Of a DNA stretch of 64,000 nucleotides, positions 1-64,000 are shown piece by piece (position 1 is the first letter of the stretch; every line of letters begins with the position of its first letter). The translations under genes were made by a program, and so were the position numbers. Origin of the DNA: Candidatus Kapaibacterium sp. (GTDB taxonomy: Bacteria > Bacteroidota > Ignavibacteria > Kapaibacteriales > UBA4661); contig RDXM01000085.1 in NCBI GenBank assembly GCA_004292595.1, forward strand, positions 1-64,000. The letters are read 5' to 3'. Under the pieces are notes generated by a model. It worked only from the letters and a program-made list of their open reading frames with translations, was not told where the DNA came from and made no database searches.

Positions 1-29
1 TTTGACTGTATTTTGAATACTTTGATTTG

Positions 30-57
30 AGCAAGGCAGCATGCTGCCTTGTTTCGG
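30..57. repeat. Family B repeat core (B0)
   Basis: A perfect 20-bp palindrome, caaggcagcatgctgccttg, lies at 32-51 and is followed by tttcgg. The same palindrome with the same flank recurs at 15235-15254 and, with one base changed, at 57995-58014. Here the outer inverted arms of the full copies are not recognisable, so this is a core-only or eroded copy. Function is unknown; it lies in the leader region upstream of the DUF3108 gene. Confidence 0.7.
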
Positions 58-111
58 AGAATTGAAACTATTCATTTTACAATCGAAACGGTATAAGAAG
101 CTGGTAAATAT

Positions 112-127
112 GCGGAATGAATTCCGC
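112..127. repeat. Short GCGGAAT hairpin
   Basis: gcggaat and attccgc form a 7-bp inverted repeat with a 2-base loop in the leader of the DUF3108 gene. A close relative with 8-bp arms occurs at 36954-36971. The copy overlaps an upstream in-frame ATG at 117, which supports starting the following gene at 249. Confidence 0.5.
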
Positions 128-248
128 ACTCCACATATTTTGCGAACGTCCTAGAACTTTCAAAATTAAACTTTCAAGCTCTTTTGAACCTCTTGAATGC
201 AAGCCCTTTTATAATTTCATTCTTTGCCATTGTTTTGTTTATCATCTC

Positions 249-1073
249 ATGAACACCGCATCATTGAATACTTCTACGCAGGTATCGAATTTTTCTCGTG
301 CTGCTCTTGCCGCACTTTTGTCGTTTATTCTGTCTGTATTGCCGCAGAACGCTCTGGCGCAGATGTTTCAGCCTGGCGAAGTCCTTGAATACGAGGTTTC
401 GTATTTGGGCATTTTACTTGGAACAATCAAAATGTCGGTGGATAAAACCGATACGTTGCGTGGAAACAACATCGTCAAAGCAAAAGCAAACATTGACACT
501 GCGCCCGGAATTCCCTTTGTAGAGTTTCACTCCATTTTTGAAACATGGATGGATGCTTCCGCCCAGCACTCGCACCAATTCTTGGCAAGCAGCCGCAAGT
601 CTGATAACACATGGGAATACACTCGGTACGACTTTTTGTATCCGCAAACAAAAATTCATATCGAAGAAGGTACAAAACAAACACGCACAAAAGAAATAGA
701 TATTACCACGCCAAAGCGATGGAGTGATGGTTTATCGCTTTTTTTCTTTGCTCGTGAGTTCGTAAAAAGCGGGCGATTTGTCAATGTTCCGACGGCAATT
801 ATGAGCGATACCTCGCGCACACTCATCAATTTTCGTGATGTACAGCGCGAGGCAATTACCGTTCCAGCATCGAAAACGCCCATTCGGACGGTGTATTTCA
901 AAGGAGAAGCAAAGTGGCGTGGAATCTATGGTTTGGAGGGAAATTTTGAAGGATGGTTCAGCGACGATGACGCACGAATTCCGATTCGCGCAAAAATGAA
1001 AGTTCTTGTTGGAAAAGTAGATATCAATCTCGTGCGCTGGAAACGCGCAAATTGGACACCGCCTCAGGGATAA
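249..1073 (+). CDS. DUF3108 domain-containing exported protein
   Basis: A 274-residue protein. Residues 1-38 form a signal peptide with a hydrophobic core and an Ala-Leu-Ala-Gln cleavage region. The mature part begins with the typical DUF3108 opening (F-x-x-GEVLEYEVSYLG) and continues as a single beta-rich domain. The family is exported or periplasmic and of unknown biochemical role. The frame stays open back to an ATG at 117, but those 44 residues overlap a hairpin and would bury the signal peptide, so the ATG at 249 is preferred. The gene is alone on the plus strand and converges on the next gene across a family A repeat. The family call comes from recognition of its N-terminal pattern. Confidence 0.8.
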   Translation: MNTASLNTSTQVSNFSRAALAALLSFILSVLPQNALAQMFQPGEVLEYEVSYLGILLGTIKMSVDKTDTLRGNNIVKAKANIDTAPGIPFVEFHSIFETWMDASAQHSHQFLASSRKSDNTWEYTRYDFLYPQTKIHIEEGTKQTRTKEIDITTPKRWSDGLSLFFFAREFVKSGRFVNVPTAIMSDTSRTLINFRDVQREAITVPASKTPIRTVYFKGEAKWRGIYGLEGNFEGWFSDDDARIPIRAKMKVLVGKVDINLVRWKRANWTPPQG

Positions 1074-1118
1074 AATCATTGATTCGGCGAATATCCGTTA
1101 AAAAATTATTACCCCGTA

Positions 1119-1201
1119 AGAGTGGTTTGAAACTTTTTGTCTGTATGTCTTGGTGCGGCTTCCAAGCAGAAAATACAGACAGGCAGTCTCAAACCACTCT
1201 T
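1119..1201. repeat. Family A palindromic repeat, diverged copy (A0)
   Basis: Arms aagagtggtttgaaactttt-gtctgtat and atacagac-ggcagtctcaaaccactctt make a long imperfect hairpin. It resembles the A copies at 5738, 23810, 30647 and 63219, sharing the ACAGACA core and terminal CCACT, but is the most diverged. It fills the gap between two convergent genes and is followed on the plus strand by gttttttatt, so it probably also terminates transcription of the DUF3108 gene. Confidence 0.65.
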
Positions 1202-1206
1202 GTTTT

Positions 1207-1830
1207 TTATTGACCGCTCCACTTGAAGCGGTCATTTGCCGCACGAACAGCCGTGATAAACTGCCATAAATCTTTTGTTGCCTGCTCGCCAAGCTGTTCT
1301 TGAATGTACTTGATAATAGCTTCGGGTGTGCGTTTGCGGTAATCAATCATCATCCGAATGGTGCGTTCTTTGCCATCTTTTTCGATAGCGATAGACTGCA
1401 TCCAGTCTGCATACCCCACGCGCGACGCTAATTCAGCCTCAAAAAACTTTTTCTCATTCAATGTACTGCGTAATGCTTTCCATTCCTTTGCGGTAAGCTG
1501 CGCTGTGAGCGTTTTGCGCTTGCCTGAAACCGTGTGCCACTCGAAGGTCATTGCGCCATTTTCATTAATAGTGAGCAAGGTTTCATAGCCTTCGGGACGA
1601 GCAATGGTATTGCGCGTTTCTAAGAAAATTTTCAATGCTTGGCTATATTTCGACTTTGGAGCAGCAGATGTGCTGACGCTCGCACTGGTCGTCAGTGTGG
1701 TCGTAATTGCTGATGGTGCGGCTGCAGACTTGATAGTGTCTTGTGTTTGACTCTGCGCTGGGCTGGAGAATATTGCGCACGAGAGCATTGTTGCGGCTAC
1801 TGCAATGCGCGGAAGGAAAAATCGTTGCAT
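1207..1830 (-). CDS. Exported protein of unknown function
   Basis: A 207-residue protein from the ATG at 1830. Residues 1-28 form a signal peptide (MQRFFLPR, then a hydrophobic stretch, ending Ala-Gln-Ser-Gln). A low-complexity Ser/Thr/Ala linker follows, then a compact charged domain of about 130 residues with the segments GYETLLTINENG and AKEWKALRSTL. I do not recognise the family. An in-frame upstream start at 1887 adds 19 residues ahead of the signal peptide and leaves only 16 bases to truB, so the later start is preferred. It follows truB closely on the same strand and may be co-transcribed with it. Confidence 0.65.
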   Translation of the reverse strand: MQRFFLPRIAVAATMLSCAIFSSPAQSQTQDTIKSAAAPSAITTTLTTSASVSTSAAPKSKYSQALKIFLETRNTIARPEGYETLLTINENGAMTFEWHTVSGKRKTLTAQLTAKEWKALRSTLNEKKFFEAELASRVGYADWMQSIAIEKDGKERTIRMMIDYRKRTPEAIIKYIQEQLGEQATKDLWQFITAVRAANDRFKWSGQ

Positions 1831-1903
1831 AAAGGGAGAAAAATTATTCCAAGAAAAAAAATTGCGGATGTCGGTAGCGCGTACCATTGTGGTCTGCGCC
1901 GTT

Positions 1904-2626
1904 TCAAACGCTTGATTTCATGCGCTGTTCAAGGATTTGCGGCATAGTAACAGCATCATTCACCGAAAAATCGCCAATACCTGTGCGCCGCAAATCCGCC
2001 ATATAGCCGCCAACGCCGAGTTCTGCGCCAATATCCCGCGCCAACGCCCGAATATACGTGCCTTTCGAGCATTCGATGTTGAGCGTACACAGTGGCAGCG
2101 TAATGTTCAGCGTTTCAATGCCATACACCCGCACCAAACGGGCTTCGCGCTCGATTTCAATGCCTTTCCGAGCGAGTTTATACAAGGGAACACCATTTTT
2201 CTTGAGCGCGGAATACATCGGTGGAATTTGTGAAATGTCACCAACAAATTTTTGCACTGCCGCCACAACACCAGCTTCCGTCAGATGTTCCGTCGATTGC
2301 ACCTGTTCTTCTTCCGCTTCCGCGTCGTCGGTTTTGGTGATTGCTCCTAGTTTGACGACCGTTTGGTAGGCTTTGGTTTGTTCTTGAAAGGTAGAAATTT
2401 GCTTGGTCATTGCACCGCAACAAACGATAAGTAGCCCCGTTGCAAGCGGGTCGAGCGTTCCAGCGTGTCCAATTTTTTTGATTTTGGTAATGCCGCGCAA
2501 TTTCGCAACGACATCAAACGACGTCCATTCTTTTTCTTTGTCAATAAGCAGCACACCGCCCGCAGTGCGGCTTGTTTCCAGCCACGCATCGAAGTTGGCG
2601 AGTGTTGATTGTGTGAGAATATTCAT
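1904..2626 (-). CDS. truB: tRNA pseudouridine(55) synthase TruB
   Basis: This enzyme makes pseudouridine at position 55 of the tRNA T-loop. The 240-residue protein carries the TruB hallmark GHAGTLDPLATGLL at about residues 53-66, with catalytic Asp at about residue 59. It also has the YKLARKG and STYIRAL-like (KGTYIRALARDIG) motifs. It is short because it lacks a C-terminal PUA domain, which is common in this family. In many bacteria truB follows rbfA; here it lies downstream of pnp, beyond a hairpin terminator, and about 33 kb from rbfA. The ATG at 2626 gives a full N-terminus. Confidence 0.95.
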   Translation of the reverse strand: MNILTQSTLANFDAWLETSRTAGGVLLIDKEKEWTSFDVVAKLRGITKIKKIGHAGTLDPLATGLLIVCCGAMTKQISTFQEQTKAYQTVVKLGAITKTDDAEAEEEQVQSTEHLTEAGVVAAVQKFVGDISQIPPMYSALKKNGVPLYKLARKGIEIEREARLVRVYGIETLNITLPLCTLNIECSKGTYIRALARDIGAELGVGGYMADLRRTGIGDFSVNDAVTMPQILEQRMKSSV

Positions 2627-2652
2627 GCAAAAATAGCAATGTGGCTATGGTA

Positions 2653-2696
2653 CAAAAATAAGAAAACCCGTCGGATACACACAGGTATCCGACGGG
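2653..2696 (-). terminator. Rho-independent terminator after pnp
   Basis: Perfect 12-bp arms cccgtcggatac (2667-2678) and gtatccgacggg (2685-2696) enclose a 6-base loop. On the minus strand the stem is followed by ttttcttattttt. The position, between the pnp stop and the truB start, suggests it ends the ribF-rpsO-pnp transcript and makes truB a separate unit. Confidence 0.85.
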
Positions 2697-2779
2697 AAAA
2701 AGAGCAAGAGCAATTTTTATCTAAAAGCATACAAGGGAATTGATGCTGAAAGACAAGCATCTACGAGGTCTCTGAGCTT

Positions 2780-2808
2780 TATCCTTCATCCCTCAGATTT
2801 CATCCTTT
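2780..2808 (-). repeat. Family D post-stop motif (D1), after pnp
   Basis: On the minus strand, two bases after the pnp stop codon, the sequence reads aaggatgaaatctgaggg and then atgaaggat. Closely matching sequence follows the stop codons at 9893 (D2) and 35534 (D3), and an inverted copy lies before rbfA (D4). Role unknown. Confidence 0.65.
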
Positions 2809-2809
2809 C

Positions 2810-5173
2810 TTAGCGGTATCCACCACCGCCACCGCCGCGATTGTCTCCGCCGCCGCCATCACGTCCGCCACCACCACCACGACGGTCATCGCCACCACCA
2901 CCGCCACGACGGTCGCGGTCATAGCCGCCACCACCGCCACCGCGACGGTCATCACCGCCACGACGGTCGTAGCCGCCACGTCCACCGCCGCCGCCGTAGC
3001 CGCCGCGTCCGCCGCCATCACCGCGCGGGGTGTAGTCTTCGGCTTGCATACCTTCTGGTACGGGCAAGAGAGCTTTGCGGCTGAGTCGGAATTTGCCGTC
3101 GGATTGAATTTCCACGAGCTTCACCTGTATTTTGTCGCCTGCTTTGAAGAGGTCGCTCACGTATTCGGTGCGGGTGTAATCAATTTGCGAAATGTGGAGC
3201 AAGCCTTTTGTTTTCGGCAAGAACTCGACGATTGCGCCCAAGCCTTCGCGGACTTCGACCACTTTTGCATCGTAAATTTCGCCTTCTTTTGGCTTGCGTG
3301 TGAGTTGGCGAATAGCAGCAATGGCGCGGTCTGCGTCCTCTTGCGAGGTTGCTGCAATGCGCACCGAACCATCGTCTTCGATTTCAATTTCCGTGTTCGT
3401 GTCTTTTGTGAGAGCGCGAATGGTCTCGCCGCCCGACCCAATAACCGCACCAATAGTCTCTTGCGGGATTTGGATAACGGTAAAGCGCGGTGCAAACGGC
3501 GAAAGTTCCGTGCGAGCTTCGGAAATCACTTCGTTCATTTTGCTGAGGATGTGCAAACGTCCTACTTTTGCCTGCTCAAGAGCGGTTTTGATGACTTCAA
3601 AAGCAATACCTTGAACTTTCATGTCCATTTGGCAAGCCGTGATGCCGTCTTTCGTGCCGCAGACTTTGAAGTCCATATCGCCCAAGAAATCTTCATCGCC
3701 CAAAATATCGCTGAGAACCGCAACGCGGTCGCCTTCTTTAATCAAGCCCATCGCAATTCCTGCAACTGGCTTTTTGAGCGGAACGCCTGCATCCAGCATG
3801 GCGAGTGTGCCGGAGCAAACAGTCGCCATTGACGAAGAGCCATTGGACATGAGTACGTCCGAAACAATGCGAATTGTGTACGGGAAGTCCATTTCTTCGG
3901 GCAAAAGCGCGTAGAATGAGCGTTCTGCAAGGTTGCCGTGTCCGATTTCGCGGCGGCTTGTTCCCATGATACGCTTTACTTCGTTGGTGCTGTACGGCGG
4001 GAAATTGTAGTGCAAAAGGAATTTTTTATCATAAGTCGGCATGAGACCGTCAATCATCTGCTCGTCAGATTTTGTGCCGAGTGTAACTGTTCCCAAGCTC
4101 TGGGTTTCGCCGCGTGTGAAGAGCGCAGAACCGTGTGTGCGAGGAAGTACGCCTACTTCAACGGTGATTGGGCGAATTTCCGTTGTGTTGCGACCATCCA
4201 AACGTTTGTTGTCGCTCAAAATCATTTCGCGCATTTCGTAATACTCAATGTCGCTCGTGATGTCGCCGATGAGTTTGTCCACGTCCCAACCTGCGAATTT
4301 CTCTGCGCGTTCTTCGGCAGGAAATGCTTCGGCAGCTTTTGCAATTAATTCTTTCACAAGTGTTTTGCGGCGCGTGGTGCGGTCGTCTTTCGAGGCAAAA
4401 TCACGCATTTGAGTGCGGACGGTTTCGCGGGAGTTTGCTTCAACGAATTTTACAATCTCGTCAGGACGCTCTGGCGCGATAAATTCTACTTTCTCGTTAT
4501 GCACGAGGTCGTACAATTTTTGTTGCAAAGCGTTCATTTGCTTGATTGCGTCGTGTCCGAAGGCAAGCGCGTCGATGAAAGTTTGCTCGGAAATTTCTTT
4601 GGATTCGCCTTCCACCATCACGATAGAAGAATCCGTGCCAGCGACAAGGATTTCCAATTCCGCGCCTTCCAACTGCGCTTTGGTCGGATTGGCAATAAAC
4701 GCGCCATCTTTCAAGGCAACGCGCACTTCCGAGACTGGACCACTAAAAGGAACCGACGACATCATTAGTGCCGCCGACGCACCAACCATTGCAATTGTAT
4801 CGCTATCGTATTGCAAATCATACGAGAAAACCGTTGCAATGACTTGTGTTTCGCGTCGCCATGTTTCGGGGAACATCGGGCGAATAGGGCGGTCAATCAA
4901 ACGCGCTGACAAAATTTCGCGGTCCGATGGGCGACCTTCGCGCTTCAAAAATCCACCTGGGATTTTACCTGCCGAAGCAGCTTTTTCGCGGTATTCAACC
5001 GTAAGTGGCATGAAATCGAGCGTTGAATCCTTGCTGGACGCAATCGCTGTTACAAGAACCATTGTGTCGCCGTGCCGCACCATTACTGCGCCATCGGCGA
5101 GCGTGGCAAATCGCCCTGTTTCGAGCGACAATTCCGCGCCATTCAGTTCCATCGAAACTGTGTGTTTTGGCAT
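2810..5173 (-). CDS. pnp: Polyribonucleotide nucleotidyltransferase (PNPase) with RGG tail
   Basis: PNPase is the phosphorolytic 3'-5' exoribonuclease of the RNA degradosome. The 787-residue protein from MPKHTVSM has two RNase PH-like halves (GKIPGGFLKREGRPSDREIL in the first; RREIGHGNLAERS and VSDVLMSNGSSSMATVCSG in the second). A KH domain (IPQETIGAVIGSGGETI) and an S1 domain (ending KGLLHISQIDY) follow. About 73 extra residues from roughly 715 to the end consist almost wholly of Gly, Arg and Asp with Tyr: an RGG-box-like RNA-binding tail. An alternative ATG at 5209 adds 12 residues. It lies in the usual order rpsO-pnp. Confidence 0.97.
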   Translation of the reverse strand: MPKHTVSMELNGAELSLETGRFATLADGAVMVRHGDTMVLVTAIASSKDSTLDFMPLTVEYREKAASAGKIPGGFLKREGRPSDREILSARLIDRPIRPMFPETWRRETQVIATVFSYDLQYDSDTIAMVGASAALMMSSVPFSGPVSEVRVALKDGAFIANPTKAQLEGAELEILVAGTDSSIVMVEGESKEISEQTFIDALAFGHDAIKQMNALQQKLYDLVHNEKVEFIAPERPDEIVKFVEANSRETVRTQMRDFASKDDRTTRRKTLVKELIAKAAEAFPAEERAEKFAGWDVDKLIGDITSDIEYYEMREMILSDNKRLDGRNTTEIRPITVEVGVLPRTHGSALFTRGETQSLGTVTLGTKSDEQMIDGLMPTYDKKFLLHYNFPPYSTNEVKRIMGTSRREIGHGNLAERSFYALLPEEMDFPYTIRIVSDVLMSNGSSSMATVCSGTLAMLDAGVPLKKPVAGIAMGLIKEGDRVAVLSDILGDEDFLGDMDFKVCGTKDGITACQMDMKVQGIAFEVIKTALEQAKVGRLHILSKMNEVISEARTELSPFAPRFTVIQIPQETIGAVIGSGGETIRALTKDTNTEIEIEDDGSVRIAATSQEDADRAIAAIRQLTRKPKEGEIYDAKVVEVREGLGAIVEFLPKTKGLLHISQIDYTRTEYVSDLFKAGDKIQVKLVEIQSDGKFRLSRKALLPVPEGMQAEDYTPRGDGGGRGGYGGGGGRGGYDRRGGDDRRGGGGGGYDRDRRGGGGGDDRRGGGGGRDGGGGDNRGGGGGGYR

Positions 5174-5335
5174 AACTGTATTGTGAAAATTGAGATGAAC
5201 AATCTCCACATTGCCGACATAAAACGTTCCGCGTAGCCCCGCGCGAGGGTTTATCTACATGAGGCAACGCGGTGCGTTTCTGGCAACAATGTGGAGGGAA
5301 TTAGGTATCAAAGAAAAGAACAAATGAGAACGAGA

Positions 5336-5381
5336 AACGGCGTACAATCAAGTGTTTGAGAACTCTTGAAGATACGCCGTT
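5336..5381 (-). terminator. rpsO-pnp intergenic hairpin
   Basis: Arms aacggcgta (5336-5344) and tacgccgtt (5373-5381) pair perfectly, with further internal pairing (tcaag/cttga). On the minus strand the stem is followed by a mixed ttctcgttctc run rather than pure T, so it may be a leaky terminator or an RNase processing site. A hairpin between rpsO and pnp is known in Escherichia coli; functional equivalence here is inferred. Confidence 0.5.
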
Positions 5382-5402
5382 ACTATTCATAGTCGGTGCA
5401 AA

Positions 5403-5669
5403 TTACTTACGAAGCGATAATGCTGCAATGACGGCACGGTAGCGAGCGATGTCGCTGCCTTGCAAGTACGCGAGCATCTTGCGACGCTTACCGACAAGGC
5501 GGAGCAAACCGCGACGTGAGTGATTATCTTTTTTATGTTTTTCCAAATGCCCCGCCAGCGCGTTGATGTGTTCGGTCATAAGGGCGATTTGTACTTCTGG
5601 TTTGCCAGTGTTTGCTTCTGCGCCGCCGTGTTGCTTGATAATTTCGGCTTTGCGTTCGGTTGTAACCAT
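5403..5669 (-). CDS. rpsO: 30S ribosomal protein S15
   Basis: S15 binds the central domain of 16S rRNA and organises the platform of the small subunit. The 88-residue product from [11 protein letters not shown] matches the usual length. It contains the conserved segments [32 protein letters not shown] and the C-terminal [13 protein letters not shown]. An in-frame ATG five codons upstream is less likely. It is followed by pnp and preceded by ribF, with a family A repeat in the ribF-rpsO gap. In other bacteria S15 represses its own translation through the leader; I see no clear pseudoknot here. Confidence 0.97.
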
Positions 5670-5737
5670 TAAAAAAAACTCCAAATTAAACGGTAAAATG
5701 ATGTAAAGTTTATTGTATTCGATTTTATTGTTTCTGT

Positions 5738-5824
5738 TTCAGTAGTGGCACAGACATTTCTGTCTGTGAGATTAGTGCAAGGTTCCGAGTGAAAAACACA
5801 GACAAGAAGTCTCAAGCCACTGAA
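5738..5824. repeat. Family A palindromic repeat (A1)
   Basis: tcagtagtggcacagaca at the left and agtctcaagccactgaa at the right form an imperfect long hairpin. The left arm itself contains cacagaca-tttc-tgtctgtg, a small hairpin of its own. The copy lies between ribF and rpsO, inside what looks like an operon, so its transcript would carry a stable structure upstream of rpsO. Confidence 0.8.
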
Positions 5825-5884
5825 GCCAATGTTTGTGCCATTGAGGTAACTCAACACTTAGCACTCAGCACTTAAAACTTCTTC

Positions 5885-6841
5885 TCAAAACGGCTTTCCT
5901 TGCTTGATATTTTCGATTGCCTGCATACATTCATCGCGGTCGGAAACGATTTGCTCAAAAAACAAGCCCGTGCTTTCAAACTTGCGTTCATCGCGGATGA
6001 ATTTTAAGAAAGCAACCATTACTTCGCGTCCGTAGAGCATTTTGTTCCAATCGAAAAAATGCACTTCGAGGCGCGGATGAATGTCGTCGGTGAAGGTTGG
6101 GCGAATGCCAACGTTCGCCATACCATACACGTTTTTGCCGTCAATGTACGCCGAGACAAGATAGACACCGTTTTTGGGTAAGAGTTTCTGGTCTTCGCTG
6201 GGCTGGATATTTGCCGTCGGAAGCCCAAGTTTGCGTCCACGTCCGTCGCCTTCAATGACTTCGCCGCCGACCAAATAGGGAAATCCCAAAAGCCGATTTG
6301 CTTTGGCAATGTCGCCAGCGCGAATTGCCCTGCGAACTTTCGTGCTGCTGATGGTTTCGCCGTCCTGCTCCAAAACAGGAGCTTTTTCGACCGTAAAACC
6401 AAGCTCTGCACTAAGATTACTCAGCAAATCTTCTGTCCCTTCGCGGTTATTGCCAAAGGCGTGGTCGTAACCAATGACCATATGCGCCATGTTGAGGCGT
6501 TTCACGAGATGTTCCCGCACAAATTCTTCCGCCGTAATTGCGGCAAATTCTTTATTGAAGGGAATCACCAAAACGCCATCCAAACCAAGCTGTTTCAAGA
6601 GTTCGAGGCGTTCTTTAATTGTTGTCAGAAGCTCTACTGGCGGTCGGTCTGGCTTTTGCAAGACAATTTGCGGATGTGGATGAAACGTGAGCAAGAGCGT
6701 TTTTGCCGTGCGTTCTTTTGCACGTTCCTTCAACAAATTGATAATAGACAAATGCCCCTTATGCAAGCCATCGAATGTACCCATCGTTATGACGGTTGGC
6801 TGATTCTGAGGAACATCATCAAATGAATGATACACAAGCAT
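5885..6841 (-). CDS. ribF: Bifunctional riboflavin kinase / FAD synthetase
   Basis: RibF phosphorylates riboflavin to FMN and adenylates FMN to FAD. The N-terminal nucleotidyltransferase half starts with VITMGTFDGLHKGHLSII (about residues 17-34) and includes GYDHAFGNNREG and SSTKVRRAI. The C-terminal kinase half has the GDGRGRKLGLPTANI motif near residue 200 and ends with HFFDWN and FIRDERKF. At 318 residues it is full length. It is the first gene of ribF-rpsO-pnp and is divergent from serS. Confidence 0.96.
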   Translation of the reverse strand: MLVYHSFDDVPQNQPTVITMGTFDGLHKGHLSIINLLKERAKERTAKTLLLTFHPHPQIVLQKPDRPPVELLTTIKERLELLKQLGLDGVLVIPFNKEFAAITAEEFVREHLVKRLNMAHMVIGYDHAFGNNREGTEDLLSNLSAELGFTVEKAPVLEQDGETISSTKVRRAIRAGDIAKANRLLGFPYLVGGEVIEGDGRGRKLGLPTANIQPSEDQKLLPKNGVYLVSAYIDGKNVYGMANVGIRPTFTDDIHPRLEVHFFDWNKMLYGREVMVAFLKFIRDERKFESTGLFFEQIVSDRDECMQAIENIKQGKPF

Positions 6842-7290
6842 ATACGCTTTTGGAAAAAGATTTGAAGAACGCTGAACGTTTCAAATGACAAAGCAACAAA
6901 AATACAACAAATAATTCAATTTCCATGAAGAATTTACAAAATTTCTTGACGTATGGTGTTGCGATACATTGCTACACACATCGCCAAGAGTGCAATAAAG
7001 CGCAAGAAGCATCAATGCTCGCAGCAAAAAATTCTTCCCGCGCAATTCTCATAAATTCTGTATTTTACCACGCTTTTCAGGAAAAATTGTGGCATACAAC
7101 GACGTTGTTGCAATTTCGCACAAAATTTTGCACAATCATCGTTTTTGCATCGTTTGTGCTGCATGAACAAAAGCGAATGCTGTCAGTATTTGAATGCTGT
7201 AAGAGCATTCTGCGAGAGTATTTTCCGCCGTTTTTCCAACAACATCCAACAAGTACCTTTTTTGTCATTTTTAGTATAATTTTTATCGCC
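6842..7290. other. Divergent ribF/serS intergenic region (449 bp)
   Basis: No convincing gene. The serS frame stays open upstream to 6925, but the extra 122 residues look like non-coding AT-rich DNA: they are rich in Phe, Cys and His and do not belong to seryl-tRNA synthetase. The region must hold the divergent promoters; tataat at about 7275 is only some 11 bases before the serS ATG, so I do not assign it. No T-box-like structure was recognised. Confidence 0.4.
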
Positions 7291-8568
7291 ATGCTCGACG
7301 CAAAATTTATCCGTGAGAACGCCGACCACGTCCGCCAAAACTCGCTCGCCAAGCACACCCAGCCTGATATTGACGGCTATGTGAAATTGGATGAACGCCG
7401 CCGCCACACTATCCAACAAGCACAAGAATTGAAAGAAAAACGCAACATTGTTTCTGAAGAAATTGCTCGTTTGAAAAAAGCAAAAGAAAATGCCGATGCA
7501 CTCATTGCCGAGATGAAAACTGTTTCTGATACTATCAAGCAGCTTGACGAGGATTTACGCGGTGTGGAAACGGAATTAGAGCAGATTGCGCTGTACATTC
7601 CGAATGTGTTGCATTCGAGCGTTCCCGACGGCAACGATGCCTCTTCTAACGTGGAAGTACGCCGTTTAGACGGCATCAATCCTATCGGCGGCGAAGCTGG
7701 ATTCCGTAAAGACCATGCCACGATTGCAAAACAACTTGGTATTGTTGATTTTGAGCGCGGCGCAAAAATTTCTGGTAGTGGATTTCCGCTCTACACGGGC
7801 AAGGGAGCGCGTTTGGAGCGAGCTTTGCTTAATTTTATGCTCGACCACCACACCGCTAATAACGGCTACACCGAAGTATTTGTGCCATTCCTCGTAAACG
7901 AAGCATCTATGCGGGGTACAGGGCAGCTTCCGAAGTTTGCTGAAGATATGTATCACGCCAAAGATGATGATTTATTTCTCATCCCTACGGCAGAAGTGCC
8001 GATTACCAATATCTATCGAGATGAAATTTTATCGGCGGCGGAACTCACCAAAAAGCATTGCGGCTATTCGGCGTGTTTTCGGCGCGAGGCGGGCAGCTAT
8101 GGCAAGGACACACGCGGCTTCTTGCGCTTGCATCAATTCAATAAAATCGAAATGGTAAAGTTCGCCAAGCCCGATGAATCCTACGCAGAACTGGAATCGC
8201 TCGTTGGCGATGCCGAAGGAATTTTGCAAGCACTCGGTATTCCGTTCCGTACCATTTTGTTGTGCAAAGGCGACACGGGCTTCTCAAGCGCGAAAACATA
8301 CGACCTCGAAGTTTGGTCGCCATGCGAGCAGAAGTGGCTTGAAGTCTCATCTTGCTCGAACTTTGAAGATTTCCAAGCTCGTCGCGCAAATATCCGCTTC
8401 CGTCCCGAACCCAGCGCAAAACCTGAGTTTATCCATACTTTGAATGGCAGTGGTGTTGCCACGCCGCGCCTCATGGTGGCAATGTTGGAGCATTATCAAA
8501 CCGAAGATGGGCATATTCAAGTGCCGGAGCCGCTTCGTCCCTATTGCGGCTTTGATAGTATTTTTTGA
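7291..8568 (+). CDS. serS: Seryl-tRNA synthetase
   Basis: This class II synthetase charges tRNA-Ser. The 425-residue protein starts at MLDAKFIRENADHV. Residues about 30-100 form the two-helix coiled-coil arm that binds the tRNA long variable arm. The catalytic domain includes GTGQLPKFAEDMY, motif 2 (CFRREAGSYGKDTRGFLRLH), VSSCSNFEDFQARR and motif 3 (NGSGVATPRLMVAMLE). The length is typical of the family (about 420-430). Single-gene unit, divergent from ribF. Confidence 0.97.
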   Translation: MLDAKFIRENADHVRQNSLAKHTQPDIDGYVKLDERRRHTIQQAQELKEKRNIVSEEIARLKKAKENADALIAEMKTVSDTIKQLDEDLRGVETELEQIALYIPNVLHSSVPDGNDASSNVEVRRLDGINPIGGEAGFRKDHATIAKQLGIVDFERGAKISGSGFPLYTGKGARLERALLNFMLDHHTANNGYTEVFVPFLVNEASMRGTGQLPKFAEDMYHAKDDDLFLIPTAEVPITNIYRDEILSAAELTKKHCGYSACFRREAGSYGKDTRGFLRLHQFNKIEMVKFAKPDESYAELESLVGDAEGILQALGIPFRTILLCKGDTGFSSAKTYDLEVWSPCEQKWLEVSSCSNFEDFQARRANIRFRPEPSAKPEFIHTLNGSGVATPRLMVAMLEHYQTEDGHIQVPEPLRPYCGFDSIF

Positions 8569-8732
8569 TAGTATGTAAGGGCAACCTTCGCACAACGGCT
8601 TCAGATGTATGTATTTTCTTTGCCTATCTCCGTAAAAAATCGTAATTTCGCGGACTTTTTAAAGTATTCGAACACGTTTACCTTTATTTTGCTGTATAAT
8701 TTTTTATCAAATCTTAGACCCACACCCACACC

Positions 8733-9893
8733 ATGAGCAATCAAGCGCACTACAAAGGTTTTGCGACAACCGCCATCCACAAAGGACAAGAACCCGACCC
8801 GCTCACGGGCGCAGTAACGGTGCCGCTTTACCAAACTTCTACCTACGCACAAGAAGGAATTGGGCAGCACAAAGGCTTTGAGTACGCACGGACGCACAAT
8901 CTCACGCGCTCGAAGTGGGAAGAAAACTTTGCTGCGTTGGAACAAGGCACGCACGGATTCGCCTTTGCAAGCGGCTTGGCTGCGATTGATACCGTCATGA
9001 AGCTCCTTTCGGCGGGCGACCACGTGCTTGCTGCCGAAGATATGTACGGCGGCACGTTTCGCCTCTTCGACAAGATTTTACGCCGTTTTGGAGTAGAATT
9101 TTCCTACGTGGATATGACCAATCTTGATGCCGTGAAAGCAGCAATCAAGCCGAACACAAAAATGCTTTACACCGAAACGCCCACCAATCCAATGATGATG
9201 CTGACGGATTTGCGCGGTGTGGCAGCCCTGAAAAATACTGCGCAAGGCGCAGCAATGCTTGTTGTGGATAATACCTTTGCAAGTCCGTATTTCCAGCAGC
9301 CGCTCACGCTTGGCGCAGATATTGTGCTGCATTCGGCAACGAAGTATCTGGGCGGGCATTCCGACCTTGTAAGCGGCATCGTTGCGACGAATCGTGCAGA
9401 TATTGCCGAGCAGTTAAAATTCCTCCAAAACGCTGCTGGAGCCGTGCCAGGACCCTTTGAATGTTGGCTTTGTCTGCGCTCGGTGAAAACACTGGCGGTG
9501 CGCATGAAGCAGCACGAGGAAAATGCGATGAAAATTGCGGAATTTTGCGCCGCGCACAAAGGCATTCAAAAAGTGTATTATCCAGGCTTGAAATCGCATC
9601 CGCAACATGAGCTTGCAACCAAGCAAATGCGCGGCTTTGGAGCAATGATTTCGATAGAATTAGGCTCACTCGAACAAGCACAACAATTTGCCAAGAAGGT
9701 GCGCGTCTTTACCTTAGCCGAGTCGCTGGGCGGCGTAGAATCACTCGTTTGCCATCCCGTGAGCATGACGCACGGCAGCGTTCCGAAAGAAACCCGCGAC
9801 CGACTGGGCGTAACCGACGGTTTGGTGCGGCTTTCGGTCGGTATTGAAGATATTGAAGATTTATTGCAGGATATTGAGCAAGCACTCAGCTAA
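8733..9893 (+). CDS. metB: Cystathionine gamma-synthase-type PLP enzyme (Cys/Met metabolism)
   Basis: A 386-residue PLP-dependent trans-sulfuration enzyme. Visible family features are TSTYAQEGIGQHKGFEYART near the N-terminus, EDMYGGTFRLF, ETPTNPMM, the VDNTFASPYFQQP segment with the cofactor-binding Asp, and the Schiff-base Lys in HSATKYLGGHSDLVSG at about residue 205. It ends with RLSVGIEDIEDLLQDIEQAL. Members may be cystathionine gamma-synthase, gamma-lyase or O-acylhomoserine sulfhydrylase; the motifs fit gamma-synthase/gamma-lyase best but do not separate them. No SAM riboswitch was seen in the 164-base leader. The stop codon is followed at once by family D motif D2. Confidence 0.85.
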   Translation: MSNQAHYKGFATTAIHKGQEPDPLTGAVTVPLYQTSTYAQEGIGQHKGFEYARTHNLTRSKWEENFAALEQGTHGFAFASGLAAIDTVMKLLSAGDHVLAAEDMYGGTFRLFDKILRRFGVEFSYVDMTNLDAVKAAIKPNTKMLYTETPTNPMMMLTDLRGVAALKNTAQGAAMLVVDNTFASPYFQQPLTLGADIVLHSATKYLGGHSDLVSGIVATNRADIAEQLKFLQNAAGAVPGPFECWLCLRSVKTLAVRMKQHEENAMKIAEFCAAHKGIQKVYYPGLKSHPQHELATKQMRGFGAMISIELGSLEQAQQFAKKVRVFTLAESLGGVESLVCHPVSMTHGSVPKETRDRLGVTDGLVRLSVGIEDIEDLLQDIEQALS

Positions 9894-9923
9894 AGGATGA
9901 AATTTGAGGGATGAGGGATGAAA
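9894..9923 (+). repeat. Family D post-stop motif (D2), after metB-like gene
   Basis: Directly after the TAA stop the sequence reads aggatgaaatttgaggg and then atgagggatgaaag. It matches the motif after pnp (minus strand) and after infB. The conserved position abutting the stop codon in three unrelated genes is notable. Confidence 0.7.
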
Positions 9924-9948
9924 GCCTCATCAATCTTTGCTTCTTCCA

Positions 9949-10038
9949 GCCCTCTCCCAGAGGGAGAGGGCTTCAGAGCTTGCTTGAAAACACTGACTCT
10001 CGTCCTTAGTCTTAGCTCCTTCTCCTTTTGGGAGAAGG
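9949..10038. repeat. Two G/C-rich hairpins before dxs
   Basis: gccctctccc (9949-9958) pairs with gggagagggc (9962-9971) around a 3-base loop. ccttctcc (10018-10025) pairs with ggagaagg (10031-10038). Neither has a strong T-run. Together with D2 they occupy most of the 255-bp gap between the metB-like gene and dxs. Confidence 0.6.
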
Positions 10039-10148
10039 CGGGGATGAGGGAAATACACACAAGTACAAATTCGGTCAAAATCAACACGACAACAGGTCAG
10101 AAATAGCATGAATACTAGGTCCTACCACCACCATTTTCGGAGCGACGT

Positions 10149-12155
10149 ATGAAATTAAACCGTGAGCTTTTTCCCAGCGAACCTTTCCCGAAGGCTTCCT
10201 CGACAGGCTTCCCGTACAAGTATTTGAGCGGGATTGACACACCCTACGACCTTCGCCAACTCCCTCCCGAAGCCGTTCCTGCGGTCGCGGACGAGGTGCG
10301 CGAATTTATGGTCGATACGATTACCCGCGTAGGCGGACACTTCGGCGCAGGGCTGGGCGTGGTAGAACTGACGACCGCGCTGCATTACGTCTTCAATACC
10401 CCGCAAGACCGCATCGTTATTGACACGGGGCATCAAGGCTATCCGCATAAAATCTTGACGGGTCGCAAAAACGAATTATATTCCATTCGCCAAAAAAGCG
10501 GGCTTTCTGGCTTTCTGAAGCGCGACGAAAGCGAATACGACAGTTTTGGCGCAGGACACGCAACCACAAGTATTTCTGCGGCATTGGGCATGGCAACCGC
10601 ACGCGACCTGAAGGGCGAAGATTACAACGTCGTGGCAGTTATTGGCGACGGCGCAATGACGGGCGGTCTGGCGTATGAGGCAATGAATAACTGCGGTATT
10701 CAAAAGCGCAAAATTCTCGTTGTGTTGAATGACAACAATATGTCCATTGCACCGAATGTTTGGGCGATTTCCAACTATTTTACCAATGTTTTTGCGTCGC
10801 CGACGTTGCAGAAATTGCGCGAAAAAGTGATTGACGTGACCGAACAAACAGGCGAATTTGGCGACCGCTTCCGCAAGGTGGCGCAACGCCTTGAAGGTGG
10901 CATAAAAGCAGTGATTACCCCTGGAATGCTCTTTGAAGCACTTGGTTTTCGCTATTTTGGTCCCGTGAACGGGCATAACGTTCCGCAGCTTATTAAAATT
11001 TTGGAATTGGTAAAAGATATTGAAGCACCTGTGCTGTTGCATATCACCACGCAAAAAGGCAAAGGCTACGCGCCCGCCGAAGTAGATAAGCAATTCCTTC
11101 ATGCGATTGGAAAAATTGATAAAATCACGGGCAAATCCTTAGCGAAAAAGCCAGAAGTCGTGCCACCACCCTTGTACCAGAACGTCTTTGGGCAAGCAAT
11201 GGTCGAGATTTGCCAAACAAATCCGCACGTCGTCGGCATCACGGCGGCAATGCCCGACGGAACAGGCTTGAACATTCTCGCCGACAAAATGCCAGAGCGC
11301 GTAATTGACGTGGGCATTGCCGAAGGACACGGCGTTACGTTTGCGGCAGGTATGGCGTGTGAAGGAACGGTGCCAGTAGTAGCGATTTACTCCAGCTTCC
11401 TCCAACGCGCATTTGACCACATTGCCCACGACGTTGCCTTGCAAAAACTACACGTCGTTTTCGCGCTCGACAGAGGCGGTCTTGCGGGCGCAGACGGTCC
11501 GACGCATCACGGTGTGCTGGACTACGCCTATTTGCGCATCATTCAAGGCATGGTGGTGATGGCTCCAAAAGATGAGCAGGAATTACGCGATATGCTCTAT
11601 TCGGCGGTTCACAGTGCAGAATTTAAGAAAGGTCCTGTTTCCTTGCGCTACCCGCGTGGGAACAGCATTGGCGTAGAAATAAAGCCAATGAAAATGCTTC
11701 CACTCGGCAAATCAGAAACCTTGCGCAAAGGGCGCGATGTGGCGATTATTGCGATTGGAAATATGGTACTGAAATCCCTGAAAGCCGCAGAATTACTCCG
11801 CGAGGAAGGCATTGATGCTGAAGTTGTCAATGCTCGCTTCGTCAAGCCGCTTGATACCGCCATGTTGGACGATATTTGCAGCCGCTTTGAGAAAATCGTC
11901 ACAGTGGAAGACGGGCAAATACAAGGCGGATTCGGCTCTGCGGTGCTGGAATACGTCGGCACAAAGCACAATCGCAATGTGGATGTACATATGCACGGCA
12001 TTCCCGATATCTACGTCGAACACGGTACACAGGACGAACTCTGGACGGAACTTGGCTTAGATGCTCAGGGCATTGCGAGTGTTGTGAAGGAGCATATTGG
12101 TTTTCCGCAACGCGGCATTCCGCAGCATTTGGAGATGGAATTAGCGGTGAAGTAA
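10149..12155 (+). CDS. dxs: 1-deoxy-D-xylulose-5-phosphate synthase
   Basis: DXS condenses pyruvate and glyceraldehyde 3-phosphate with thiamine diphosphate, the first step of the MEP isoprenoid pathway. The protein has [16 protein letters not shown], the [16 protein letters not shown] and LNDNNMSI ThDP/metal motifs, FGPVNGHNV, and in the second half [15 protein letters not shown] and LRYPRGN. The C-terminal domain has [15 protein letters not shown]. At 668 residues it is slightly longer than usual because of a 20-30 residue N-terminal extension and a short tail. A good terminator follows. Confidence 0.97.
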
Positions 12156-12184
12156 AATTATTCAAATGGAAAAAAGTGCGTGTC

Positions 12185-12218
12185 AGCCCTGCAAATGCTA
12201 TATTTGCAGGGCTTTTTT
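12185..12218 (+). terminator. Rho-independent terminator after dxs
   Basis: agccctgcaaat (12185-12196) and atttgcagggct (12202-12213) pair perfectly around a 5-base loop and are followed by ttttt. It separates dxs from the chemoreceptor gene and shows that the open frame upstream of 12251 is not part of that gene. Confidence 0.9.
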
Positions 12219-12250
12219 CTATCGTTTTCATCACAGGAGAAAATTTGTCT

Positions 12251-14443
12251 ATGAATGCTTTTATCAACTTTTTTATGCCACCTTCGGCAAAAAGTGCAAC
12301 ACCAGAAACGGTCGTATCTATGCGCTTTCTGGTGATTGTCTTGCTTGTGTTGATTGGTATGTTTTTGCCTTTTGTGGTCATGTTTTTTGCGGTGTTTTCC
12401 GCACCAGGTGTTGCTGCGATTGTCTTTGGTGATGCCGTATTTCTCTGCTTGCTTCTGTGGGCGTACCATTTGGGTTTGTCGTTTCATTGGACAAAAAATC
12501 TTGTTGTCGCTGCCACAAGTGTGCTGATATGGGCGGTCATCGTGGTAACAGGCGGTATGTACGCGCCAGGAATGATGGTTATTTCTTCAATAACAGCACT
12601 GGCATTTGTGATGCTGGGCAATACCTTAGGCTGGTTTTGGGCAGGAGCGTCCTCACTCTTTGGAGTGGTTATGGTGATTATGAGCTTCAATGAAATTCCC
12701 CTGCCAATGTTGTATAATGTAGATACCAAGCCGCTTTTGCAGGCGTTCTATGTTGTGCAAGCGCACCTCATCACGGCGACTGCGGTGGCAATTATGGAAA
12801 GCCGCTCGGTTGCATTTCGCAAGGCAGCCGAAGCAGACAAAGAAGCCGCTCGTCTCGCTAAAGACCGCGCTGAAGCTGCTGCGAGCGACCTTGCACAAGA
12901 AAAAGCCTCTGTGGAATCCCGTGTTCATGCGGCAACGCTCGAAAGCGAGGAACAACGACATTTGCTGGAAAATAATGCGGGAGAAATCCTTGCGGTGTTG
13001 CGTCGCCTTGCATCGGGCGATTTTACAGCTTCAGTGGAGTTGCATTCCAGCTTCCATCCTCGCATGAACGATATTGCGACAACATTAAACGAAACAGTCG
13101 GAAATATCAGTACGCTTCTTCGGCAGCTCAAAGAGGCAGTGGGCGAGACCAACGAAATTGCGGCGCAGGTAAGCACCGCATCCAACCAAATGTCGGCAAC
13201 TGCCGAAGAGCAAGCCGCACAAACAGGCGAAGTAAGTATATCCGTTGAAGCAATGGCGCGGGCGTTGGGCGAAAGTGCGCAGCAGACAGCGATTGTGGCT
13301 GCGCTCTCGAAAAGCAACGGCACGTCGGCATCGAAGGGAACAGCCACGATGCAAGAAGTAATTGGGAAATTTAACGATATTGCGCGGGTTGTGGAGGAAT
13401 CAGTCGTTGTGGTGCAGCGTTTGGGCGATTCGAGTGCGGAAATTGGTGAGATTGTGCAGGTGATTGAAGAAATCGCCGACCAAACGAATCTTCTTGCGTT
13501 GAATGCTGCTATCGAAGCCGCTCGCGCTGGCGACCAAGGACGCGGCTTTGCAGTGGTTGCTGATGAAGTGCGCAAACTCGCCGAGCGCACCGCTCAAGCC
13601 ACAAAGCAGATTGCCACGACAATTCGGCAGATTCAGCGCGAGACCACGCAGGCAGTGGTCGGTATTCGCAAAGGCAATTCGGAGCTGAGTACGGGACTAA
13701 CACTTGCCAAAGAAGCGGGTGCGTCGCTGAATAACATCGTTTCTGGCGCGAAGGAAGTAGATGAGTCGTTGCGAGATGTAGCGCAAATGGGGCGCGAGCA
13801 ATCCACAACAGGAAATACCGTCGCTCAAAATGTAGAGCAAATCGCCTCTGCGGTAGAAGAAACTGCTGCTGGAATCACGCACATTGCCGCTTCTGCTGAA
13901 CGCCTGAGCAATGTAACAGCGCACTTACAGCGTCTTATTGCGCGGTTCCGGGTGGTCGAAACGGCAGCTACTTCTCCTGCGAGGCACTTAGAGTCTACTT
14001 CGCAAGCAAAGCAGCTTGTCCCCAGCACGTCTGAAGGGGAGCTTGTTTCCACGCATCGCTACGGAGAAGTTCGCTGGCGAGGTAACCTCAAAATACTTCA
14101 TTTTATCTGGTTTCCCGAAACCGCGCAAATGCTGAACCGTGAGTTTCAAGAGCGCGTCGGGCATTTAGCGAGTTTGTGCGAGAAATACCGTCCTGCTTGT
14201 ATTTATGTGGATGCCGTAGAGAATCGCCATGTTGTTACGCCGAATCTCTTGGAATGGCACGATACGGAAATTGTGCCGCGCTACGTGGCATCGGGAGTGC
14301 GCAAAATGGCATTCCTCACGCCAAAACAAGCACTTTCGGCTTCTAGCACAGAGGAAATTTTTCAAGAAGATACTGCTGCTATGCAGCTACAAGTGAAGTT
14401 TTTTGACAACGAAGAAACTCTTTTGAAGTGGCTTCAAAGCTGA
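12251..14443 (+). CDS. Methyl-accepting chemotaxis-type receptor with C-terminal STAS-like domain
   Basis: A 730-residue membrane receptor. Residues about 25-175 hold roughly six hydrophobic segments with little periplasmic loop, so the sensor is embedded in the membrane. A helical linker with an LRRLASGDF segment, HAMP-like in position, follows. The MCP signalling domain has the diagnostic hairpin tip [21 protein letters not shown] with [18 protein letters not shown]. The last ~115 residues form a separate domain after a Ser/Thr-rich linker (W-x-W spacing, [30 protein letters not shown]) that resembles SpoIIAA/STAS-like domains. That fusion is unusual. The start at 12251 lies just past the dxs terminator. 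No che genes are in the window. Confidence 0.85.
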
Positions 14444-14461
14444 TGTCTGTGGTGTTTTTTC

Positions 14462-14974
14462 TTAGGCTGGCACGTGTTCGGTAGTGCTATTGCTCGCACC
14501 ATTATTGCGGGCAAGGGCAGCCAAGCCAGAAATGCCCATTGGTGCATTTGCAAGGCGGACGTTCAGTTGATTTGCTCGCTCGCCCAGTTCTGACAAGGTC
14601 AGGCTTTTGCAGAGTTGGTGCAAGCGGATGCGCATTCCTGTCCAGTTTTCGTGGGCTGGGCAGGGGTCGGCATGACCGCAGCCAGGCAAGCCAAAAAGGC
14701 ACTCATGGAAAATTTCTGAGCCGTCTATTGCGTCGATAATATCGGCGAGCGTAATTGAAGAAGCTGGACGCGCAAGCGCAATGCCGCCGTTCGGACCGCG
14801 ATACGACACCATAATTCCTACTTGCGTAAGATTCTGCAAGACTTTCGTCAGAAAGTGGAACGAAATATTTAGTTTTGTAGCGATTTGTTGAATCGAAACA
14901 TACTCGTTTCTTGGAAGCGAAGCTACATAAATCGCAGCTTGTACGCCATACACACAGCTTTTAGATAACAACAT
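14462..14974 (-). CDS. Rrf2 family transcriptional regulator
   Basis: A 170-residue winged-helix regulator starting MLLSKSCVYGVQAAIYVAS, the usual Rrf2 opening. The recognition region includes IQQIATKLNISFHFLTKVLQNL and the wing GPNGGIALARP. The cysteine region has CLFGLPGCGHADPCPAH: three or four Cys in the position that binds an Fe-S cluster in IscR/NsrR-type members, so redox or NO sensing is likely but not shown. A TTG six codons upstream is possible. It converges on the chemoreceptor gene with 18 bases between them, so its targets are probably elsewhere. Confidence 0.9.
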   Translation of the reverse strand: MLLSKSCVYGVQAAIYVASLPRNEYVSIQQIATKLNISFHFLTKVLQNLTQVGIMVSYRGPNGGIALARPASSITLADIIDAIDGSEIFHECLFGLPGCGHADPCPAHENWTGMRIRLHQLCKSLTLSELGERANQLNVRLANAPMGISGLAALARNNGASNSTTEHVPA

Positions 14975-15197
14975 AAAACTCAATCCTATCAAGTAATGGT
15001 ATTGGATAACGTCATGATTTCAATGGTGGTGCTTTGAACAATCACTGAATTATTTCATTGAATTATTGCAAGACGAAAAAGCACAGTTTAATACTTAATG
15101 CTTCGGACGAATGTAATTTATCATTATTGTACCTTTTTGTCTGCAAAGATTTTTTTTGTAGTTTTTGGGGTGTGTACAGTGAATCGCTCGATATATT

Positions 15198-15287
15198 AGA
15201 GTTTATCTCGAATAAGGTTTTTAGGATTTTGGAGCAAGGCAGCATGCTGCCTTGTTTCGTAAAAAAGTCTATTCGGAATAAAGTCTA
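15198..15287. repeat. Family B palindromic repeat (B1)
   Basis: About 90 bp. The outer left arm agtttatctcgaataaggtt is the imperfect reverse complement of the right arm agtctattcggaataaagtc. The centre is the 20-bp palindrome at 15235-15254. It is nearly identical over its full length to the copy at 57958-58047, including non-palindromic bases, so the two share a recent origin. Confidence 0.85.
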
Positions 15288-15316
15288 TTGAAGCCATATT
15301 CATCGTTGTTCTCTTC

Positions 15317-15421
15317 TATACTAAAAAAGGTTAAGAATTGCATATCAAAAAGTGAAGGCATTGAGATGTAGTCCACCTTTGAGGTGGACTACATCTGAAG
15401 CAACAAACCTTTTTCAGTATA
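15317..15421. repeat. Family C repeat with terminal inverted repeats (C1)
   Basis: 105 bp. Termini tatactaaaaaaggtt and aacctttttcagtata are 16-bp inverted repeats with one mismatch. Inside is a 15-bp perfect stem, agatgtagtccacct / aggtggactacatct, with loop ttg. The copy at 60632-60736 has exactly the same length and layout with about ten substitutions. The form is that of a miniature mobile element, but no target duplication is obvious. Confidence 0.85.
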
Positions 15422-15473
15422 AATTCCTTTCAGATTTCTGCCGAACAATTCTTCTTTTTTAATTCTTTCTTCC

Positions 15474-16997
<1,524 letters not shown>

Positions 16998-17180
16998 TAT
17001 CCACATTTGAGCATTGGGAACTATTCTTTGATGTTTGTATTTCTTCTTTTGTATTCTCCGTACTTTCTGCGTACTTTGGTGCGGGGATGCTTGCCCCGAA
17101 TCGCTCTGAATTCTACAAGCATTTTGTCGTCGTGATTTGATTCATGTTCTGTTCGTGTACCACCCACTTTTCTTTTGTCT

Positions 17181-20100
17181 ATGTCCACCGCGCCTCTTTC
17201 AGCAACGGATACCGCACAATCGGCGGCACTCCGCGAAAGCCTTGGAAATTCACTTCTTATCAACACCGTTAAGCTCTTTTCTTTGCTTGCCAAAGCCGAC
17301 AGCAACGTTACGCAAGCAGAGCGCGATTATGTCCGCTTTTATTTGGATTCCATCTACCACGCGCCCGTTGCGCAGTATTTGTACGAGCAGTTCGAGGTCT
17401 TTGTCGAGGCGAATATTGATGCCGAAGCCGCCGCCGCACAGATTCGCACGGGATTTTCGTATGAAAATCGTGTGTTTATTTTGATGAAAGTCTATGAGCT
17501 TGCCGCCTCCGACAGCATGGACGATATTGAGCGCGAAACAGCCCGCAAAATCGGGCGCATGATTGGGCTTGCCGATGCCGATATTTGCTTTGTCGAAAGC
17601 ATCTACGACCTTCCTTCTAACGAAACCTTAGAAATTGCTAAAAAATCAGAAATTATTTCTATCCACATCGGCGACGATGCGCAGCTTTTCGATATTGTCC
17701 TCCCGTTTCCCCTCTTGGATGTTGAGATTTTCAAAATTCGCAGCATTTACATCATTCTTCAGAAAAACGACCGTCATCCCGTGAAAGTCGGCGGCGTGGC
17801 GATTGCGGGAAAAACCTCGCGCAATCTCCTGAACGCCACAAAAATCCAGCACAATCAGTCTATTTCGGTTAATGAATACACTATCAATTTTGAAGACCTG
17901 AGCTATTATTTTCAGCTCAAAACCAAGACCCTGCTTGGTTTTGCGCTTTTTGTTTCGCGGCGTATCAACGTTGATAGAAAAACTACCGAGTTCGTTCTTT
18001 CGCAAATGCCGAGCATGGACGACGTGATGCTAATTGAATTTACCAAGCTCTTTATCATTCTCACACCGCTCGGCGTAACGGATTCGGACTTGGGCAAACT
18101 CGCCAACGAGCTTGTTGTGAATGGGCGCGTGGTGGAAAATCAAATTTATGTGAATTTGAACGATAACGTGCTGATTGGAAATTGTCCTATCAATTTGCGC
18201 AAGCTCGCCTTCCAATATGGCTTGGAAAGCGAAGTGTTCACATTCGACCCCAAGAAAGACGCTATCACCTTTGGCAATTATATTGGCTCGGATATTCAGT
18301 TTAATGATGGTCTTGTCAAACGCTGGCAAATCAAGGTTTCACGAGCCATGAAGGGCAATGAAGTCGAATATACCTTGCATCCCGAAGGCTGTCCGCATCG
18401 CATCGGCATCAACGGTGAAGCCATTTCCAAGCCGACGGTGGTGAATGCAGAGGCGCATATTTTCATTGCCAAGCAAGTATTTCACTGTTCGTTTCAAGGC
18501 GGTTTGGTGCGCTCGGAGCCGTTCCGTTTCCGTGATTTTATCGCAAGCGGTGTGCGGTATTGCTTCCAAGACAACACGCTCGCGCTCGACGACGTTTCCT
18601 TTGAAATTGACTACGGCGACCTCGTTGCCGTGATGGGACCCTCTGGCTGCGGTAAATCCACGCTTCTGAATATCATCAACGGCTACAACAAGCCCAACGA
18701 CGGCAATATCGAAATCAATGCCTACGACTTGCACCACGAATATTCCGCGCTGAAAGATTATCTTGGCTACGTGCCGCAAGACGACTTGCTTTTCGAGAAT
18801 TTGACTGTTTTTGAGAATCTCTACTACAACGCGAAATTGCGCCATCCCGACATGACGGAAGACGAAGTGACGCTGCTTGTCCAGCAAACACTGATAGATA
18901 TTGACCTCGTCGAAAAGCGCGACATCAAGGCGGGAAGCCCCACGCAGCGCACCTTGTCGGGCGGGCAGCGCAAGCGCGTGAACATTGGTCTTGAGCTTCT
19001 GGCGGATGCGGATGTGTATTTTCTTGATGAGCCAACATCGGGCTTGTCGTCGAAGGATTCGGAGAAAATTATTGAATTGCTGCAACGCCTGACGCTCAAA
19101 GGAAAAATCGTGTTTGTGGTGATTCACCAGCCAAGCTCGAAAATTTACAAGATGTTCAGTAAAATTCTCTTCCTCGACAAAGGCGGAAAAACGGCGTTCT
19201 TTGGCGATAGCATGGCGGCTTTGGCATATTTCAAGACGCATTCCGCCGAATCACACATTTCCTCCACGCCTATCAATCCTGAGGCGGCGGCGGCAATGGT
19301 GGAATGCCCCGTCTGCAAAAACGTCGAGCCAGATTTGCTCTTGGAAACGCTCGAAGAACCGCTCCGCGACATCGACGGCGTACCGCTTTCGCAGCGCAAA
19401 TATGCACCGAATTACTGGAAAGAAAAGTTTTTGGAATTCCGCGCCTCCGTGCATCGCTTGACGATTGAAGACAGTGAGCGTGTATCGCTGCCACCCCCGA
19501 AAATGCTTGCTCCGAAGGAAAAATGGGCGCAGTTTCGCGCTCTCTTGACGCGCAACTTCACGAACAAATTCCGTGACCGCTCGAACCTCATCATCACGTT
19601 CTTGGAAGCACCCGTGTTGGCGATTGCCGTTGCGTTTATTTTGCGCCATGCGCCAGGATTTGGCGTGGAATATACTTTTTTCCAAAACGACAATGTTCTG
19701 ATTTATATTTTCCTTTCGGTGATTATTTCCACCTTTTTGGCAATCACCAACAGCATTGATGAAATTATCAAGGATGCAGCAATCCTACTCCGTGAGCGGA
19801 TGCTGAACATTGGAAATGTGAGCTATTACGCTTCAAAATTCATTACATTGCTTGTGTTTGCCTTTTTGCAGAATGTGCTGTTTGTGGCATTTTCCTTTCC
19901 GATTTTGCAACTGCGCGAGCTGTACGTGCATTATGTGTTGTTCCTGACGCTGGTATCGGTGAATGGTCTGGCATTAGGTTTGCTCGTGTCGGCGTTGCCC
20001 AATCTCTCGTCTAAAGCGGCGTTCAACATTGTTCCGCTTATTTTGATTCCGCAAATTATTTTTGGTGGCGCACTGATTTCCTTCAGCGAAATGGACCACT

Positions 20101-20801
20101 TGAAAATCAATCCAACCCGCGAAATTCCTGAGATTTGCCAAATTATTCCCGCACGGTGGGCGTATGAAGGCATGATGACAATGCAAGACCGCTATAATAG
20201 CTTTCAGCCCGTGGACGATGAACTGCAAAGCCGCGCCAATGGCGTTCTTGCGGTGTATGACGTGCGCGATGCTGCGGTCAAAGAGCGCGATGCTCTGGCG
20301 GCGCAGGATTCGAGCGGAAATGTAGCAAATGCCGGCGCAAATGCGGGCGCGAATCAAGCACGAATTACCGCGCTGAACGCAAGCATTGAAGCGGCAGAGC
20401 AGCGCATTGGCGAATACGAGCGCAATAAAGCGGGCTTGGATTCGTTGATTGAAAAGCATCGTTTAGGTTATCAAGACAAATACGGTAATCAGGAAATTCA
20501 CCGTCAAATTATGGAAGCGCAGGACAAACTCCGCGAGATTTTGAGCCGTACCGACAGCCTTACCCAAAAACCAATTATTGAAAAAAGCTCGGTAAATCTT
20601 ATCCATTATCCGTTGCTCATTAGCGAAAAGCGTGTGCCGCTTACGCACATTACGATTCCAACGATTTTTTACAACTCCGTCATTTTGCTCATTATCACGC
20701 TCGCCGCCGTTGGCGCGGCACTGGTGATGCTGAGTTTGCGCGAGCGCATCTTGGATGCTGTCTTCCGCTTGACCAAGATGTTCCAGCGAAATCGCTCATA
20801 A
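17181..20801 (+). CDS. ABCG-like ABC transporter with N-terminal TerB-like and FHA-like regions
   Basis: A 1,206-residue fusion. Residues about 20-140 resemble TerB/DjlA-type helical domains (LLAKADSNVTQAERDY, YELAASDSMDDIERE). A beta-rich middle region to about residue 450 contains one or more FHA-like segments (tentative). The ABC ATPase has Walker A GPSGCGKST (about residue 485), Q-loop YVPQDDLLF, signature LSGGQRKRVNIG (about 592) and Walker B YFLDEPTSG (about 612). An ABC2-type membrane domain with about six helices follows. A long charged coiled-coil insertion (about 985-1150) lies before the last helix. The ATPase-before-permease order is that of ABCG half transporters. Substrate unknown. 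The ATG at 17181 is preferred to a TTG two codons upstream. Confidence 0.88.
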   Translation: MSTAPLSATDTAQSAALRESLGNSLLINTVKLFSLLAKADSNVTQAERDYVRFYLDSIYHAPVAQYLYEQFEVFVEANIDAEAAAAQIRTGFSYENRVFILMKVYELAASDSMDDIERETARKIGRMIGLADADICFVESIYDLPSNETLEIAKKSEIISIHIGDDAQLFDIVLPFPLLDVEIFKIRSIYIILQKNDRHPVKVGGVAIAGKTSRNLLNATKIQHNQSISVNEYTINFEDLSYYFQLKTKTLLGFALFVSRRINVDRKTTEFVLSQMPSMDDVMLIEFTKLFIILTPLGVTDSDLGKLANELVVNGRVVENQIYVNLNDNVLIGNCPINLRKLAFQYGLESEVFTFDPKKDAITFGNYIGSDIQFNDGLVKRWQIKVSRAMKGNEVEYTLHPEGCPHRIGINGEAISKPTVVNAEAHIFIAKQVFHCSFQGGLVRSEPFRFRDFIASGVRYCFQDNTLALDDVSFEIDYGDLVAVMGPSGCGKSTLLNIINGYNKPNDGNIEINAYDLHHEYSALKDYLGYVPQDDLLFENLTVFENLYYNAKLRHPDMTEDEVTLLVQQTLIDIDLVEKRDIKAGSPTQRTLSGGQRKRVNIGLELLADADVYFLDEPTSGLSSKDSEKIIELLQRLTLKGKIVFVVIHQPSSKIYKMFSKILFLDKGGKTAFFGDSMAALAYFKTHSAESHISSTPINPEAAAAMVECPVCKNVEPDLLLETLEEPLRDIDGVPLSQRKYAPNYWKEKFLEFRASVHRLTIEDSERVSLPPPKMLAPKEKWAQFRALLTRNFTNKFRDRSNLIITFLEAPVLAIAVAFILRHAPGFGVEYTFFQNDNVLIYIFLSVIISTFLAITNSIDEIIKDAAILLRERMLNIGNVSYYASKFITLLVFAFLQNVLFVAFSFPILQLRELYVHYVLFLTLVSVNGLALGLLVSALPNLSSKAAFNIVPLILIPQIIFGGALISFSEMDHLKINPTREIPEICQIIPARWAYEGMMTMQDRYNSFQPVDDELQSRANGVLAVYDVRDAAVKERDALAAQDSSGNVANAGANAGANQARITALNASIEAAEQRIGEYERNKAGLDSLIEKHRLGYQDKYGNQEIHRQIMEAQDKLREILSRTDSLTQKPIIEKSSVNLIHYPLLISEKRVPLTHITIPTIFYNSVILLIITLAAVGAALVMLSLRERILDAVFRLTKMFQRNRS

Positions 20802-20912
20802 AATCCGTGAGCAAAAGCATGAGCAATGATGTTTTTTTTGTGTAGTTTTGCGATGAACTTCGAGCAAACGTCTCACTCCAATAACAATTCTTCACCAATT
20901 TCCCAGAAAGCT

Positions 20913-21614
20913 ATGGAAACCTCTTCACCCTCGCCAAAGCAAGGATTTACGCGCCATGCAGCCCTTTTGCTCTTGGTAGCGTGTGCCGCACTAACGATGC
21001 AATCTTGCTCGCGCAGCGAAGAAGCACGGAATACCTCGCAGGGCGCACCACATCAAGCCTCAAGCCAAGAAGTACAATCTGCGGGAATGGGCATAGAGAA
21101 CGCAGCAGACGATAAATCCACCGCCGCACCACCACCAACAGCAAAGGTCTTTGCCTTACAAAAAGTGGATGCACCGCAAAATGGCAAACGCGCTGATTTT
21201 GCGTGGCTGGACGGTAAAAAAACAGTAAAACTTTCGGAAGCATCAAAAGGCAAGCCAGTGTTTATCAATTTCTGGGCGACATGGTGTCCGCCATGCCGGC
21301 GTGAATTGCCCGATATTGTTGAATTGCAGAAAGAGTATGGCGCGAAAGTTGTCTTTATTGGTGTGGCTTTTGAGAATGAAGCAACAGCCGCACAAGCAGC
21401 ACCGCTTGTGAGTTCGTTTGCAGAAAAAAATAATCTTGGCTACGTGAATATTGTTGGCGATGAAAAATTAGTCGGCAAAATTTCTGCTGCTTATGGCAAT
21501 GTGGAGGCACTTCCGACAACCTTTATTATTGATAAAAATGGTGTTGTGTTGGACAAGCTCATCGGTGGGCGCTCGAAAGAAGACTTTCTTTCAGCATTAA
21601 AAAAGGTATTGTAA
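20913..21614 (+). CDS. TlpA/ResA-like thioredoxin lipoprotein
   Basis: A 233-residue lipoprotein. The signal peptide ends with a lipobox at LTMQSC, giving lipidated Cys32. A low-complexity linker of about 60 residues precedes a thioredoxin fold with VFINFWATWCPPCRRELP; the redox pair is Cys125/Cys128. Later features are the cis-Pro segment EALPTTFIID and KNGVVLDKLIGG. TlpA-like proteins act outside the cytoplasm in disulfide reduction, for example in cytochrome c maturation. Upstream in-frame ATGs at 20826 and 20853 would put extra residues ahead of the signal peptide, so 20913 is chosen. No cytochrome maturation genes are nearby. Confidence 0.9.
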   Translation: METSSPSPKQGFTRHAALLLLVACAALTMQSCSRSEEARNTSQGAPHQASSQEVQSAGMGIENAADDKSTAAPPPTAKVFALQKVDAPQNGKRADFAWLDGKKTVKLSEASKGKPVFINFWATWCPPCRRELPDIVELQKEYGAKVVFIGVAFENEATAAQAAPLVSSFAEKNNLGYVNIVGDEKLVGKISAAYGNVEALPTTFIIDKNGVVLDKLIGGRSKEDFLSALKKVL

Positions 21615-21839
21615 AAATGTCGTAACATAAATTGTTTTCATGCTTTAAACCTTCTTCTGGTGCGCCTTCTCTTACAAGAAACTCACCAGTTGGAAACGTG
21701 TGAAAAGTTGTACAAAGAGTTGGAAAAGGTTTTGAAAAGCGTATGAGAAAGTGTATTTTTTAGCAAAACTGATGAAAAAACTGATGAAAAAATTATTACT
21801 TACTTACTTACATTATACCACAGAATTGAAGGACATGGC

Positions 21840-22538
21840 ATGAAATCAAGAGTTTGTATGGTGCTGGGTGTGCTGGCTGGATATATGCTTGCTCTTACGC
21901 CATCGTTTGCACAGAAAATCGTGAACTTTGAAGGTATTGTCGTTTTTAAGAAAAAAGGCGAAACTGCGGGCGTTATAGATTCTGTTTCTATGCGCTTGTA
22001 TATCAAAGGCGATAAATTTATGGCGGAGGATGTGAACGATGCAAACCAACCCCGCATCATTGTTGATACGAAAAAGAAATCTATTTTTATGATAACCGAC
22101 CGTACCCGTGAGTATATGCAAATGCCCACGCCTCCTGCTCCACCCACTGTTCCAGCACGCCCACCACAAAAAACAGGTAAGACCGACCAAATGGCTGGTC
22201 ATGTTTGCGAACAATGGTTAGAAAAAACAGGCGATACTGACATGGAGCTGTGGACTTCCAACGATCTGGGTAAACTCTCGCTGCCAAGTGGTACAATGGG
22301 TGTGAATCTCATTTCATCGCAGAATATGGCGACGTTCCTGAAAAATAGCAATATGTTTCCGCTCCTCTTTGTGGAGCGCAATAAAAATGGGCGCGAAATT
22401 ACACGGCTTGAGGTTGTCAGTGTAGAGAAAAAGAACTTGAATGAAGCTGTATTCGACCCGCCGCAAGGATATAGCAAAATGATTGTTCCGTCGGATGTGC
22501 CAACCCCTGTAGATTTGGGTAAAAAGAAGAAAAAATAA
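21840..22538 (+). CDS. DUF4412 domain-containing exported protein
   Basis: A 232-residue protein with a signal peptide of about 25 residues ending in PSFAQ. The mature part follows the DUF4412 pattern: an opening strand (VNFEGIVVFKKK), MRLYIKGDKFMAED, IIVDTKKKSIFMITD near a proline-rich loop, then a C-terminal half with AGHVCEQWLEK and LEVVSVEKKNLNEAVFDPPQGY. The family is a periplasmic or outer-membrane-associated beta-rich domain of unknown function. The 225 bases upstream are A-rich with no evident structure. A strong terminator follows, shared with the convergent leuB. Confidence 0.8.
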   Translation: MKSRVCMVLGVLAGYMLALTPSFAQKIVNFEGIVVFKKKGETAGVIDSVSMRLYIKGDKFMAEDVNDANQPRIIVDTKKKSIFMITDRTREYMQMPTPPAPPTVPARPPQKTGKTDQMAGHVCEQWLEKTGDTDMELWTSNDLGKLSLPSGTMGVNLISSQNMATFLKNSNMFPLLFVERNKNGREITRLEVVSVEKKNLNEAVFDPPQGYSKMIVPSDVPTPVDLGKKKKK

Positions 22539-22560
22539 GCCAAATATATGCTCAAGAAAA

Positions 22561-22594
22561 AAGCCATATCAGAAATGATATGGCTTTTTTTTGT
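22561..22594. terminator. Bidirectional terminator between DUF4412 gene and leuB
   Basis: gccatatca (22563-22571) and tgatatggc (22576-22584) pair around gaaa, a GNRA-type loop, with ttttttttg on the plus strand. The bases upstream are caagaaaaaa, so the minus-strand transcript also ends in a T-run. It serves both convergent genes. Confidence 0.9.
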
Positions 22595-22627
22595 TTCCTA
22601 CAAGAGATTTGATGCTGTTTTTATGCT

Positions 22628-23719
22628 TTATATTTTCACAAGCGCGAGAATCTTCTCGGTCATTTCCTTCGTCGAAAGCGCGTTTTCTTTGGTAAGGTCT
22701 GCTGTCCGTGCGCCCGCTTGCAGAGCGGCTTGGACGGCATTCTCAATCGCACTTGCTTCGCTCATCAAGCCGAGCGAATGCCTCAAAAGCATTGCCGCGC
22801 TTAAAATTGTCCCAATCGGATTTGCAATGCCTTTTCCTGCAATATCAGGCGCAGAGCCGTGAATAGGCTCGTACAAGCCGCGTGGGAAGCCGTGCGCGTT
22901 TGTTTGTGTGCCAAGCGAAGCCGAGGGCAGCAAGCCCATTGAACCCACTAAAACAGCCGCTTCATCGGTCAAAATATCGCCGAAGGTATTTTCTGTTACC
23001 AGCACGTCGAATTGCGCGGGCGACATCACAAGGCGCATGGCGGCTGTATCGACAAGCACGTGCTGAAGCGTTACGGTGGGATAATCCTTTGCCATTGCGG
23101 TCGCGTGTTCGCGCCACAAGCGGGATGTTTCCAAGACGTTTGCTTTGTCCACGCTGCTAACGTTTTTGCGCCGTCCTTCGGCTAATTGAAAGGCAAGTTG
23201 CAAAATGCGCTGCACTTCGTAATCGTGATATTCCAGCGTATCAACCGCCGTAATGCCGCCACCCACGCGGGTTCGGCGTTCTTTCGGTTGCCCAAAATAC
23301 AAGCCGCCCGTGAGTTCGCGGACAACGAGGAAATCAACATTGGCGAGCAGTTCAGGGCGAAGCGGCGAAGCGTAGGCAAGCTCAGGATACGCCTTCACGG
23401 GACGCAAATTTGCATACAAGCCAAGTGCCTTGCGAATAGCAAGCAAGCCGTCTTCAGGGCGTGTGGTGGCTTTGGTATTGTCCCATTTCGGACCGCCCAC
23501 TGCGCCGAGCAAAATAGCATCCGCGCCAGAAGCCGCATCAATACTTTCTTGTGGGAGTGCGCTTCCCGTCGCATCAATCGCGCAGCCGCCAATGAGTGCT
23601 TCTGAAAACGAAAATGTATGGGAAAATGTTTGGGCAATATGCTCCAAAACCTGCTTTGCTGCTTGGCTTACTTCGGGTCCAACGCCGTCGCCGCCAAGAA
23701 TGAGAATGTGTGCGTTCAT
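22628..23719 (-). CDS. leuB: 3-isopropylmalate dehydrogenase
   Basis: LeuB oxidatively decarboxylates 3-isopropylmalate in leucine biosynthesis with NAD. The 363-residue product from MNAHILILGGDGVGPEV shows the nucleotide-binding loop region, VGGPKWD, LRPVKAYPEL, the RELTGGLYFGQPKER motif, DKANVLETSRLWR and the C-terminal PIHGSAPDIAGKGIANPIG. These are typical LeuB rather than isocitrate dehydrogenase motifs. A longer frame to 23806 adds 29 unrelated residues. Unlike many genomes, no leuACD genes adjoin it in this window. Confidence 0.95.
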   Translation of the reverse strand: MNAHILILGGDGVGPEVSQAAKQVLEHIAQTFSHTFSFSEALIGGCAIDATGSALPQESIDAASGADAILLGAVGGPKWDNTKATTRPEDGLLAIRKALGLYANLRPVKAYPELAYASPLRPELLANVDFLVVRELTGGLYFGQPKERRTRVGGGITAVDTLEYHDYEVQRILQLAFQLAEGRRKNVSSVDKANVLETSRLWREHATAMAKDYPTVTLQHVLVDTAAMRLVMSPAQFDVLVTENTFGDILTDEAAVLVGSMGLLPSASLGTQTNAHGFPRGLYEPIHGSAPDIAGKGIANPIGTILSAAMLLRHSLGLMSEASAIENAVQAALQAGARTADLTKENALSTKEMTEKILALVKI

Positions 23720-23809
23720 AGAAAATGGATTGTCATTGCAAAATAAACGATGAATTGTTCCGAAGATTTGCACACGACAAAATCTCTGGGGCGCACGTAA
23801 AATCAAGAT

Positions 23810-23894
23810 TCAGTGGCACAGACATTCTTGTCTGTGTTTTCCGCCTACAACCTGCACTAACACTCACAGACAAGAATGTCTGTGCCACTACTAA
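23810..23894. repeat. Family A palindromic repeat (A2)
   Basis: cagtggcacagacattcttg at the left is nearly perfectly complementary to caagaatgtctgtgccacta at the right. Each arm also contains its own hairpin (cacagaca-nnnn-tgtctgtg). It lies in the gap between leuB and kmo. Confidence 0.9.
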
Positions 23895-23986
23895 AGAAAT
23901 TTTGTCATGTACTGAGATTCCGAAGTGTGATTGCTCAAGATACAATTTTTATGTCGTAAAAGCCAGTGTTTACGCGCTTTTCAATT

Positions 23987-25453
23987 TCACACTGCATACC
24001 CAAATTCCTGCATCGTAAAGCGAATCTTCTCCTGCATTGCAGGCGTATTCCAGGAATGTTCAATGTCCGGAAAGCGCATAATTGCTGCAAAAAGCGCGTT
24101 TTGATGCTCCATTTCCCGAAGCGCGTTCACGTAGGGAATATGCGAAAACGTCACCATCGAATACACGGGCAAAAACGCCTCGCCGTAGCGCAAATGCAGG
24201 TCTTGTTCAATTTTTTTGCGCAATAAAAATTTGGGGTCGGCGACACGCTCACTCATTTCAATAAAATTCTCCATTGCGAGTCGCGCAATCGCATCAGCAT
24301 TGGGTTTGCGGGCAAGTTGGTATTCGTTCATAGCTTCCGCCCATCTATTTTCGTGTTTGCTAAGGAGTTCATCGAAAACGCGGCAGTCCTCAAAGCCAGC
24401 ATTCATGCCTTGTCCATAAAAAGGAACAATCGCGTGAGCGGCATCGCCGATGAGCATTGCTTTGTCCTGAATCGTCCAAGGAGCGCACCGAATCGTTACC
24501 AGCGACGACGTAGGATTGTGAAAAAAATCCTCCGTGAGCGTGGGCATGAGCGCGAGTGCGTCGGGGAAGAGTTTTTGGAAACAATCTTGCACGTCTTCTG
24601 CCGTGCGAAGCGCGTGAAAACTGGTCTCGCCCTCAAACGCCGCCTCAAAAGGAAGAAACAAGGTGCAGGTAAATGAGCCATCGCGGTTCGGCAGCGCAAT
24701 GAGCATAAAACGGGCGCGGGGCCAGATGTGGAGCGCGTTGTTGCTCATTTTCCAGCTTCCATCGGGGTTTGCTGGTATGGAGAGTTCTTTGTAGGCGTGG
24801 TCGAGGTAAAATTGCTCGTAATTGAAGCGTTCCCGCTTTTGCATTGCCGAGCGCACGGGCGAATACGCGCCGTCTGCGCCGATAAGGCAATCCGAGCTAT
24901 GCGAAAAATGCTTGCCATTTACATCTACAAATTCCGCCGTTGCTTGTTCTGGTGCGACTTCCAGACAACGCGCAGAAAAATGGAGTTTGATATTTTGTTC
25001 GGTTTCAGCAGCATCCAAAAGGAGCTTGTTCAAATTCGTGCGCGAAACGGAATAAATCGCCTCGCCGTCCTTGCCGTAGGGCTGAAACACCGCATCACCA
25101 CTTGCTGTGTGAATCATGCGCCCGTACATCGGGAGACCGATTTGCGCGATGTCGAATTTCTGCGCAGCCGCATCATTGCTCATTGCATCATTGCTCATTG
25201 TCTCATTGCTTGATGCATTTCCTGAACCAATTCCCGCCGCTTCCAACGCCCGCAAGCCGCGCAGCGACAGCGCGAGATTGATAGACCGCCCACGTTCTGC
25301 TTCGGTGTGGCGAATATCAGCGCGACGGTCGAAAACATCAACGCTAATGCCGCGCTTGGCAAGGAATATCGCCAAGAGCGAACCGACAAGCCCTGCGCCA
25401 ATGATACTTACGCGCTTTGGTGCGGAAGATTGCTGCGATTCGTTAGGATTCAT
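23987..25453 (-). CDS. kmo: Kynurenine 3-monooxygenase
   Basis: An FAD-dependent hydroxylase that converts kynurenine to 3-hydroxykynurenine, used by some Bacteroidota to make NAD from tryptophan. The 488-residue protein from MNPNESQQ begins with a dinucleotide-binding GxGxxG-type motif (SIIGAGLVGSLLAIFLAKRG), then RSINLALSLRG, typical of KMO. The FAD/substrate motif is MLIGDAAHAIVPFYGQGMNAGFEDC. A short 5-residue tandem repeat (SNETM/SNDAM/SNDAA) is inserted near residue 85. A longer frame to 25522 adds 23 hydrophobic residues, possibly a membrane segment, but they precede the flavin fold without clear reason. No other kynurenine-pathway gene is nearby. Confidence 0.92.
   Translation of the reverse strand: MNPNESQQSSAPKRVSIIGAGLVGSLLAIFLAKRGISVDVFDRRADIRHTEAERGRSINLALSLRGLRALEAAGIGSGNASSNETMSNDAMSNDAAAQKFDIAQIGLPMYGRMIHTASGDAVFQPYGKDGEAIYSVSRTNLNKLLLDAAETEQNIKLHFSARCLEVAPEQATAEFVDVNGKHFSHSSDCLIGADGAYSPVRSAMQKRERFNYEQFYLDHAYKELSIPANPDGSWKMSNNALHIWPRARFMLIALPNRDGSFTCTLFLPFEAAFEGETSFHALRTAEDVQDCFQKLFPDALALMPTLTEDFFHNPTSSLVTIRCAPWTIQDKAMLIGDAAHAIVPFYGQGMNAGFEDCRVFDELLSKHENRWAEAMNEYQLARKPNADAIARLAMENFIEMSERVADPKFLLRKKIEQDLHLRYGEAFLPVYSMVTFSHIPYVNALREMEHQNALFAAIMRFPDIEHSWNTPAMQEKIRFTMQEFGYAV
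25171..25215 (-). repeat. 15-bp tandem repeat inside kmo
   Basis: The unit catcattgctcattg occurs twice perfectly (25171-25185, 25186-25200) and once degenerately (25201-25215). On the coding strand it encodes SNDAM-type pentapeptides. As the unit is a multiple of three it preserves the frame. Confidence 0.85.
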
Positions 25454-25696
25454 GCGCTGTTGAGGGGAAAATTTGGGAAAAATAAGCAAAAACGGGGGTG
25501 AAAATACAAGTAAAAAAAACACGCATGGAAAGCACGATTATACGGCACTTTCAAGGCAAGCAAATCTACAAAAAGTTGGAGAAATCTTGTTCATACAATT
25601 CTTTCCTGCAATTTCTCCATTCAATTTGTCCAAACATTGCTTAATTTTCTTCTTCGTTTTCTCGCAACTGTTTTCTTTTTATTTAAGGGCAATTTT

Positions 25697-28600
25697 ATGA
25701 AGTATCTTGTGCGCCGAAGCGCGTCATTGCTTGTCTGCACGTATTTGTATTTTTGTGTATATTCGCTATCACCACTCTTTGCGCAATCCTCTTCCCAAAA
25801 AGAATTTCCCTCAGAACCCGCACAAAAGCTGGCGTTTGACGGTTTAAAACTCCGCGCCATTGGTCCAGCAATTACTTCAGGGCGGATTTCTTCGATTGCG
25901 GTGCATCCCGCAAATAAGTCCACGTGGTACGTGGCAGCGGCTTCTGGTGGGGTTTGGAAGACGGTGAACAGTGGTATTTCGTGGTCGCCGATTTTTGAAA
26001 GCGAAGCATCGTATTCGATTGGCTGTGTGAGTATTGACCCCGCAAACCCGCATACCATCTGGGTTGGGACGGGTGAGAATAATTCGCAGCGCAGCGTTGG
26101 CTATGGCGACGGCGTGTATCGCTCGGATGACGGCGGCGCGTCGTGGAAAAATGTGGGGTTGAAAACGTCGGAACACATTGCCCGCATCATTATTGACCCA
26201 CGCAATTCCAATGTCGTCTATGTCGCCGCGCAAGGTCCACTCTGGGCTGCAGGCGGTGAGCGCGGATTGTACAAAACTACCGACGGTGGAAAAACTTGGA
26301 CTCAATCACTCAAAATTAGCGAAAATACGGGCGTTTCCGATATTGTCTATGACCCTCGCAACCCTGATGTACTCTACGCTACAGCCTATCAGCGTCGTCG
26401 CCACGCGTGGACGCTGATTGATGGTGGACCAGAATCCACGATTTACAAAAGCACCGATGCTGGCGCGACGTGGAATAAGATTGAAAGCGGCTTGCCGTCT
26501 GGTCAGATGGGGCGTATTGGTCTCGCAATTTCGCCCGTCAATCCCGATATTCTTTTTGCAACGGTGGAAGGCGCGAACAAAAAAGGTGGAATTTTCCGCT
26601 CCGTGAATCGCGGCGCGACGTGGGAGAAGCGTAATCCCTACGATGTGACGGCAATGTACTACGCCACGATTTACGCCGACCCGAAGGATGTTGATAGAAT
26701 GTACGTGATGAATTTTCAAATTATGGTTTCCGACGACGGTGGAACAACGCTGAAGGCACTTGGCACAAAGGCGAAACACGTGGACAATCACGCAATGTGG
26801 ATTAACCCCGAAAACCCGCATCATTACTTGGTTGGCTGCGACGGCGGCTTGTATGAAACCTTCGACAAAGGCGCACAATGGCGGCATACAACCAATCTGC
26901 CCATCACGCAATTCTACCGCGTTTCAGTGGACAACACCACGCCGTTTTACTACGTTTATGGCGGAACACAGGATAATTACTCGCTTGGCGGACCATCTCG
27001 CACCATCAGCGCGAGCGGACCAAATAACTACGATTGGTTTACAACGCAGGGCGGAGATGGCTTCAAATCTCAGATTGACCCCGAAAATCCGAATATCGTC
27101 TATGCACAATTTCAGCATGGTGGCTTGACACGCTACGACAAAAAAAGCGGCGAGAACCTAGGAATTAAGCCAATCGAAGGCAAGGGCGAGGAAGTGCTGC
27201 GGTGGAATTGGGACGCGCCGCTCATTATCAGCCCACACAGCCCATCACGTCTGTATTTTGCAGCAAATAAGCTCTTCCGCTCCGACGACAGAGGCAACAC
27301 GTGGAAGCTCGTCAGCCCAGATTTATCGCGCCGTTTAGACCGCGACAAGCTCCCTGTGATGGGTAAAATCCAGCCAGCCGATGCTGTTGCAAAACACGCT
27401 TCGACCGCGCTTTATGGCAATATTTCTGCGCTTGCGGAATCGCCCAAAAAGGAAGGTTTTATCGTGGTCGGCACGGATGATGGTTTGGTGCAAATTACTG
27501 ACGATGGCGGGAAGAACTGGCGTAAAATAGAGCCTGTTGGCGGTGTTTCCGACAAAGCGTACGTGAGCGCGCTTTTTTGCTCGCAGCACGATGCAAACGT
27601 CATTTACGTTGCCTACGACAATCACAAAAACGGTGATTTTAAGCCGTATTTGTTCAAGAGCAATGATGCGGGCAAAACATGGAATGCGCTCAAGGGCAAT
27701 CTCCCTGAAAACGGCATGGTGCTTGCGATTGCGGAAGACCACGTTGCGCCGAATCTGCTCTTTGTCGGCACGGAATTTGGCGCGTTTGCGAGCGTGAACG
27801 GTGGTGCGGCGTGGAAGCAACTCAAAGGTAATTTTCCGACAATTCCCGTGCGCGACCTCGCTATTCAAAAGCGGGAAAACGACCTCGCGCTGGCTTCTTT
27901 TGGGCGTGGTTTCTATATTTTGGATGACTACACACCGCTTCGTGCCTTGGCTCAGAGCAAATTTGATGTAAGCAAAGAAGCAAGTATTTTTCCTATCAAA
28001 GACGCGCTCTGCTACGTGGAATCTACGCCCTACGGCGATAGAGGGAAAGGCTTTTTGGGCGAAACGTTTTACATTGCCGAAAACGCGCCATTTGGTGCGG
28101 TCTTCACGGTGTATGTAAAAGATGCGCTGAAAACAAAAAAGCAAGTTCGCGCCGATGCTGAAAAAGGCGGCTCAACCAAGTATCCAAGCGGTGAGGAGCT
28201 TCGTGCGGAAGAGGAAGAAGATGCTCCATCGTACTTTGCGACGGTTACAGATGTTAGTGGGAATGTGATTCGCCGCTTGAACGTTAGCAATAGTGCGGGT
28301 TTGCAGCGCGTTGTGTGGAATTTGCGCTATGCCGACCAAACGCCGATTGCACAGCATCAAGCCGAAGAAGCCGAATATGGTGGTGCGCGGGTTCTTCCGG
28401 GCGAGTACAAAGTGTTCCTTTCCAAGCGCGTGAACGGCGTAACGACAAGCATTACAGAGCCTGTTAGCTTCAATGTAGTGCCGCTTAATAACACCACGCT
28501 TCCCGCCACAGACCGCAAAGCACTCGTCGCATTTCAGCAAAAAGTAGCGAATTTGCAACGTGCTTTGTCGGGCGCACTAGACGTTGCAAATAGCACCAAA

Positions 28601-28990
28601 TCTCGCCTCACGAACATCAAAAAAGCATTGGGCGAAACAATGTCTGCCGATGCACCGAAACTCCGCGACGAAGCGACAAGCCTTGAAAGCCGCATGAATA
28701 CTCTCTTACGCGGACTTCGTGGCGATTCCTTCCTCGCTTCTCGCAACGAAGGTACGCCGCCAAGCATTCAAGAGCGTGTGAACAATATCGTTTATGAGCA
28801 GTATTCAAGCACCTCCGCGCCACCACAAACACACGTGGACAGCTACGCCGTTGCGGCACAGGAATTCGAGCAAGAATTGGCGAAATTGAAAGCGATTGTT
28901 GAAATTGAGATTCCGCGCATCGAAAAGGCAATGGAGGCTGCGCAAGCACCGTACACGCCTGGACGTGTACCAGAGTGGAAGGAAAAGTAA
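25697..28990 (+). CDS. Large exported BNR/sortilin-type beta-propeller protein
   Basis: A 1,097-residue protein with a signal peptide of about 30 residues ending in PLFAQ. At least eight BNR/Asp-box-like motifs are visible, for example SDDGGASWKNVG, TTDGGKTWTQS, STDAGATWNKI, SDDRGNTWKLV, TDDGGKNWRKI and SNDAGKTWNAL, spanning about residues 70-740. This indicates a propeller fold of the VPS10/sortilin or photosystem-II-stability-factor type. The last 350 residues hold a beta-sandwich region with LNVSNSAGLQRVVWNLRY and a helical tail. There is no T9SS sorting domain, so it is probably periplasmic. Similar proteins are often called glycosyl hydrolases, but no catalytic residues can be assigned. 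It is divergent from kmo across 243 bp. Confidence 0.85.
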   Translation: MKYLVRRSASLLVCTYLYFCVYSLSPLFAQSSSQKEFPSEPAQKLAFDGLKLRAIGPAITSGRISSIAVHPANKSTWYVAAASGGVWKTVNSGISWSPIFESEASYSIGCVSIDPANPHTIWVGTGENNSQRSVGYGDGVYRSDDGGASWKNVGLKTSEHIARIIIDPRNSNVVYVAAQGPLWAAGGERGLYKTTDGGKTWTQSLKISENTGVSDIVYDPRNPDVLYATAYQRRRHAWTLIDGGPESTIYKSTDAGATWNKIESGLPSGQMGRIGLAISPVNPDILFATVEGANKKGGIFRSVNRGATWEKRNPYDVTAMYYATIYADPKDVDRMYVMNFQIMVSDDGGTTLKALGTKAKHVDNHAMWINPENPHHYLVGCDGGLYETFDKGAQWRHTTNLPITQFYRVSVDNTTPFYYVYGGTQDNYSLGGPSRTISASGPNNYDWFTTQGGDGFKSQIDPENPNIVYAQFQHGGLTRYDKKSGENLGIKPIEGKGEEVLRWNWDAPLIISPHSPSRLYFAANKLFRSDDRGNTWKLVSPDLSRRLDRDKLPVMGKIQPADAVAKHASTALYGNISALAESPKKEGFIVVGTDDGLVQITDDGGKNWRKIEPVGGVSDKAYVSALFCSQHDANVIYVAYDNHKNGDFKPYLFKSNDAGKTWNALKGNLPENGMVLAIAEDHVAPNLLFVGTEFGAFASVNGGAAWKQLKGNFPTIPVRDLAIQKRENDLALASFGRGFYILDDYTPLRALAQSKFDVSKEASIFPIKDALCYVESTPYGDRGKGFLGETFYIAENAPFGAVFTVYVKDALKTKKQVRADAEKGGSTKYPSGEELRAEEEEDAPSYFATVTDVSGNVIRRLNVSNSAGLQRVVWNLRYADQTPIAQHQAEEAEYGGARVLPGEYKVFLSKRVNGVTTSITEPVSFNVVPLNNTTLPATDRKALVAFQQKVANLQRALSGALDVANSTKSRLTNIKKALGETMSADAPKLRDEATSLESRMNTLLRGLRGDSFLASRNEGTPPSIQERVNNIVYEQYSSTSAPPQTHVDSYAVAAQEFEQELAKLKAIVEIEIPRIEKAMEAAQAPYTPGRVPEWKEK

Positions 28991-29007
28991 GCAAATATCT
29001 AGCTTCT

Positions 29008-29120
29008 GCGTGAGGGTCTCACTTCCCGGTGAGGCTCTCACTTGGTCGCTCACCCTCACGCGAGCATTTACCGAAGTGAGACCCTCGCTGACGGCTTCGC
29101 GTCTAGAAGCGAGAGCCTCA
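29008..29120. repeat. Nested inverted repeats upstream of rpe
   Basis: Three perfect inverted pairs interlock: gagggtctcactt (29012-29024) with aagtgagaccctc (29074-29086); gcgtgaggg (29008-29016) with ccctcacgc (29053-29061); tgaggctctc (29030-29039) with gagagcctca (29111-29120). The first two cannot form at the same time. Sequence related to the third pair forms the hairpin at 60814-60851. It fills the gap between the BNR gene and rpe. Confidence 0.75.
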
Positions 29121-29159
29121 CAAGACAAGATGAATACTCAATCACTACTCAAATTTTCT

Positions 29160-29834
29160 ATGCAACATCCCATACAAATCGCACCATCACTACTCTCAGC
29201 CAATTTTGCCCGACTGGGCGAAGATGCCACACGCTGCAAAGAAGCGGGTGCGGACATTCTTCACGTGGACGTGATGGATGGTCATTTTGTGCCAAATATT
29301 ACGATTGGTCCGCTCATTGTTGCAGCCTTGCGCCCAGTAACGACGCTGCCTCTGGACTGCCACTTGATGATTGAAAACCCCGACCGCTACATTCCCGCTT
29401 TTGCCGAAGCGGGAGCAGATTGGATTTCCGTTCACGTGGAAACCTGCCCGCATTTGCACCGTACCTTGTCGCTTATTCGAGAACACAAGAAGCGTGTTGG
29501 TGCGGTCTTGAACCCGATTACGCCGCTTCGCTACGCTTTTGATGCGGCGGAATATTGTGATTTTATTTTGCTCATGTCGGTCAATCCAGGCTTTGGCGGG
29601 CAGAAATTTATTTCGTCATTTTTGCGTCGGGCGCGGGAATTGCGGGAGTTTCTGGATACGCACGGCTTGGAACACGTTGAAATTGAGGTGGATGGCGGGG
29701 TTGTGGCGGGGAATGCAGAGGAAATTGTGCGAGCGGGGGCGAATATCCTCGTGAGCGGCTCTGGTGTGTTCTCTGGTGATGTACACAGCACTATTCCCGC
29801 GCTGCGAGCGGCGGCGGAGCGTGGCGGAACATAA
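29160..29834 (+). CDS. rpe: Ribulose-phosphate 3-epimerase
   Basis: This enzyme interconverts ribulose 5-phosphate and xylulose 5-phosphate in the pentose phosphate pathway. The 224-residue TIM barrel starts MQHPIQIAPSLLSANFARLGED. It has HVDVMDGHFVPNITIGP with the metal-binding His and Asp, LDCHLMIENPDRYI, LLMSVNPGFGGQKFI and EVDGGV near the C-terminus, plus the phosphate-binding GSGVF. An ATG at 29130 would add 10 residues; the later start matches the family length. The frame continues upstream to 28896 only as an overlap with the previous gene. Confidence 0.96.
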   Translation: MQHPIQIAPSLLSANFARLGEDATRCKEAGADILHVDVMDGHFVPNITIGPLIVAALRPVTTLPLDCHLMIENPDRYIPAFAEAGADWISVHVETCPHLHRTLSLIREHKKRVGAVLNPITPLRYAFDAAEYCDFILLMSVNPGFGGQKFISSFLRRARELREFLDTHGLEHVEIEVDGGVVAGNAEEIVRAGANILVSGSGVFSGDVHSTIPALRAAAERGGT

Positions 29835-29976
29835 GAGGTTCTGAGGAAGTGTCTTCTGCATTTCAAAACCTTGAAACTGCGGGAAAATTTGGACAAGTTA
29901 AAATTTTTCCGTACCTTTGTGGCTTGACTAATTGAGCATGAATATCCAAAAGTACATCGTTATTTCAGTTTATTTC

Positions 29977-30003
29977 GGGCTTTCTTTACGAAGCCCTTTT
30001 TTT
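29977..30003 (+). terminator. Rho-independent terminator after rpe
   Basis: gggctt and aagccc form a short stem (29977-29982 with 29991-29996) extended by a flanking pair and followed by seven T. It ends rpe transcription before the rimP-nusA-infB-rbfA cluster. Confidence 0.75.
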
Positions 30004-30046
30004 GTTTCTTGTCATTTGTTTCTCGTTGCACCGTGAATCAAGCATT

Positions 30047-30598
30047 ATGAGCAATGTCCAGACACAAGAGAATGCCGCACAAGCCGCCACCACTCTCGCA
30101 CCCGCGATAGAAACGACGCTGCGCGAACTGTGCGCGAAAGAAAACGCTGTGCTTGTGGAAGCCATTGTGCGCGGCTCGAAGGAGCGACGCATTATCGAAA
30201 TCTACGTGGATAAGCCAGAAGGCATTAGCCTTGAAGAATGTGGCGCACTTTCCGAGAAGATTGGCGAAATGTTGGAAGCAGAAAAAGCCTTCCCCGCCGC
30301 ATATCGCCTAGAAGTTTCTTCGCCGGGCGTGTCGAGACCGCTTCAGTTCTCATGGCAATATCAGCGCAATGCAGGACGCTTGCTCGCGTTGGAGCTGACA
30401 AGCGGCGCATCTCTGAAAGGGCGTATCGGACAGCTTTTGCAGGATGCCGAACGCGGCGAAGTGTTGGTGCTGGAAGCTGCGAAAGCCAGCATTTCCAAAA
30501 CAGCAGCGAAAAAAGCAGCTGCAAGCGGCGCACCGACCTATCCGATGGAAATTCCGCTTGGTGAGATTCGCTTGGCGATTGTTGAGATTGAATTTTAA
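30047..30598 (+). CDS. rimP: Ribosome maturation factor RimP
   Basis: RimP is needed for 30S subunit maturation. The 183-residue protein from MSNVQTQENA has the N-terminal domain with IEIYVDKPEGISLEECGALSEKIG and YRLEVSSPGVSRPL, the most conserved RimP segment. It ends with a small beta-barrel (LKGRIGQLLQDA to EIPLGEIRLAIVEIEF). A Lys/Ala-rich insertion (SKTAAKKAAAS) interrupts the C-terminal barrel. Its place immediately before nusA fits the standard order. The frame opens at 30002 inside the previous terminator, so 30047 is chosen. Confidence 0.93.
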   Translation: MSNVQTQENAAQAATTLAPAIETTLRELCAKENAVLVEAIVRGSKERRIIEIYVDKPEGISLEECGALSEKIGEMLEAEKAFPAAYRLEVSSPGVSRPLQFSWQYQRNAGRLLALELTSGASLKGRIGQLLQDAERGEVLVLEAAKASISKTAAKKAAASGAPTYPMEIPLGEIRLAIVEIEF

Positions 30599-30646
30599 GA
30601 TTGTCAATGGAATACTAAAATCTTTGCAAGCCGCATAGAATCAGGC

Positions 30647-30731
30647 TTCAGTGGCACAGACATTCTTGTCTATGCTTTCCACCTGAAACCCGCGCCAATA
30701 CTCACAGACAAGAATGTCTGTGCCACTACTG
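30647..30731. repeat. Family A palindromic repeat (A3)
   Basis: ttcagtggcacagacattct at the left pairs with agaatgtctgtgccactact at the right with very few mismatches. It lies between rimP and nusA, in the middle of a normally tight operon, and would form a strong hairpin in the transcript. Confidence 0.9.
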
Positions 30732-30840
30732 GGGATTCTATTGTAGGGCAAAAAGATTGCAAAAGTAAGATTGAAACGCTACAACGCAGACCACCACTCA
30801 CAGAACTATCAACTGAAATCATAACAAACTCTGACCATTC

Positions 30841-32202
30841 ATGGCACGGAAAGCAAAACCAAAATTTGATAAGAGCATTATTGTAGATGCTTTCGCGGAA
30901 ATGGCGCGTGAAAAAGGACTCGACCGCGCTGTCTTGCAGGAAATTATTAAAGAAACTCTTTCCATGCTGGTACGCAAAAAGTACGGCGAGCGAGCAGAAT
31001 TTGATATTGTTGTAAATATGGACAAAGGCGATATTGAGATTTATCGTATTTTGACCGTCGTGGAAAACGTCGAAGATGCGGTGTTGGAAATCGCACAAAA
31101 TGAGGCAAATCAAGGCGCAGAAAGCTATGATATTGGCGATGAATTTTTGGAAGAAATTACGCTGGACAACATCGCGGAAAACTTCGGTCGCCGTCTTGTG
31201 AACACCGCTGGACAAACCTTGAACCAGCGCGTTCGCGATGTAGAACGCGATAACATTCAAGCGCAATTTGCCGAGAAACTGAATGAAATTGTTGTTGGCG
31301 AGGTGCATCAAATTCGCCGCTCGGATGTGTTCGTGATGCTGAACAACGTAGAAATGCGCTTGCCACGCGAAGAGCAGATTGCCCGCGAACGGTATCGCAA
31401 AAATGAGCCGATTCGTGCGATTATCAAAGAAGTTCGTCGCGGTGCGTCGGGCAATCCTGATATTATCATTTCTCGCGCCGATAATGCGTTTTTGGCAAAA
31501 CTTTTTGAGATTGAAATTCCCGAAATTTACGACCGCCTTATCGAAATTAAAGCCATTGCCCGCGACCCGGGCGAGCGTGCAAAAGTGGCGGTACAGTCCT
31601 ACGATGAGCGCATTGACCCCGTTGGGGCGTGTGTGGGCATGAAGGGGATTCGTATTCACTCGATTGTGCGCGAATTGGCAAACGAAAACATTGACGTTAT
31701 CAATTATTCCGACGACCCAGCGACGTTCATTGCTCGTGCGCTTTCGCCAGCGAAAATCAAGGAAATCAAGGTTGTGCCAGAAACGCGCACCTGTTCGGTG
31801 ATTGTTTCCGACGACCAAGTATCGCTCGCTATCGGCAAAAACGGTCAAAATGTCCGCTTGGCTTCGCGTCTGACGGGCTATTCGATTTCGCTGGTGAAAG
31901 AAGGTGTTGAGGATATTGAATTGATTGAATTCCGTGATGAGATGGGACGCGATTTATACAATCGCATTATCGAATCAGAAATTGATACCGCCCGCGAATT
32001 TTTGAACACCGACCCCGCGAAATTACTGGCGATTCAGGGAATGACGAAAGAATTATTGTTAGAATTACGCAGCATTATTTTGGAAGAATTTGGCGAGCGT
32101 GAATCGGGCGAAATGCGTGAGCATATCACCAATGCAGTGCTGAACGAATCTGGTATGGAGGTAGTGTCCAATGCAGGACACGCGCCAAGTCTGGCAGATT
32201 GA
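30841..32202 (+). CDS. nusA: Transcription termination/antitermination protein NusA
   Basis: NusA binds RNA polymerase and modulates pausing, termination and antitermination. The 453-residue protein has the N-terminal polymerase-binding domain, an S1 domain (about residues 135-200; EVHQIRRSDVFVML, LPREEQI), and KH domains with IYDRLIEIKAIARDPGERAK, DPVGACVGMKGIRI and LAIGKNGQNVRLASRLTGY. After the KH domains only a short helix-hairpin-helix-like C-terminus (LLAIQGMTKELLLELRSIIL) remains, rather than the two acidic repeats of E. coli NusA. This is usual outside Proteobacteria. It is second in rimP-nusA-infB-rbfA. Confidence 0.97.
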   Translation: MARKAKPKFDKSIIVDAFAEMAREKGLDRAVLQEIIKETLSMLVRKKYGERAEFDIVVNMDKGDIEIYRILTVVENVEDAVLEIAQNEANQGAESYDIGDEFLEEITLDNIAENFGRRLVNTAGQTLNQRVRDVERDNIQAQFAEKLNEIVVGEVHQIRRSDVFVMLNNVEMRLPREEQIARERYRKNEPIRAIIKEVRRGASGNPDIIISRADNAFLAKLFEIEIPEIYDRLIEIKAIARDPGERAKVAVQSYDERIDPVGACVGMKGIRIHSIVRELANENIDVINYSDDPATFIARALSPAKIKEIKVVPETRTCSVIVSDDQVSLAIGKNGQNVRLASRLTGYSISLVKEGVEDIELIEFRDEMGRDLYNRIIESEIDTAREFLNTDPAKLLAIQGMTKELLLELRSIILEEFGERESGEMREHITNAVLNESGMEVVSNAGHAPSLAD

Positions 32203-32291
32203 TTTCTTTACTTTGAGAAAAACTCAAGAGAGATGCTGATGGGAAGTTTCGGCTGTATTTTAACTTCCACTGTTTCATTTATATTTATTCT

Positions 32292-35200
32292 ATGGCAAGT
32301 ACGGGAACAAAACTGTTTAAAATTGCTTCTCAAATCAACGTCGGCAAAGAAACCATTGTGGAGTTTTTGCAAGGCAAAGGTTTTTCTATTGAGAACAAAG
32401 CCACTGCGACTCTTACCGACGCAATGGTGGACCTCGTTATAGGGAATTTCCAAAAGGAAGCCTCCGCAGCAGAAAAGCAACGTGCGAAGACCACTCCTAA
32501 GGTGGATAATAGCGACGACCACACAGCACAAGGAGAGCAGCCTGCTCCTCATGCGCAGAATCCTGCCGATGCGCACACTGCTTCTACGCCTCCTCTGGCA
32601 TATAGCCACGCTGCTGCCGCTTCCGTACTTCCGATGGAAGCATCATTAGCCTCTTTGATAGCACAGGACCGCATTTCCTCGGAAGAAAGTACCTTGCCTC
32701 AATCCTCCACCGCAGAAGCACCGATGCCCGTAGCCTCCAACGCGTTAGGAATTGCTGTTGGGACAGTAATTCAATTAGACGATACTTCCTCTCGTCGCTC
32801 GAAAGGCAGAATGGGGAAAGAGAAAGAAGTAGCTCAAGAGCTTGGCATGAAGCAGACCGAGATAGCATCAAAACTGGATGTTACGGCTGTGCTTCTTGAT
32901 ACTGATGCAAAACCCTCGCCGCAACAAACAAGCGACGCTAACGACAAACACATATCTCAGCCTACGCCAAAGCACACATCAGGAGAAACTCCGTCAAACC
33001 AAGTGATCTTAGATAAGAGTACACCGCCTCTTGTCGCGAGTGATGCTCCCAAGACTGAAGCCTCCACGGATGCCCAGCAACAGGATACGGTATTGCCGCA
33101 GGGTGCTGTGCAGAGTATCACTCCCACCGATGCAAGCACACACAGCCCTGATGATGACCATGAATCTGACAGCGATGATGACACACAGCACGACGAAAGC
33201 GGCAAACGCAAACGCAAAAAGCGCATTGGCGAAGTGTTCGTTGATAATGCTCCATATTCGACACCAATGCCGACGGGGCTGACAATTTTGGGTAAAATTG
33301 ATCTTGGTGGTCCGCGCCGTTCCGAGCGCGGTGGCGCACCAGAGCGTGGAGGCAATCGTGGTAATAGTGGTAATAGCGGCGGCAGTAGTGCTGGTGCTGC
33401 TCGTGGCGATGCTCCACGAGGGCGTGATGCTGCCAAACCACGACCACCACAAGGCGCAAGCGGCGGCGGACGCGACAAACCCGTCAGTAAACCCGCTCCC
33501 GTTGTTGCCAAAGCAAAAGATTGGACAAAAGATGCCGACGACGGCGTTGCTAAAAAAGCTGGCTCTGGCGGCGGTGCTGCTGGGCTTGCTGCCAAGAAAA
33601 AGCGTAAAAAGAACAAACGCGAACAAGTAAACGCCGAAGATGTTGATAAGGCAATTCGCAGAACACTCGCAGGGCAGGATGAGTCGAATCTTGCAATGCG
33701 GACACGTCTTCGTCAGAAGCGCAAAATGGAGCGTGCCGAAGAGCAGGAACGCAAAGCGGAACTCCGCGAACAAGAAGAAGGCATTCTGCGCGTAACCGAG
33801 TTTATCACGGTTGCCGACCTTGCGGGGATTATGGGCGTTCAAACCAATGAAATTATCGTCAAGTGTATGAGTTTAGGCTTGATGGTGTCTATCAATCAAC
33901 GCCTTGAAAAAGATACCATTACGCTGATTGCCGATGACTATGGCTATGAGGTTGAGTTTGAAGATGCGTTCTCCGAAGAAGAATTGGTTGAAGATGATGA
34001 TGACGAGGACGAAGCAGCACTTATCGCCCGTGCGCCGATTGTTACCGTCATGGGACACGTGGATCACGGTAAAACCTCGCTTCTCGACCACATCCGCAAA
34101 ACAAGCGTTGTGAGCGGCGAGTCGGGCGGTATCACGCAGCACATCGGCGCGTACAGCGTGAAAATGACCGACGGCAAGTTTATCACTTTCCTTGATACGC
34201 CCGGACACCAAGCCTTTACGGCGATGCGGGCGCGTGGTGCGCAAGTAACCGACCTTGTTGTGCTGGTTGTTGCGGCGGATGATAACGTGATGCCACAAAC
34301 GATTGAGGCTATTAGCCATGCGCGGGCAGCAAACGTGCCGATGGTTGTGGCAATTAACAAAATTGATAAAGCCGAAGCGAATCCCGATAAAGTGCGCCAG
34401 CAGCTTTCCGACCACAACGTTCTTGTGGAAGAATGGGGCGGCAAGTATCAATCGGCAATGATTTCTGCGAAAAAAGGTCTGAACATTGAGCAGCTTTTGG
34501 AAAAGATTTTGCTCGAAGCAGAATTGCTCAATCTTCGTGCAAATCCTGAACGCAACGCACGTGGTACGGTTGTGGAGGCAAAAATTGACAAAGGCAAAGG
34601 TCCTGTTGCGACGGTGATTGTCCAAAAAGGGACGCTGCACGTTGGCGACTCGTTCTTGTCGGGTATTTATGCTGGGCGCGTCCGAGCGATGTTCAACGAA
34701 AACGGCGAGCGCATTGAGGCAGCAATTCCCTCAACCCCTGTTCAAATCTTGGGTTTCGATGGCGTACCGCAAGCAGGCGACTCCTTTATCGTCATGGATT
34801 CCGAGCAAGAAGCACGTGAGATTGCGACCACACGTCAGCAAATCAAGCGCGAGCAGGACTTCAAGCGCATTCGCCACGTAACGCTCGACGATATTGCAAG
34901 CCGCATTAAAGCTGGTGGTGTGCAGGAATTGAAGATTATTTTGAAAGGCGATACCGACGGCTCGGTAGAAGCTCTTGCGGACTCGCTCCAAAAGCTCTCT
35001 ACGCCAGAGGTACAAGTTTCTATCATTCTTCGCGCAGTGGGAACGATTACCGAATCCGATATTATGCTCGCGGCAGCGTCGGAAGCCGTGATTGTTGGAT
35101 TTCACGTGCGTCCAAACGTTCAAGCGGCAAAGCTCGCCGAGAATGAAGGCGTTGATATTCGCTTGTATCGTATTATTTACGACTGTATTAACGAAGTCAA

Positions 35201-35534
35201 GCTCGCGCTCGAAGGTATGTTGCTGCCAGAAATCAAAGAAGAAGTTGTCGGCGTTGCGGAGATTCGTGAGGTCTTCAAAATCAGCAAACTCGGCAACATT
35301 GCGGGCTGCTATATGCTTGAAGGCAAAATCAATCGCAACGATACCGTGCGCCTTGTCCGCGATGGCTTTGAAATCTACACAGGTCGCCTTGCTTCCTTGA
35401 AACGCATTAAAGAAGATGTGCGCGAGGTGGATTCTGGCTTTGAATGCGGTATGGCAATCGACGGCTATAACGACATTCAAACAGGCGATTTGATTGAAGC
35501 GGTTCGCAAAACAGAAGTCAAGCGGAAGCTGTAA
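32292..35534 (+). CDS. infB: Translation initiation factor IF-2
   Basis: IF-2 is the GTPase that brings initiator tRNA to the 30S subunit. At 1,080 residues it is long. An N-terminal IF2-N-like domain ([24 protein letters not shown]) is followed by about 400 low-complexity residues rich in Ser, Thr, Gln, Gly, Arg and Lys, including RGG-like stretches. A second IF2-N-like domain lies near residue 500. The G domain starts near residue 580 with [27 protein letters not shown] and NKIDK. Domains II-IV end at VKRKL. The long linker explains the size; the catalytic part is normal. The stop codon is followed by family D motif D3 and a hairpin terminator. Confidence 0.97.
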
Positions 35535-35567
35535 GAAGGGATGAAGTCTGAGGGCTGAGAGATGAAG
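35535..35567 (+). repeat. Family D post-stop motif (D3), after infB
   Basis: Directly after the infB TAA the sequence reads gaagggatgaagtctgaggg and then ctgagagatgaag. It matches D1 and D2 in sequence and in its position against the stop codon. Confidence 0.7.
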
Positions 35568-35627
35568 TGTGGAATGGTGAAATGTTCGTCTTCGCTCTTG
35601 CTTACATTTCCTAAAATTTTTGCTGTT

Positions 35628-35662
35628 AAAAGCCTGTAAGCCTCGTACTTTCAGGCTTTTTC
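35628..35662 (+). terminator. Hairpin terminator between infB and rbfA
   Basis: aaaagcctg (35628-35636) and caggctttt (35652-35660) pair around a 15-base loop and are followed by tcg, with T-rich sequence inside the right arm. It is a plausible partial terminator within the cluster; rbfA could then depend on read-through or its own promoter. Confidence 0.65.
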
Positions 35663-35680
35663 GTTTGGAATGCTCTTCCG

Positions 35681-35707
35681 TCCTCATCCCTCATATTTCA
35701 CCCTTTC
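35681..35707 (-). repeat. Family D motif, inverted copy (D4), before rbfA
   Basis: On the minus strand this reads aaagggtgaaatatgaggg and then atgagga, matching D1-D3. It is the only copy that does not follow a stop codon; it lies 17 bases before the rbfA ATG and in inverted orientation to D3, about 115 bp away. Confidence 0.6.
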
Positions 35708-35723
35708 CACCATCCTTTCCACT

Positions 35724-36089
35724 ATGTCCATTCGTACCGAAAAAGTAGCCAGCGAAATTCGCCAAGCCTTATCGCGCCCGCTTGCCGACCTTGCCTCAGA
35801 GATTTCTGCTGGACTTATCACCGTTACGCACGTCCGGATGTCGCCAGACTTGCGTATTGCACGGGTATATCTGAGCGTCTTTGGCGGCAAACTCAGTCCC
35901 GAACAAGCCCTAGCAAAGGTAAGCGACCGCGCAAAAGATATTCGCTATAAGGTAACGGGGAAGGTACGTTTGCGCTTTTCGCCCGAACTGCATTTTTATC
36001 TTGATGATACGTTGGAGACCATTGAGCGTATTGATACATTGCTCAAGCGCATTCCGCCCAGCAATTCTTCCGAGCCATCTGCTGAATGA
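35724..36089 (+). CDS. rbfA: Ribosome-binding factor A
   Basis: RbfA binds 30S precursors and is needed for 16S rRNA maturation. The 121-residue protein starts MSIRTEKVASEIRQALSRPL and has ITVTHVRMSPDLRIARVYLSV and RLRFSPELHFYLDDTLE, typical of the family's KH-like fold. The length is normal. The frame opens at 35670 but those codons lie over the D4 repeat. It is last in the rimP-nusA-infB-rbfA cluster; truB, which often follows, is instead at 1904-2626. Confidence 0.94.
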   Translation: MSIRTEKVASEIRQALSRPLADLASEISAGLITVTHVRMSPDLRIARVYLSVFGGKLSPEQALAKVSDRAKDIRYKVTGKVRLRFSPELHFYLDDTLETIERIDTLLKRIPPSNSSEPSAE

Positions 36090-36122
36090 TGTGAAGTGTC
36101 TCTTGTACGGTCTGCGCCTGCG

Positions 36123-36827
36123 CTATAATCCTCGCTGCTCTTCGGGAAGCATCTGCTCGACAAGGGAATGAATCTGCTTCATTAAGCTGCGCTCGGCGAG
36201 GCGGTCGTCTTGTGCTGGTGGCGGAACGGGCTTGCCGAAGACCACGCGAATTGTGCCTTCGTGAATTTCTACCGAATCGGCTTGAAGAATTTTATGCGCA
36301 TTGATGATAGCAACGGGGATTATCGGCTTTTTTGCCCGCGCTGCCAAGTGGAATGCACCGCGCCGAAATTCCATCAGCCGCCCTGAACGTGAGCGTGTGC
36401 CTTCAGGAAAAATTACCACCGATTCGCCCGTTTGAAATGCCCGCACTGCTGCTTCAATGCTATTGATGCTCTTTCGCGCTCGCTCGCGCTGAATCGGAAT
36501 AAACGGACTTACTTTCAATGCCCAACCCAAAAAGGGAATCAGTTCCAAACTCCGCTTGTAAATAATCCTCAGCCGCCCGCCCGAACTATCGCCCACCGCC
36601 TCTGCAACCGCCACCCACACCGCAGGAATATCGAAAACGCTCGTATGGTTTGCCACAAACACATAGCTTTCGCCGTGTGCGATATGCTCTTTCCCTTCTA
36701 TTTCTAACTGGACATTTCCCAAGCGCAATGCTGCCTTTGCAAAGCCGAAACCGTGCCGGTAAAAAAGTCGAAAATCTGTATCGAACCACGAAAACGATAA
36801 GCCAAACAGGGAATAGCCTATCGTCAT
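36123..36827 (-). CDS. plsC: 1-acyl-sn-glycerol-3-phosphate acyltransferase (PlsC-like)
   Basis: The enzyme acylates lysophosphatidate to phosphatidate at the inner membrane. The 234-residue form from MTIGYSLFGLSFSW has a membrane-anchoring N-terminus, the catalytic NHTSVFD (HX4D) motif, FIPIQRERARKS, the acceptor-binding FPEGTRSRSGRL and a later PIIPVAI segment. The frame is open up to 37073, adding 82 residues, but that stretch runs across two GCGGAAT-type hairpins and has no acyltransferase features. A non-ATG start slightly upstream (LLKTLLSILRLSLM) is possible. It converges on rbfA with 33 bases between them. Confidence 0.9.
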   Translation of the reverse strand: MTIGYSLFGLSFSWFDTDFRLFYRHGFGFAKAALRLGNVQLEIEGKEHIAHGESYVFVANHTSVFDIPAVWVAVAEAVGDSSGGRLRIIYKRSLELIPFLGWALKVSPFIPIQRERARKSINSIEAAVRAFQTGESVVIFPEGTRSRSGRLMEFRRGAFHLAARAKKPIIPVAIINAHKILQADSVEIHEGTIRVVFGKPVPPPAQDDRLAERSLMKQIHSLVEQMLPEEQRGL

Positions 36828-36950
36828 GAGCGATAAACGCAATATACTGAGGAGTGTTTTCAAGAGTGCGTGAGTACGTGAATAAAGGTAATGTGAGAGA
36901 AGTGCTGAACCTAAGCTGCTCTTCCTTTCGGATGATATACGATAATACAG

Positions 36951-37022
36951 AGTGCGGAATTTTAATTCCGCATAGTTACGAGCTTTTCGCGTGAGTGCGG
37001 CATACATTCCGCACGCCACTCT
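36951..37022. repeat. Paired GCGGAAT-type hairpins upstream of plsC
   Basis: gcggaatt (36954-36961) pairs with aattccgc (36964-36971). gtgcgg (36995-37000) pairs with ccgcac (37009-37014). The whole segment is bracketed by agagtgcgg and cgccactct. It is related to the hairpin at 112-127 and lies in the spurious N-terminal extension of plsC. Confidence 0.6.
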
Positions 37023-37156
37023 GCTCAGTTGGGAAGGTTCTCTATCAGTTGATATATCAACTTTCTCCCCCAAAGATACGCATGATTACTGGATTTTCAA
37101 ACAATAAATCTTCATAAAATCTTTACAAAATTGTGAGAGAATCTCCCTCAAAAAGT

Positions 37157-37249
37157 GTCAGGTGCTTCCCAAAAATCTGACAATGCCTCTCAAAAATGAG
37201 TGTTAAGAGATGTTTACACTGTCAGTAAAACTGTCAGGTTTCCTTGACA
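37157..37249. promoter_or_regulatory. Repeated TGTCAG boxes
   Basis: tgtcagg at 37157-37163, ctgaca (inverted) at 37177-37182, ctgtcag at 37219-37225 and ctgtcagg at 37231-37238, followed by ttgaca at 37244-37249. The boxes are 12-58 bases apart in an AT-rich setting upstream of the giant gene. Repeated short boxes of this kind suggest binding of a regulator; no factor is identified. Confidence 0.35.
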
Positions 37250-37410
37250 TTTTCTTGGAAAAAAGGTGCAGAAATGACGAAAAGTCATACCAAAACAACA
37301 TTGGCACGTCATTTGGGCGAGTGTTCTACGGATAAATAAATGCGCCTCGTTGCGTGGCAAAATTGTGTGTAGGGATATACACAAATGCGCCACCAACAAC
37401 CTGAAGAGTA

Positions 37411-37441
37411 TTGACGTGTGTTCTTGTATGACCTATATAAT
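37411..37441 (+). promoter_or_regulatory. Sigma-70-like promoter for the giant surface-protein gene
   Basis: ttgacg at 37411-37416 and tatataat at 37434-37441. The -10 can be read as tatata with a 17-base spacer or tataat with a 19-base spacer. The start point would be near 37448, giving a leader of about 120 bases. The -10 is among the best matches I noticed in the window, which fits the codon usage of the gene that follows. Confidence 0.5.
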
Positions 37442-37568
37442 CACACAACGCACATTGCAAAGCGGCTGCGGTGTCCGCTTTCCGTCAATACTAGCCCCAA
37501 CACCGTTCCTCCTGAAAACATCTACCCCACATAATTACTTTTTTGTTCAACTTTATGGAGTTTTCTTC

Positions 37569-40500
37569 ATGAGTTTTGCTATCGCAAAATTGCGTCAGTC
37601 AGCAAGCGCCTTGCTTGTTGTTTTGGCTGCGCTTTTGGTGGCGGCTCCGAGCCTTACGTTTGCACAGGGTACTGCGCAATCTGAGGTTGGGGGCGAAAGC
37701 CGTGACTTCCGTACGCGGGGTTCCGGCCGTTGGGTGGACTTGACCACGTGGCAAGTCTATCGCTCTGGTACCTGGGTGAATTCTGATGTTGCTGTTGGTA
37801 TTCCCAACGCTGCAACAAACGTCTTCATCGAAACTAACCACACCATTATCGCTACACGTGCTAACGTTGGCAACACCATTGCTTACAATGGTTCGCAAGC
37901 GTGGGCGTTCTTGGAAGTGAATAACCTGAATATCAACACTGCTGCGTCGGTAACGACAACGTGGGGTTCTATTCCTGGTTTCATTCGCACTGGCGACTGG
38001 TACGATGGTGACCGCTTTGGTGGCCGCGTTTCTCAGCGCCCGAGCCAGTTCCAAGGTACTGGTCTCAATATTATTGGTGACCAAGATATCTACTTGGCAA
38101 ACAATAGTACCTTGATTAACCAAGGACAGATTAACATCGCTCCTGTTCGCGCAATCGACTTGGAGCCGGCTGGTGGTAACGTTCCGCAACCACGTAACAT
38201 GGAGTTGCGTGTCTATGGTAAGCTCCGCTACTATGCGGGTGCTGCTGGCAATCGCACCGACCGTGATGCGAGTATCCAAGTAACGGCTGCAACTATCGGT
38301 ACTGGTTCTACCATCGTTTTCCGTGGTCGCACTCGTATTATCACCGAACCGCAAGAGTGGTCAACCACACTTGCTACACAAACCGGTTACTTCGATAACA
38401 CCGCCTTTGTTGGTGGTCCGCTTGGTGCTAACCTCGAATCAGCAGGTAGCTTAGGCGCAGGTGGTACGGCACTCCGTATCAATAACTTCCGTGGTTTGAT
38501 GGGTCGTAACTCGTTCTGGACAGCTATTTTCGACCTTGGTCGTGTGGTTGACCGTAACTTCTCGACCGACCTCTTCACCGGTCCTGGCGATGACCCATCG
38601 ACAGCTGTTGGTACATTGCAAGGTTCGTTCACTGCAGGTATCATCCAAGTTCGTCGTGGTACACTCCGCTTTGAGGGCGAAGCTCTCTTGGCAAACGAGG
38701 GTGCTGTTACGTCTGGTTCTATCCAGATTATGAACAACGCTATCCTTGTGATGGCTGGTAATGGCAACATCGGTCGTACCGCTGTGCCGCTTCAAAACTT
38801 CGCTGACATCTATGCAGGTCGCACCACGTGGACAGCATGGGGTACGCAAACTGCAAACGCAGCTCAAACTGCGGGTGTATATCATTTCATCAGCACTCCT
38901 ATCGGTGCAGAGTACGCAGTAACATCTCGTATGCGTTACTTTGTTGTTGAAGAGGGTGGCGCGTTGGATTTCCAAGGCGTTGTAGGCTCGTTGTCTGCTG
39001 CTGACGTTCGCTTCAACGGTACGGTTATCTACTCTCGTACTGGTGAACAGGACTTGGTACAAAACTCTCCGTTCTTGTCGTTTAACCCGAACGGTCCAGC
39101 TTTGCCTACCACTACACTTGCTGCAGCTTCTACGGCTCGCAACGTCAATGGTGGTGAGAATGGTTTGTTTGACCCGTTCAACAACAACTACCATTCTAAC
39201 TATGCTAGTGCTGCTGCTGGTATCCAAACTGGTGACCCAGTTCTTGGTACGATCCAAGCATATGGCACAGCTCCAGCAAGTCTTGGTATTGGTACGGCAG
39301 CTCTTTGGCAGCCTTCTACCACCGCAGCGTACAGCCACTTGGTATTCCGTGGCGACGGTACGAAATTCATGCCGGTAACAACAGTAACCATCTCTCGTGG
39401 TCTTATCTTCCAAGGTTTGGCACGTACAGGTGTTCGTTTTGCTGCATATCCTGGTATTCCGCTTTCTATCGGTACAGCAGTTGCTGGAAAATTGACAGCA
39501 AACACCACGACTCTTGCTGCAAACGTTATTTCTCGTCCGTACTATCTTGAGCAGCCTTTTGGCGGTGAATTGTCTGACGGTGCGTCACGCACAGCAGCGA
39601 ACGGTTCAACAAAAGGTGGGTTCTTCCCCGTGCTTGCGTACCTTCGCGGTACAGGTTTGACGGGCTTGCGCCAAGAGAACAACATTGGTACAGGTCTTCG
39701 TGGTAGCTTGCTTCCAAACGAGCAAACACAGGCAAACAATGCTGCTGGTGCTTTCGCTGGCGAGCCATTCGGCGCACCGAACTACTCAATTTATGATGAC
39801 GTGAACTCAGCAACAGTAGCACAGCCGATGTGGTCTGTGTACGGTGGTAACACCGACCCAGTTGCATATGTAGGCTTCACAACAGCTTCTACCCGTCCGT
39901 TCTTCACCACAGGTGGTCAGTTTACCACATTGTGGACAGCCGATATGTATCGTATGTACCCAGAGGGTGATTCGTACCCAATGGCAATGGTGCTTTCAGC
40001 ATCTATCAACCGTGAGCAATTGGATATGTCGCCATGGAACAAGCCAGCAGTAGTGCATGGTTTGCCAGCAGAGCCGTCATACTTCCAGGTTGCTGGCGCG
40101 ACCGCACAGTACGGACACGGCGCACGCGCTGTATGGTACACAGGTTCATATGTAACCCAATCTATTGGTGGTCAGTTCGACGGTGTTATCCGCCAAACAC
40201 TTGACCGTGTAAACGGTTCTGGTGGTGCAAACGGAACACTTCAAACACCAATCCAAACAGGTTTGAACGTTTCTGGTGCAACGGGCTTGAACGCGGGTAA
40301 CTTTACCCCGGGCTTCCCTGTTATCACCAACAGCTTGTATGACTACGCTATCAACACAACTGCAACAACAACATTGCAGTATGACACCGAAGCAAGCGAT
40401 ATCATGTCGCAAGTAGAGTTCCCGATGGGTGCAATTGCTCCGCATAACCTCGTTATGAACGGTGCTTCTAACACGATTCAGGTTCTCCCAATCCGCACAG

Positions 40501-43500
40501 CAGACTACCGTTTGCCGACAGATGCAGGTCTTTCATATGGTAATGGTAGCAGTGCTGCTTTCATTCTCAACTCTTTGGACTTTGCAAACAAGAACGCTAC
40601 ATTGTACGGTTCTTCTGCTGGTACGATTATTCTTGGACCTGAGTACACGAACTCAACCAACGGTAACCTTCAGCGTAATGCAATCGACCCACGCACAGGC
40701 TTGTATCAGGCTTCGGCTATCTACAACCAAAGCGTTGTTGGTGCAGCTATCACCCCTGGTGTTGGCGGTTCGGCATATATCGACACGCGCCCAGACGTTG
40801 TAAATCCACGCAACTTGCTTGCGAACGATATGTACACCTCTGGCTCTGGTCTTCGCCCAACGAATACCCTTACCGGTACATTCGATGGTCGCGTCCGTGC
40901 AGGCTTCCCACAATTCCGCGTAACTGCTCCGCCATTTAGCGGTGGAACAGCAATCAGCTACCCAACAACCCCAGTAAACGACTTCGGTCGTCGTGGCGAC
41001 TTCAACAACTTCGGTTTGGTTGAACTTCGTCGTGGTACACTTCGCATTCCAAGCCAGAACATCACTGCTGGCATCCCTGAGCCTTCAAATGGTCTCCCGG
41101 CAATCTTCAACTATACATTCGTATTGTCTTCGACAGCTATTGCTTCTCTTGACCAAGCAAACGTAACCTACGGTACGCCTGCTCAAGGTATCAGCACACC
41201 AGTTGGCGTAAACAATGCAAATGCACAAGTGTTGTTGTCAGAAGCATCTGGCGCAGACGCATATCCGGCATTTACTGGCTGGGTACCATTCGGTGTTCGT
41301 AACGTATCTGCAAATCCTGGCGTAACAACCCCAGCGGTTGTTCGTGGTCCTGCAGGTCCGGCGAACTTGGCTGGTATTCTTGTTGGTGGTGATTTGGCAA
41401 ATATCGTCTTCACTGGCGGTACAGGTGGTACAATCAGCGGTGCAGCACTTGCAACAGCACGTGCAAACAGCGGTAGCTACCTTGCTGGTTCGAGCGCATA
41501 TCCAGTTTCATATGGTGCAACAGACAACCTTAACACTGGTAACACAGAGTTGGCTGCTGGTGTAGGCGTTTTGGGTATTTTGTCTGTCGCTCCGGCGTTC
41601 ATTGCTACATCTCCGTTTAACCAAGCGGCAGTTGCAGCAGCCCCACAAAATGGTAGCACAAACCGTTACAATGCAGGTCCTGAAATGACCAACGATGCAG
41701 ACCAAAGCCTTGTAACAGTAAGCTATGTTGATGGTTTTAGCGCACGCGTTAGCCCAGCAACAATTCCATTCTCTGGTAACAACCAAGTCTATCCGCCGTT
41801 TACAACAAATGCTCCGGCATCAAACGTAACCAGCTCTGCATACAATTCAGGTGTCGTTCGTGCAAACAACGCATGGAACGTGGACTTGCCACGCGTAACA
41901 GGTGGCTTGCAGCACTTGACATGGTTGCGTGCTACAACAAACGTTCTTACGCTTGTTGGTAACATGGCAAATGGCACAACCCCAGGCACACCGGATGCAA
42001 GTGGCGTAACAGCTACCAATCCAGAGTCTGCTGGTTTGCAAATTTATGGTACAATCGCTACTGCTCGCGGTGACATCGACTTGAACGGTCGTAACATCGA
42101 ATTGGGTGGAAATCGCTCTGTACTTGTAGAGACATTCGAGCGTACACCATATGTTGGTGCTCCGTCTCCAATCGCGGGTGCTATGCCTGACTCTACGTTT
42201 GGCAATCCGCTTTGGTCTGCTATCCAAGTAAGCTCTCCACGCCTCTTCAACGGTACAAGTGGTTTTGTTACTGGTGGTAATGGTGGTGGTCGTACAGGCG
42301 ACCCAACACCAGTATATCCGTCTCGTCCTTCTACGGTTATCAACAATCACCGTTCAGTACGTGCGTATATTGGTTTGACATCACACCGTAACGTCGCTGC
42401 AATGAACCAAGGTCTTGGTATTGACCAAGTAAACGAAGAGCCAGCAGGCTTGGGTGCGCACATTTATCAAACAGGTAACCCAGTACAATTCCGTGTTCGC
42501 CGTTGGCAAACACGCGGTGTTGGTCTGCATGGTGCATTGACCACCCGTCCGAACGTTCGTACAACCGACCGCTACTGGCAAATCGAAACAACCGGTACTT
42601 TGACCACCCCAATGGGTCGTTCAGAAATCCGCTTGCAATATGTTGATACTGACCTCTTGAACGAGAACGGTATTATCCCTGGTTTGGCTCCGGCTTCTTT
42701 GAACATCTTCCGTGCTCAAGGTGGCTTGCAGTACCAAAATCCGAACTCAGCATTCCTTGGACCGTTCCAAGCTCTTGCTGCTCAGATATTGGTTGGACCA
42801 AACTCGTATAACTTTGTGAAGCAATTGACACTTGTCGGTGCTACACAAACAGTAAACGGTAATGTTGTGTTGAATACAGGTAACTTCGCAGAAGGTGCTC
42901 CAGCTGGTGGTTTGTCTCCAGACCGCACCAACCCTGATCCAAATCGTGGTTTCAACATCTGGGCAATCGGTGTTCCGGCTCCAGTATGTTTGGTTCTTCG
43001 TGGTCAGCGCTTTGGCGGTACCTACGGTGATCCTATTGGCTCTGGTAGTGGCTTTACCGCAGCGTCTGCTACAGATGCAGGTGGTTATCAAATCCCACAA
43101 TTCCCGAACCAATTCGGTTCGACACAATTTGGTGGTGGTGTTAGCATTGCAACAGCAAACAACTACGGTCCGATTATTGGTCCGTTCAAAGCTGGTGTTC
43201 CAACGATTGCTACAATCATTGGTGAGCTTTTGGATGAATTTGGTAACGTTGCAACAACAAACTTCTCAACAGGTGCTTCACTTGTGATTGGTAACTTGGA
43301 CGCAACACAAGGTATTCCAACATTGTCTGTTGGTGCAAACCCGAACAACCAAGGCGTTTCTGGTGAAACTGCTTCTGGTAACGCATATGGTGTTGTTGCT
43401 GGTAACTCTGGCTTGACATTGAATGCTGTTTCTGGCGCGCCAGTTGGCGGTCGTTTTGAATGGCCTGGTGTTCGTCTTGAAGGCGTTGCTTCGACGACAG

Positions 43501-46322
43501 TCACCCTTTCGCTTCGCAATGACTTTGTTGGTGGTCCATATGGCTCACTCGACAACGCTATTGTTGCTGTTCGTGGTGGTTCACGCTCAACCCCAGTGCC
43601 GAATACCGAAGGTGGTATCACCTTCTGCGGCGGTGGTCCAGCAGTACAAGTATCACTTCAAGGTGGCTTCCCGTACGGCGTAACCTTTGCAACACAAAAT
43701 GCTCAAAATATCCAGTTTGCTGCACCGGGCCGCGTTGGTCAGGTTGCTGTTGGTGCTTTGGGTGTTTGTAGCGCAACCGGCGGCTTCGACGGTTCATTGG
43801 CTGATATTATCGTTGGCACAACAGTAGAATTCCCATTCTCTGATCCAGGCTTCAACCGTATCACGGTTATCGTTCGCGACCGCTTCGATAACTTGTCTTC
43901 GTTCGCAACACAAGCTACCATTAGCTTGGGTGGCCCGACGATTGACCAAACACGTACACCAGTTATCGGTAACGTTGCTACCTCGCGTCCATTGTGGGGT
44001 CTTGGCAAATTTGGTCGTGAAGTAAACGGTACGCCAACAAACGCTGTTCCTGGTATTGCTCGCGCAGTATCTGATTTGGCTGCAAGCATCGGTGTTCCGA
44101 CAGCATTGCCTCCGTTTAGCTCAACCGCTTTGGTAAACCAAGCGCAAAGCAACAACGCTTCTCGCGTATCTCCGGCTGTATTGCCGACAGGTGCTGGTTA
44201 TCCGCCAACAAACAATCCGCAGCTTGTAAGCAACTTCGCTATCTTCGAGAACTTCCAAGTATGGGGTGCGACAGCAGCGAACGTTACATTGGCTGTAAAC
44301 GTCCTCAACGGTGATCCGTACATCCCAGGTCCGACTGTTGGTCAGTCTGGTATCCCGGTTGGTGCTTCTTCACCGAAGATTACCTCTGCTGTTGTTTGTA
44401 TTCGTCCAGGTCGCGCAATTGGTATCGCTCCGGTCTTGATTCCTGACATCTATAACAATGGTGTCTTGAACCGTATGCCGTCGCGTATGTATATTGGTCG
44501 CTCAAATGCAAGTGATCCACGTACATGGTTCTATGTACAAGCAGTGGATGAGTTCGGCAACCGTGTTGATAATGGTCCAAGCTCAGGTGGCACAGGCGGT
44601 ATCGCAAACATCACCTTCTACACCAACGCACAAGGCTTGCCTCGTTCGACAGGTGCAGGTGCTGCTGCTGACTTCCCTGCATTAGGCTTCTTCCAATTCA
44701 CACCGTCAAACGACCCATTTGTGAAGCTCAACAACGCTCCATATGCAGCTACTGGCACAGCATCACTTCCGTCAGTAAATGGTTTGTATGTGTTTAATAA
44801 CTTCAACCCAACAGGTCCACCAAGCGTAGACCCAATGGGTAATGACGTTGTTCTTACCTTTGAAGACACAAACTTGTCAGGTATCAAAGCTCCACGTAGC
44901 ACAGGTGTTGCACTTCCGTTGTTCCGTCCGATTCCGCCGGTAACAACAGCAACAACAACATTCTTGCCTGTACCGCGCGTTAGCCTTGTTATCCCGAACG
45001 CAGGCGAAGATGGTGCTCCAGCAAATGGCGCACAACGCATCTCGACAAACTCGTTGCTCTTGCGCGAGCGTCGCCACACAATGGCTGGTGCTGACAACGG
45101 TTTCCAAACCGGCTCTGTCCGCGTCGAACGCCCGACAAACGCAGTATCGAACGATGTTGCAGTTGGCTATACACTTACCTACGTCAATGTTAACCCTGAC
45201 CAACGCAATGCTCCATTGAATACCAACGGTATTCCTGGCACACGTGCTGTTACGTTGAACAACGAAGGTCCGGCACCAGCATTGTCATTGCCCGCAGCGG
45301 TGAACGCTACACCAGTACCGGTATTCACACCGGCACTTCCAGCAGCTACACCAGTACTTATCAACGGTTTGCAAGGCGACTTGTCTCCAGTCATCCCGGC
45401 TGGTACACGTCCGCAACAAACAGTAGGCGTTACTCAAGTTCCTGGCACCTTCTTCTTGGATGCAGGTACCGCAGCACAACGCGTAAACTTCACAGCACGT
45501 TGGAGCGACCAAGCATGGCCGCGCACACCGGGCTATCAAGGTTTGCGTGCTGCGATTATCGCACTCCGCGACCCAGATGCTCAGAACGCTACCATCTACT
45601 CGGTAGATCGCACTGCTGGCAGAGACTCAGCATTTGTCTTCTTGCTCGACCCAGCTCCGGCTCCTCCGGTGCTTATCAACGCAATCCAAGACAAAATCTT
45701 GCCGCGTCCTCGCCCAACAATGGCAACAGAAGACCGCATCGAACTCGAATCGCCGAAATGGCGTGAAGACGGAATCCCAGGTTTCGTGTTCTATGATGAT
45801 AACTATGACCCGATGACATACTCAGCAACGTCTGAAGATGCAACACAGGTTACAGCAACCATCGTAAACTCTGACCCACGCTTCCAAGGTCGTCCTTCGT
45901 TGTTCTACGCTGTACAACCAAGCGCAGACACAAACCGTGCTGCTGGTGTTCGCATCACAGTACGCGCATTCGACGGTACAATGGTTAGCCCAGAAGATGC
46001 TCGCTTTGCAGTTGATGATTTCATCGTCTATGTACGCAACAGCGTAACAAGCGTAGCGAACGCTTCTGAAATCGGTTTGACCGTATCTCCGAACCCAACT
46101 GTTGAGCGCATTGCTGTTCAAGCAACCGCAAAACAAACAGGCGCAATCCGTATTGTGATGACCAATGCTTTGGGTCAAGAAGTTGCTACTTCTACCCAAA
46201 ACGTTGCTGCAGGCACCACATTCCGTCAAGAATTCAACCTTGATGGCTTCGCTAGCGGTACATACTTTGTACAAGTTATCGAAGGTGGACGCACATTCAC
46301 ACAAAAAGTAACCAAATTCTAA
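37569..46322 (+). CDS. Giant secreted surface protein with T9SS C-terminal sorting domain
   Basis: A 2,917-residue secreted protein. Residues 1-32 form a signal peptide (MSFAIAKLRQ, hydrophobic core, LTFAQ). The body is a long Gly/Asn/Thr/Ala-rich beta-strand-rich chain with very few Cys or Lys. Three segments with a D-x-FGN/FDN pattern (about residues 1888, 2102 and 2326; VDEFGNRV is the clearest) recall invasin-like Ig domains. A cadherin-like segment lies near 2740-2830 (YDDNYDPMTYSATSED, VRAFDGTMVSPEDARF). The last ~75 residues form a Por/T9SS type A sorting domain (LTVSPNPTVERI, ALGQEVA, GTYFVQVI, VTKF). Codons are strongly biased (GGT, CGT, AAC), unlike its neighbours, which suggests high expression. 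Probably a surface layer, sheath or adhesin; homologues are not known to me. It is monocistronic. Confidence 0.9.
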   Translation: MSFAIAKLRQSASALLVVLAALLVAAPSLTFAQGTAQSEVGGESRDFRTRGSGRWVDLTTWQVYRSGTWVNSDVAVGIPNAATNVFIETNHTIIATRANVGNTIAYNGSQAWAFLEVNNLNINTAASVTTTWGSIPGFIRTGDWYDGDRFGGRVSQRPSQFQGTGLNIIGDQDIYLANNSTLINQGQINIAPVRAIDLEPAGGNVPQPRNMELRVYGKLRYYAGAAGNRTDRDASIQVTAATIGTGSTIVFRGRTRIITEPQEWSTTLATQTGYFDNTAFVGGPLGANLESAGSLGAGGTALRINNFRGLMGRNSFWTAIFDLGRVVDRNFSTDLFTGPGDDPSTAVGTLQGSFTAGIIQVRRGTLRFEGEALLANEGAVTSGSIQIMNNAILVMAGNGNIGRTAVPLQNFADIYAGRTTWTAWGTQTANAAQTAGVYHFISTPIGAEYAVTSRMRYFVVEEGGALDFQGVVGSLSAADVRFNGTVIYSRTGEQDLVQNSPFLSFNPNGPALPTTTLAAASTARNVNGGENGLFDPFNNNYHSNYASAAAGIQTGDPVLGTIQAYGTAPASLGIGTAALWQPSTTAAYSHLVFRGDGTKFMPVTTVTISRGLIFQGLARTGVRFAAYPGIPLSIGTAVAGKLTANTTTLAANVISRPYYLEQPFGGELSDGASRTAANGSTKGGFFPVLAYLRGTGLTGLRQENNIGTGLRGSLLPNEQTQANNAAGAFAGEPFGAPNYSIYDDVNSATVAQPMWSVYGGNTDPVAYVGFTTASTRPFFTTGGQFTTLWTADMYRMYPEGDSYPMAMVLSASINREQLDMSPWNKPAVVHGLPAEPSYFQVAGATAQYGHGARAVWYTGSYVTQSIGGQFDGVIRQTLDRVNGSGGANGTLQTPIQTGLNVSGATGLNAGNFTPGFPVITNSLYDYAINTTATTTLQYDTEASDIMSQVEFPMGAIAPHNLVMNGASNTIQVLPIRTADYRLPTDAGLSYGNGSSAAFILNSLDFANKNATLYGSSAGTIILGPEYTNSTNGNLQRNAIDPRTGLYQASAIYNQSVVGAAITPGVGGSAYIDTRPDVVNPRNLLANDMYTSGSGLRPTNTLTGTFDGRVRAGFPQFRVTAPPFSGGTAISYPTTPVNDFGRRGDFNNFGLVELRRGTLRIPSQNITAGIPEPSNGLPAIFNYTFVLSSTAIASLDQANVTYGTPAQGISTPVGVNNANAQVLLSEASGADAYPAFTGWVPFGVRNVSANPGVTTPAVVRGPAGPANLAGILVGGDLANIVFTGGTGGTISGAALATARANSGSYLAGSSAYPVSYGATDNLNTGNTELAAGVGVLGILSVAPAFIATSPFNQAAVAAAPQNGSTNRYNAGPEMTNDADQSLVTVSYVDGFSARVSPATIPFSGNNQVYPPFTTNAPASNVTSSAYNSGVVRANNAWNVDLPRVTGGLQHLTWLRATTNVLTLVGNMANGTTPGTPDASGVTATNPESAGLQIYGTIATARGDIDLNGRNIELGGNRSVLVETFERTPYVGAPSPIAGAMPDSTFGNPLWSAIQVSSPRLFNGTSGFVTGGNGGGRTGDPTPVYPSRPSTVINNHRSVRAYIGLTSHRNVAAMNQGLGIDQVNEEPAGLGAHIYQTGNPVQFRVRRWQTRGVGLHGALTTRPNVRTTDRYWQIETTGTLTTPMGRSEIRLQYVDTDLLNENGIIPGLAPASLNIFRAQGGLQYQNPNSAFLGPFQALAAQILVGPNSYNFVKQLTLVGATQTVNGNVVLNTGNFAEGAPAGGLSPDRTNPDPNRGFNIWAIGVPAPVCLVLRGQRFGGTYGDPIGSGSGFTAASATDAGGYQIPQFPNQFGSTQFGGGVSIATANNYGPIIGPFKAGVPTIATIIGELLDEFGNVATTNFSTGASLVIGNLDATQGIPTLSVGANPNNQGVSGETASGNAYGVVAGNSGLTLNAVSGAPVGGRFEWPGVRLEGVASTTVTLSLRNDFVGGPYGSLDNAIVAVRGGSRSTPVPNTEGGITFCGGGPAVQVSLQGGFPYGVTFATQNAQNIQFAAPGRVGQVAVGALGVCSATGGFDGSLADIIVGTTVEFPFSDPGFNRITVIVRDRFDNLSSFATQATISLGGPTIDQTRTPVIGNVATSRPLWGLGKFGREVNGTPTNAVPGIARAVSDLAASIGVPTALPPFSSTALVNQAQSNNASRVSPAVLPTGAGYPPTNNPQLVSNFAIFENFQVWGATAANVTLAVNVLNGDPYIPGPTVGQSGIPVGASSPKITSAVVCIRPGRAIGIAPVLIPDIYNNGVLNRMPSRMYIGRSNASDPRTWFYVQAVDEFGNRVDNGPSSGGTGGIANITFYTNAQGLPRSTGAGAAADFPALGFFQFTPSNDPFVKLNNAPYAATGTASLPSVNGLYVFNNFNPTGPPSVDPMGNDVVLTFEDTNLSGIKAPRSTGVALPLFRPIPPVTTATTTFLPVPRVSLVIPNAGEDGAPANGAQRISTNSLLLRERRHTMAGADNGFQTGSVRVERPTNAVSNDVAVGYTLTYVNVNPDQRNAPLNTNGIPGTRAVTLNNEGPAPALSLPAAVNATPVPVFTPALPAATPVLINGLQGDLSPVIPAGTRPQQTVGVTQVPGTFFLDAGTAAQRVNFTARWSDQAWPRTPGYQGLRAAIIALRDPDAQNATIYSVDRTAGRDSAFVFLLDPAPAPPVLINAIQDKILPRPRPTMATEDRIELESPKWREDGIPGFVFYDDNYDPMTYSATSEDATQVTATIVNSDPRFQGRPSLFYAVQPSADTNRAAGVRITVRAFDGTMVSPEDARFAVDDFIVYVRNSVTSVANASEIGLTVSPNPTVERIAVQATAKQTGAIRIVMTNALGQEVATSTQNVAAGTTFRQEFNLDGFASGTYFVQVIEGGRTFTQKVTKF

Positions 46323-46361
46323 TTGAACGTGAGTTCAGTTGAATAATAGCTTTTTAGGTAA

Positions 46362-46400
46362 AAAGCCGTCTCCTGCAAAGGGGGCGGCTTTCTTTTTTTC
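46362..46400 (+). terminator. Rho-independent terminator after the giant gene
   Basis: aaagccg (46362-46368) and cggcttt (46385-46391) pair, followed by ctttttttc. It lies 40 bases after the stop codon and just before miaE. Confidence 0.85.
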
Positions 46401-46426
46401 TCCATTTCAGATTTGCCATTACGATT

Positions 46427-47005
46427 ATGCTCTGTCTTCAAATTCCAACAAACAGCGCGTGGCTTGATGTTGCGGCAGCGAACATCGTTGCGGTGATGAA
46501 AGACCATGCTCATTGTGAAAAGAAAGCTGCCCTGAACGCGCTCTATCTTTTGGCGCAATATTCCGAACATGACGCGCTTGTTCGCGAAATGATTACCGTG
46601 CTGGAAGAAGAAACTGCCCATTTTAAGCTGATGGTGGGCGAACTCAGGCAGCGCGGGCATTCGATTGGGCGCGATAAAGGAAATTCATATGCCAAGCAGC
46701 TTGCCGCGCTCGTCCGCCCGAATGAACCCAAGCGATTTCTCGACACGTTGCTTGTCGATGCGCTCATTGAAGCACGTTCCTGCGAGCGATTTACCTTGCT
46801 GGCTGGGTGCGAAGCGATTCCCGAAGATTTACGTGGAATTTATCACGCGCTCATGGCTTCGGAAGAAGGGCATTACCTGACCTTTGTGTGCTTAGCGAAA
46901 GAATTTTTTCCTGAACACGAGGTGGATACACGCTTCTATGAGTTATGCCGCGAGGAAGCTGCGATTGTACGGTCTTTGCCCAACAAGCCTACTATGCACG
47001 GATAA
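46427..47005 (+). CDS. miaE: tRNA-(ms2io6A)37 hydroxylase MiaE
   Basis: MiaE is a non-haem diiron monooxygenase that hydroxylates the isopentenyl group of ms2i6A at tRNA position 37. The 192-residue all-helical protein has paired Glu/His metal ligands visible as DHAHCEKKAALNA, EEETAHFKLM, EARSCERFTLL and ASEEGHYLTF, the pattern of a ferritin-like diiron site. The length is typical of the short bacterial form. It follows the terminator of the giant gene and stands alone. Its substrate requires MiaA and MiaB, which are not in the window. Confidence 0.9.
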   Translation: MLCLQIPTNSAWLDVAAANIVAVMKDHAHCEKKAALNALYLLAQYSEHDALVREMITVLEEETAHFKLMVGELRQRGHSIGRDKGNSYAKQLAALVRPNEPKRFLDTLLVDALIEARSCERFTLLAGCEAIPEDLRGIYHALMASEEGHYLTFVCLAKEFFPEHEVDTRFYELCREEAAIVRSLPNKPTMHG

Positions 47006-47069
47006 ACCTATTGGTGTGAAATTTTTTTTAAAGAATGAGAAAAGTTTTTCTTAATTTTTTTATCTTTAC

Positions 47070-47098
47070 TTGACTTTGTGCTTAAATTATTTTACATT
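47070..47098 (+). promoter_or_regulatory. Candidate promoter of the beta-barrel protein gene
   Basis: ttgact (47070-47075) and tacatt (47093-47098) are separated by 17 bases in a very AT-rich 232-bp gap. This would give a leader of about 130 bases before the ATG at 47238. Confidence 0.4.
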
Positions 47099-47237
47099 GC
47101 AGTCGAAAAAACAGTAGTTTGTTGAAAAATGTAGTAATAACGCGCTTTTCATTGTTCATCGGATAGTTCATCACATTATACAAGCTATAAATATCCCAAA
47201 CTACCAATATCACTTTCTCCACTTTTTTAGGTCATGT

Positions 47238-48335
47238 ATGAAATCAGTAAATGGTACTCTTTCTCAGATTCGTCTGTTTGTGGTAATGGCTATGCTTGCT
47301 TTAGGTGCACTTGCCATACCTCATCAGGTTCTGCTGGCGCAAGACGCGCCGAAAATTGCACCGCCAACCTTTAGTTTTTCCGCATATGTGGACACCTATT
47401 TTGCTTTCGATAATGATGCGACTGAAATAGCAGGTGCGCCGAGCGGAGCGCGTCAGTTCTCGTACTTGGGCTATGTGAAAAATCAATTTAGCTTGAATAC
47501 CGCACAAATAACGGGTTCGCTTACGTCCGACGATTATCGTGCATTTGTTACCCTGCACTATGGCGATTTACGCCGCTCTGCCTACGACGGACTCACGCGC
47601 TTTAATGCGCTTCAGCAAGCAAATGCGGGCTTCCGTTTGGTAGATAAAATCTGGATTGATGCGGGCTTGTTCTACACGCATATTGGCGGCGAAGGCTTGC
47701 TTCCGCGTGATAATTGGTTCACGCTTTACGCGCTGGCAACCAACAACGAGCCGTTCTACCAAGCAGGTGTGCGAGCTTCCTACGAAAGCAGCACCTTTCA
47801 AGCGCAGTTGCATCTTTTGAATGGCTATGGTGTTTTTGAAGATAATAACGCTGATAAGTCGTTGGGGTGGTTTATTGGCTTTACGCCATCGTCGGTGATT
47901 AGCGCGTCCATAAGCGGTCTTTTGGGCAATGAGCAAGCAACGGGAACGGCTGCTGCTACGCGCATTTACAACAATGCTGTGGTAACTGTTACGCCATTCG
48001 AGCCGCTGAGTATTAAGGGGCAAGTGGATTTAGGCTTGGAGTCTGGCAAAACCTATCTTGCAGGCTTTGGTGCGGTGAAGTATATGATTACGCCAAAGCT
48101 CTCGGTTGCTGCTCGGTATGAATTTATCAACAATCCAGGCGCAATTATTACCTCCGAAATTGCGGGTGGTGGCTTTGGTGCGTCAGTAGAATTTCGCCCG
48201 ATTCCCACAAGCTATATTCGTGCAGAAATGCGCTCCTTGCAGTTCGACAGCAAATATACTCCCTTCCTTGATGCGAGCAAGCGTGCGACCAGTTCTCGTT
48301 TAGAAGGCGTTTTGACGCTTGGTTTCTGGCTGTAA
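47238..48335 (+). CDS. Outer-membrane beta-barrel protein (BBP2/OmpL-like)
   Basis: A 365-residue protein with a signal peptide of about 35 residues ending in VLLAQ. The mature chain begins with SFSAYVDTYFAFD and alternates amphipathic strands to the end, with FVTLHYGDL, WIDAGLFYTHIG, FEDNNADKSLGWFIG and SVAARYEFINNPG. It finishes on an aromatic terminal strand (LEGVLTLGFWL), as expected for an outer-membrane barrel. The layout matches the putative beta-barrel porin-2 family. The transported substrate is unknown. A hairpin terminator follows. Confidence 0.82.
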   Translation: MKSVNGTLSQIRLFVVMAMLALGALAIPHQVLLAQDAPKIAPPTFSFSAYVDTYFAFDNDATEIAGAPSGARQFSYLGYVKNQFSLNTAQITGSLTSDDYRAFVTLHYGDLRRSAYDGLTRFNALQQANAGFRLVDKIWIDAGLFYTHIGGEGLLPRDNWFTLYALATNNEPFYQAGVRASYESSTFQAQLHLLNGYGVFEDNNADKSLGWFIGFTPSSVISASISGLLGNEQATGTAAATRIYNNAVVTVTPFEPLSIKGQVDLGLESGKTYLAGFGAVKYMITPKLSVAARYEFINNPGAIITSEIAGGGFGASVEFRPIPTSYIRAEMRSLQFDSKYTPFLDASKRATSSRLEGVLTLGFWL

Positions 48336-48383
48336 GGTGAGTATTGTCGGGGCGGATAGGTGTGCGCGAATACACAAAAAATC

Positions 48384-48419
48384 AAGCTGCTTTCGTTGTC
48401 ATGCGGGAGCAGCTTTTTT
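48384..48419 (+). terminator. Rho-independent terminator after the beta-barrel gene
   Basis: aagctgct (48384-48391) and agcagctt (48408-48415) pair around a 16-base loop, followed by ttttg. It separates the barrel gene from the permease gene. Confidence 0.8.
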
Positions 48420-48595
48420 GTGTCTTTTTTCTCGATAAATTTCTCTGCAAAGCGCACACTTCATGTTTTCATCTTGCACTCGGCGAAAAAATGCTGTATC
48501 TTCCCGTTCTGTGTTGTGTGCGGGTAGTTTTCTTATTATTGCAATTCACTCCCTATTCTTTCATTTCAATCTCTTTTCAGAGAGGAGGCCTGTTT

Positions 48596-50086
48596 ATGGC
48601 AAACCTTACCGCTAAAAAAAATCTTGAAGAGCTTATCGGGCAAGCCAACAGTACACACGAAGGCGGCTTGAAACGCACTCTGGGGGCGGTGAACCTCATT
48701 CTTCTTGGTATTGGCGCGATTATTGGCGCGGGTATTTTCGTTTTGACGGGCGAGGTGGCTTCGCAGTATGCTGGTCCCGCCATTACGCTTTCGTTTGTTG
48801 TGGCTGCCTTTGCCTGTGCGTGTGCGGGCTTGTGTTATGCCGAGCTTGCGTCGATGATTCCGATTGCGGGCAGCGTGTACACGTATTCCTACGCAACGCT
48901 CGGTGAATTTTTTGCATGGATTATTGGTTGGGATTTGATTATTGAATATCTGTTTGCGGCTTCTACTGTTTCGGTGGGATGGTCGGGGTATATTGTGAGC
49001 TTTTTGAAAGGGCTTGGCATTACGATTCCGCAAGCAATTACGGGTGCGCCGATTGCCTACGACGACGTGCTGGGCTTTCATGCAACGGGCGCGATTGTGA
49101 ACCTTCCAGCAATGTTTATTGTTGGCGCGGTAACAACGATTTTGGTGGTCGGTGTGCAGGAATCAGCGCGGTTTAACAACATTATCGTTGCCATTAAAAC
49201 AACCGTGATTCTTATGTTTTTGGCGGCGGGTGTTTCTTACGTGAACACGGGAAATTGGGTGCCGTTCATTCCCGAAAACAAAGGCACGATGGACAATGGT
49301 TTGTGGGCATTTATCACCTCGAGCGATTTCGGACACTTTGGCTATTCGGGTATTTTTCGCGGTGCGGCGGTGATTTTCTTTGCCTACATCGGCTTTGATG
49401 CTGTCTCGACGGCAGCGCAGGAAGCGAAGAACCCGCAGCGCGATTTGCCGATTGGTATTTTGGGGTCGCTTGTGGTCTGTACGCTCTTGTATATCGCTGT
49501 AGGACTTGTGCTGACGGGCATTGTGCCATATCCAAAATTGGCAGTTCCCGACCCGATTGCTGTTGGTATTGATGCAACGGGCTTGACGTGGCTCTCGCCG
49601 TTCATCAAATTAGGCGCGATTGCTGGCTTGAGTTCGGTGATTTTGGTGATGTTGCTTGGTCAGCCGCGTATTTTCTTCACAATGGCAAACGACGGTTTAT
49701 TGCCGCCTGCGTTCTCGAAAATTCATCCGAAATTCAAAACGCCATATGTTTCGACAATCATCACTGGCGGCGTAGCAATGCTCTTAGCGGCGGTTTTCCC
49801 GATTGGCATTTTGTCGAAATTGGTATCATTGGGAACGTTGCTTGCCTTTGCGATGGTGTGCTTGGCGGTTATTATTTTGCGCCGCACCAATCCGAACACA
49901 GAACGCCCCTTCAAAACACCCGCTTCGCCCTATATTCCAGCGGCTGGGATTATCGCCTGCTTGGGCTGTATGGGTTTTGTGAATAGCTTTGCATGGATGC
50001 TGCTTGCGGGCTGGATGGCTATTGGTATTGCAGTGTATTTCCTCTATGGCGCGAAGCACAGCAAAGTACAGCAAAAAATACGATAA
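48596..50086 (+). CDS. APC-family amino-acid permease
   Basis: A 496-residue inner-membrane transporter with about 12 hydrophobic segments. The first helix has the APC signature GIGAIIGAGIFVLTG; later FFAYIGFDAVSTAAQEAKNPQRDLPIGI matches the cationic amino-acid transporter (CAT/YfnA-like) subgroup, and MLLGQPRIFFTMANDGLLP follows. Substrate specificity cannot be fixed; cationic or branched amino acids are likely. The ATG at 48596 follows agaggagg, one of the few clear Shine-Dalgarno sequences in the window; the frame is open to 48344 but lies over the terminator. Confidence 0.92.
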   Translation: MANLTAKKNLEELIGQANSTHEGGLKRTLGAVNLILLGIGAIIGAGIFVLTGEVASQYAGPAITLSFVVAAFACACAGLCYAELASMIPIAGSVYTYSYATLGEFFAWIIGWDLIIEYLFAASTVSVGWSGYIVSFLKGLGITIPQAITGAPIAYDDVLGFHATGAIVNLPAMFIVGAVTTILVVGVQESARFNNIIVAIKTTVILMFLAAGVSYVNTGNWVPFIPENKGTMDNGLWAFITSSDFGHFGYSGIFRGAAVIFFAYIGFDAVSTAAQEAKNPQRDLPIGILGSLVVCTLLYIAVGLVLTGIVPYPKLAVPDPIAVGIDATGLTWLSPFIKLGAIAGLSSVILVMLLGQPRIFFTMANDGLLPPAFSKIHPKFKTPYVSTIITGGVAMLLAAVFPIGILSKLVSLGTLLAFAMVCLAVIILRRTNPNTERPFKTPASPYIPAAGIIACLGCMGFVNSFAWMLLAGWMAIGIAVYFLYGAKHSKVQQKIR

Positions 50087-50263
50087 AAAATGTGGTATAA
50101 TGCACAGCCACTACGCGCTTGTGCAACAAGAACGCTCTATGAACGTCTCTTCACACTGCCGGAACAAGTCTTTGTACTTGCTTCGGCAGTGTTGTTTTCT
50201 GGCGAATCTTCAAATATATTGCAGTTGGAATTCAGGCATCTTTTCACAATTTTCTTTACAATT

Positions 50264-50848
50264 ATGAGCAACTACGGTGGTTTACAAAGCCAGCAAGCAG
50301 GCTTTCTTCAGGAAATGAGCGAGAAATCGCTCACGCGAATTATCTACGCCCTTTCGATTGTGATTTGCCTTGCTGTGGCGTTTCTGATTTATTTTCCGCA
50401 AGCTCTCGCGCTTGGCGATGGCGGCATCAATGTCTCGTATTTACCGCGTTTCCACGCTTTTTTGAATGGCTCTTGCACACTGCTTCTCATTGCGGGCTAT
50501 GTGGCAGTACGTCAGAAAAAATACCAACTCCATAAAACCCTGATGCTGGCGTGTTTTCTGCTGTCCAGCATTTTTTTGGTATCGTATGTGGTGTATCATT
50601 CGCAAGCGGCGGCAACAAAGTTTGGTGGCGAGGGAATTATTCGCCCAATCTACTTCACGATTTTGATTACGCACATTGTTTTGGCAGCCGCTATCTTGCC
50701 GTTGGCACTCTTTACGATTACGCGCTCGTGGCGGGGAGAATTTGCCAAGCATCGCAAAATCGCCCGCATCACGCTTCCCATCTGGATTTACGTTACGGCA
50801 ACGGGCGTGATTGTCTATTTTATGATTGCGCCGTACTACAAGTTTTAA
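50264..50848 (+). CDS. DUF420 family membrane protein
   Basis: A 194-residue integral membrane protein with about five helices. The pattern YLPRFHAFLNGSCTLLLIAGYVAVRQKKYQLHK, with LVSYVVYHSQAA, IRPIYFTILITHIVLAA and the C-terminal ARITLPIWIYVTATGVIVYFMI, is that of DUF420. Several His residues in helices (RFHAFLNG, KLHK-like QLHK, YVVYH, ITH) could bind haem or metal. Family members often lie near cytochrome oxidase genes, but none is here. The frame is open to 50090, but the upstream part has no membrane pattern; 50264 fits the family. Confidence 0.85.
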   Translation: MSNYGGLQSQQAGFLQEMSEKSLTRIIYALSIVICLAVAFLIYFPQALALGDGGINVSYLPRFHAFLNGSCTLLLIAGYVAVRQKKYQLHKTLMLACFLLSSIFLVSYVVYHSQAAATKFGGEGIIRPIYFTILITHIVLAAAILPLALFTITRSWRGEFAKHRKIARITLPIWIYVTATGVIVYFMIAPYYKF

Positions 50849-50992
50849 TTGCTGGTAAGCTCGTTTTCGCCCGTTCTACCGCGTCTTTGCAGTGGAACGG
50901 GTTTTTTCATACCATCAAGCATTTGTGCGCTTTGGCAAAGAGTGGTAGATTTGTAGGACGGAATAATTTTTCACCAATGCAGAATAGCGATT

Positions 50993-51661
50993 ATGAAATC
51001 CAACAGCAAAAAATCTGACAAATCTTTTGAAAAATGGAATCGGGATGAAATCGCCCGCGCCTTTGGTGTGAAGCGGCTTGCGCATTCGCCGTTGTTGGAG
51101 AAATGGCTTCAATACTCATCGCCAATTACGCAGATGGAAAAAGATATGCTGGAGACTTTGCGGAAATCATTGGAAGTAAATGCAGACCTTTGGAATGAAG
51201 AAGAATTGAAGTTCAAATTTATCAGTTTTGTGGTCAATATGGCGCAGTTGGATACGGATGTTTCGCGCTCTTTTCTCGACCGCAAAATCAGTGCTGTTGT
51301 GCAAGACCAGCAAATGAGCGGTATTGTGGATTTCCTCGTGGCAACGGGCAACATTGAGCCGCAAGAACCTTTCTTTTTCCTACACGAATACAAACAAGAA
51401 CGCAAGCGCGAAAACGACCCCTTGGGGCAACTGCTCGCCGCTATGCTGACGGCACAAGCCCTGAACGCGCACGAGGGACGCAAGCCGCATCCGCTCTACG
51501 GTTGCTATGTGATTGGGCGAATGTGGTTTTTTGTGGTGTTGGAAGGGTTGGAATACAGCGTTAGCCAAGAATATATTGCCACGCAAGAAGCAATTTTTGG
51601 TATTGTTTCCGCACTGCGCTATGTGCGGGAGGAAATTTTAACAATCATCAAAGGCTCGTAA
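50993..51661 (+). CDS. Hypothetical protein, possibly PD-(D/E)XK nuclease-like
   Basis: A 222-residue soluble protein. I do not recognise it securely. Residues about 105-145 contain IVDFLVATG, then FFFLHEYKQERK, which resembles the D...ExK core of PD-(D/E)XK nucleases; a helix-rich half follows, ending FGIVSALRYVREEIL. Proteins with this layout occur widely in Bacteroidota as uncharacterised proteins. No signal peptide. It lies 25 bases before the kinase-like gene and upstream of the restriction-modification genes, all on the same strand. Confidence 0.6.
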   Translation: MKSNSKKSDKSFEKWNRDEIARAFGVKRLAHSPLLEKWLQYSSPITQMEKDMLETLRKSLEVNADLWNEEELKFKFISFVVNMAQLDTDVSRSFLDRKISAVVQDQQMSGIVDFLVATGNIEPQEPFFFLHEYKQERKRENDPLGQLLAAMLTAQALNAHEGRKPHPLYGCYVIGRMWFFVVLEGLEYSVSQEYIATQEAIFGIVSALRYVREEILTIIKGS

Positions 51662-51686
51662 AATCGTGATTCTTTAGGTAATTTTT

Positions 51687-52226
51687 ATGCAAAAACGTTA
51701 TCCACGTCAGCTTTCTCGAGGTGCGAACAACGCTGTTGTCGCGCTCAGTCCCACCGAAGCAGGCAAGCTCTTTGCCGACGATACCCGCTCCGATATTGGC
51801 TCGGAAGCAGAAAAGATGCGCTTTGCCAATGAAGTAAATAGCTTGGTGGTGCGCTTTCTGCGCTTGGATATTCACGCCCCAACAGATGCAAATGCAGGTG
51901 GCGCACCAATGCTCGTGATGGAGCGTCTGTATCCGATGGATTTCCGTGCCTACGAGCAGGAAAAACGCGACCTCTGGCTGGATGTTTTTCGGGATGAACT
52001 CGCCGCACTCCATAAGGCGGGCTTTGTGCATCGTGATTTGCGTCGCCCGTCGAACATCGTCGGTGCGCCGTTTGACAATATCTTGCTGACGGCAGAAGGG
52101 TTGCGCCTCATAGACGTTGGTATTTCGGCACTCCGCACAAGCGTTGGAAACGACCTTTTTACGCGCTTTGTGGAACATGAGCATCAGAAATTGGAAGCAT
52201 TTTCGGAGTATTTTTTGGAGAGGTGA
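51687..52226 (+). CDS. Small protein-kinase-like protein (RIO/Bud32-like size)
   Basis: A 179-residue protein with a minimal kinase core. Candidate elements are AGKLF (ATP-binding Lys), EAEKMRFANEV (helix C Glu), hinge LVMERLYPMDF, catalytic HRDLRRPSN and metal-binding LIDVG in place of DFG. Almost no C-lobe follows, so it is much smaller than Hanks-type kinases and close to Bud32/RIO or phosphotransferase-like folds. The catalytic residues look intact. It follows the nuclease-like gene by 25 bases and precedes the methyltransferase by 51 bases, so co-transcription is likely. The substrate is unknown. Confidence 0.6.
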   Translation: MQKRYPRQLSRGANNAVVALSPTEAGKLFADDTRSDIGSEAEKMRFANEVNSLVVRFLRLDIHAPTDANAGGAPMLVMERLYPMDFRAYEQEKRDLWLDVFRDELAALHKAGFVHRDLRRPSNIVGAPFDNILLTAEGLRLIDVGISALRTSVGNDLFTRFVEHEHQKLEAFSEYFLER

Positions 52227-52277
52227 AACGCCTCATGTATCAAGATTACTACTGACTTTTCATTCTTAACCAAATTC

Positions 52278-53294
52278 ATGACAAACACTCTCATAACCGC
52301 ACATAACCTTGATGTTCTCAGCACAATGCCTTCTTCGACGGTAGATGTGGTGCTGACTTCGCCACCCTATTTTCGTCAGCGCGAGTATGACCACGAAACA
52401 CCGCATGAAATCGGCAACGAAGCCACACAAGAGGAGTATATGCACAGTCTTCTTGCGGTTTTTCGGGAATGTGTGCGTGTGTTGAAGCCGACGGGCGCGA
52501 TTGTTATCAATCTTGGCGATAAATACTTGGATGGCAGCTTGGCACTGCTTCCCTATAAATTCGCTATTCAGGCAACGGACTTGTTCGATGTGAAATTGAT
52601 AAACAATATCACCTGGACAAAACTCAACCCAACACCGCGTCAGGACAAGCGAAAACTCGTACAATCCTCCGAACCGTTTTTCTTATTTGTGAAAGATTCA
52701 GCCCGCTATTACTTCGACCAAGATGCGTTTATGGAGCATTTGGACGCGCTGAAGGCAACAAATCGTGCGAAGCCAACCAACGGTTTAGGTAAAAAATACT
52801 TCGACCTTCTTGATGAATCTAGTCTCAGCGCAGAGGAAAAATCGAATGCGCGGCGCGAACTCACGAGCGTGATTGAAGAAGTAAAAACAGGCGCAATAGA
52901 AGGCTTCCGCATGAAAATACGCGGTCTCCACGCCCAACCTTTTGGCGGACAAGAAGGCGGGCGAAAGATTCACATTGAGCGCGACGGCTTTACTATCATC
53001 CGCATTTTGGGTAAAACCATGAAGAAAGACGTGATAGAAAGCCCTGTTGAGGCAATTAAAGGCAACCCGCATCCAGCAGTCTATCCGCTCTATGTGGTGC
53101 AGCAACTTATCAAATTACTTTGCCCTGAAGACGGCACCGTGCTTGACCCCTTTTGCGGGAGTGGCACAACCTGCGTCGCCGCGAAAATGCTGGGACGAAA
53201 CTACATCGGCATTGACATCAGCCCAAAATATATTGAGTATGCTGAAGAACGCTTGAATGCTGTGCAGAAGCGGGAATTGGAGTTGTTCCTATGA
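52278..53294 (+). CDS. Site-specific DNA methyltransferase (beta-class, N4-cytosine or N6-adenine)
   Basis: A 338-residue methyltransferase. The catalytic motif IV, LTSPPYF, lies near residue 32, and the SAM-binding motif I, DPFCGSGTTCVAA, near residue 287. This order (IV before I) defines the beta class. SPPY rather than DPPY points to N4-cytosine methylation, though some adenine enzymes carry it. The central, variable part (about residues 130-250) is the likely target-recognition region. It overlaps the next gene by 4 bases (ATGA), the usual arrangement of a type II restriction-modification pair. Confidence 0.92.
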   Translation: MTNTLITAHNLDVLSTMPSSTVDVVLTSPPYFRQREYDHETPHEIGNEATQEEYMHSLLAVFRECVRVLKPTGAIVINLGDKYLDGSLALLPYKFAIQATDLFDVKLINNITWTKLNPTPRQDKRKLVQSSEPFFLFVKDSARYYFDQDAFMEHLDALKATNRAKPTNGLGKKYFDLLDESSLSAEEKSNARRELTSVIEEVKTGAIEGFRMKIRGLHAQPFGGQEGGRKIHIERDGFTIIRILGKTMKKDVIESPVEAIKGNPHPAVYPLYVVQQLIKLLCPEDGTVLDPFCGSGTTCVAAKMLGRNYIGIDISPKYIEYAEERLNAVQKRELELFL

Positions 53295-54451
53295 AAGAGC
53301 AAGAATACGAAGATGCAATGCGGCTTCTGGAGCGATATTACGCCGATATTGAGCGTGCCATTGATAAGCCAACTCATTACAGCGACGGCATAGAATCTCG
53401 TGTTGCGGTATTGATGGAGCATTTACTGAAAAACAAATCGGTGGTTGCAGCACTGTTCACCAGCCTTGTCAAAAAAATCATAGACCCAAAGCAAGATGTA
53501 CGCTTGCCGCGCACTGAATTTGAAGGTGGATATTCAGGGCGTTCATTGGATACACACGTTACTGCGCCGTTTTTCAAACGACATTTTCCAACATACGCCA
53601 ACAAAGAATCCTCATTTTTGACTCTCGCAACAAGAGAAAGCATCAAGTGGACTCTCAAAGACGGACAAGATTTGAAAATTCGCAACCAACCGCTTAAAGA
53701 AGTATTCTTAGGCGTTCTGGACGACGTTCAGAAACGACGCGGCAGAGCCGAAGAATACTTGGATTGTCTTATTCGAGCCTTGCTTTTACGCTCAAAAGAT
53801 GAGGCAAAATTGTTTGATACATTCCTTGCAACACAAGATTCTGTCGGTGTTGTAGGGATTTATCAAATTATATCCATGTTGCGAGAACACTTTGCAATGC
53901 CGTACAGTTCGCGTTTGCCCGTAATTGCTTTGCAGACCGCTTATCAACTGCTTTTACCGTCCGTTTTGCGGTATCAAGGAAAACGTTTGGAAATTCTCAA
54001 ATCGCACACGTCGTCTGACCGCAAAGGCTTTGGAGATATTGAAATTTTTGATAAAAATAGACAACCTTTTGAAGTTGTTGAGGTTAAGCATAATATTTCT
54101 CTTGACCGCTATATCATCGCCGATATTATCAAAAAAGCCCAGAACACCACTATTCAACGCTACTACGCGCTCACCACAAACGAACCGAATTTTACCGACA
54201 GCAACGAAGAAATATACGTGCAGAGTTTTGTGCTGAATATCAAGCAACAAAGCGGCTTAGAAATCATTCCGAATGGTATCATTCCCAGCTTGAAATACTA
54301 TTTGCGCTTTGTGGAAGACTACTCCGAATTTCTTTCTCGATACGCTCAAAACCTCGTTGCAGACGCAAAAAATTCGACCGAAATCACGCCGAAACATCTT
54401 CAAGAATGGCAAAAAATCTGTCTTAAATTTCACATTCTTCCAACACCATGA
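53291..54451 (+). CDS. Type II restriction endonuclease, PD-(D/E)XK type
   Basis: A 386-residue protein partnered with the methyltransferase it overlaps. The nuclease core is visible at about residues 235-265: KGFGDIEIF, then FEVVEVKHN, giving the D...E-x-K pattern. The N-terminal half ([36 protein letters not shown]) resembles what I recall of the SacI-like restriction enzyme family, a tentative match from memory. Its stop codon overlaps the guaB start by 4 bases. No truncation or frameshift is seen, so the system should be active. Confidence 0.8.
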
Positions 54452-55914
54452 CCAAAATCCTCACCCCCGAAGCACTCACCTTCGACGACCTCCTCCTTGT
54501 TCCGCGCTATTCCGAAGTGCTGCCGCGCTCGGTCAGCCTTCAGAGCAAGCTCACACGCGGCATTACGCTGAACGTTCCCGTTGTGAGCGCGGCGATGGAC
54601 ACCGTTACCGAATCCGAAATGGCGATTGCGCTGGCACGCGAAGGCGGCATCGGCATTATTCACAAGAACATGACGATTCAAGCGCAAGCCGCCGAAGTGG
54701 ATAAAGTCAAGCGTTCTGAAAGCGGCATGATTCGCAAGCCCATCACGCTGAAAGCCACGCAAACCGTCTATGACGCGCTGGAGCTGATGGCGCGGTACAA
54801 AATTGCTGGATTGCCCGTCGTGGACGATTCCATGCGACTTGTGGGCATTATCACGAACCGCGATTTGCGCTTCCAACCCGATAGTAACTTGCTCATCGGC
54901 GAACTGATGATTAAAGACCGCCTCATTACTGCGCCCGTCGGTACGACGCTGGAAGATGCCGAAGCAATTTTGCAGCACAACCGCATCGAAAAGCTCCCCG
55001 TCGTTGATGACAAGGGCATTCTGAAGGGCTTGATTACGTTCAAAGACATTCAGAAAAAGAAAAAATATCCAAATTCCTGCAAAGACGAGCAAGGTCGCTT
55101 GCGCGTGGGAGCGGCATTGGGCGTGGCGCAGGACACTCCTGAGCGCATGGCTGCGTTGGTCGCGGCGGGCGTGGATGCTTGCATTGTCGATACAGCGCAC
55201 GGACACACGCGCGGCGTTATCGAAATGGTGCGGCTTTTGAAGAAAGAGTTTTCGGATGCGCAAATTATCGCGGGCAATATCGCTACCGCCGAAGCCGCGA
55301 AAGCCTTGATTGATGCGGGCGTGGATGCGGTGAAGGTTGGCATTGGTCCAGGCTCAATTTGTACAACCCGCATCATTGCTGGCGTGGGCGTTCCGCAAGT
55401 AACGGCAATTATGAACGTTGCCTCAGTAACCATGACAACCGACGTACCGCTTATCGCCGACGGCGGAATCAAGCAAACAGGCGATGTTGCAAAGGCAATC
55501 GCTGCTGGAGCAGATTCTATCATGGTTGGCGGGATGCTGGCAGGACACGAAGAATCGCCCGGCGAAAAGGTGCTGCTGGATGGTCGTGCGTACAAGGTCT
55601 ATCGCGGTATGGGGTCGCTCGGCGCGATGCAGCAGGGTTCGGCAGATCGCTATTTCCAAGACGTTGAGGAGGAAATTTCCAAGCTCGTTCCAGAAGGAAT
55701 AGAAGGGCGTGTGCCGTTCAAGGGGAATGTTTCCGAGACAATCTACCAAATGACAGGCGGGCTACGCTCTGCAATGGGCTACTGCGGCTGCCAGACGATT
55801 CGGGAAATGAAGGAAAATGCGCAATTTGTGAAAATGACGGGTTCGGGTTTGAAGGAGTCGCACCCGCATAATATCTTGATTACGAAGGAATCGCCGAACT
55901 ATTTTGCGAAGTAA
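54448..55914 (+). CDS. guaB: Inosine-5'-monophosphate dehydrogenase
   Basis: IMPDH oxidises IMP to XMP, the committed step of GMP synthesis. The 488-residue protein opens with [18 protein letters not shown] and has two CBS domains inserted at about residues 95-215. The catalytic loop [11 protein letters not shown] carries the Cys at about residue 305. Other features are [16 protein letters not shown], the [13 protein letters not shown] phosphate motif, the [10 protein letters not shown] flap and a C-terminal GYCGCQTI. The length is standard. Its ATG overlaps the stop of the restriction endonuclease gene by 4 bases, so its translation is probably coupled to a restriction-modification operon, an odd setting for a housekeeping gene. 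Confidence 0.97.
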
Positions 55915-55921
55915 TTGGTTT

Positions 55922-56497
55922 ATGCACGATCACCTCACTCAAACACTAAAAACATTGCACAGCCTTTGCATTTTCGACATTCTCGCGCCGTTTTCACCAA
56001 CGCTTGCTGGGACGATACCGCTTGGCGTGGACATTGAGGGTAGCGATGCCGATATTATCTGCTTTGCGACCGATTTTGAGGTTTTTCGCAATGTTGTTTG
56101 TGAGCAATTTTCTGGGCAGAAGGATTTTGCTGTGAAGGAAGTGGAGATAAAAGGGGTTGCATCGTTCATTGCATCATTTAGCGTCTGTCATGCCAGTAGC
56201 ACACTGCACGGTTCACCACTTTGGATAGAAATTTTTGCTCAAGCCGTGCCTGTCTGGGAGCAAGCTGCCGTGCGGCATTACTGGGTAGAGCAGCGATTGT
56301 TGTGGCTCGGCGATGACCATGACCGCAAATCTATTCAGCACCTCAAACGTCAAGGAATGAAGACGGAGCCTGCCTTTGCGCGTTATTTTGAGTTGAATGG
56401 AGAGCCGTATTCGGTGTTATTCGAATTATTCTCGGCTTCAGATGACGAACTTCAGACGATTATTCAGAAGACAACACGAACAAATGTAGACTTGTAA
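55922..56497 (+). CDS. DUF4269 domain-containing protein
   Basis: A 191-residue protein. The segment TIPLGVDIEGSDADIIC resembles a nucleotidyltransferase-fold G-S-D-x-D motif, as in DUF4269. It continues with LHGSPLWIEIFAQAVPV, HYWVEQRLLWLG and HLKRQGMKTEPAFARYF, a pattern I associate with this family. The biochemical role is unknown; nucleotidyl transfer is inferred only from the fold. It begins 7 bases after guaB on the same strand and may be part of that transcript. The start at 55922 is preferred over 55904, which overlaps guaB. Confidence 0.78.
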   Translation: MHDHLTQTLKTLHSLCIFDILAPFSPTLAGTIPLGVDIEGSDADIICFATDFEVFRNVVCEQFSGQKDFAVKEVEIKGVASFIASFSVCHASSTLHGSPLWIEIFAQAVPVWEQAAVRHYWVEQRLLWLGDDHDRKSIQHLKRQGMKTEPAFARYFELNGEPYSVLFELFSASDDELQTIIQKTTRTNVDL

Positions 56498-56591
56498 GCC
56501 TCATAGTATCTTGATTACAAGCGATTACGAACTACATCTGCGCAATATCATTCACCTTACACCAAATTTCAAGAGGCAAATTCATTTTTCT

Positions 56592-57407
56592 ATGAATTAT
56601 TTCACGTACTTTCCTGCAGCTCCAGAGCTTGCAGACCACATCGCGTTCTATGGCATTCACCACGTACCAGAGAATGCCGCCAAATCATATTTATCGCCAC
56701 CTCTAGGGTTTTGTGGTGTTATGTTTACTCTTGAAGGAATGGGGGATTCCACTTCCACTATCAACGGGGAAAATTTCGTGCTTCATGCACACGCAGCCAC
56801 AGGTCAGGTAACTGCGCCTGTTGTGGGTGAAATTGTGGGGGAATTCAAGGCGCTGTTGGTGTTTATTCATCCCTTGGGGCTGTATCAATTTTTTGGTTGT
56901 GATATGTCCACCCTTACAAACAAGTCCATTCCTCTCAGCGAGTTGTTGGGCGAAGAAGCGTATCAAGCCTTGCTGGAGCAGATACTTGCCGCCGAAAGCA
57001 ATGAAGCGCAAATACACGCTCTCAACACTTTTTTCCTCGCCCGACAGCCGCTTTTTGATGTCGCCGCGCCTGTCAAAAAAGCTCTTGATTACATTCGTGC
57101 AAATCAAGGAAATATCACCATCCACAACCTTGAAAAAGAATGTTTTACGACCCGCAGAACGCTGGAGCGGCACTTTCAAATGTACGTCGGTATCAGCCCC
57201 AAAGTGTATGCAAAGATTATTCGTTTCAAAAACTTTATGAATGATGTGGAGAAGCATCCGCGTAAGACGTGGGCGGAACTCTCTGAAGAAAACGGCTTCT
57301 ACGACCACTCGCATCTTACACGCTATTTCACCGAATATCTCCACGCAAAACCGCATGAATTGGTGAATCTCGACCGAGATTTTATCAATTTTCTCCTGCA
57401 AGAATAG
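56592..57407 (+). CDS. AraC family transcriptional regulator
   Basis: A 271-residue regulator. The N-terminal ~165 residues form a ligand-binding domain of the DUF6597 type seen in Bacteroidota (FPAAPELADHIAFYGIHH). The C-terminal AraC domain has two helix-turn-helix units: ITIHNLEKECFTTRRTLERHFQ and WAELSEENGFYDHSHLTRYF. The last matches the conserved GF-x-D-x-S-H-(F/L)-x-R-x-F AraC signature. The effector and targets are unknown. It could control the small lipoprotein gene that follows 144 bases downstream. An upstream frame to 56511 is not supported by the family pattern. Confidence 0.93.
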   Translation: MNYFTYFPAAPELADHIAFYGIHHVPENAAKSYLSPPLGFCGVMFTLEGMGDSTSTINGENFVLHAHAATGQVTAPVVGEIVGEFKALLVFIHPLGLYQFFGCDMSTLTNKSIPLSELLGEEAYQALLEQILAAESNEAQIHALNTFFLARQPLFDVAAPVKKALDYIRANQGNITIHNLEKECFTTRRTLERHFQMYVGISPKVYAKIIRFKNFMNDVEKHPRKTWAELSEENGFYDHSHLTRYFTEYLHAKPHELVNLDRDFINFLLQE

Positions 57408-57551
57408 CGAACTGCACGTTTTGTTGAAGTGCTTTGTCGCATTTGTACACTACGGATGTTGCGATTTAATCCGATATTTGCGTCGAAACAATTCACACCA
57501 AACAAGCTCAATGCTTGTCGTTCTTCTTTACTATTTTTTGAGGGAAATCTC

Positions 57552-57959
57552 ATGCACACTTCTCTTCTTCGTCGATATATCGGTCTAGCATTTGTACTCA
57601 TCGCACTTGCCGTCGGCGTAAATGCTTGTACTGTTATCACCACCGAAACACAAACAACGGCACTCGCCCGCGCTAATGGCTGGAAATTTGACAGCTTTCC
57701 CGTAGGGACACCGACGGCTGATGTTCGCACCGCCTATACAGGTTCAACGATGAAGTTCACCTCAAATGGTGCATGGACACTGACAACCGCATCGCAACTT
57801 GCAGGCTCATGGTCTTGGGCTTCTCTGACCACCTTAGCGCTGACCTTTTCGGGTGCGACTGATACATGGGAAGTGGTGGAATTAAGTGCCACCACCATGC
57901 GTTGGTCGGCGCAGGTGAGCGGCGCAACACTTGAAATGCGTTGGACAGCAGTACAATAG
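57552..57959 (+). CDS. Small lipocalin-like lipoprotein
   Basis: A 135-residue predicted lipoprotein. The signal peptide ends near VGVNAC, giving lipidated Cys26. The remainder is a small beta-rich domain with repeated Trp/Thr/Ser strands (MKFTSNGAWTLTTASQL, GSWSWASLTTLALTFSG, WEVVELSATTMRW, LEMRWTAVQ). This is the layout of Bacteroidota lipocalin-like stress lipoproteins, though the assignment is by pattern only. Its TAG stop codon lies inside the first bases of repeat B2, so insertion of the repeat may have set the C-terminus. The frame upstream to 57429 precedes the signal peptide and is rejected. Confidence 0.75.
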   Translation: MHTSLLRRYIGLAFVLIALAVGVNACTVITTETQTTALARANGWKFDSFPVGTPTADVRTAYTGSTMKFTSNGAWTLTTASQLAGSWSWASLTTLALTFSGATDTWEVVELSATTMRWSAQVSGATLEMRWTAVQ

Positions 57960-58047
57960 AGTTTATCTCGAATAAGGTTTTTAGGGTTTTGGAGCAAGGC
58001 AGCATACTGCCTTGTTTCGTAAAAAAGTCTATTCGGAATAAAGTCTA
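57958..58047. repeat. Family B palindromic repeat (B2)
   Basis: About 90 bp, nearly identical to B1 at 15198-15287. The central palindrome carries one change (gcatactgc for gcatgctgc). The element starts within the stop codon of the lipoprotein gene. Confidence 0.85.
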
Positions 58048-58098
58048 ATAATGATTTGTTCGGGCGCGTAAAAAAGCACGTGAAGCACGTAAAAACAG

Positions 58099-58155
58099 AA
58101 GGTCTGAGGTTTTCGTAGTATGATTCATCCTACGGAAACCTCAGACCTTTTTTTA
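58099..58155. terminator. Strong terminator between the lipoprotein and PAS-protein genes
   Basis: aaggtctgaggttttcgtag (58099-58118) pairs with ctacggaaacctcagacctt (58130-58149) over 20 bp with one G-T mismatch and an 11-base loop, followed by ttttttat. The upstream side reads cgtaaaaacag, so the minus-strand T-run is weaker. It separates convergent genes. Confidence 0.9.
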
Positions 58156-58191
58156 TCCTTTAAAATGCAGCACAGAATTTTTAGGAATATG

Positions 58192-60591
58192 CTACGATGG
58201 CAATGGCAAGACAAGCTGCAATGCAGTTTCAGCGTTTTTGCCCGTCAGGTACGCACCGTGCAGTTTAACGGCTTGCTGAATGGTGTACAAGCCTACTTCG
58301 GATGAATCGCCCGCAGTATGCTCGCTGTCCTGAAGCAAGGTCGCAATATTCTCGTAGCGGCTGCCTGTACAGGAAAAATGCCATGTTATGCTCTTTGGAA
58401 GCTGTGTTCCCGATGCAAATGTGCCTTCTATGCGGCATTGAATAAACATACCTTTTGCCAAGCCTTTATCCAAAAACAGAAGCAAATGCCAGACAATGAG
58501 GCGTAAAAGCTCATGGTCAATAAGAGCAGGAGTATTTTCTGGCAGATTGAACGTGGCATCAATCGGACGATGGCTATATTTTGAGGTAAATTCGCTGAGA
58601 AGTCGTTTGCTGAACGAGGTGAAATTGAGCGGCGCAAGCTGTAGTTGTGCGCGTCCCGTTTCTAATTTTGCCATCAGCACCATGTTACTCATCAAGGATT
58701 GAATTTCTTCAATTGCCTCTGAAATGTTACCAAAGTACGATGTAATCTTCTCTTCGGGCATTTTGAAATGATACTTGTGCATGATATTACTCGCCAGCGA
58801 AATCGTGCTCAGTGGCGTTTGAAGCTGTTGCGTGAGGCGTGCAATGATTTGGTTGCGCTGGTCGAAGGTGTCGCGCTCGCGTTGCATAGTTTTTTGAATT
58901 GCCGCCTCGACTTGGCGATATTGTGTGATGTCCTCGGCGGTCATAAGTACATTACGTTCAAGAATATCGTGATGTTGCTCAAAAATAGAAGCCTGCACAC
59001 GGCACCAGCGCGTATTGCCTGTTTTGGTGCGCAAGCGGGTGTCGGTCTGAAGAAGAGGAATATTTCCCAAAAGCAATGCTTGAAGCAACTCGGTGAAACG
59101 CTGGCGCTCGTCTTCGTGGAGCAATTCCTGATACGGCTTCGTAGAAAGCTCCTCATATGAATACTCAAGCAATTCCAAAAATGCTGTATTTGCTTCTCTT
59201 GGCTGCAAGGCACTGGTGAGAATCAGCTTTCCGAGCGTGGATTGCTCGAAAAGCTGCCGAAATTTGCGCTCGCTTGCTTCTAGGCGTTGTTGGGCTTCTT
59301 TGAGAAAGGTAATATCCTGTAATGTGCCAAACATCACGATTACTTTTCCAAGCGAGTTCACGATATTCCCGCCCGTGCCGCGCATATAGCGCGTCGTACC
59401 GTCGCTACGAATAAGGCGATAGTCAATAAAGGGCGATTGCTCAAGGGTTTCAACGGTATTGCGTTGGAGCAGAGCCAGACCGTCTTTGACAATGCGGCGG
59501 TCGTCGGGATGCACGTGCTGAAGAAAAGAACCAACCTCAGGCTGAAATTGCTGAGGTTCGTATCCAAGCTGGCGAAAAAATTCATCCGACCACGTAAGCT
59601 CGTCGCTGCGTAAATCAAGCTCCCACGAGCCAAGATTGGTAAGGTGCTGTGCTTGATTCAAAACATTGGTGAGGCGTTGTAGTTTTTGTTCCGAGCGTTT
59701 ATTATCGGTAATGTCTTGAATCACGCCCCGCAGCTTGCTAATATTGCCCTCGGCATCGCGCAGCACTGCGCCATAGCCGCGAATATGCCGTATGGTATCG
59801 TCGGGCAGAACAATCCGATATTCCAGCGCGTCGCTTTGTCCCTGCAATGCCGCCTGCATATCGTCGTACACACGCTGGCGGTCGTGCGGATGGACAAAAG
59901 CGTAGTAATTATCAATGCTTGCAGGATATTCCTCTGGCGTACGGCAGATAAGATGATAATACTCTTCCGTCCAGAAGAGACGCTGCGCGGCAACGTCGTA
60001 TTCCCAGCCGCCAATTTTAGCAATCGCTTGGGATTCGCGCAAAAGAAAGCGTTGTGTGTCGAGTTCGCTGTGCGTGGCGCGGAGTGCGCTCATATCCTGA
60101 ATCGTGCCGTGCAATCGCTTCTGCGTACCGTTATTGCTTGATGACAATTCACTTACCGTCTCGTTCAATGATTCACTCATAATGCACGACACAAGCACGG
60201 TCTTTTCTATCGTGTATGCTTGCACTGCTCGTGTGTCTGTTGTCTGTTCGTGTGTAAAACGCGGCTGCGCCACAAGAATACGATGCTCACTTTCAAAGCC
60301 TGTACTGTGTTCGATACCATGCTGAATAGCCTCGCGCAAACGCTCGCGGTCAAAAGAATGCACAATCTGTGCGATATATTCTTGAAGCGTCCACGCCTCG
60401 TGTTCAGCAATGCCAACAATAGCGCGGGCTTCCGCCGACCAGTACATCTGTCCCGTCGTCAGGTCGTGTTCCCACGAGCCAATATTCACGACGCGCTGAA
60501 TGCTACCCGAACGCGGGGAAGAGACCTTTTCAGAAGTATTTTCAAATAATGCACGTTCGTGCGGCATGGAGGAGTGCGGTGTTAAGGACAT
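58192..60591 (-). CDS. Multi-PAS sensor protein with degenerate histidine-kinase core
   Basis: A 799-residue soluble protein. Four PAS/PAC units occupy about residues 35-150, 175-295, 310-430 and 435-560 (motifs IGSWEHDL, IGGWEYDV, LGSWELDL; PAC ends such as GVIQDITDNKRSEQKL and GTLQDITFLKEAQQRL). The final ~230 residues align by pattern with a DHp/ATPase core but key residues are lost. The usual SHE-x-RTPL box reads TQQLQTPL, with Gln588 where the phospho-accepting His should be. The N-box Asn is replaced (RLIVWHLLLFLDKG), and the G1/G2 boxes are eroded (HFSCTGSRYENI). The frame is intact. It may be a signal-binding scaffold or regulator rather than a kinase. No response regulator adjoins it. 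Confidence 0.85.
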   Translation of the reverse strand: MSLTPHSSMPHERALFENTSEKVSSPRSGSIQRVVNIGSWEHDLTTGQMYWSAEARAIVGIAEHEAWTLQEYIAQIVHSFDRERLREAIQHGIEHSTGFESEHRILVAQPRFTHEQTTDTRAVQAYTIEKTVLVSCIMSESLNETVSELSSSNNGTQKRLHGTIQDMSALRATHSELDTQRFLLRESQAIAKIGGWEYDVAAQRLFWTEEYYHLICRTPEEYPASIDNYYAFVHPHDRQRVYDDMQAALQGQSDALEYRIVLPDDTIRHIRGYGAVLRDAEGNISKLRGVIQDITDNKRSEQKLQRLTNVLNQAQHLTNLGSWELDLRSDELTWSDEFFRQLGYEPQQFQPEVGSFLQHVHPDDRRIVKDGLALLQRNTVETLEQSPFIDYRLIRSDGTTRYMRGTGGNIVNSLGKVIVMFGTLQDITFLKEAQQRLEASERKFRQLFEQSTLGKLILTSALQPREANTAFLELLEYSYEELSTKPYQELLHEDERQRFTELLQALLLGNIPLLQTDTRLRTKTGNTRWCRVQASIFEQHHDILERNVLMTAEDITQYRQVEAAIQKTMQRERDTFDQRNQIIARLTQQLQTPLSTISLASNIMHKYHFKMPEEKITSYFGNISEAIEEIQSLMSNMVLMAKLETGRAQLQLAPLNFTSFSKRLLSEFTSKYSHRPIDATFNLPENTPALIDHELLRLIVWHLLLFLDKGLAKGMFIQCRIEGTFASGTQLPKSITWHFSCTGSRYENIATLLQDSEHTAGDSSEVGLYTIQQAVKLHGAYLTGKNAETALQLVLPLPS

Positions 60592-60631
60592 TGAGCAATG
60601 AAAATGAGTAAATGAGTATTGCCGCAGTGTT

Positions 60632-60736
60632 TATACCAAAAATGGGTAGAAATTGCATATTGAAAAGTAAAGGAGTTGAGATGTAGTCCACCTTCGAGGT
60701 GGACTACATCTGAGGCAGCAACCCTTTTTCAGTATA
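60632..60736. repeat. Family C repeat with terminal inverted repeats (C2)
   Basis: 105 bp, the same length and layout as C1. Termini tataccaaaaatgggt and accctttttcagtata, inner stem agatgtagtccacct / aggtggactacatct with loop tcg in place of ttg. It lies just upstream of the PAS-protein gene. Confidence 0.85.
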
Positions 60737-60813
60737 GATGGGAGCGAACCACGCGCAATATACGCAAGGTTTGGCAGAGAATGAGCAGGAATAGAAACAA
60801 TACCGCAACAGCG

Positions 60814-60851
60814 CGTGAGAGCCTGCCAAGCAAGCAAGCAAGGCTCTCACG
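60814..60851 (-). terminator. GTGAGAGCCT hairpin downstream of the pullulanase gene
   Basis: cgtgagagcct (60814-60824) and aggctctcacg (60841-60851) pair perfectly around a 16-base loop that contains caag tandem repeats. It begins 15 bases after the pullulanase stop codon on the minus strand but has no T-run, so it may be a repeat or an mRNA 3' stabiliser as well as a terminator. The arms resemble the inverted repeat before rpe. Confidence 0.5.
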
Positions 60852-60866
60852 AATAATCCGCAGTGT

Positions 60867-62993
60867 TTAGATTTTCGCCAAAATCATACCCGAACTCGCT
60901 GGAATGCTGATGTTTCCCTGCACTTTACCCAATGTTTTCATCGGCGATATGCTCTCCTCGTTCGCAACAACACTCCACGAACCTGCCGGAAGCGAGAATT
61001 GAAGCGGCTTTGCGGGATTGCTATTCAAAATTACTAAAAACGATTTCGCCTCCGCAGTAGAACGCGAGGAACGGTTTTGCACACGAAAAGCAAGCACGGG
61101 AGCCTCGTCATTGCTTGCGTCCAAGAATTGAATATCTTGTTTTGACGCGCTTCCGAAGGCATTCGGATAGCGTTTGCGCAGCGCAATCAATCCCTGATAA
61201 TACTCCACCAGGCTCCTGTTTGCTGCTGCGTGGGCGTAGTTGAGGTAGTTCGTGGCATCGTCTTTATTGTAGCTGTTGCGGTCGAGTTTCATCGCGTTGG
61301 TGTCCTTCACGCCCACCATCGGCTGAATCACTTTGCTTCGCGCGTATTCCTGCCCTGCGTGAATCATCACGGGACCTTGCGCGGCGAACAAAAACAGGGC
61401 AGCAAGTTTATTCAGAGCAAGCTGTTTTGGCGTTAGGCGGATGTGCTTTTCAAGATTGGTAATGCGTCCTTGCATCGTGTTGTCGCCAAGCGCGACGCGG
61501 ATAAAATCGCCCATTGTCTCGTCGTCGTGCGATTCCACATAATTAACGCTATGCTCCTTTTTCAAAAACAATCCACCATCCTCGCGCAGCGTACCGTTGA
61601 TGAATGCTTGCAGCGAGGCTTTCGTATTTTTGCCCTGATACTTTCCAAAAATGAAACCCAAGCCGTCATGCGGGTTCTGACCCTTTACGCCATTGCGGAT
61701 TTGGTCGTTCCACGCCGCCCACGATACATCGCTAAAGAGTGCGGGAGAATACTTATTCCCGCCCCAGGGTTCGGCAATCAGCACCACATTCGGGTTGATT
61801 TTACGCGCTTCACGGGCAATTTCCTCGCAGGTTTCGCGGTCAATCATTGCCGCAAGGTCGAAGCGAAAACCGTCCACGTGGAACTCGGTCATCCAATACT
61901 TCACGCTCTCCACAATGAGGCGACGAGCCATGCGGCGGTCGGTTTTGAAGTCGTTGCCGCAATACGATGTGGCGATATATTTCCCCTCGCTATCGGTGTG
62001 GAAATAGTAAAATTTATCAATGAATTTCAGGGGATTTTGGTTGGTTTCCGACACGTGATTATAGACCACATCAAGGATTACGGCGATTTTTTCACGGTGC
62101 AGTGTTCTTACCAAATCTTTCAATTCCCTCACCACACGCCCGTCCGTGCCGCTCCATTCCTCGCTTTTGAGCGATGCACCGCTTGCGTAATACGATTCTG
62201 GTGCAAAGAAAAAACTTGTCATGTAGCCCCAGTAATTGCGCCGATACAGGTTTTCTTCTGGTTCAGTGTTCGCAAATTCGTGGATGGGCAGAAGTTCCAC
62301 CGCATTCACACCGAGCGATTTTAAATGCGCTAAACCGCCCTTCTTTCCTTGCTCGGCAAGCCCTTTGAACGAACCTTTTGCCTGAATACCAGAGCTTGGA
62401 TGCGCGGTCAAATCGCGTAGATGCGCCTCGTATATCACCAAATCGTTGTGATTTGCCGCAATCACGGGTTTGTCGCCTTGCCAATCGTAGGCGGTATCGA
62501 ACTTCGGGTCGAGAATAAGCGTCCGCGCCTCGTGTTTGACGGTGTTTTTCGTCGCAACAGCGCGTGAATAGGGGTCGCCAATCAAGACCCGCGCATCAAA
62601 CGCTTCTTTTGGCGAAGCACCCGTCGGACCCGTTACGCGATAGGCATAGTACGTTCCAACGAGCTTTTGTGCGGCTTGCGCTTCGGTGTGTTCCCATGTT
62701 CCATCGTCATTTTTTTTCATAACGACAGTTCGTCCTACTGTATCACTCAGTTTCGTAAAAAAGACGAGCGTAACCGCCGAAGCCCGTGGCGCGAACAAAC
62801 GAAACGTGGTGGACTGCTCGCCAAGCGTGTAGCCAAGCGGTTTTTCGGAGAAAAATGCGTCGAGGTCGGCTTGGCGCGGCAAGGCAGCATCGGGCGTTTG
62901 GGCGCGTAACGAAATGGGCGAGGGATTAAGCATGAAGTAAATGCTCGCCAAGCAAGGAATAATGAGGCGTTGGAGCTTTTTGGGAAGGAACAT
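60867..62993 (-). CDS. pulA: Type I pullulanase (GH13), exported
   Basis: The enzyme hydrolyses alpha-1,6 branches of pullulan, starch or glycogen. The 708-residue protein from MFLPKKLQ has a signal-peptide-like N-terminus of about 32 residues ending in RAQ. A CBM48-like domain follows (TTFRLFAPRASAVTLVFF), then the pullulanase motif YWGYMTSFFFAPE, related to YNWGYDP. The GH13 barrel has region I DVVYNHV, region II GFRFDLAAMID with nucleophile Asp near 380, region III LIAEPWGG with the acid Glu near 408, and region IV YVESHDDETM. The length fits the family. The signal peptide suggests periplasmic or secreted starch debranching rather than glycogen turnover. The frame upstream to 63197 is rejected. 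Confidence 0.9.
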   Translation of the reverse strand: MFLPKKLQRLIIPCLASIYFMLNPSPISLRAQTPDAALPRQADLDAFFSEKPLGYTLGEQSTTFRLFAPRASAVTLVFFTKLSDTVGRTVVMKKNDDGTWEHTEAQAAQKLVGTYYAYRVTGPTGASPKEAFDARVLIGDPYSRAVATKNTVKHEARTLILDPKFDTAYDWQGDKPVIAANHNDLVIYEAHLRDLTAHPSSGIQAKGSFKGLAEQGKKGGLAHLKSLGVNAVELLPIHEFANTEPEENLYRRNYWGYMTSFFFAPESYYASGASLKSEEWSGTDGRVVRELKDLVRTLHREKIAVILDVVYNHVSETNQNPLKFIDKFYYFHTDSEGKYIATSYCGNDFKTDRRMARRLIVESVKYWMTEFHVDGFRFDLAAMIDRETCEEIAREARKINPNVVLIAEPWGGNKYSPALFSDVSWAAWNDQIRNGVKGQNPHDGLGFIFGKYQGKNTKASLQAFINGTLREDGGLFLKKEHSVNYVESHDDETMGDFIRVALGDNTMQGRITNLEKHIRLTPKQLALNKLAALFLFAAQGPVMIHAGQEYARSKVIQPMVGVKDTNAMKLDRNSYNKDDATNYLNYAHAAANRSLVEYYQGLIALRKRYPNAFGSASKQDIQFLDASNDEAPVLAFRVQNRSSRSTAEAKSFLVILNSNPAKPLQFSLPAGSWSVVANEESISPMKTLGKVQGNISIPASSGMILAKI

Positions 62994-63378
62994 TGTGGGT
63001 GTGATTTTGATGGAATATTTGGTTGAATATGCGTGTTGAATGTGTGTAGATAGGGTGTTGGAAATGCGCATCGGTAATTTAAGAAAAAAATTGGTCAATA
63101 AAATACTCCTTTCGGTGCTGCTTTTCGCTTGCAAATTCCCAGTCGTGCAGTATTTTTGCCGTCGCAAAACTCCGTTCTTCGTATTCTCATTATTCACTTT
63201 GCACCATACAAAAAGTCTTCAGTAGTGGCACAGACATTCTTGTCTGTGAGTATTAGTGCGGGATGCAAGCGACAAACACAGACAAGAATGTCTGTGCCAC
63301 TGAAGCCTGACTCTACGTGTCTTAGAAGAGTTTTGTATGATACTGAGGATTGTTCCACATTTTTTCGCCAAAAACCTC
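62994..63378. other. Divergent pulA/panB intergenic region (385 bp)
   Basis: No gene seen. It holds the family A repeat A4 at 63219-63304 and otherwise AT-rich DNA that must carry the divergent promoters of pulA and panB. I could not assign convincing -10/-35 boxes. Confidence 0.6.
63219..63304. repeat. Family A palindromic repeat (A4)
   Basis: tcagtagtggcacagacatt at the left is complementary to aatgtctgtgccactgaa at the right; each arm also contains its own cacagaca/tgtctgtg hairpin. It lies upstream of panB. Confidence 0.9.
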
Positions 63379-64000
63379 ATGAATACTTCTTCTCAGCCTT
63401 CTTCTTCTCAAGCCGCATCACCAGCAGAAACCGAACAAACAAGCCACACAGAGGTATCCTTGTACGGTTCTTCCACAAATACGATTTCAACAGCAAAGCG
63501 GGCGCGGCGCGTAACGACGCAGACCTTGATTGAAATGAAAAAACGCGGTGAACGCTTTTCCTGCCTCACCGCCTACGATGCAACAATGGCGCAGATTGTG
63601 GACGAAGCGGGCGTAGATGTGATTTTGGTCGGCGATTCGCTGGGAAACGTCGTGCAGGGGCATGAAACCACGATTCCCGTTACGCTGGAAGAAATTATTT
63701 ACCATTGCAAAGCGGTCGTGCGCGGGGTGCAACGTGCGATGGTGATAGCAGATATGCCGTTTATGTCGTATCAGGTGTCGTCGGAAGAGGCGTTCCGCAA
63801 TGCTGGAAGATTGTTGAAAGAAGCTGGGGCGGTCGCTGTGAAGCTGGAAGGCGGGCAGCGCGTGGTGGAGATTGTTGCGCATATCACGGAGGCTGGTATT
63901 CCCGTCATGGGGCATCTGGGCTTAACGCCGCAAAGTATTCACCAATTTGGTTCGTACCGCACACGCGGCACCACGCAAAAAGAAGCAGACCAGTTGCTCC
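63379..64000 (+). CDS. panB: 3-methyl-2-oxobutanoate hydroxymethyltransferase, 3' end beyond the window
   Basis: PanB makes ketopantoate from 2-oxoisovalerate and methylene-tetrahydrofolate, the first step of pantothenate and CoA synthesis. About 207 codons are present and the frame is open to the window edge. The first ~40 residues (from [11 protein letters not shown]) are a low-complexity Ser/Thr extension; an internal start is possible. The enzyme proper shows [36 protein letters not shown] with metal-binding Asp, [16 protein letters not shown] and [16 protein letters not shown]. All are conserved PanB motifs. Confidence 0.95.

Follow-up and report, generated by a model that had tools for sequence, protein, structure and literature searches.

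A probable four-PAS pseudo-histidine kinase kept in two species of one genus

What does a histidine kinase do when its phosphoacceptor and its ATP-binding residues have both been replaced while the reading frame stays open? The question is raised by a minus-strand gene near the end of the window, by which we mean the whole stretch of 64,000 nucleotides that was analysed. The gene's initial annotation described an intact four-PAS protein with Gln in place of the H-box His and with degraded N and G boxes, and proposed a retained non-kinase role, in which the protein dimerises or sequesters another kinase or regulator.

Domain architecture and altered catalytic residues

The gene and the elements of its product are as follows.

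58192..60591, minus strand: whole gene of the probable pseudo-histidine kinase (799 aa, stop codon included; full-length orthologue at L009:1384-3882)
60172..60486, minus strand: PAS1 (PAS_3, 24.9 bits, weak, just below the cut-off of 25.6)
59692..60051, minus strand: PAS2 (PAS_3, 61.9 bits)
59284..59679, minus strand: PAS3 (PAS_3, 50.6 bits)
58912..59268, minus strand: PAS4 (PAS_3, 43.4 bits, and PAS, 40.9 bits)
58654..58860, minus strand: HisKA/DHp-like two-helix domain, residues 578-646 (Pfam; DHp region 93% identical in the orthologue)
58816..58830, minus strand: altered H-box QQLQT, residues 588-592 (His replaced by Gln588 and Glu/Asp by Gln589; Thr592, part of the phosphatase motif, retained)
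58195..58644, minus strand: CA-like domain of HATPase fold (unrecognised by Pfam, fold predicted to be kept)
58456..58488, minus strand: degenerate N-box HLLLFLDKGLA, residues 702-712 (identical in both species)
58357..58371, minus strand: degenerate G1 box CTGSR, residues 741-745, in place of DxGxG (CTDSR in the orthologue; hand alignment of predicted strands)
58273..58299, minus strand: degenerate G2 box EVGLYTIQQ (EVGL being residues 765-768) in place of GxGLGLxIV (hand alignment of predicted strands)

The frame is open from the ATG at 60591 to the stop at 58192, as initially read, and the four PAS domains were recovered too: the Pfam search of the full protein placed PAS_3 in four stretches, and all four pieces matched PAS_3 when scanned one by one, PAS2, PAS3 and PAS4 clearly and PAS1 weakly. 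The HisKA match (residues 578-646) scored 27.3 bits, barely above its cut-off of 26.9, and HisKA was also matched when the C-terminal 239 residues were scanned apart. No HATPase_c match was obtained in the Pfam scans of either the full protein or these 239 residues, whereas two catalytic paralogues score 95-97 bits for the same domain.

The H-box of the protein reads ARLTQQLQTPLS, with Gln588 (codon at 58828-58830) at the position of the His and Gln589 at that of the Glu or Asp. Aligned against 52 paralogues, the protein has Gln in column H28 (residue 588), Phe in column N146 (residue 706) and Leu in column A147, so that Phe706 replaces the key Asn of the N-box. This alignment upholds the substitution of Gln for His, and Phe706, CTGSR, EVGL and the missing HATPase_c match agree with the degraded N and G boxes described initially; that the acidic neighbour of the His has also become Gln had been missed. 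Compared with a catalytic HisKA kinase, the protein thus has no phosphoacceptor His (Gln588 in both species) and no recognisable N, G1 and G2 boxes of the ATP pocket (HLLLFLDKG, CTGSR and EVGL), and we infer that it is unable to autophosphorylate. With a HisKA domain above the cut-off and both the His and the ATP boxes lost, the gene product is probably a soluble four-PAS pseudo-histidine kinase.

An orthologue under constraint and the genomic setting

A full-length orthologue (77% identity) is encoded in the genome of another species of the genus, G005, and has the same Gln-Gln H-box (TQQLQTPLSTISLASNIMHK) and an identical degenerate N-box. The codon for Gln588 is CAA in the species of the window and CAG in G005, indicating that Gln has been retained at this position through a silent change. 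Between the two orthologues dN/dS is about 0.11 for the whole gene, 0.03 for the DHp region, 0.04 for the front of the CA domain and 0.16 for its back, and since dS is near 1 the constraint is real. Identity reaches 93% in the DHp helices, which rank among the best-conserved parts, and is lower (about 69-70%) at the back of the CA domain, where the G boxes and the lid lie. Other kinases served as a control for constraint, in the form of 23 reciprocal-best pairs between these two genomes, in which identity ranges from 0.57 to 1.0 for the DHp region and from 0.67 to 1.0 for the back of the CA domain. The pseudokinase lies inside both ranges and is therefore not noticeably relaxed; judged by these sequence comparisons, it is kept about as strictly as a working kinase. 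The idea of a relaxed CA domain was dropped, given that about 69% at its back is within the range of the catalytic pairs. A lone decaying copy among homologues that keep the His would have spoken against a retained function, and the reverse was found, the only close homologue carrying the same Gln-Gln under purifying selection.

Among the eight genomes of the genus searched, only two species carry the pseudokinase. Searches of 61 relatives and of 395 genomes of the phylum, together with one scan of genome_contigs, yielded no further close homologue but only distant PAS or kinase matches; where a genome was rich in kinases, the first look scored top candidates only, so that a divergent orthologue could escape it.

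The neighbours of the gene differ between the two species. In the window they are a pullulanase-type amylase and an AraC-type regulator, and in G005 a PAS kinase, a WYL regulator and SusC/SusD-like genes (the latter read by eye), the G005 amylase gene being on another contig, followed by a gene that reads, again by eye, as mraY. A search of both genomes for a conserved operon partner gave none, and no response regulator adjoins the pseudokinase gene in either. In G005 the PAS histidine kinase and the WYL regulator (L138:11118-13108) precede the pseudokinase on the same strand, their ORFs overlapping by 70 bp, and the closest match of this neighbour kinase in the genome of the window (78% in the kinase part) is on another contig, C199.

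Two flanking elements accompany the gene.

60754..60788, minus strand: 35-bp block upstream of the gene, the same to the letter in both species and present once per genome, a probable promoter
58094..58154, minus strand: terminator-like hairpin, 37 nt past the stop codon (-30.7 kcal/mol, z -7.5)

The identity of the upstream block suggests a promoter that travels with the gene, which by its sequence looks like a transcription unit of its own.

Several repeats were seen in the same region. A perfect hairpin (stem AGATGTAGTCCACCT, window positions 60679-60711) follows the upstream block and precedes the pseudokinase start; G005 lacks it at the corresponding place. It belongs to a dispersed palindromic, REP-like repeat of which the genome has about 120 copies (forward matches 124, reverse matches 118, control 0), and the same repeat occurs at 15368-15392. 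The element at 57957-58047 (91 bp) contains a GCAAGGCAGCAT hairpin and shares 96% identity with sequence next to the G005 amylase gene; because this element also matches the G005 sequence in the opposite orientation, it too is probably a dispersed palindromic repeat. A further probable palindromic repeat, 83 bp long, lies upstream of the amylase gene (63219-63301) and matches G005:C6 on both strands. Elsewhere in the window, at 52278-54451, an N6/N4 DNA methylase gene overlaps by 4 bp the gene of a 386-aa protein with no Pfam match, in the layout of a restriction-modification pair.

Fold, origin and possible function

AlphaFold2 modelling of the DHp-CA region with 53 relatives (pLDDT 86.5, pTM 0.76) gave the DHp as two long helices and a complete set of HATPase-fold elements, the lid stretch being poor. 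In a Foldseek search of the PDB, the top matches of the model were HK853-RR468 complexes (TM up to 0.75), and the top 30 included RetS (6dk8) and DivL (4q20), both at TM 0.70-0.71. The DHp-CA fold of a catalytic HisKA kinase is thus predicted to be intact, and the protein would be expected to dimerise and to bind a partner.

In a tree of the kinases of the genome, the orthologue pair branches inside the clade of HEFRTP kinases; its stem measures about 6 changes per site, and its tips 0.12 and 0.035. The pseudokinase therefore appears to derive from the HEFRTP-type PAS kinases (HisKA) of the same genome, and its evolution appears to have been rapid until the two species diverged and slow thereafter, a long stem with short tips fitting fast change after the loss of catalysis followed by constraint. 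Its nearest paralogue by the tree, C102:54443, is a lead only, as the placement depends on a very long branch (support 98/53), which makes the exact neighbour unsure, and the bootstrap had not settled. The HEFRTP PAS kinases (C102:54443, C51:30600 and C128:10170) share the HisKA clade and, where checked, the PAS-DHp-CA layout, but they keep the His, C51 scores 95 bits for HATPase_c, and even the most similar of the paralogues is at most about 24% identical to the pseudokinase over DHp-CA.

Pseudo-histidine kinases are already established, and the protein described here adds one more. The closest working model, by analogy, would be DivL of Caulobacter crescentus, a PAS-bearing DHp-CA pseudokinase also devoid of the phosphoacceptor His, which has neither kinase nor phosphatase activity, yet binds DivK~P (PMC4211667). 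The pseudokinase is not an orthologue of DivL by the residue at the His site, which is Tyr in DivL (Ala in one known DivL) and Gln here; identity to 4q20 is about 15%, DivL binds TNP-ATP weakly whereas the ATP boxes of the pseudokinase are degenerate past Pfam recognition, and no linkage to DivK or CckA was seen at the gene. For an action on another kinase, RetS and ChrS may serve as models. RetS of Pseudomonas aeruginosa also has a degenerate HATPase domain, and modulates another kinase without autophosphorylating (PMC5992135), but its H-box has stayed HExxT and it carries receiver domains (REC2 with D858), neither of which is present in the pseudokinase, with its QQxxT and no receiver domain. 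The ChrS pseudokinase variant of Corynebacterium glutamicum is catalytically dead and still alters the signalling of a paralogous kinase (PMC9491836); it differs in being a product of laboratory evolution, which arose by a CA-domain frameshift and retains the DHp His.

Taken together, we favour, with a probability of about 0.68, a binding module that is gated by its PAS domains, does not phosphorylate, and docks either a response regulator or a second kinase. PAS signals would rearrange a dimeric DHp, whose conserved surface would dock a response regulator, in the manner of DivL with DivK~P, or a second histidine kinase, in the manner of RetS with GacS, and docking would alter the output of the partner's pathway without phosphotransfer. 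The initial proposal of a retained non-kinase role is thus supported by the Gln-Gln orthologue and purifying selection; its dimerising or sequestering part is plausible by analogy with DivL and RetS, but gains nothing from conserved gene linkage.

A narrower form of this reading, which we regard as possible although not the likelier outcome, is that the protein, itself inactive as a kinase, forms heterodimers with a catalytic paralogue, either modulating the activity of that paralogue or acting as a dead half. RetS-GacS (PMC5992135) and ChrS-HrrS (PMC9491836) are precedents, the preserved DHp helices agree with it, and the genome offers 101 other HisKA domains as potential partners. Yet no linked kinase is conserved, the neighbour kinase of G005 having its closest match on C199, and the lack of a paralogue nearer than about 24% in DHp-CA makes DHp pairing less likely.

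Rather unlikely is a dedicated response-regulator phosphatase that has lost kinase activity and keeps the other through Thr592 of the (E/D)xxT motif. This Thr is kept in both species, the His has been reported to be non-essential for HisKA phosphatase activity (PMC12632262), and RetS with its degenerate HATPase domain dephosphorylates GacS-P via HExxT (PMC5992135). The acidic residue of the motif, however, is Gln589 in both species, so that the motif is half gone, and DivL, the nearest functional parallel, lacks the activity; with the Glu also lost, a pure phosphatase role is less likely even though Thr592 is kept.

We give still less credit to a pseudo-transmitter rebuilt, after the burst of change, into a platform that binds a new partner not belonging to classical two-component signalling, which would amount to a lineage-specific PAS-controlled signalling output.

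That the gene was recently inactivated and is heading to loss is very improbable: every catalytic box is lost and only two species carry it, but the 799-aa frame is open, dN/dS is about 0.11, the altered H and N boxes are identical in two species at a dS near 1 and the upstream block is conserved, and decay was rejected on the constraint between the orthologues. A sequencing or assembly error at the H-box, conceivable in a draft assembly of 199 contigs, is ruled out for practical purposes by the same residues, with synonymous differences, in an independent genome.

Frequency of HisKA domains without the His

A PF00512 search of the genome gave 102 HisKA domains, all of which were retrieved and aligned; in 101 of them the H-box has His and then Asp or Glu, and the pseudokinase alone has Gln-Gln. 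In a published census 0.9% of HisKA domains lack the His (722 of 76,471; PMC12632262), and at this rate the chance of at least one such domain among 102 is 0.62, with about one expected. A single case is therefore ordinary, and the general picture of these proteins is unchanged, since both the kind is known and the rate is as expected. What the locus provides is a well-supported, naturally conserved pseudo-histidine kinase that has lost both catalytic residues of the H-box as well as the ATP boxes, among about 100 ordinary kinases, and in the sister-species pair a clean case for asking what the DHp-CA fold does once catalysis is gone. The kinase set itself is very large, with 102 HisKA domains in a genome of 4.6 Mb and H-boxes mostly of the HDLKNPL type, and the same-genus genome G005 has 134 HisKA matches.
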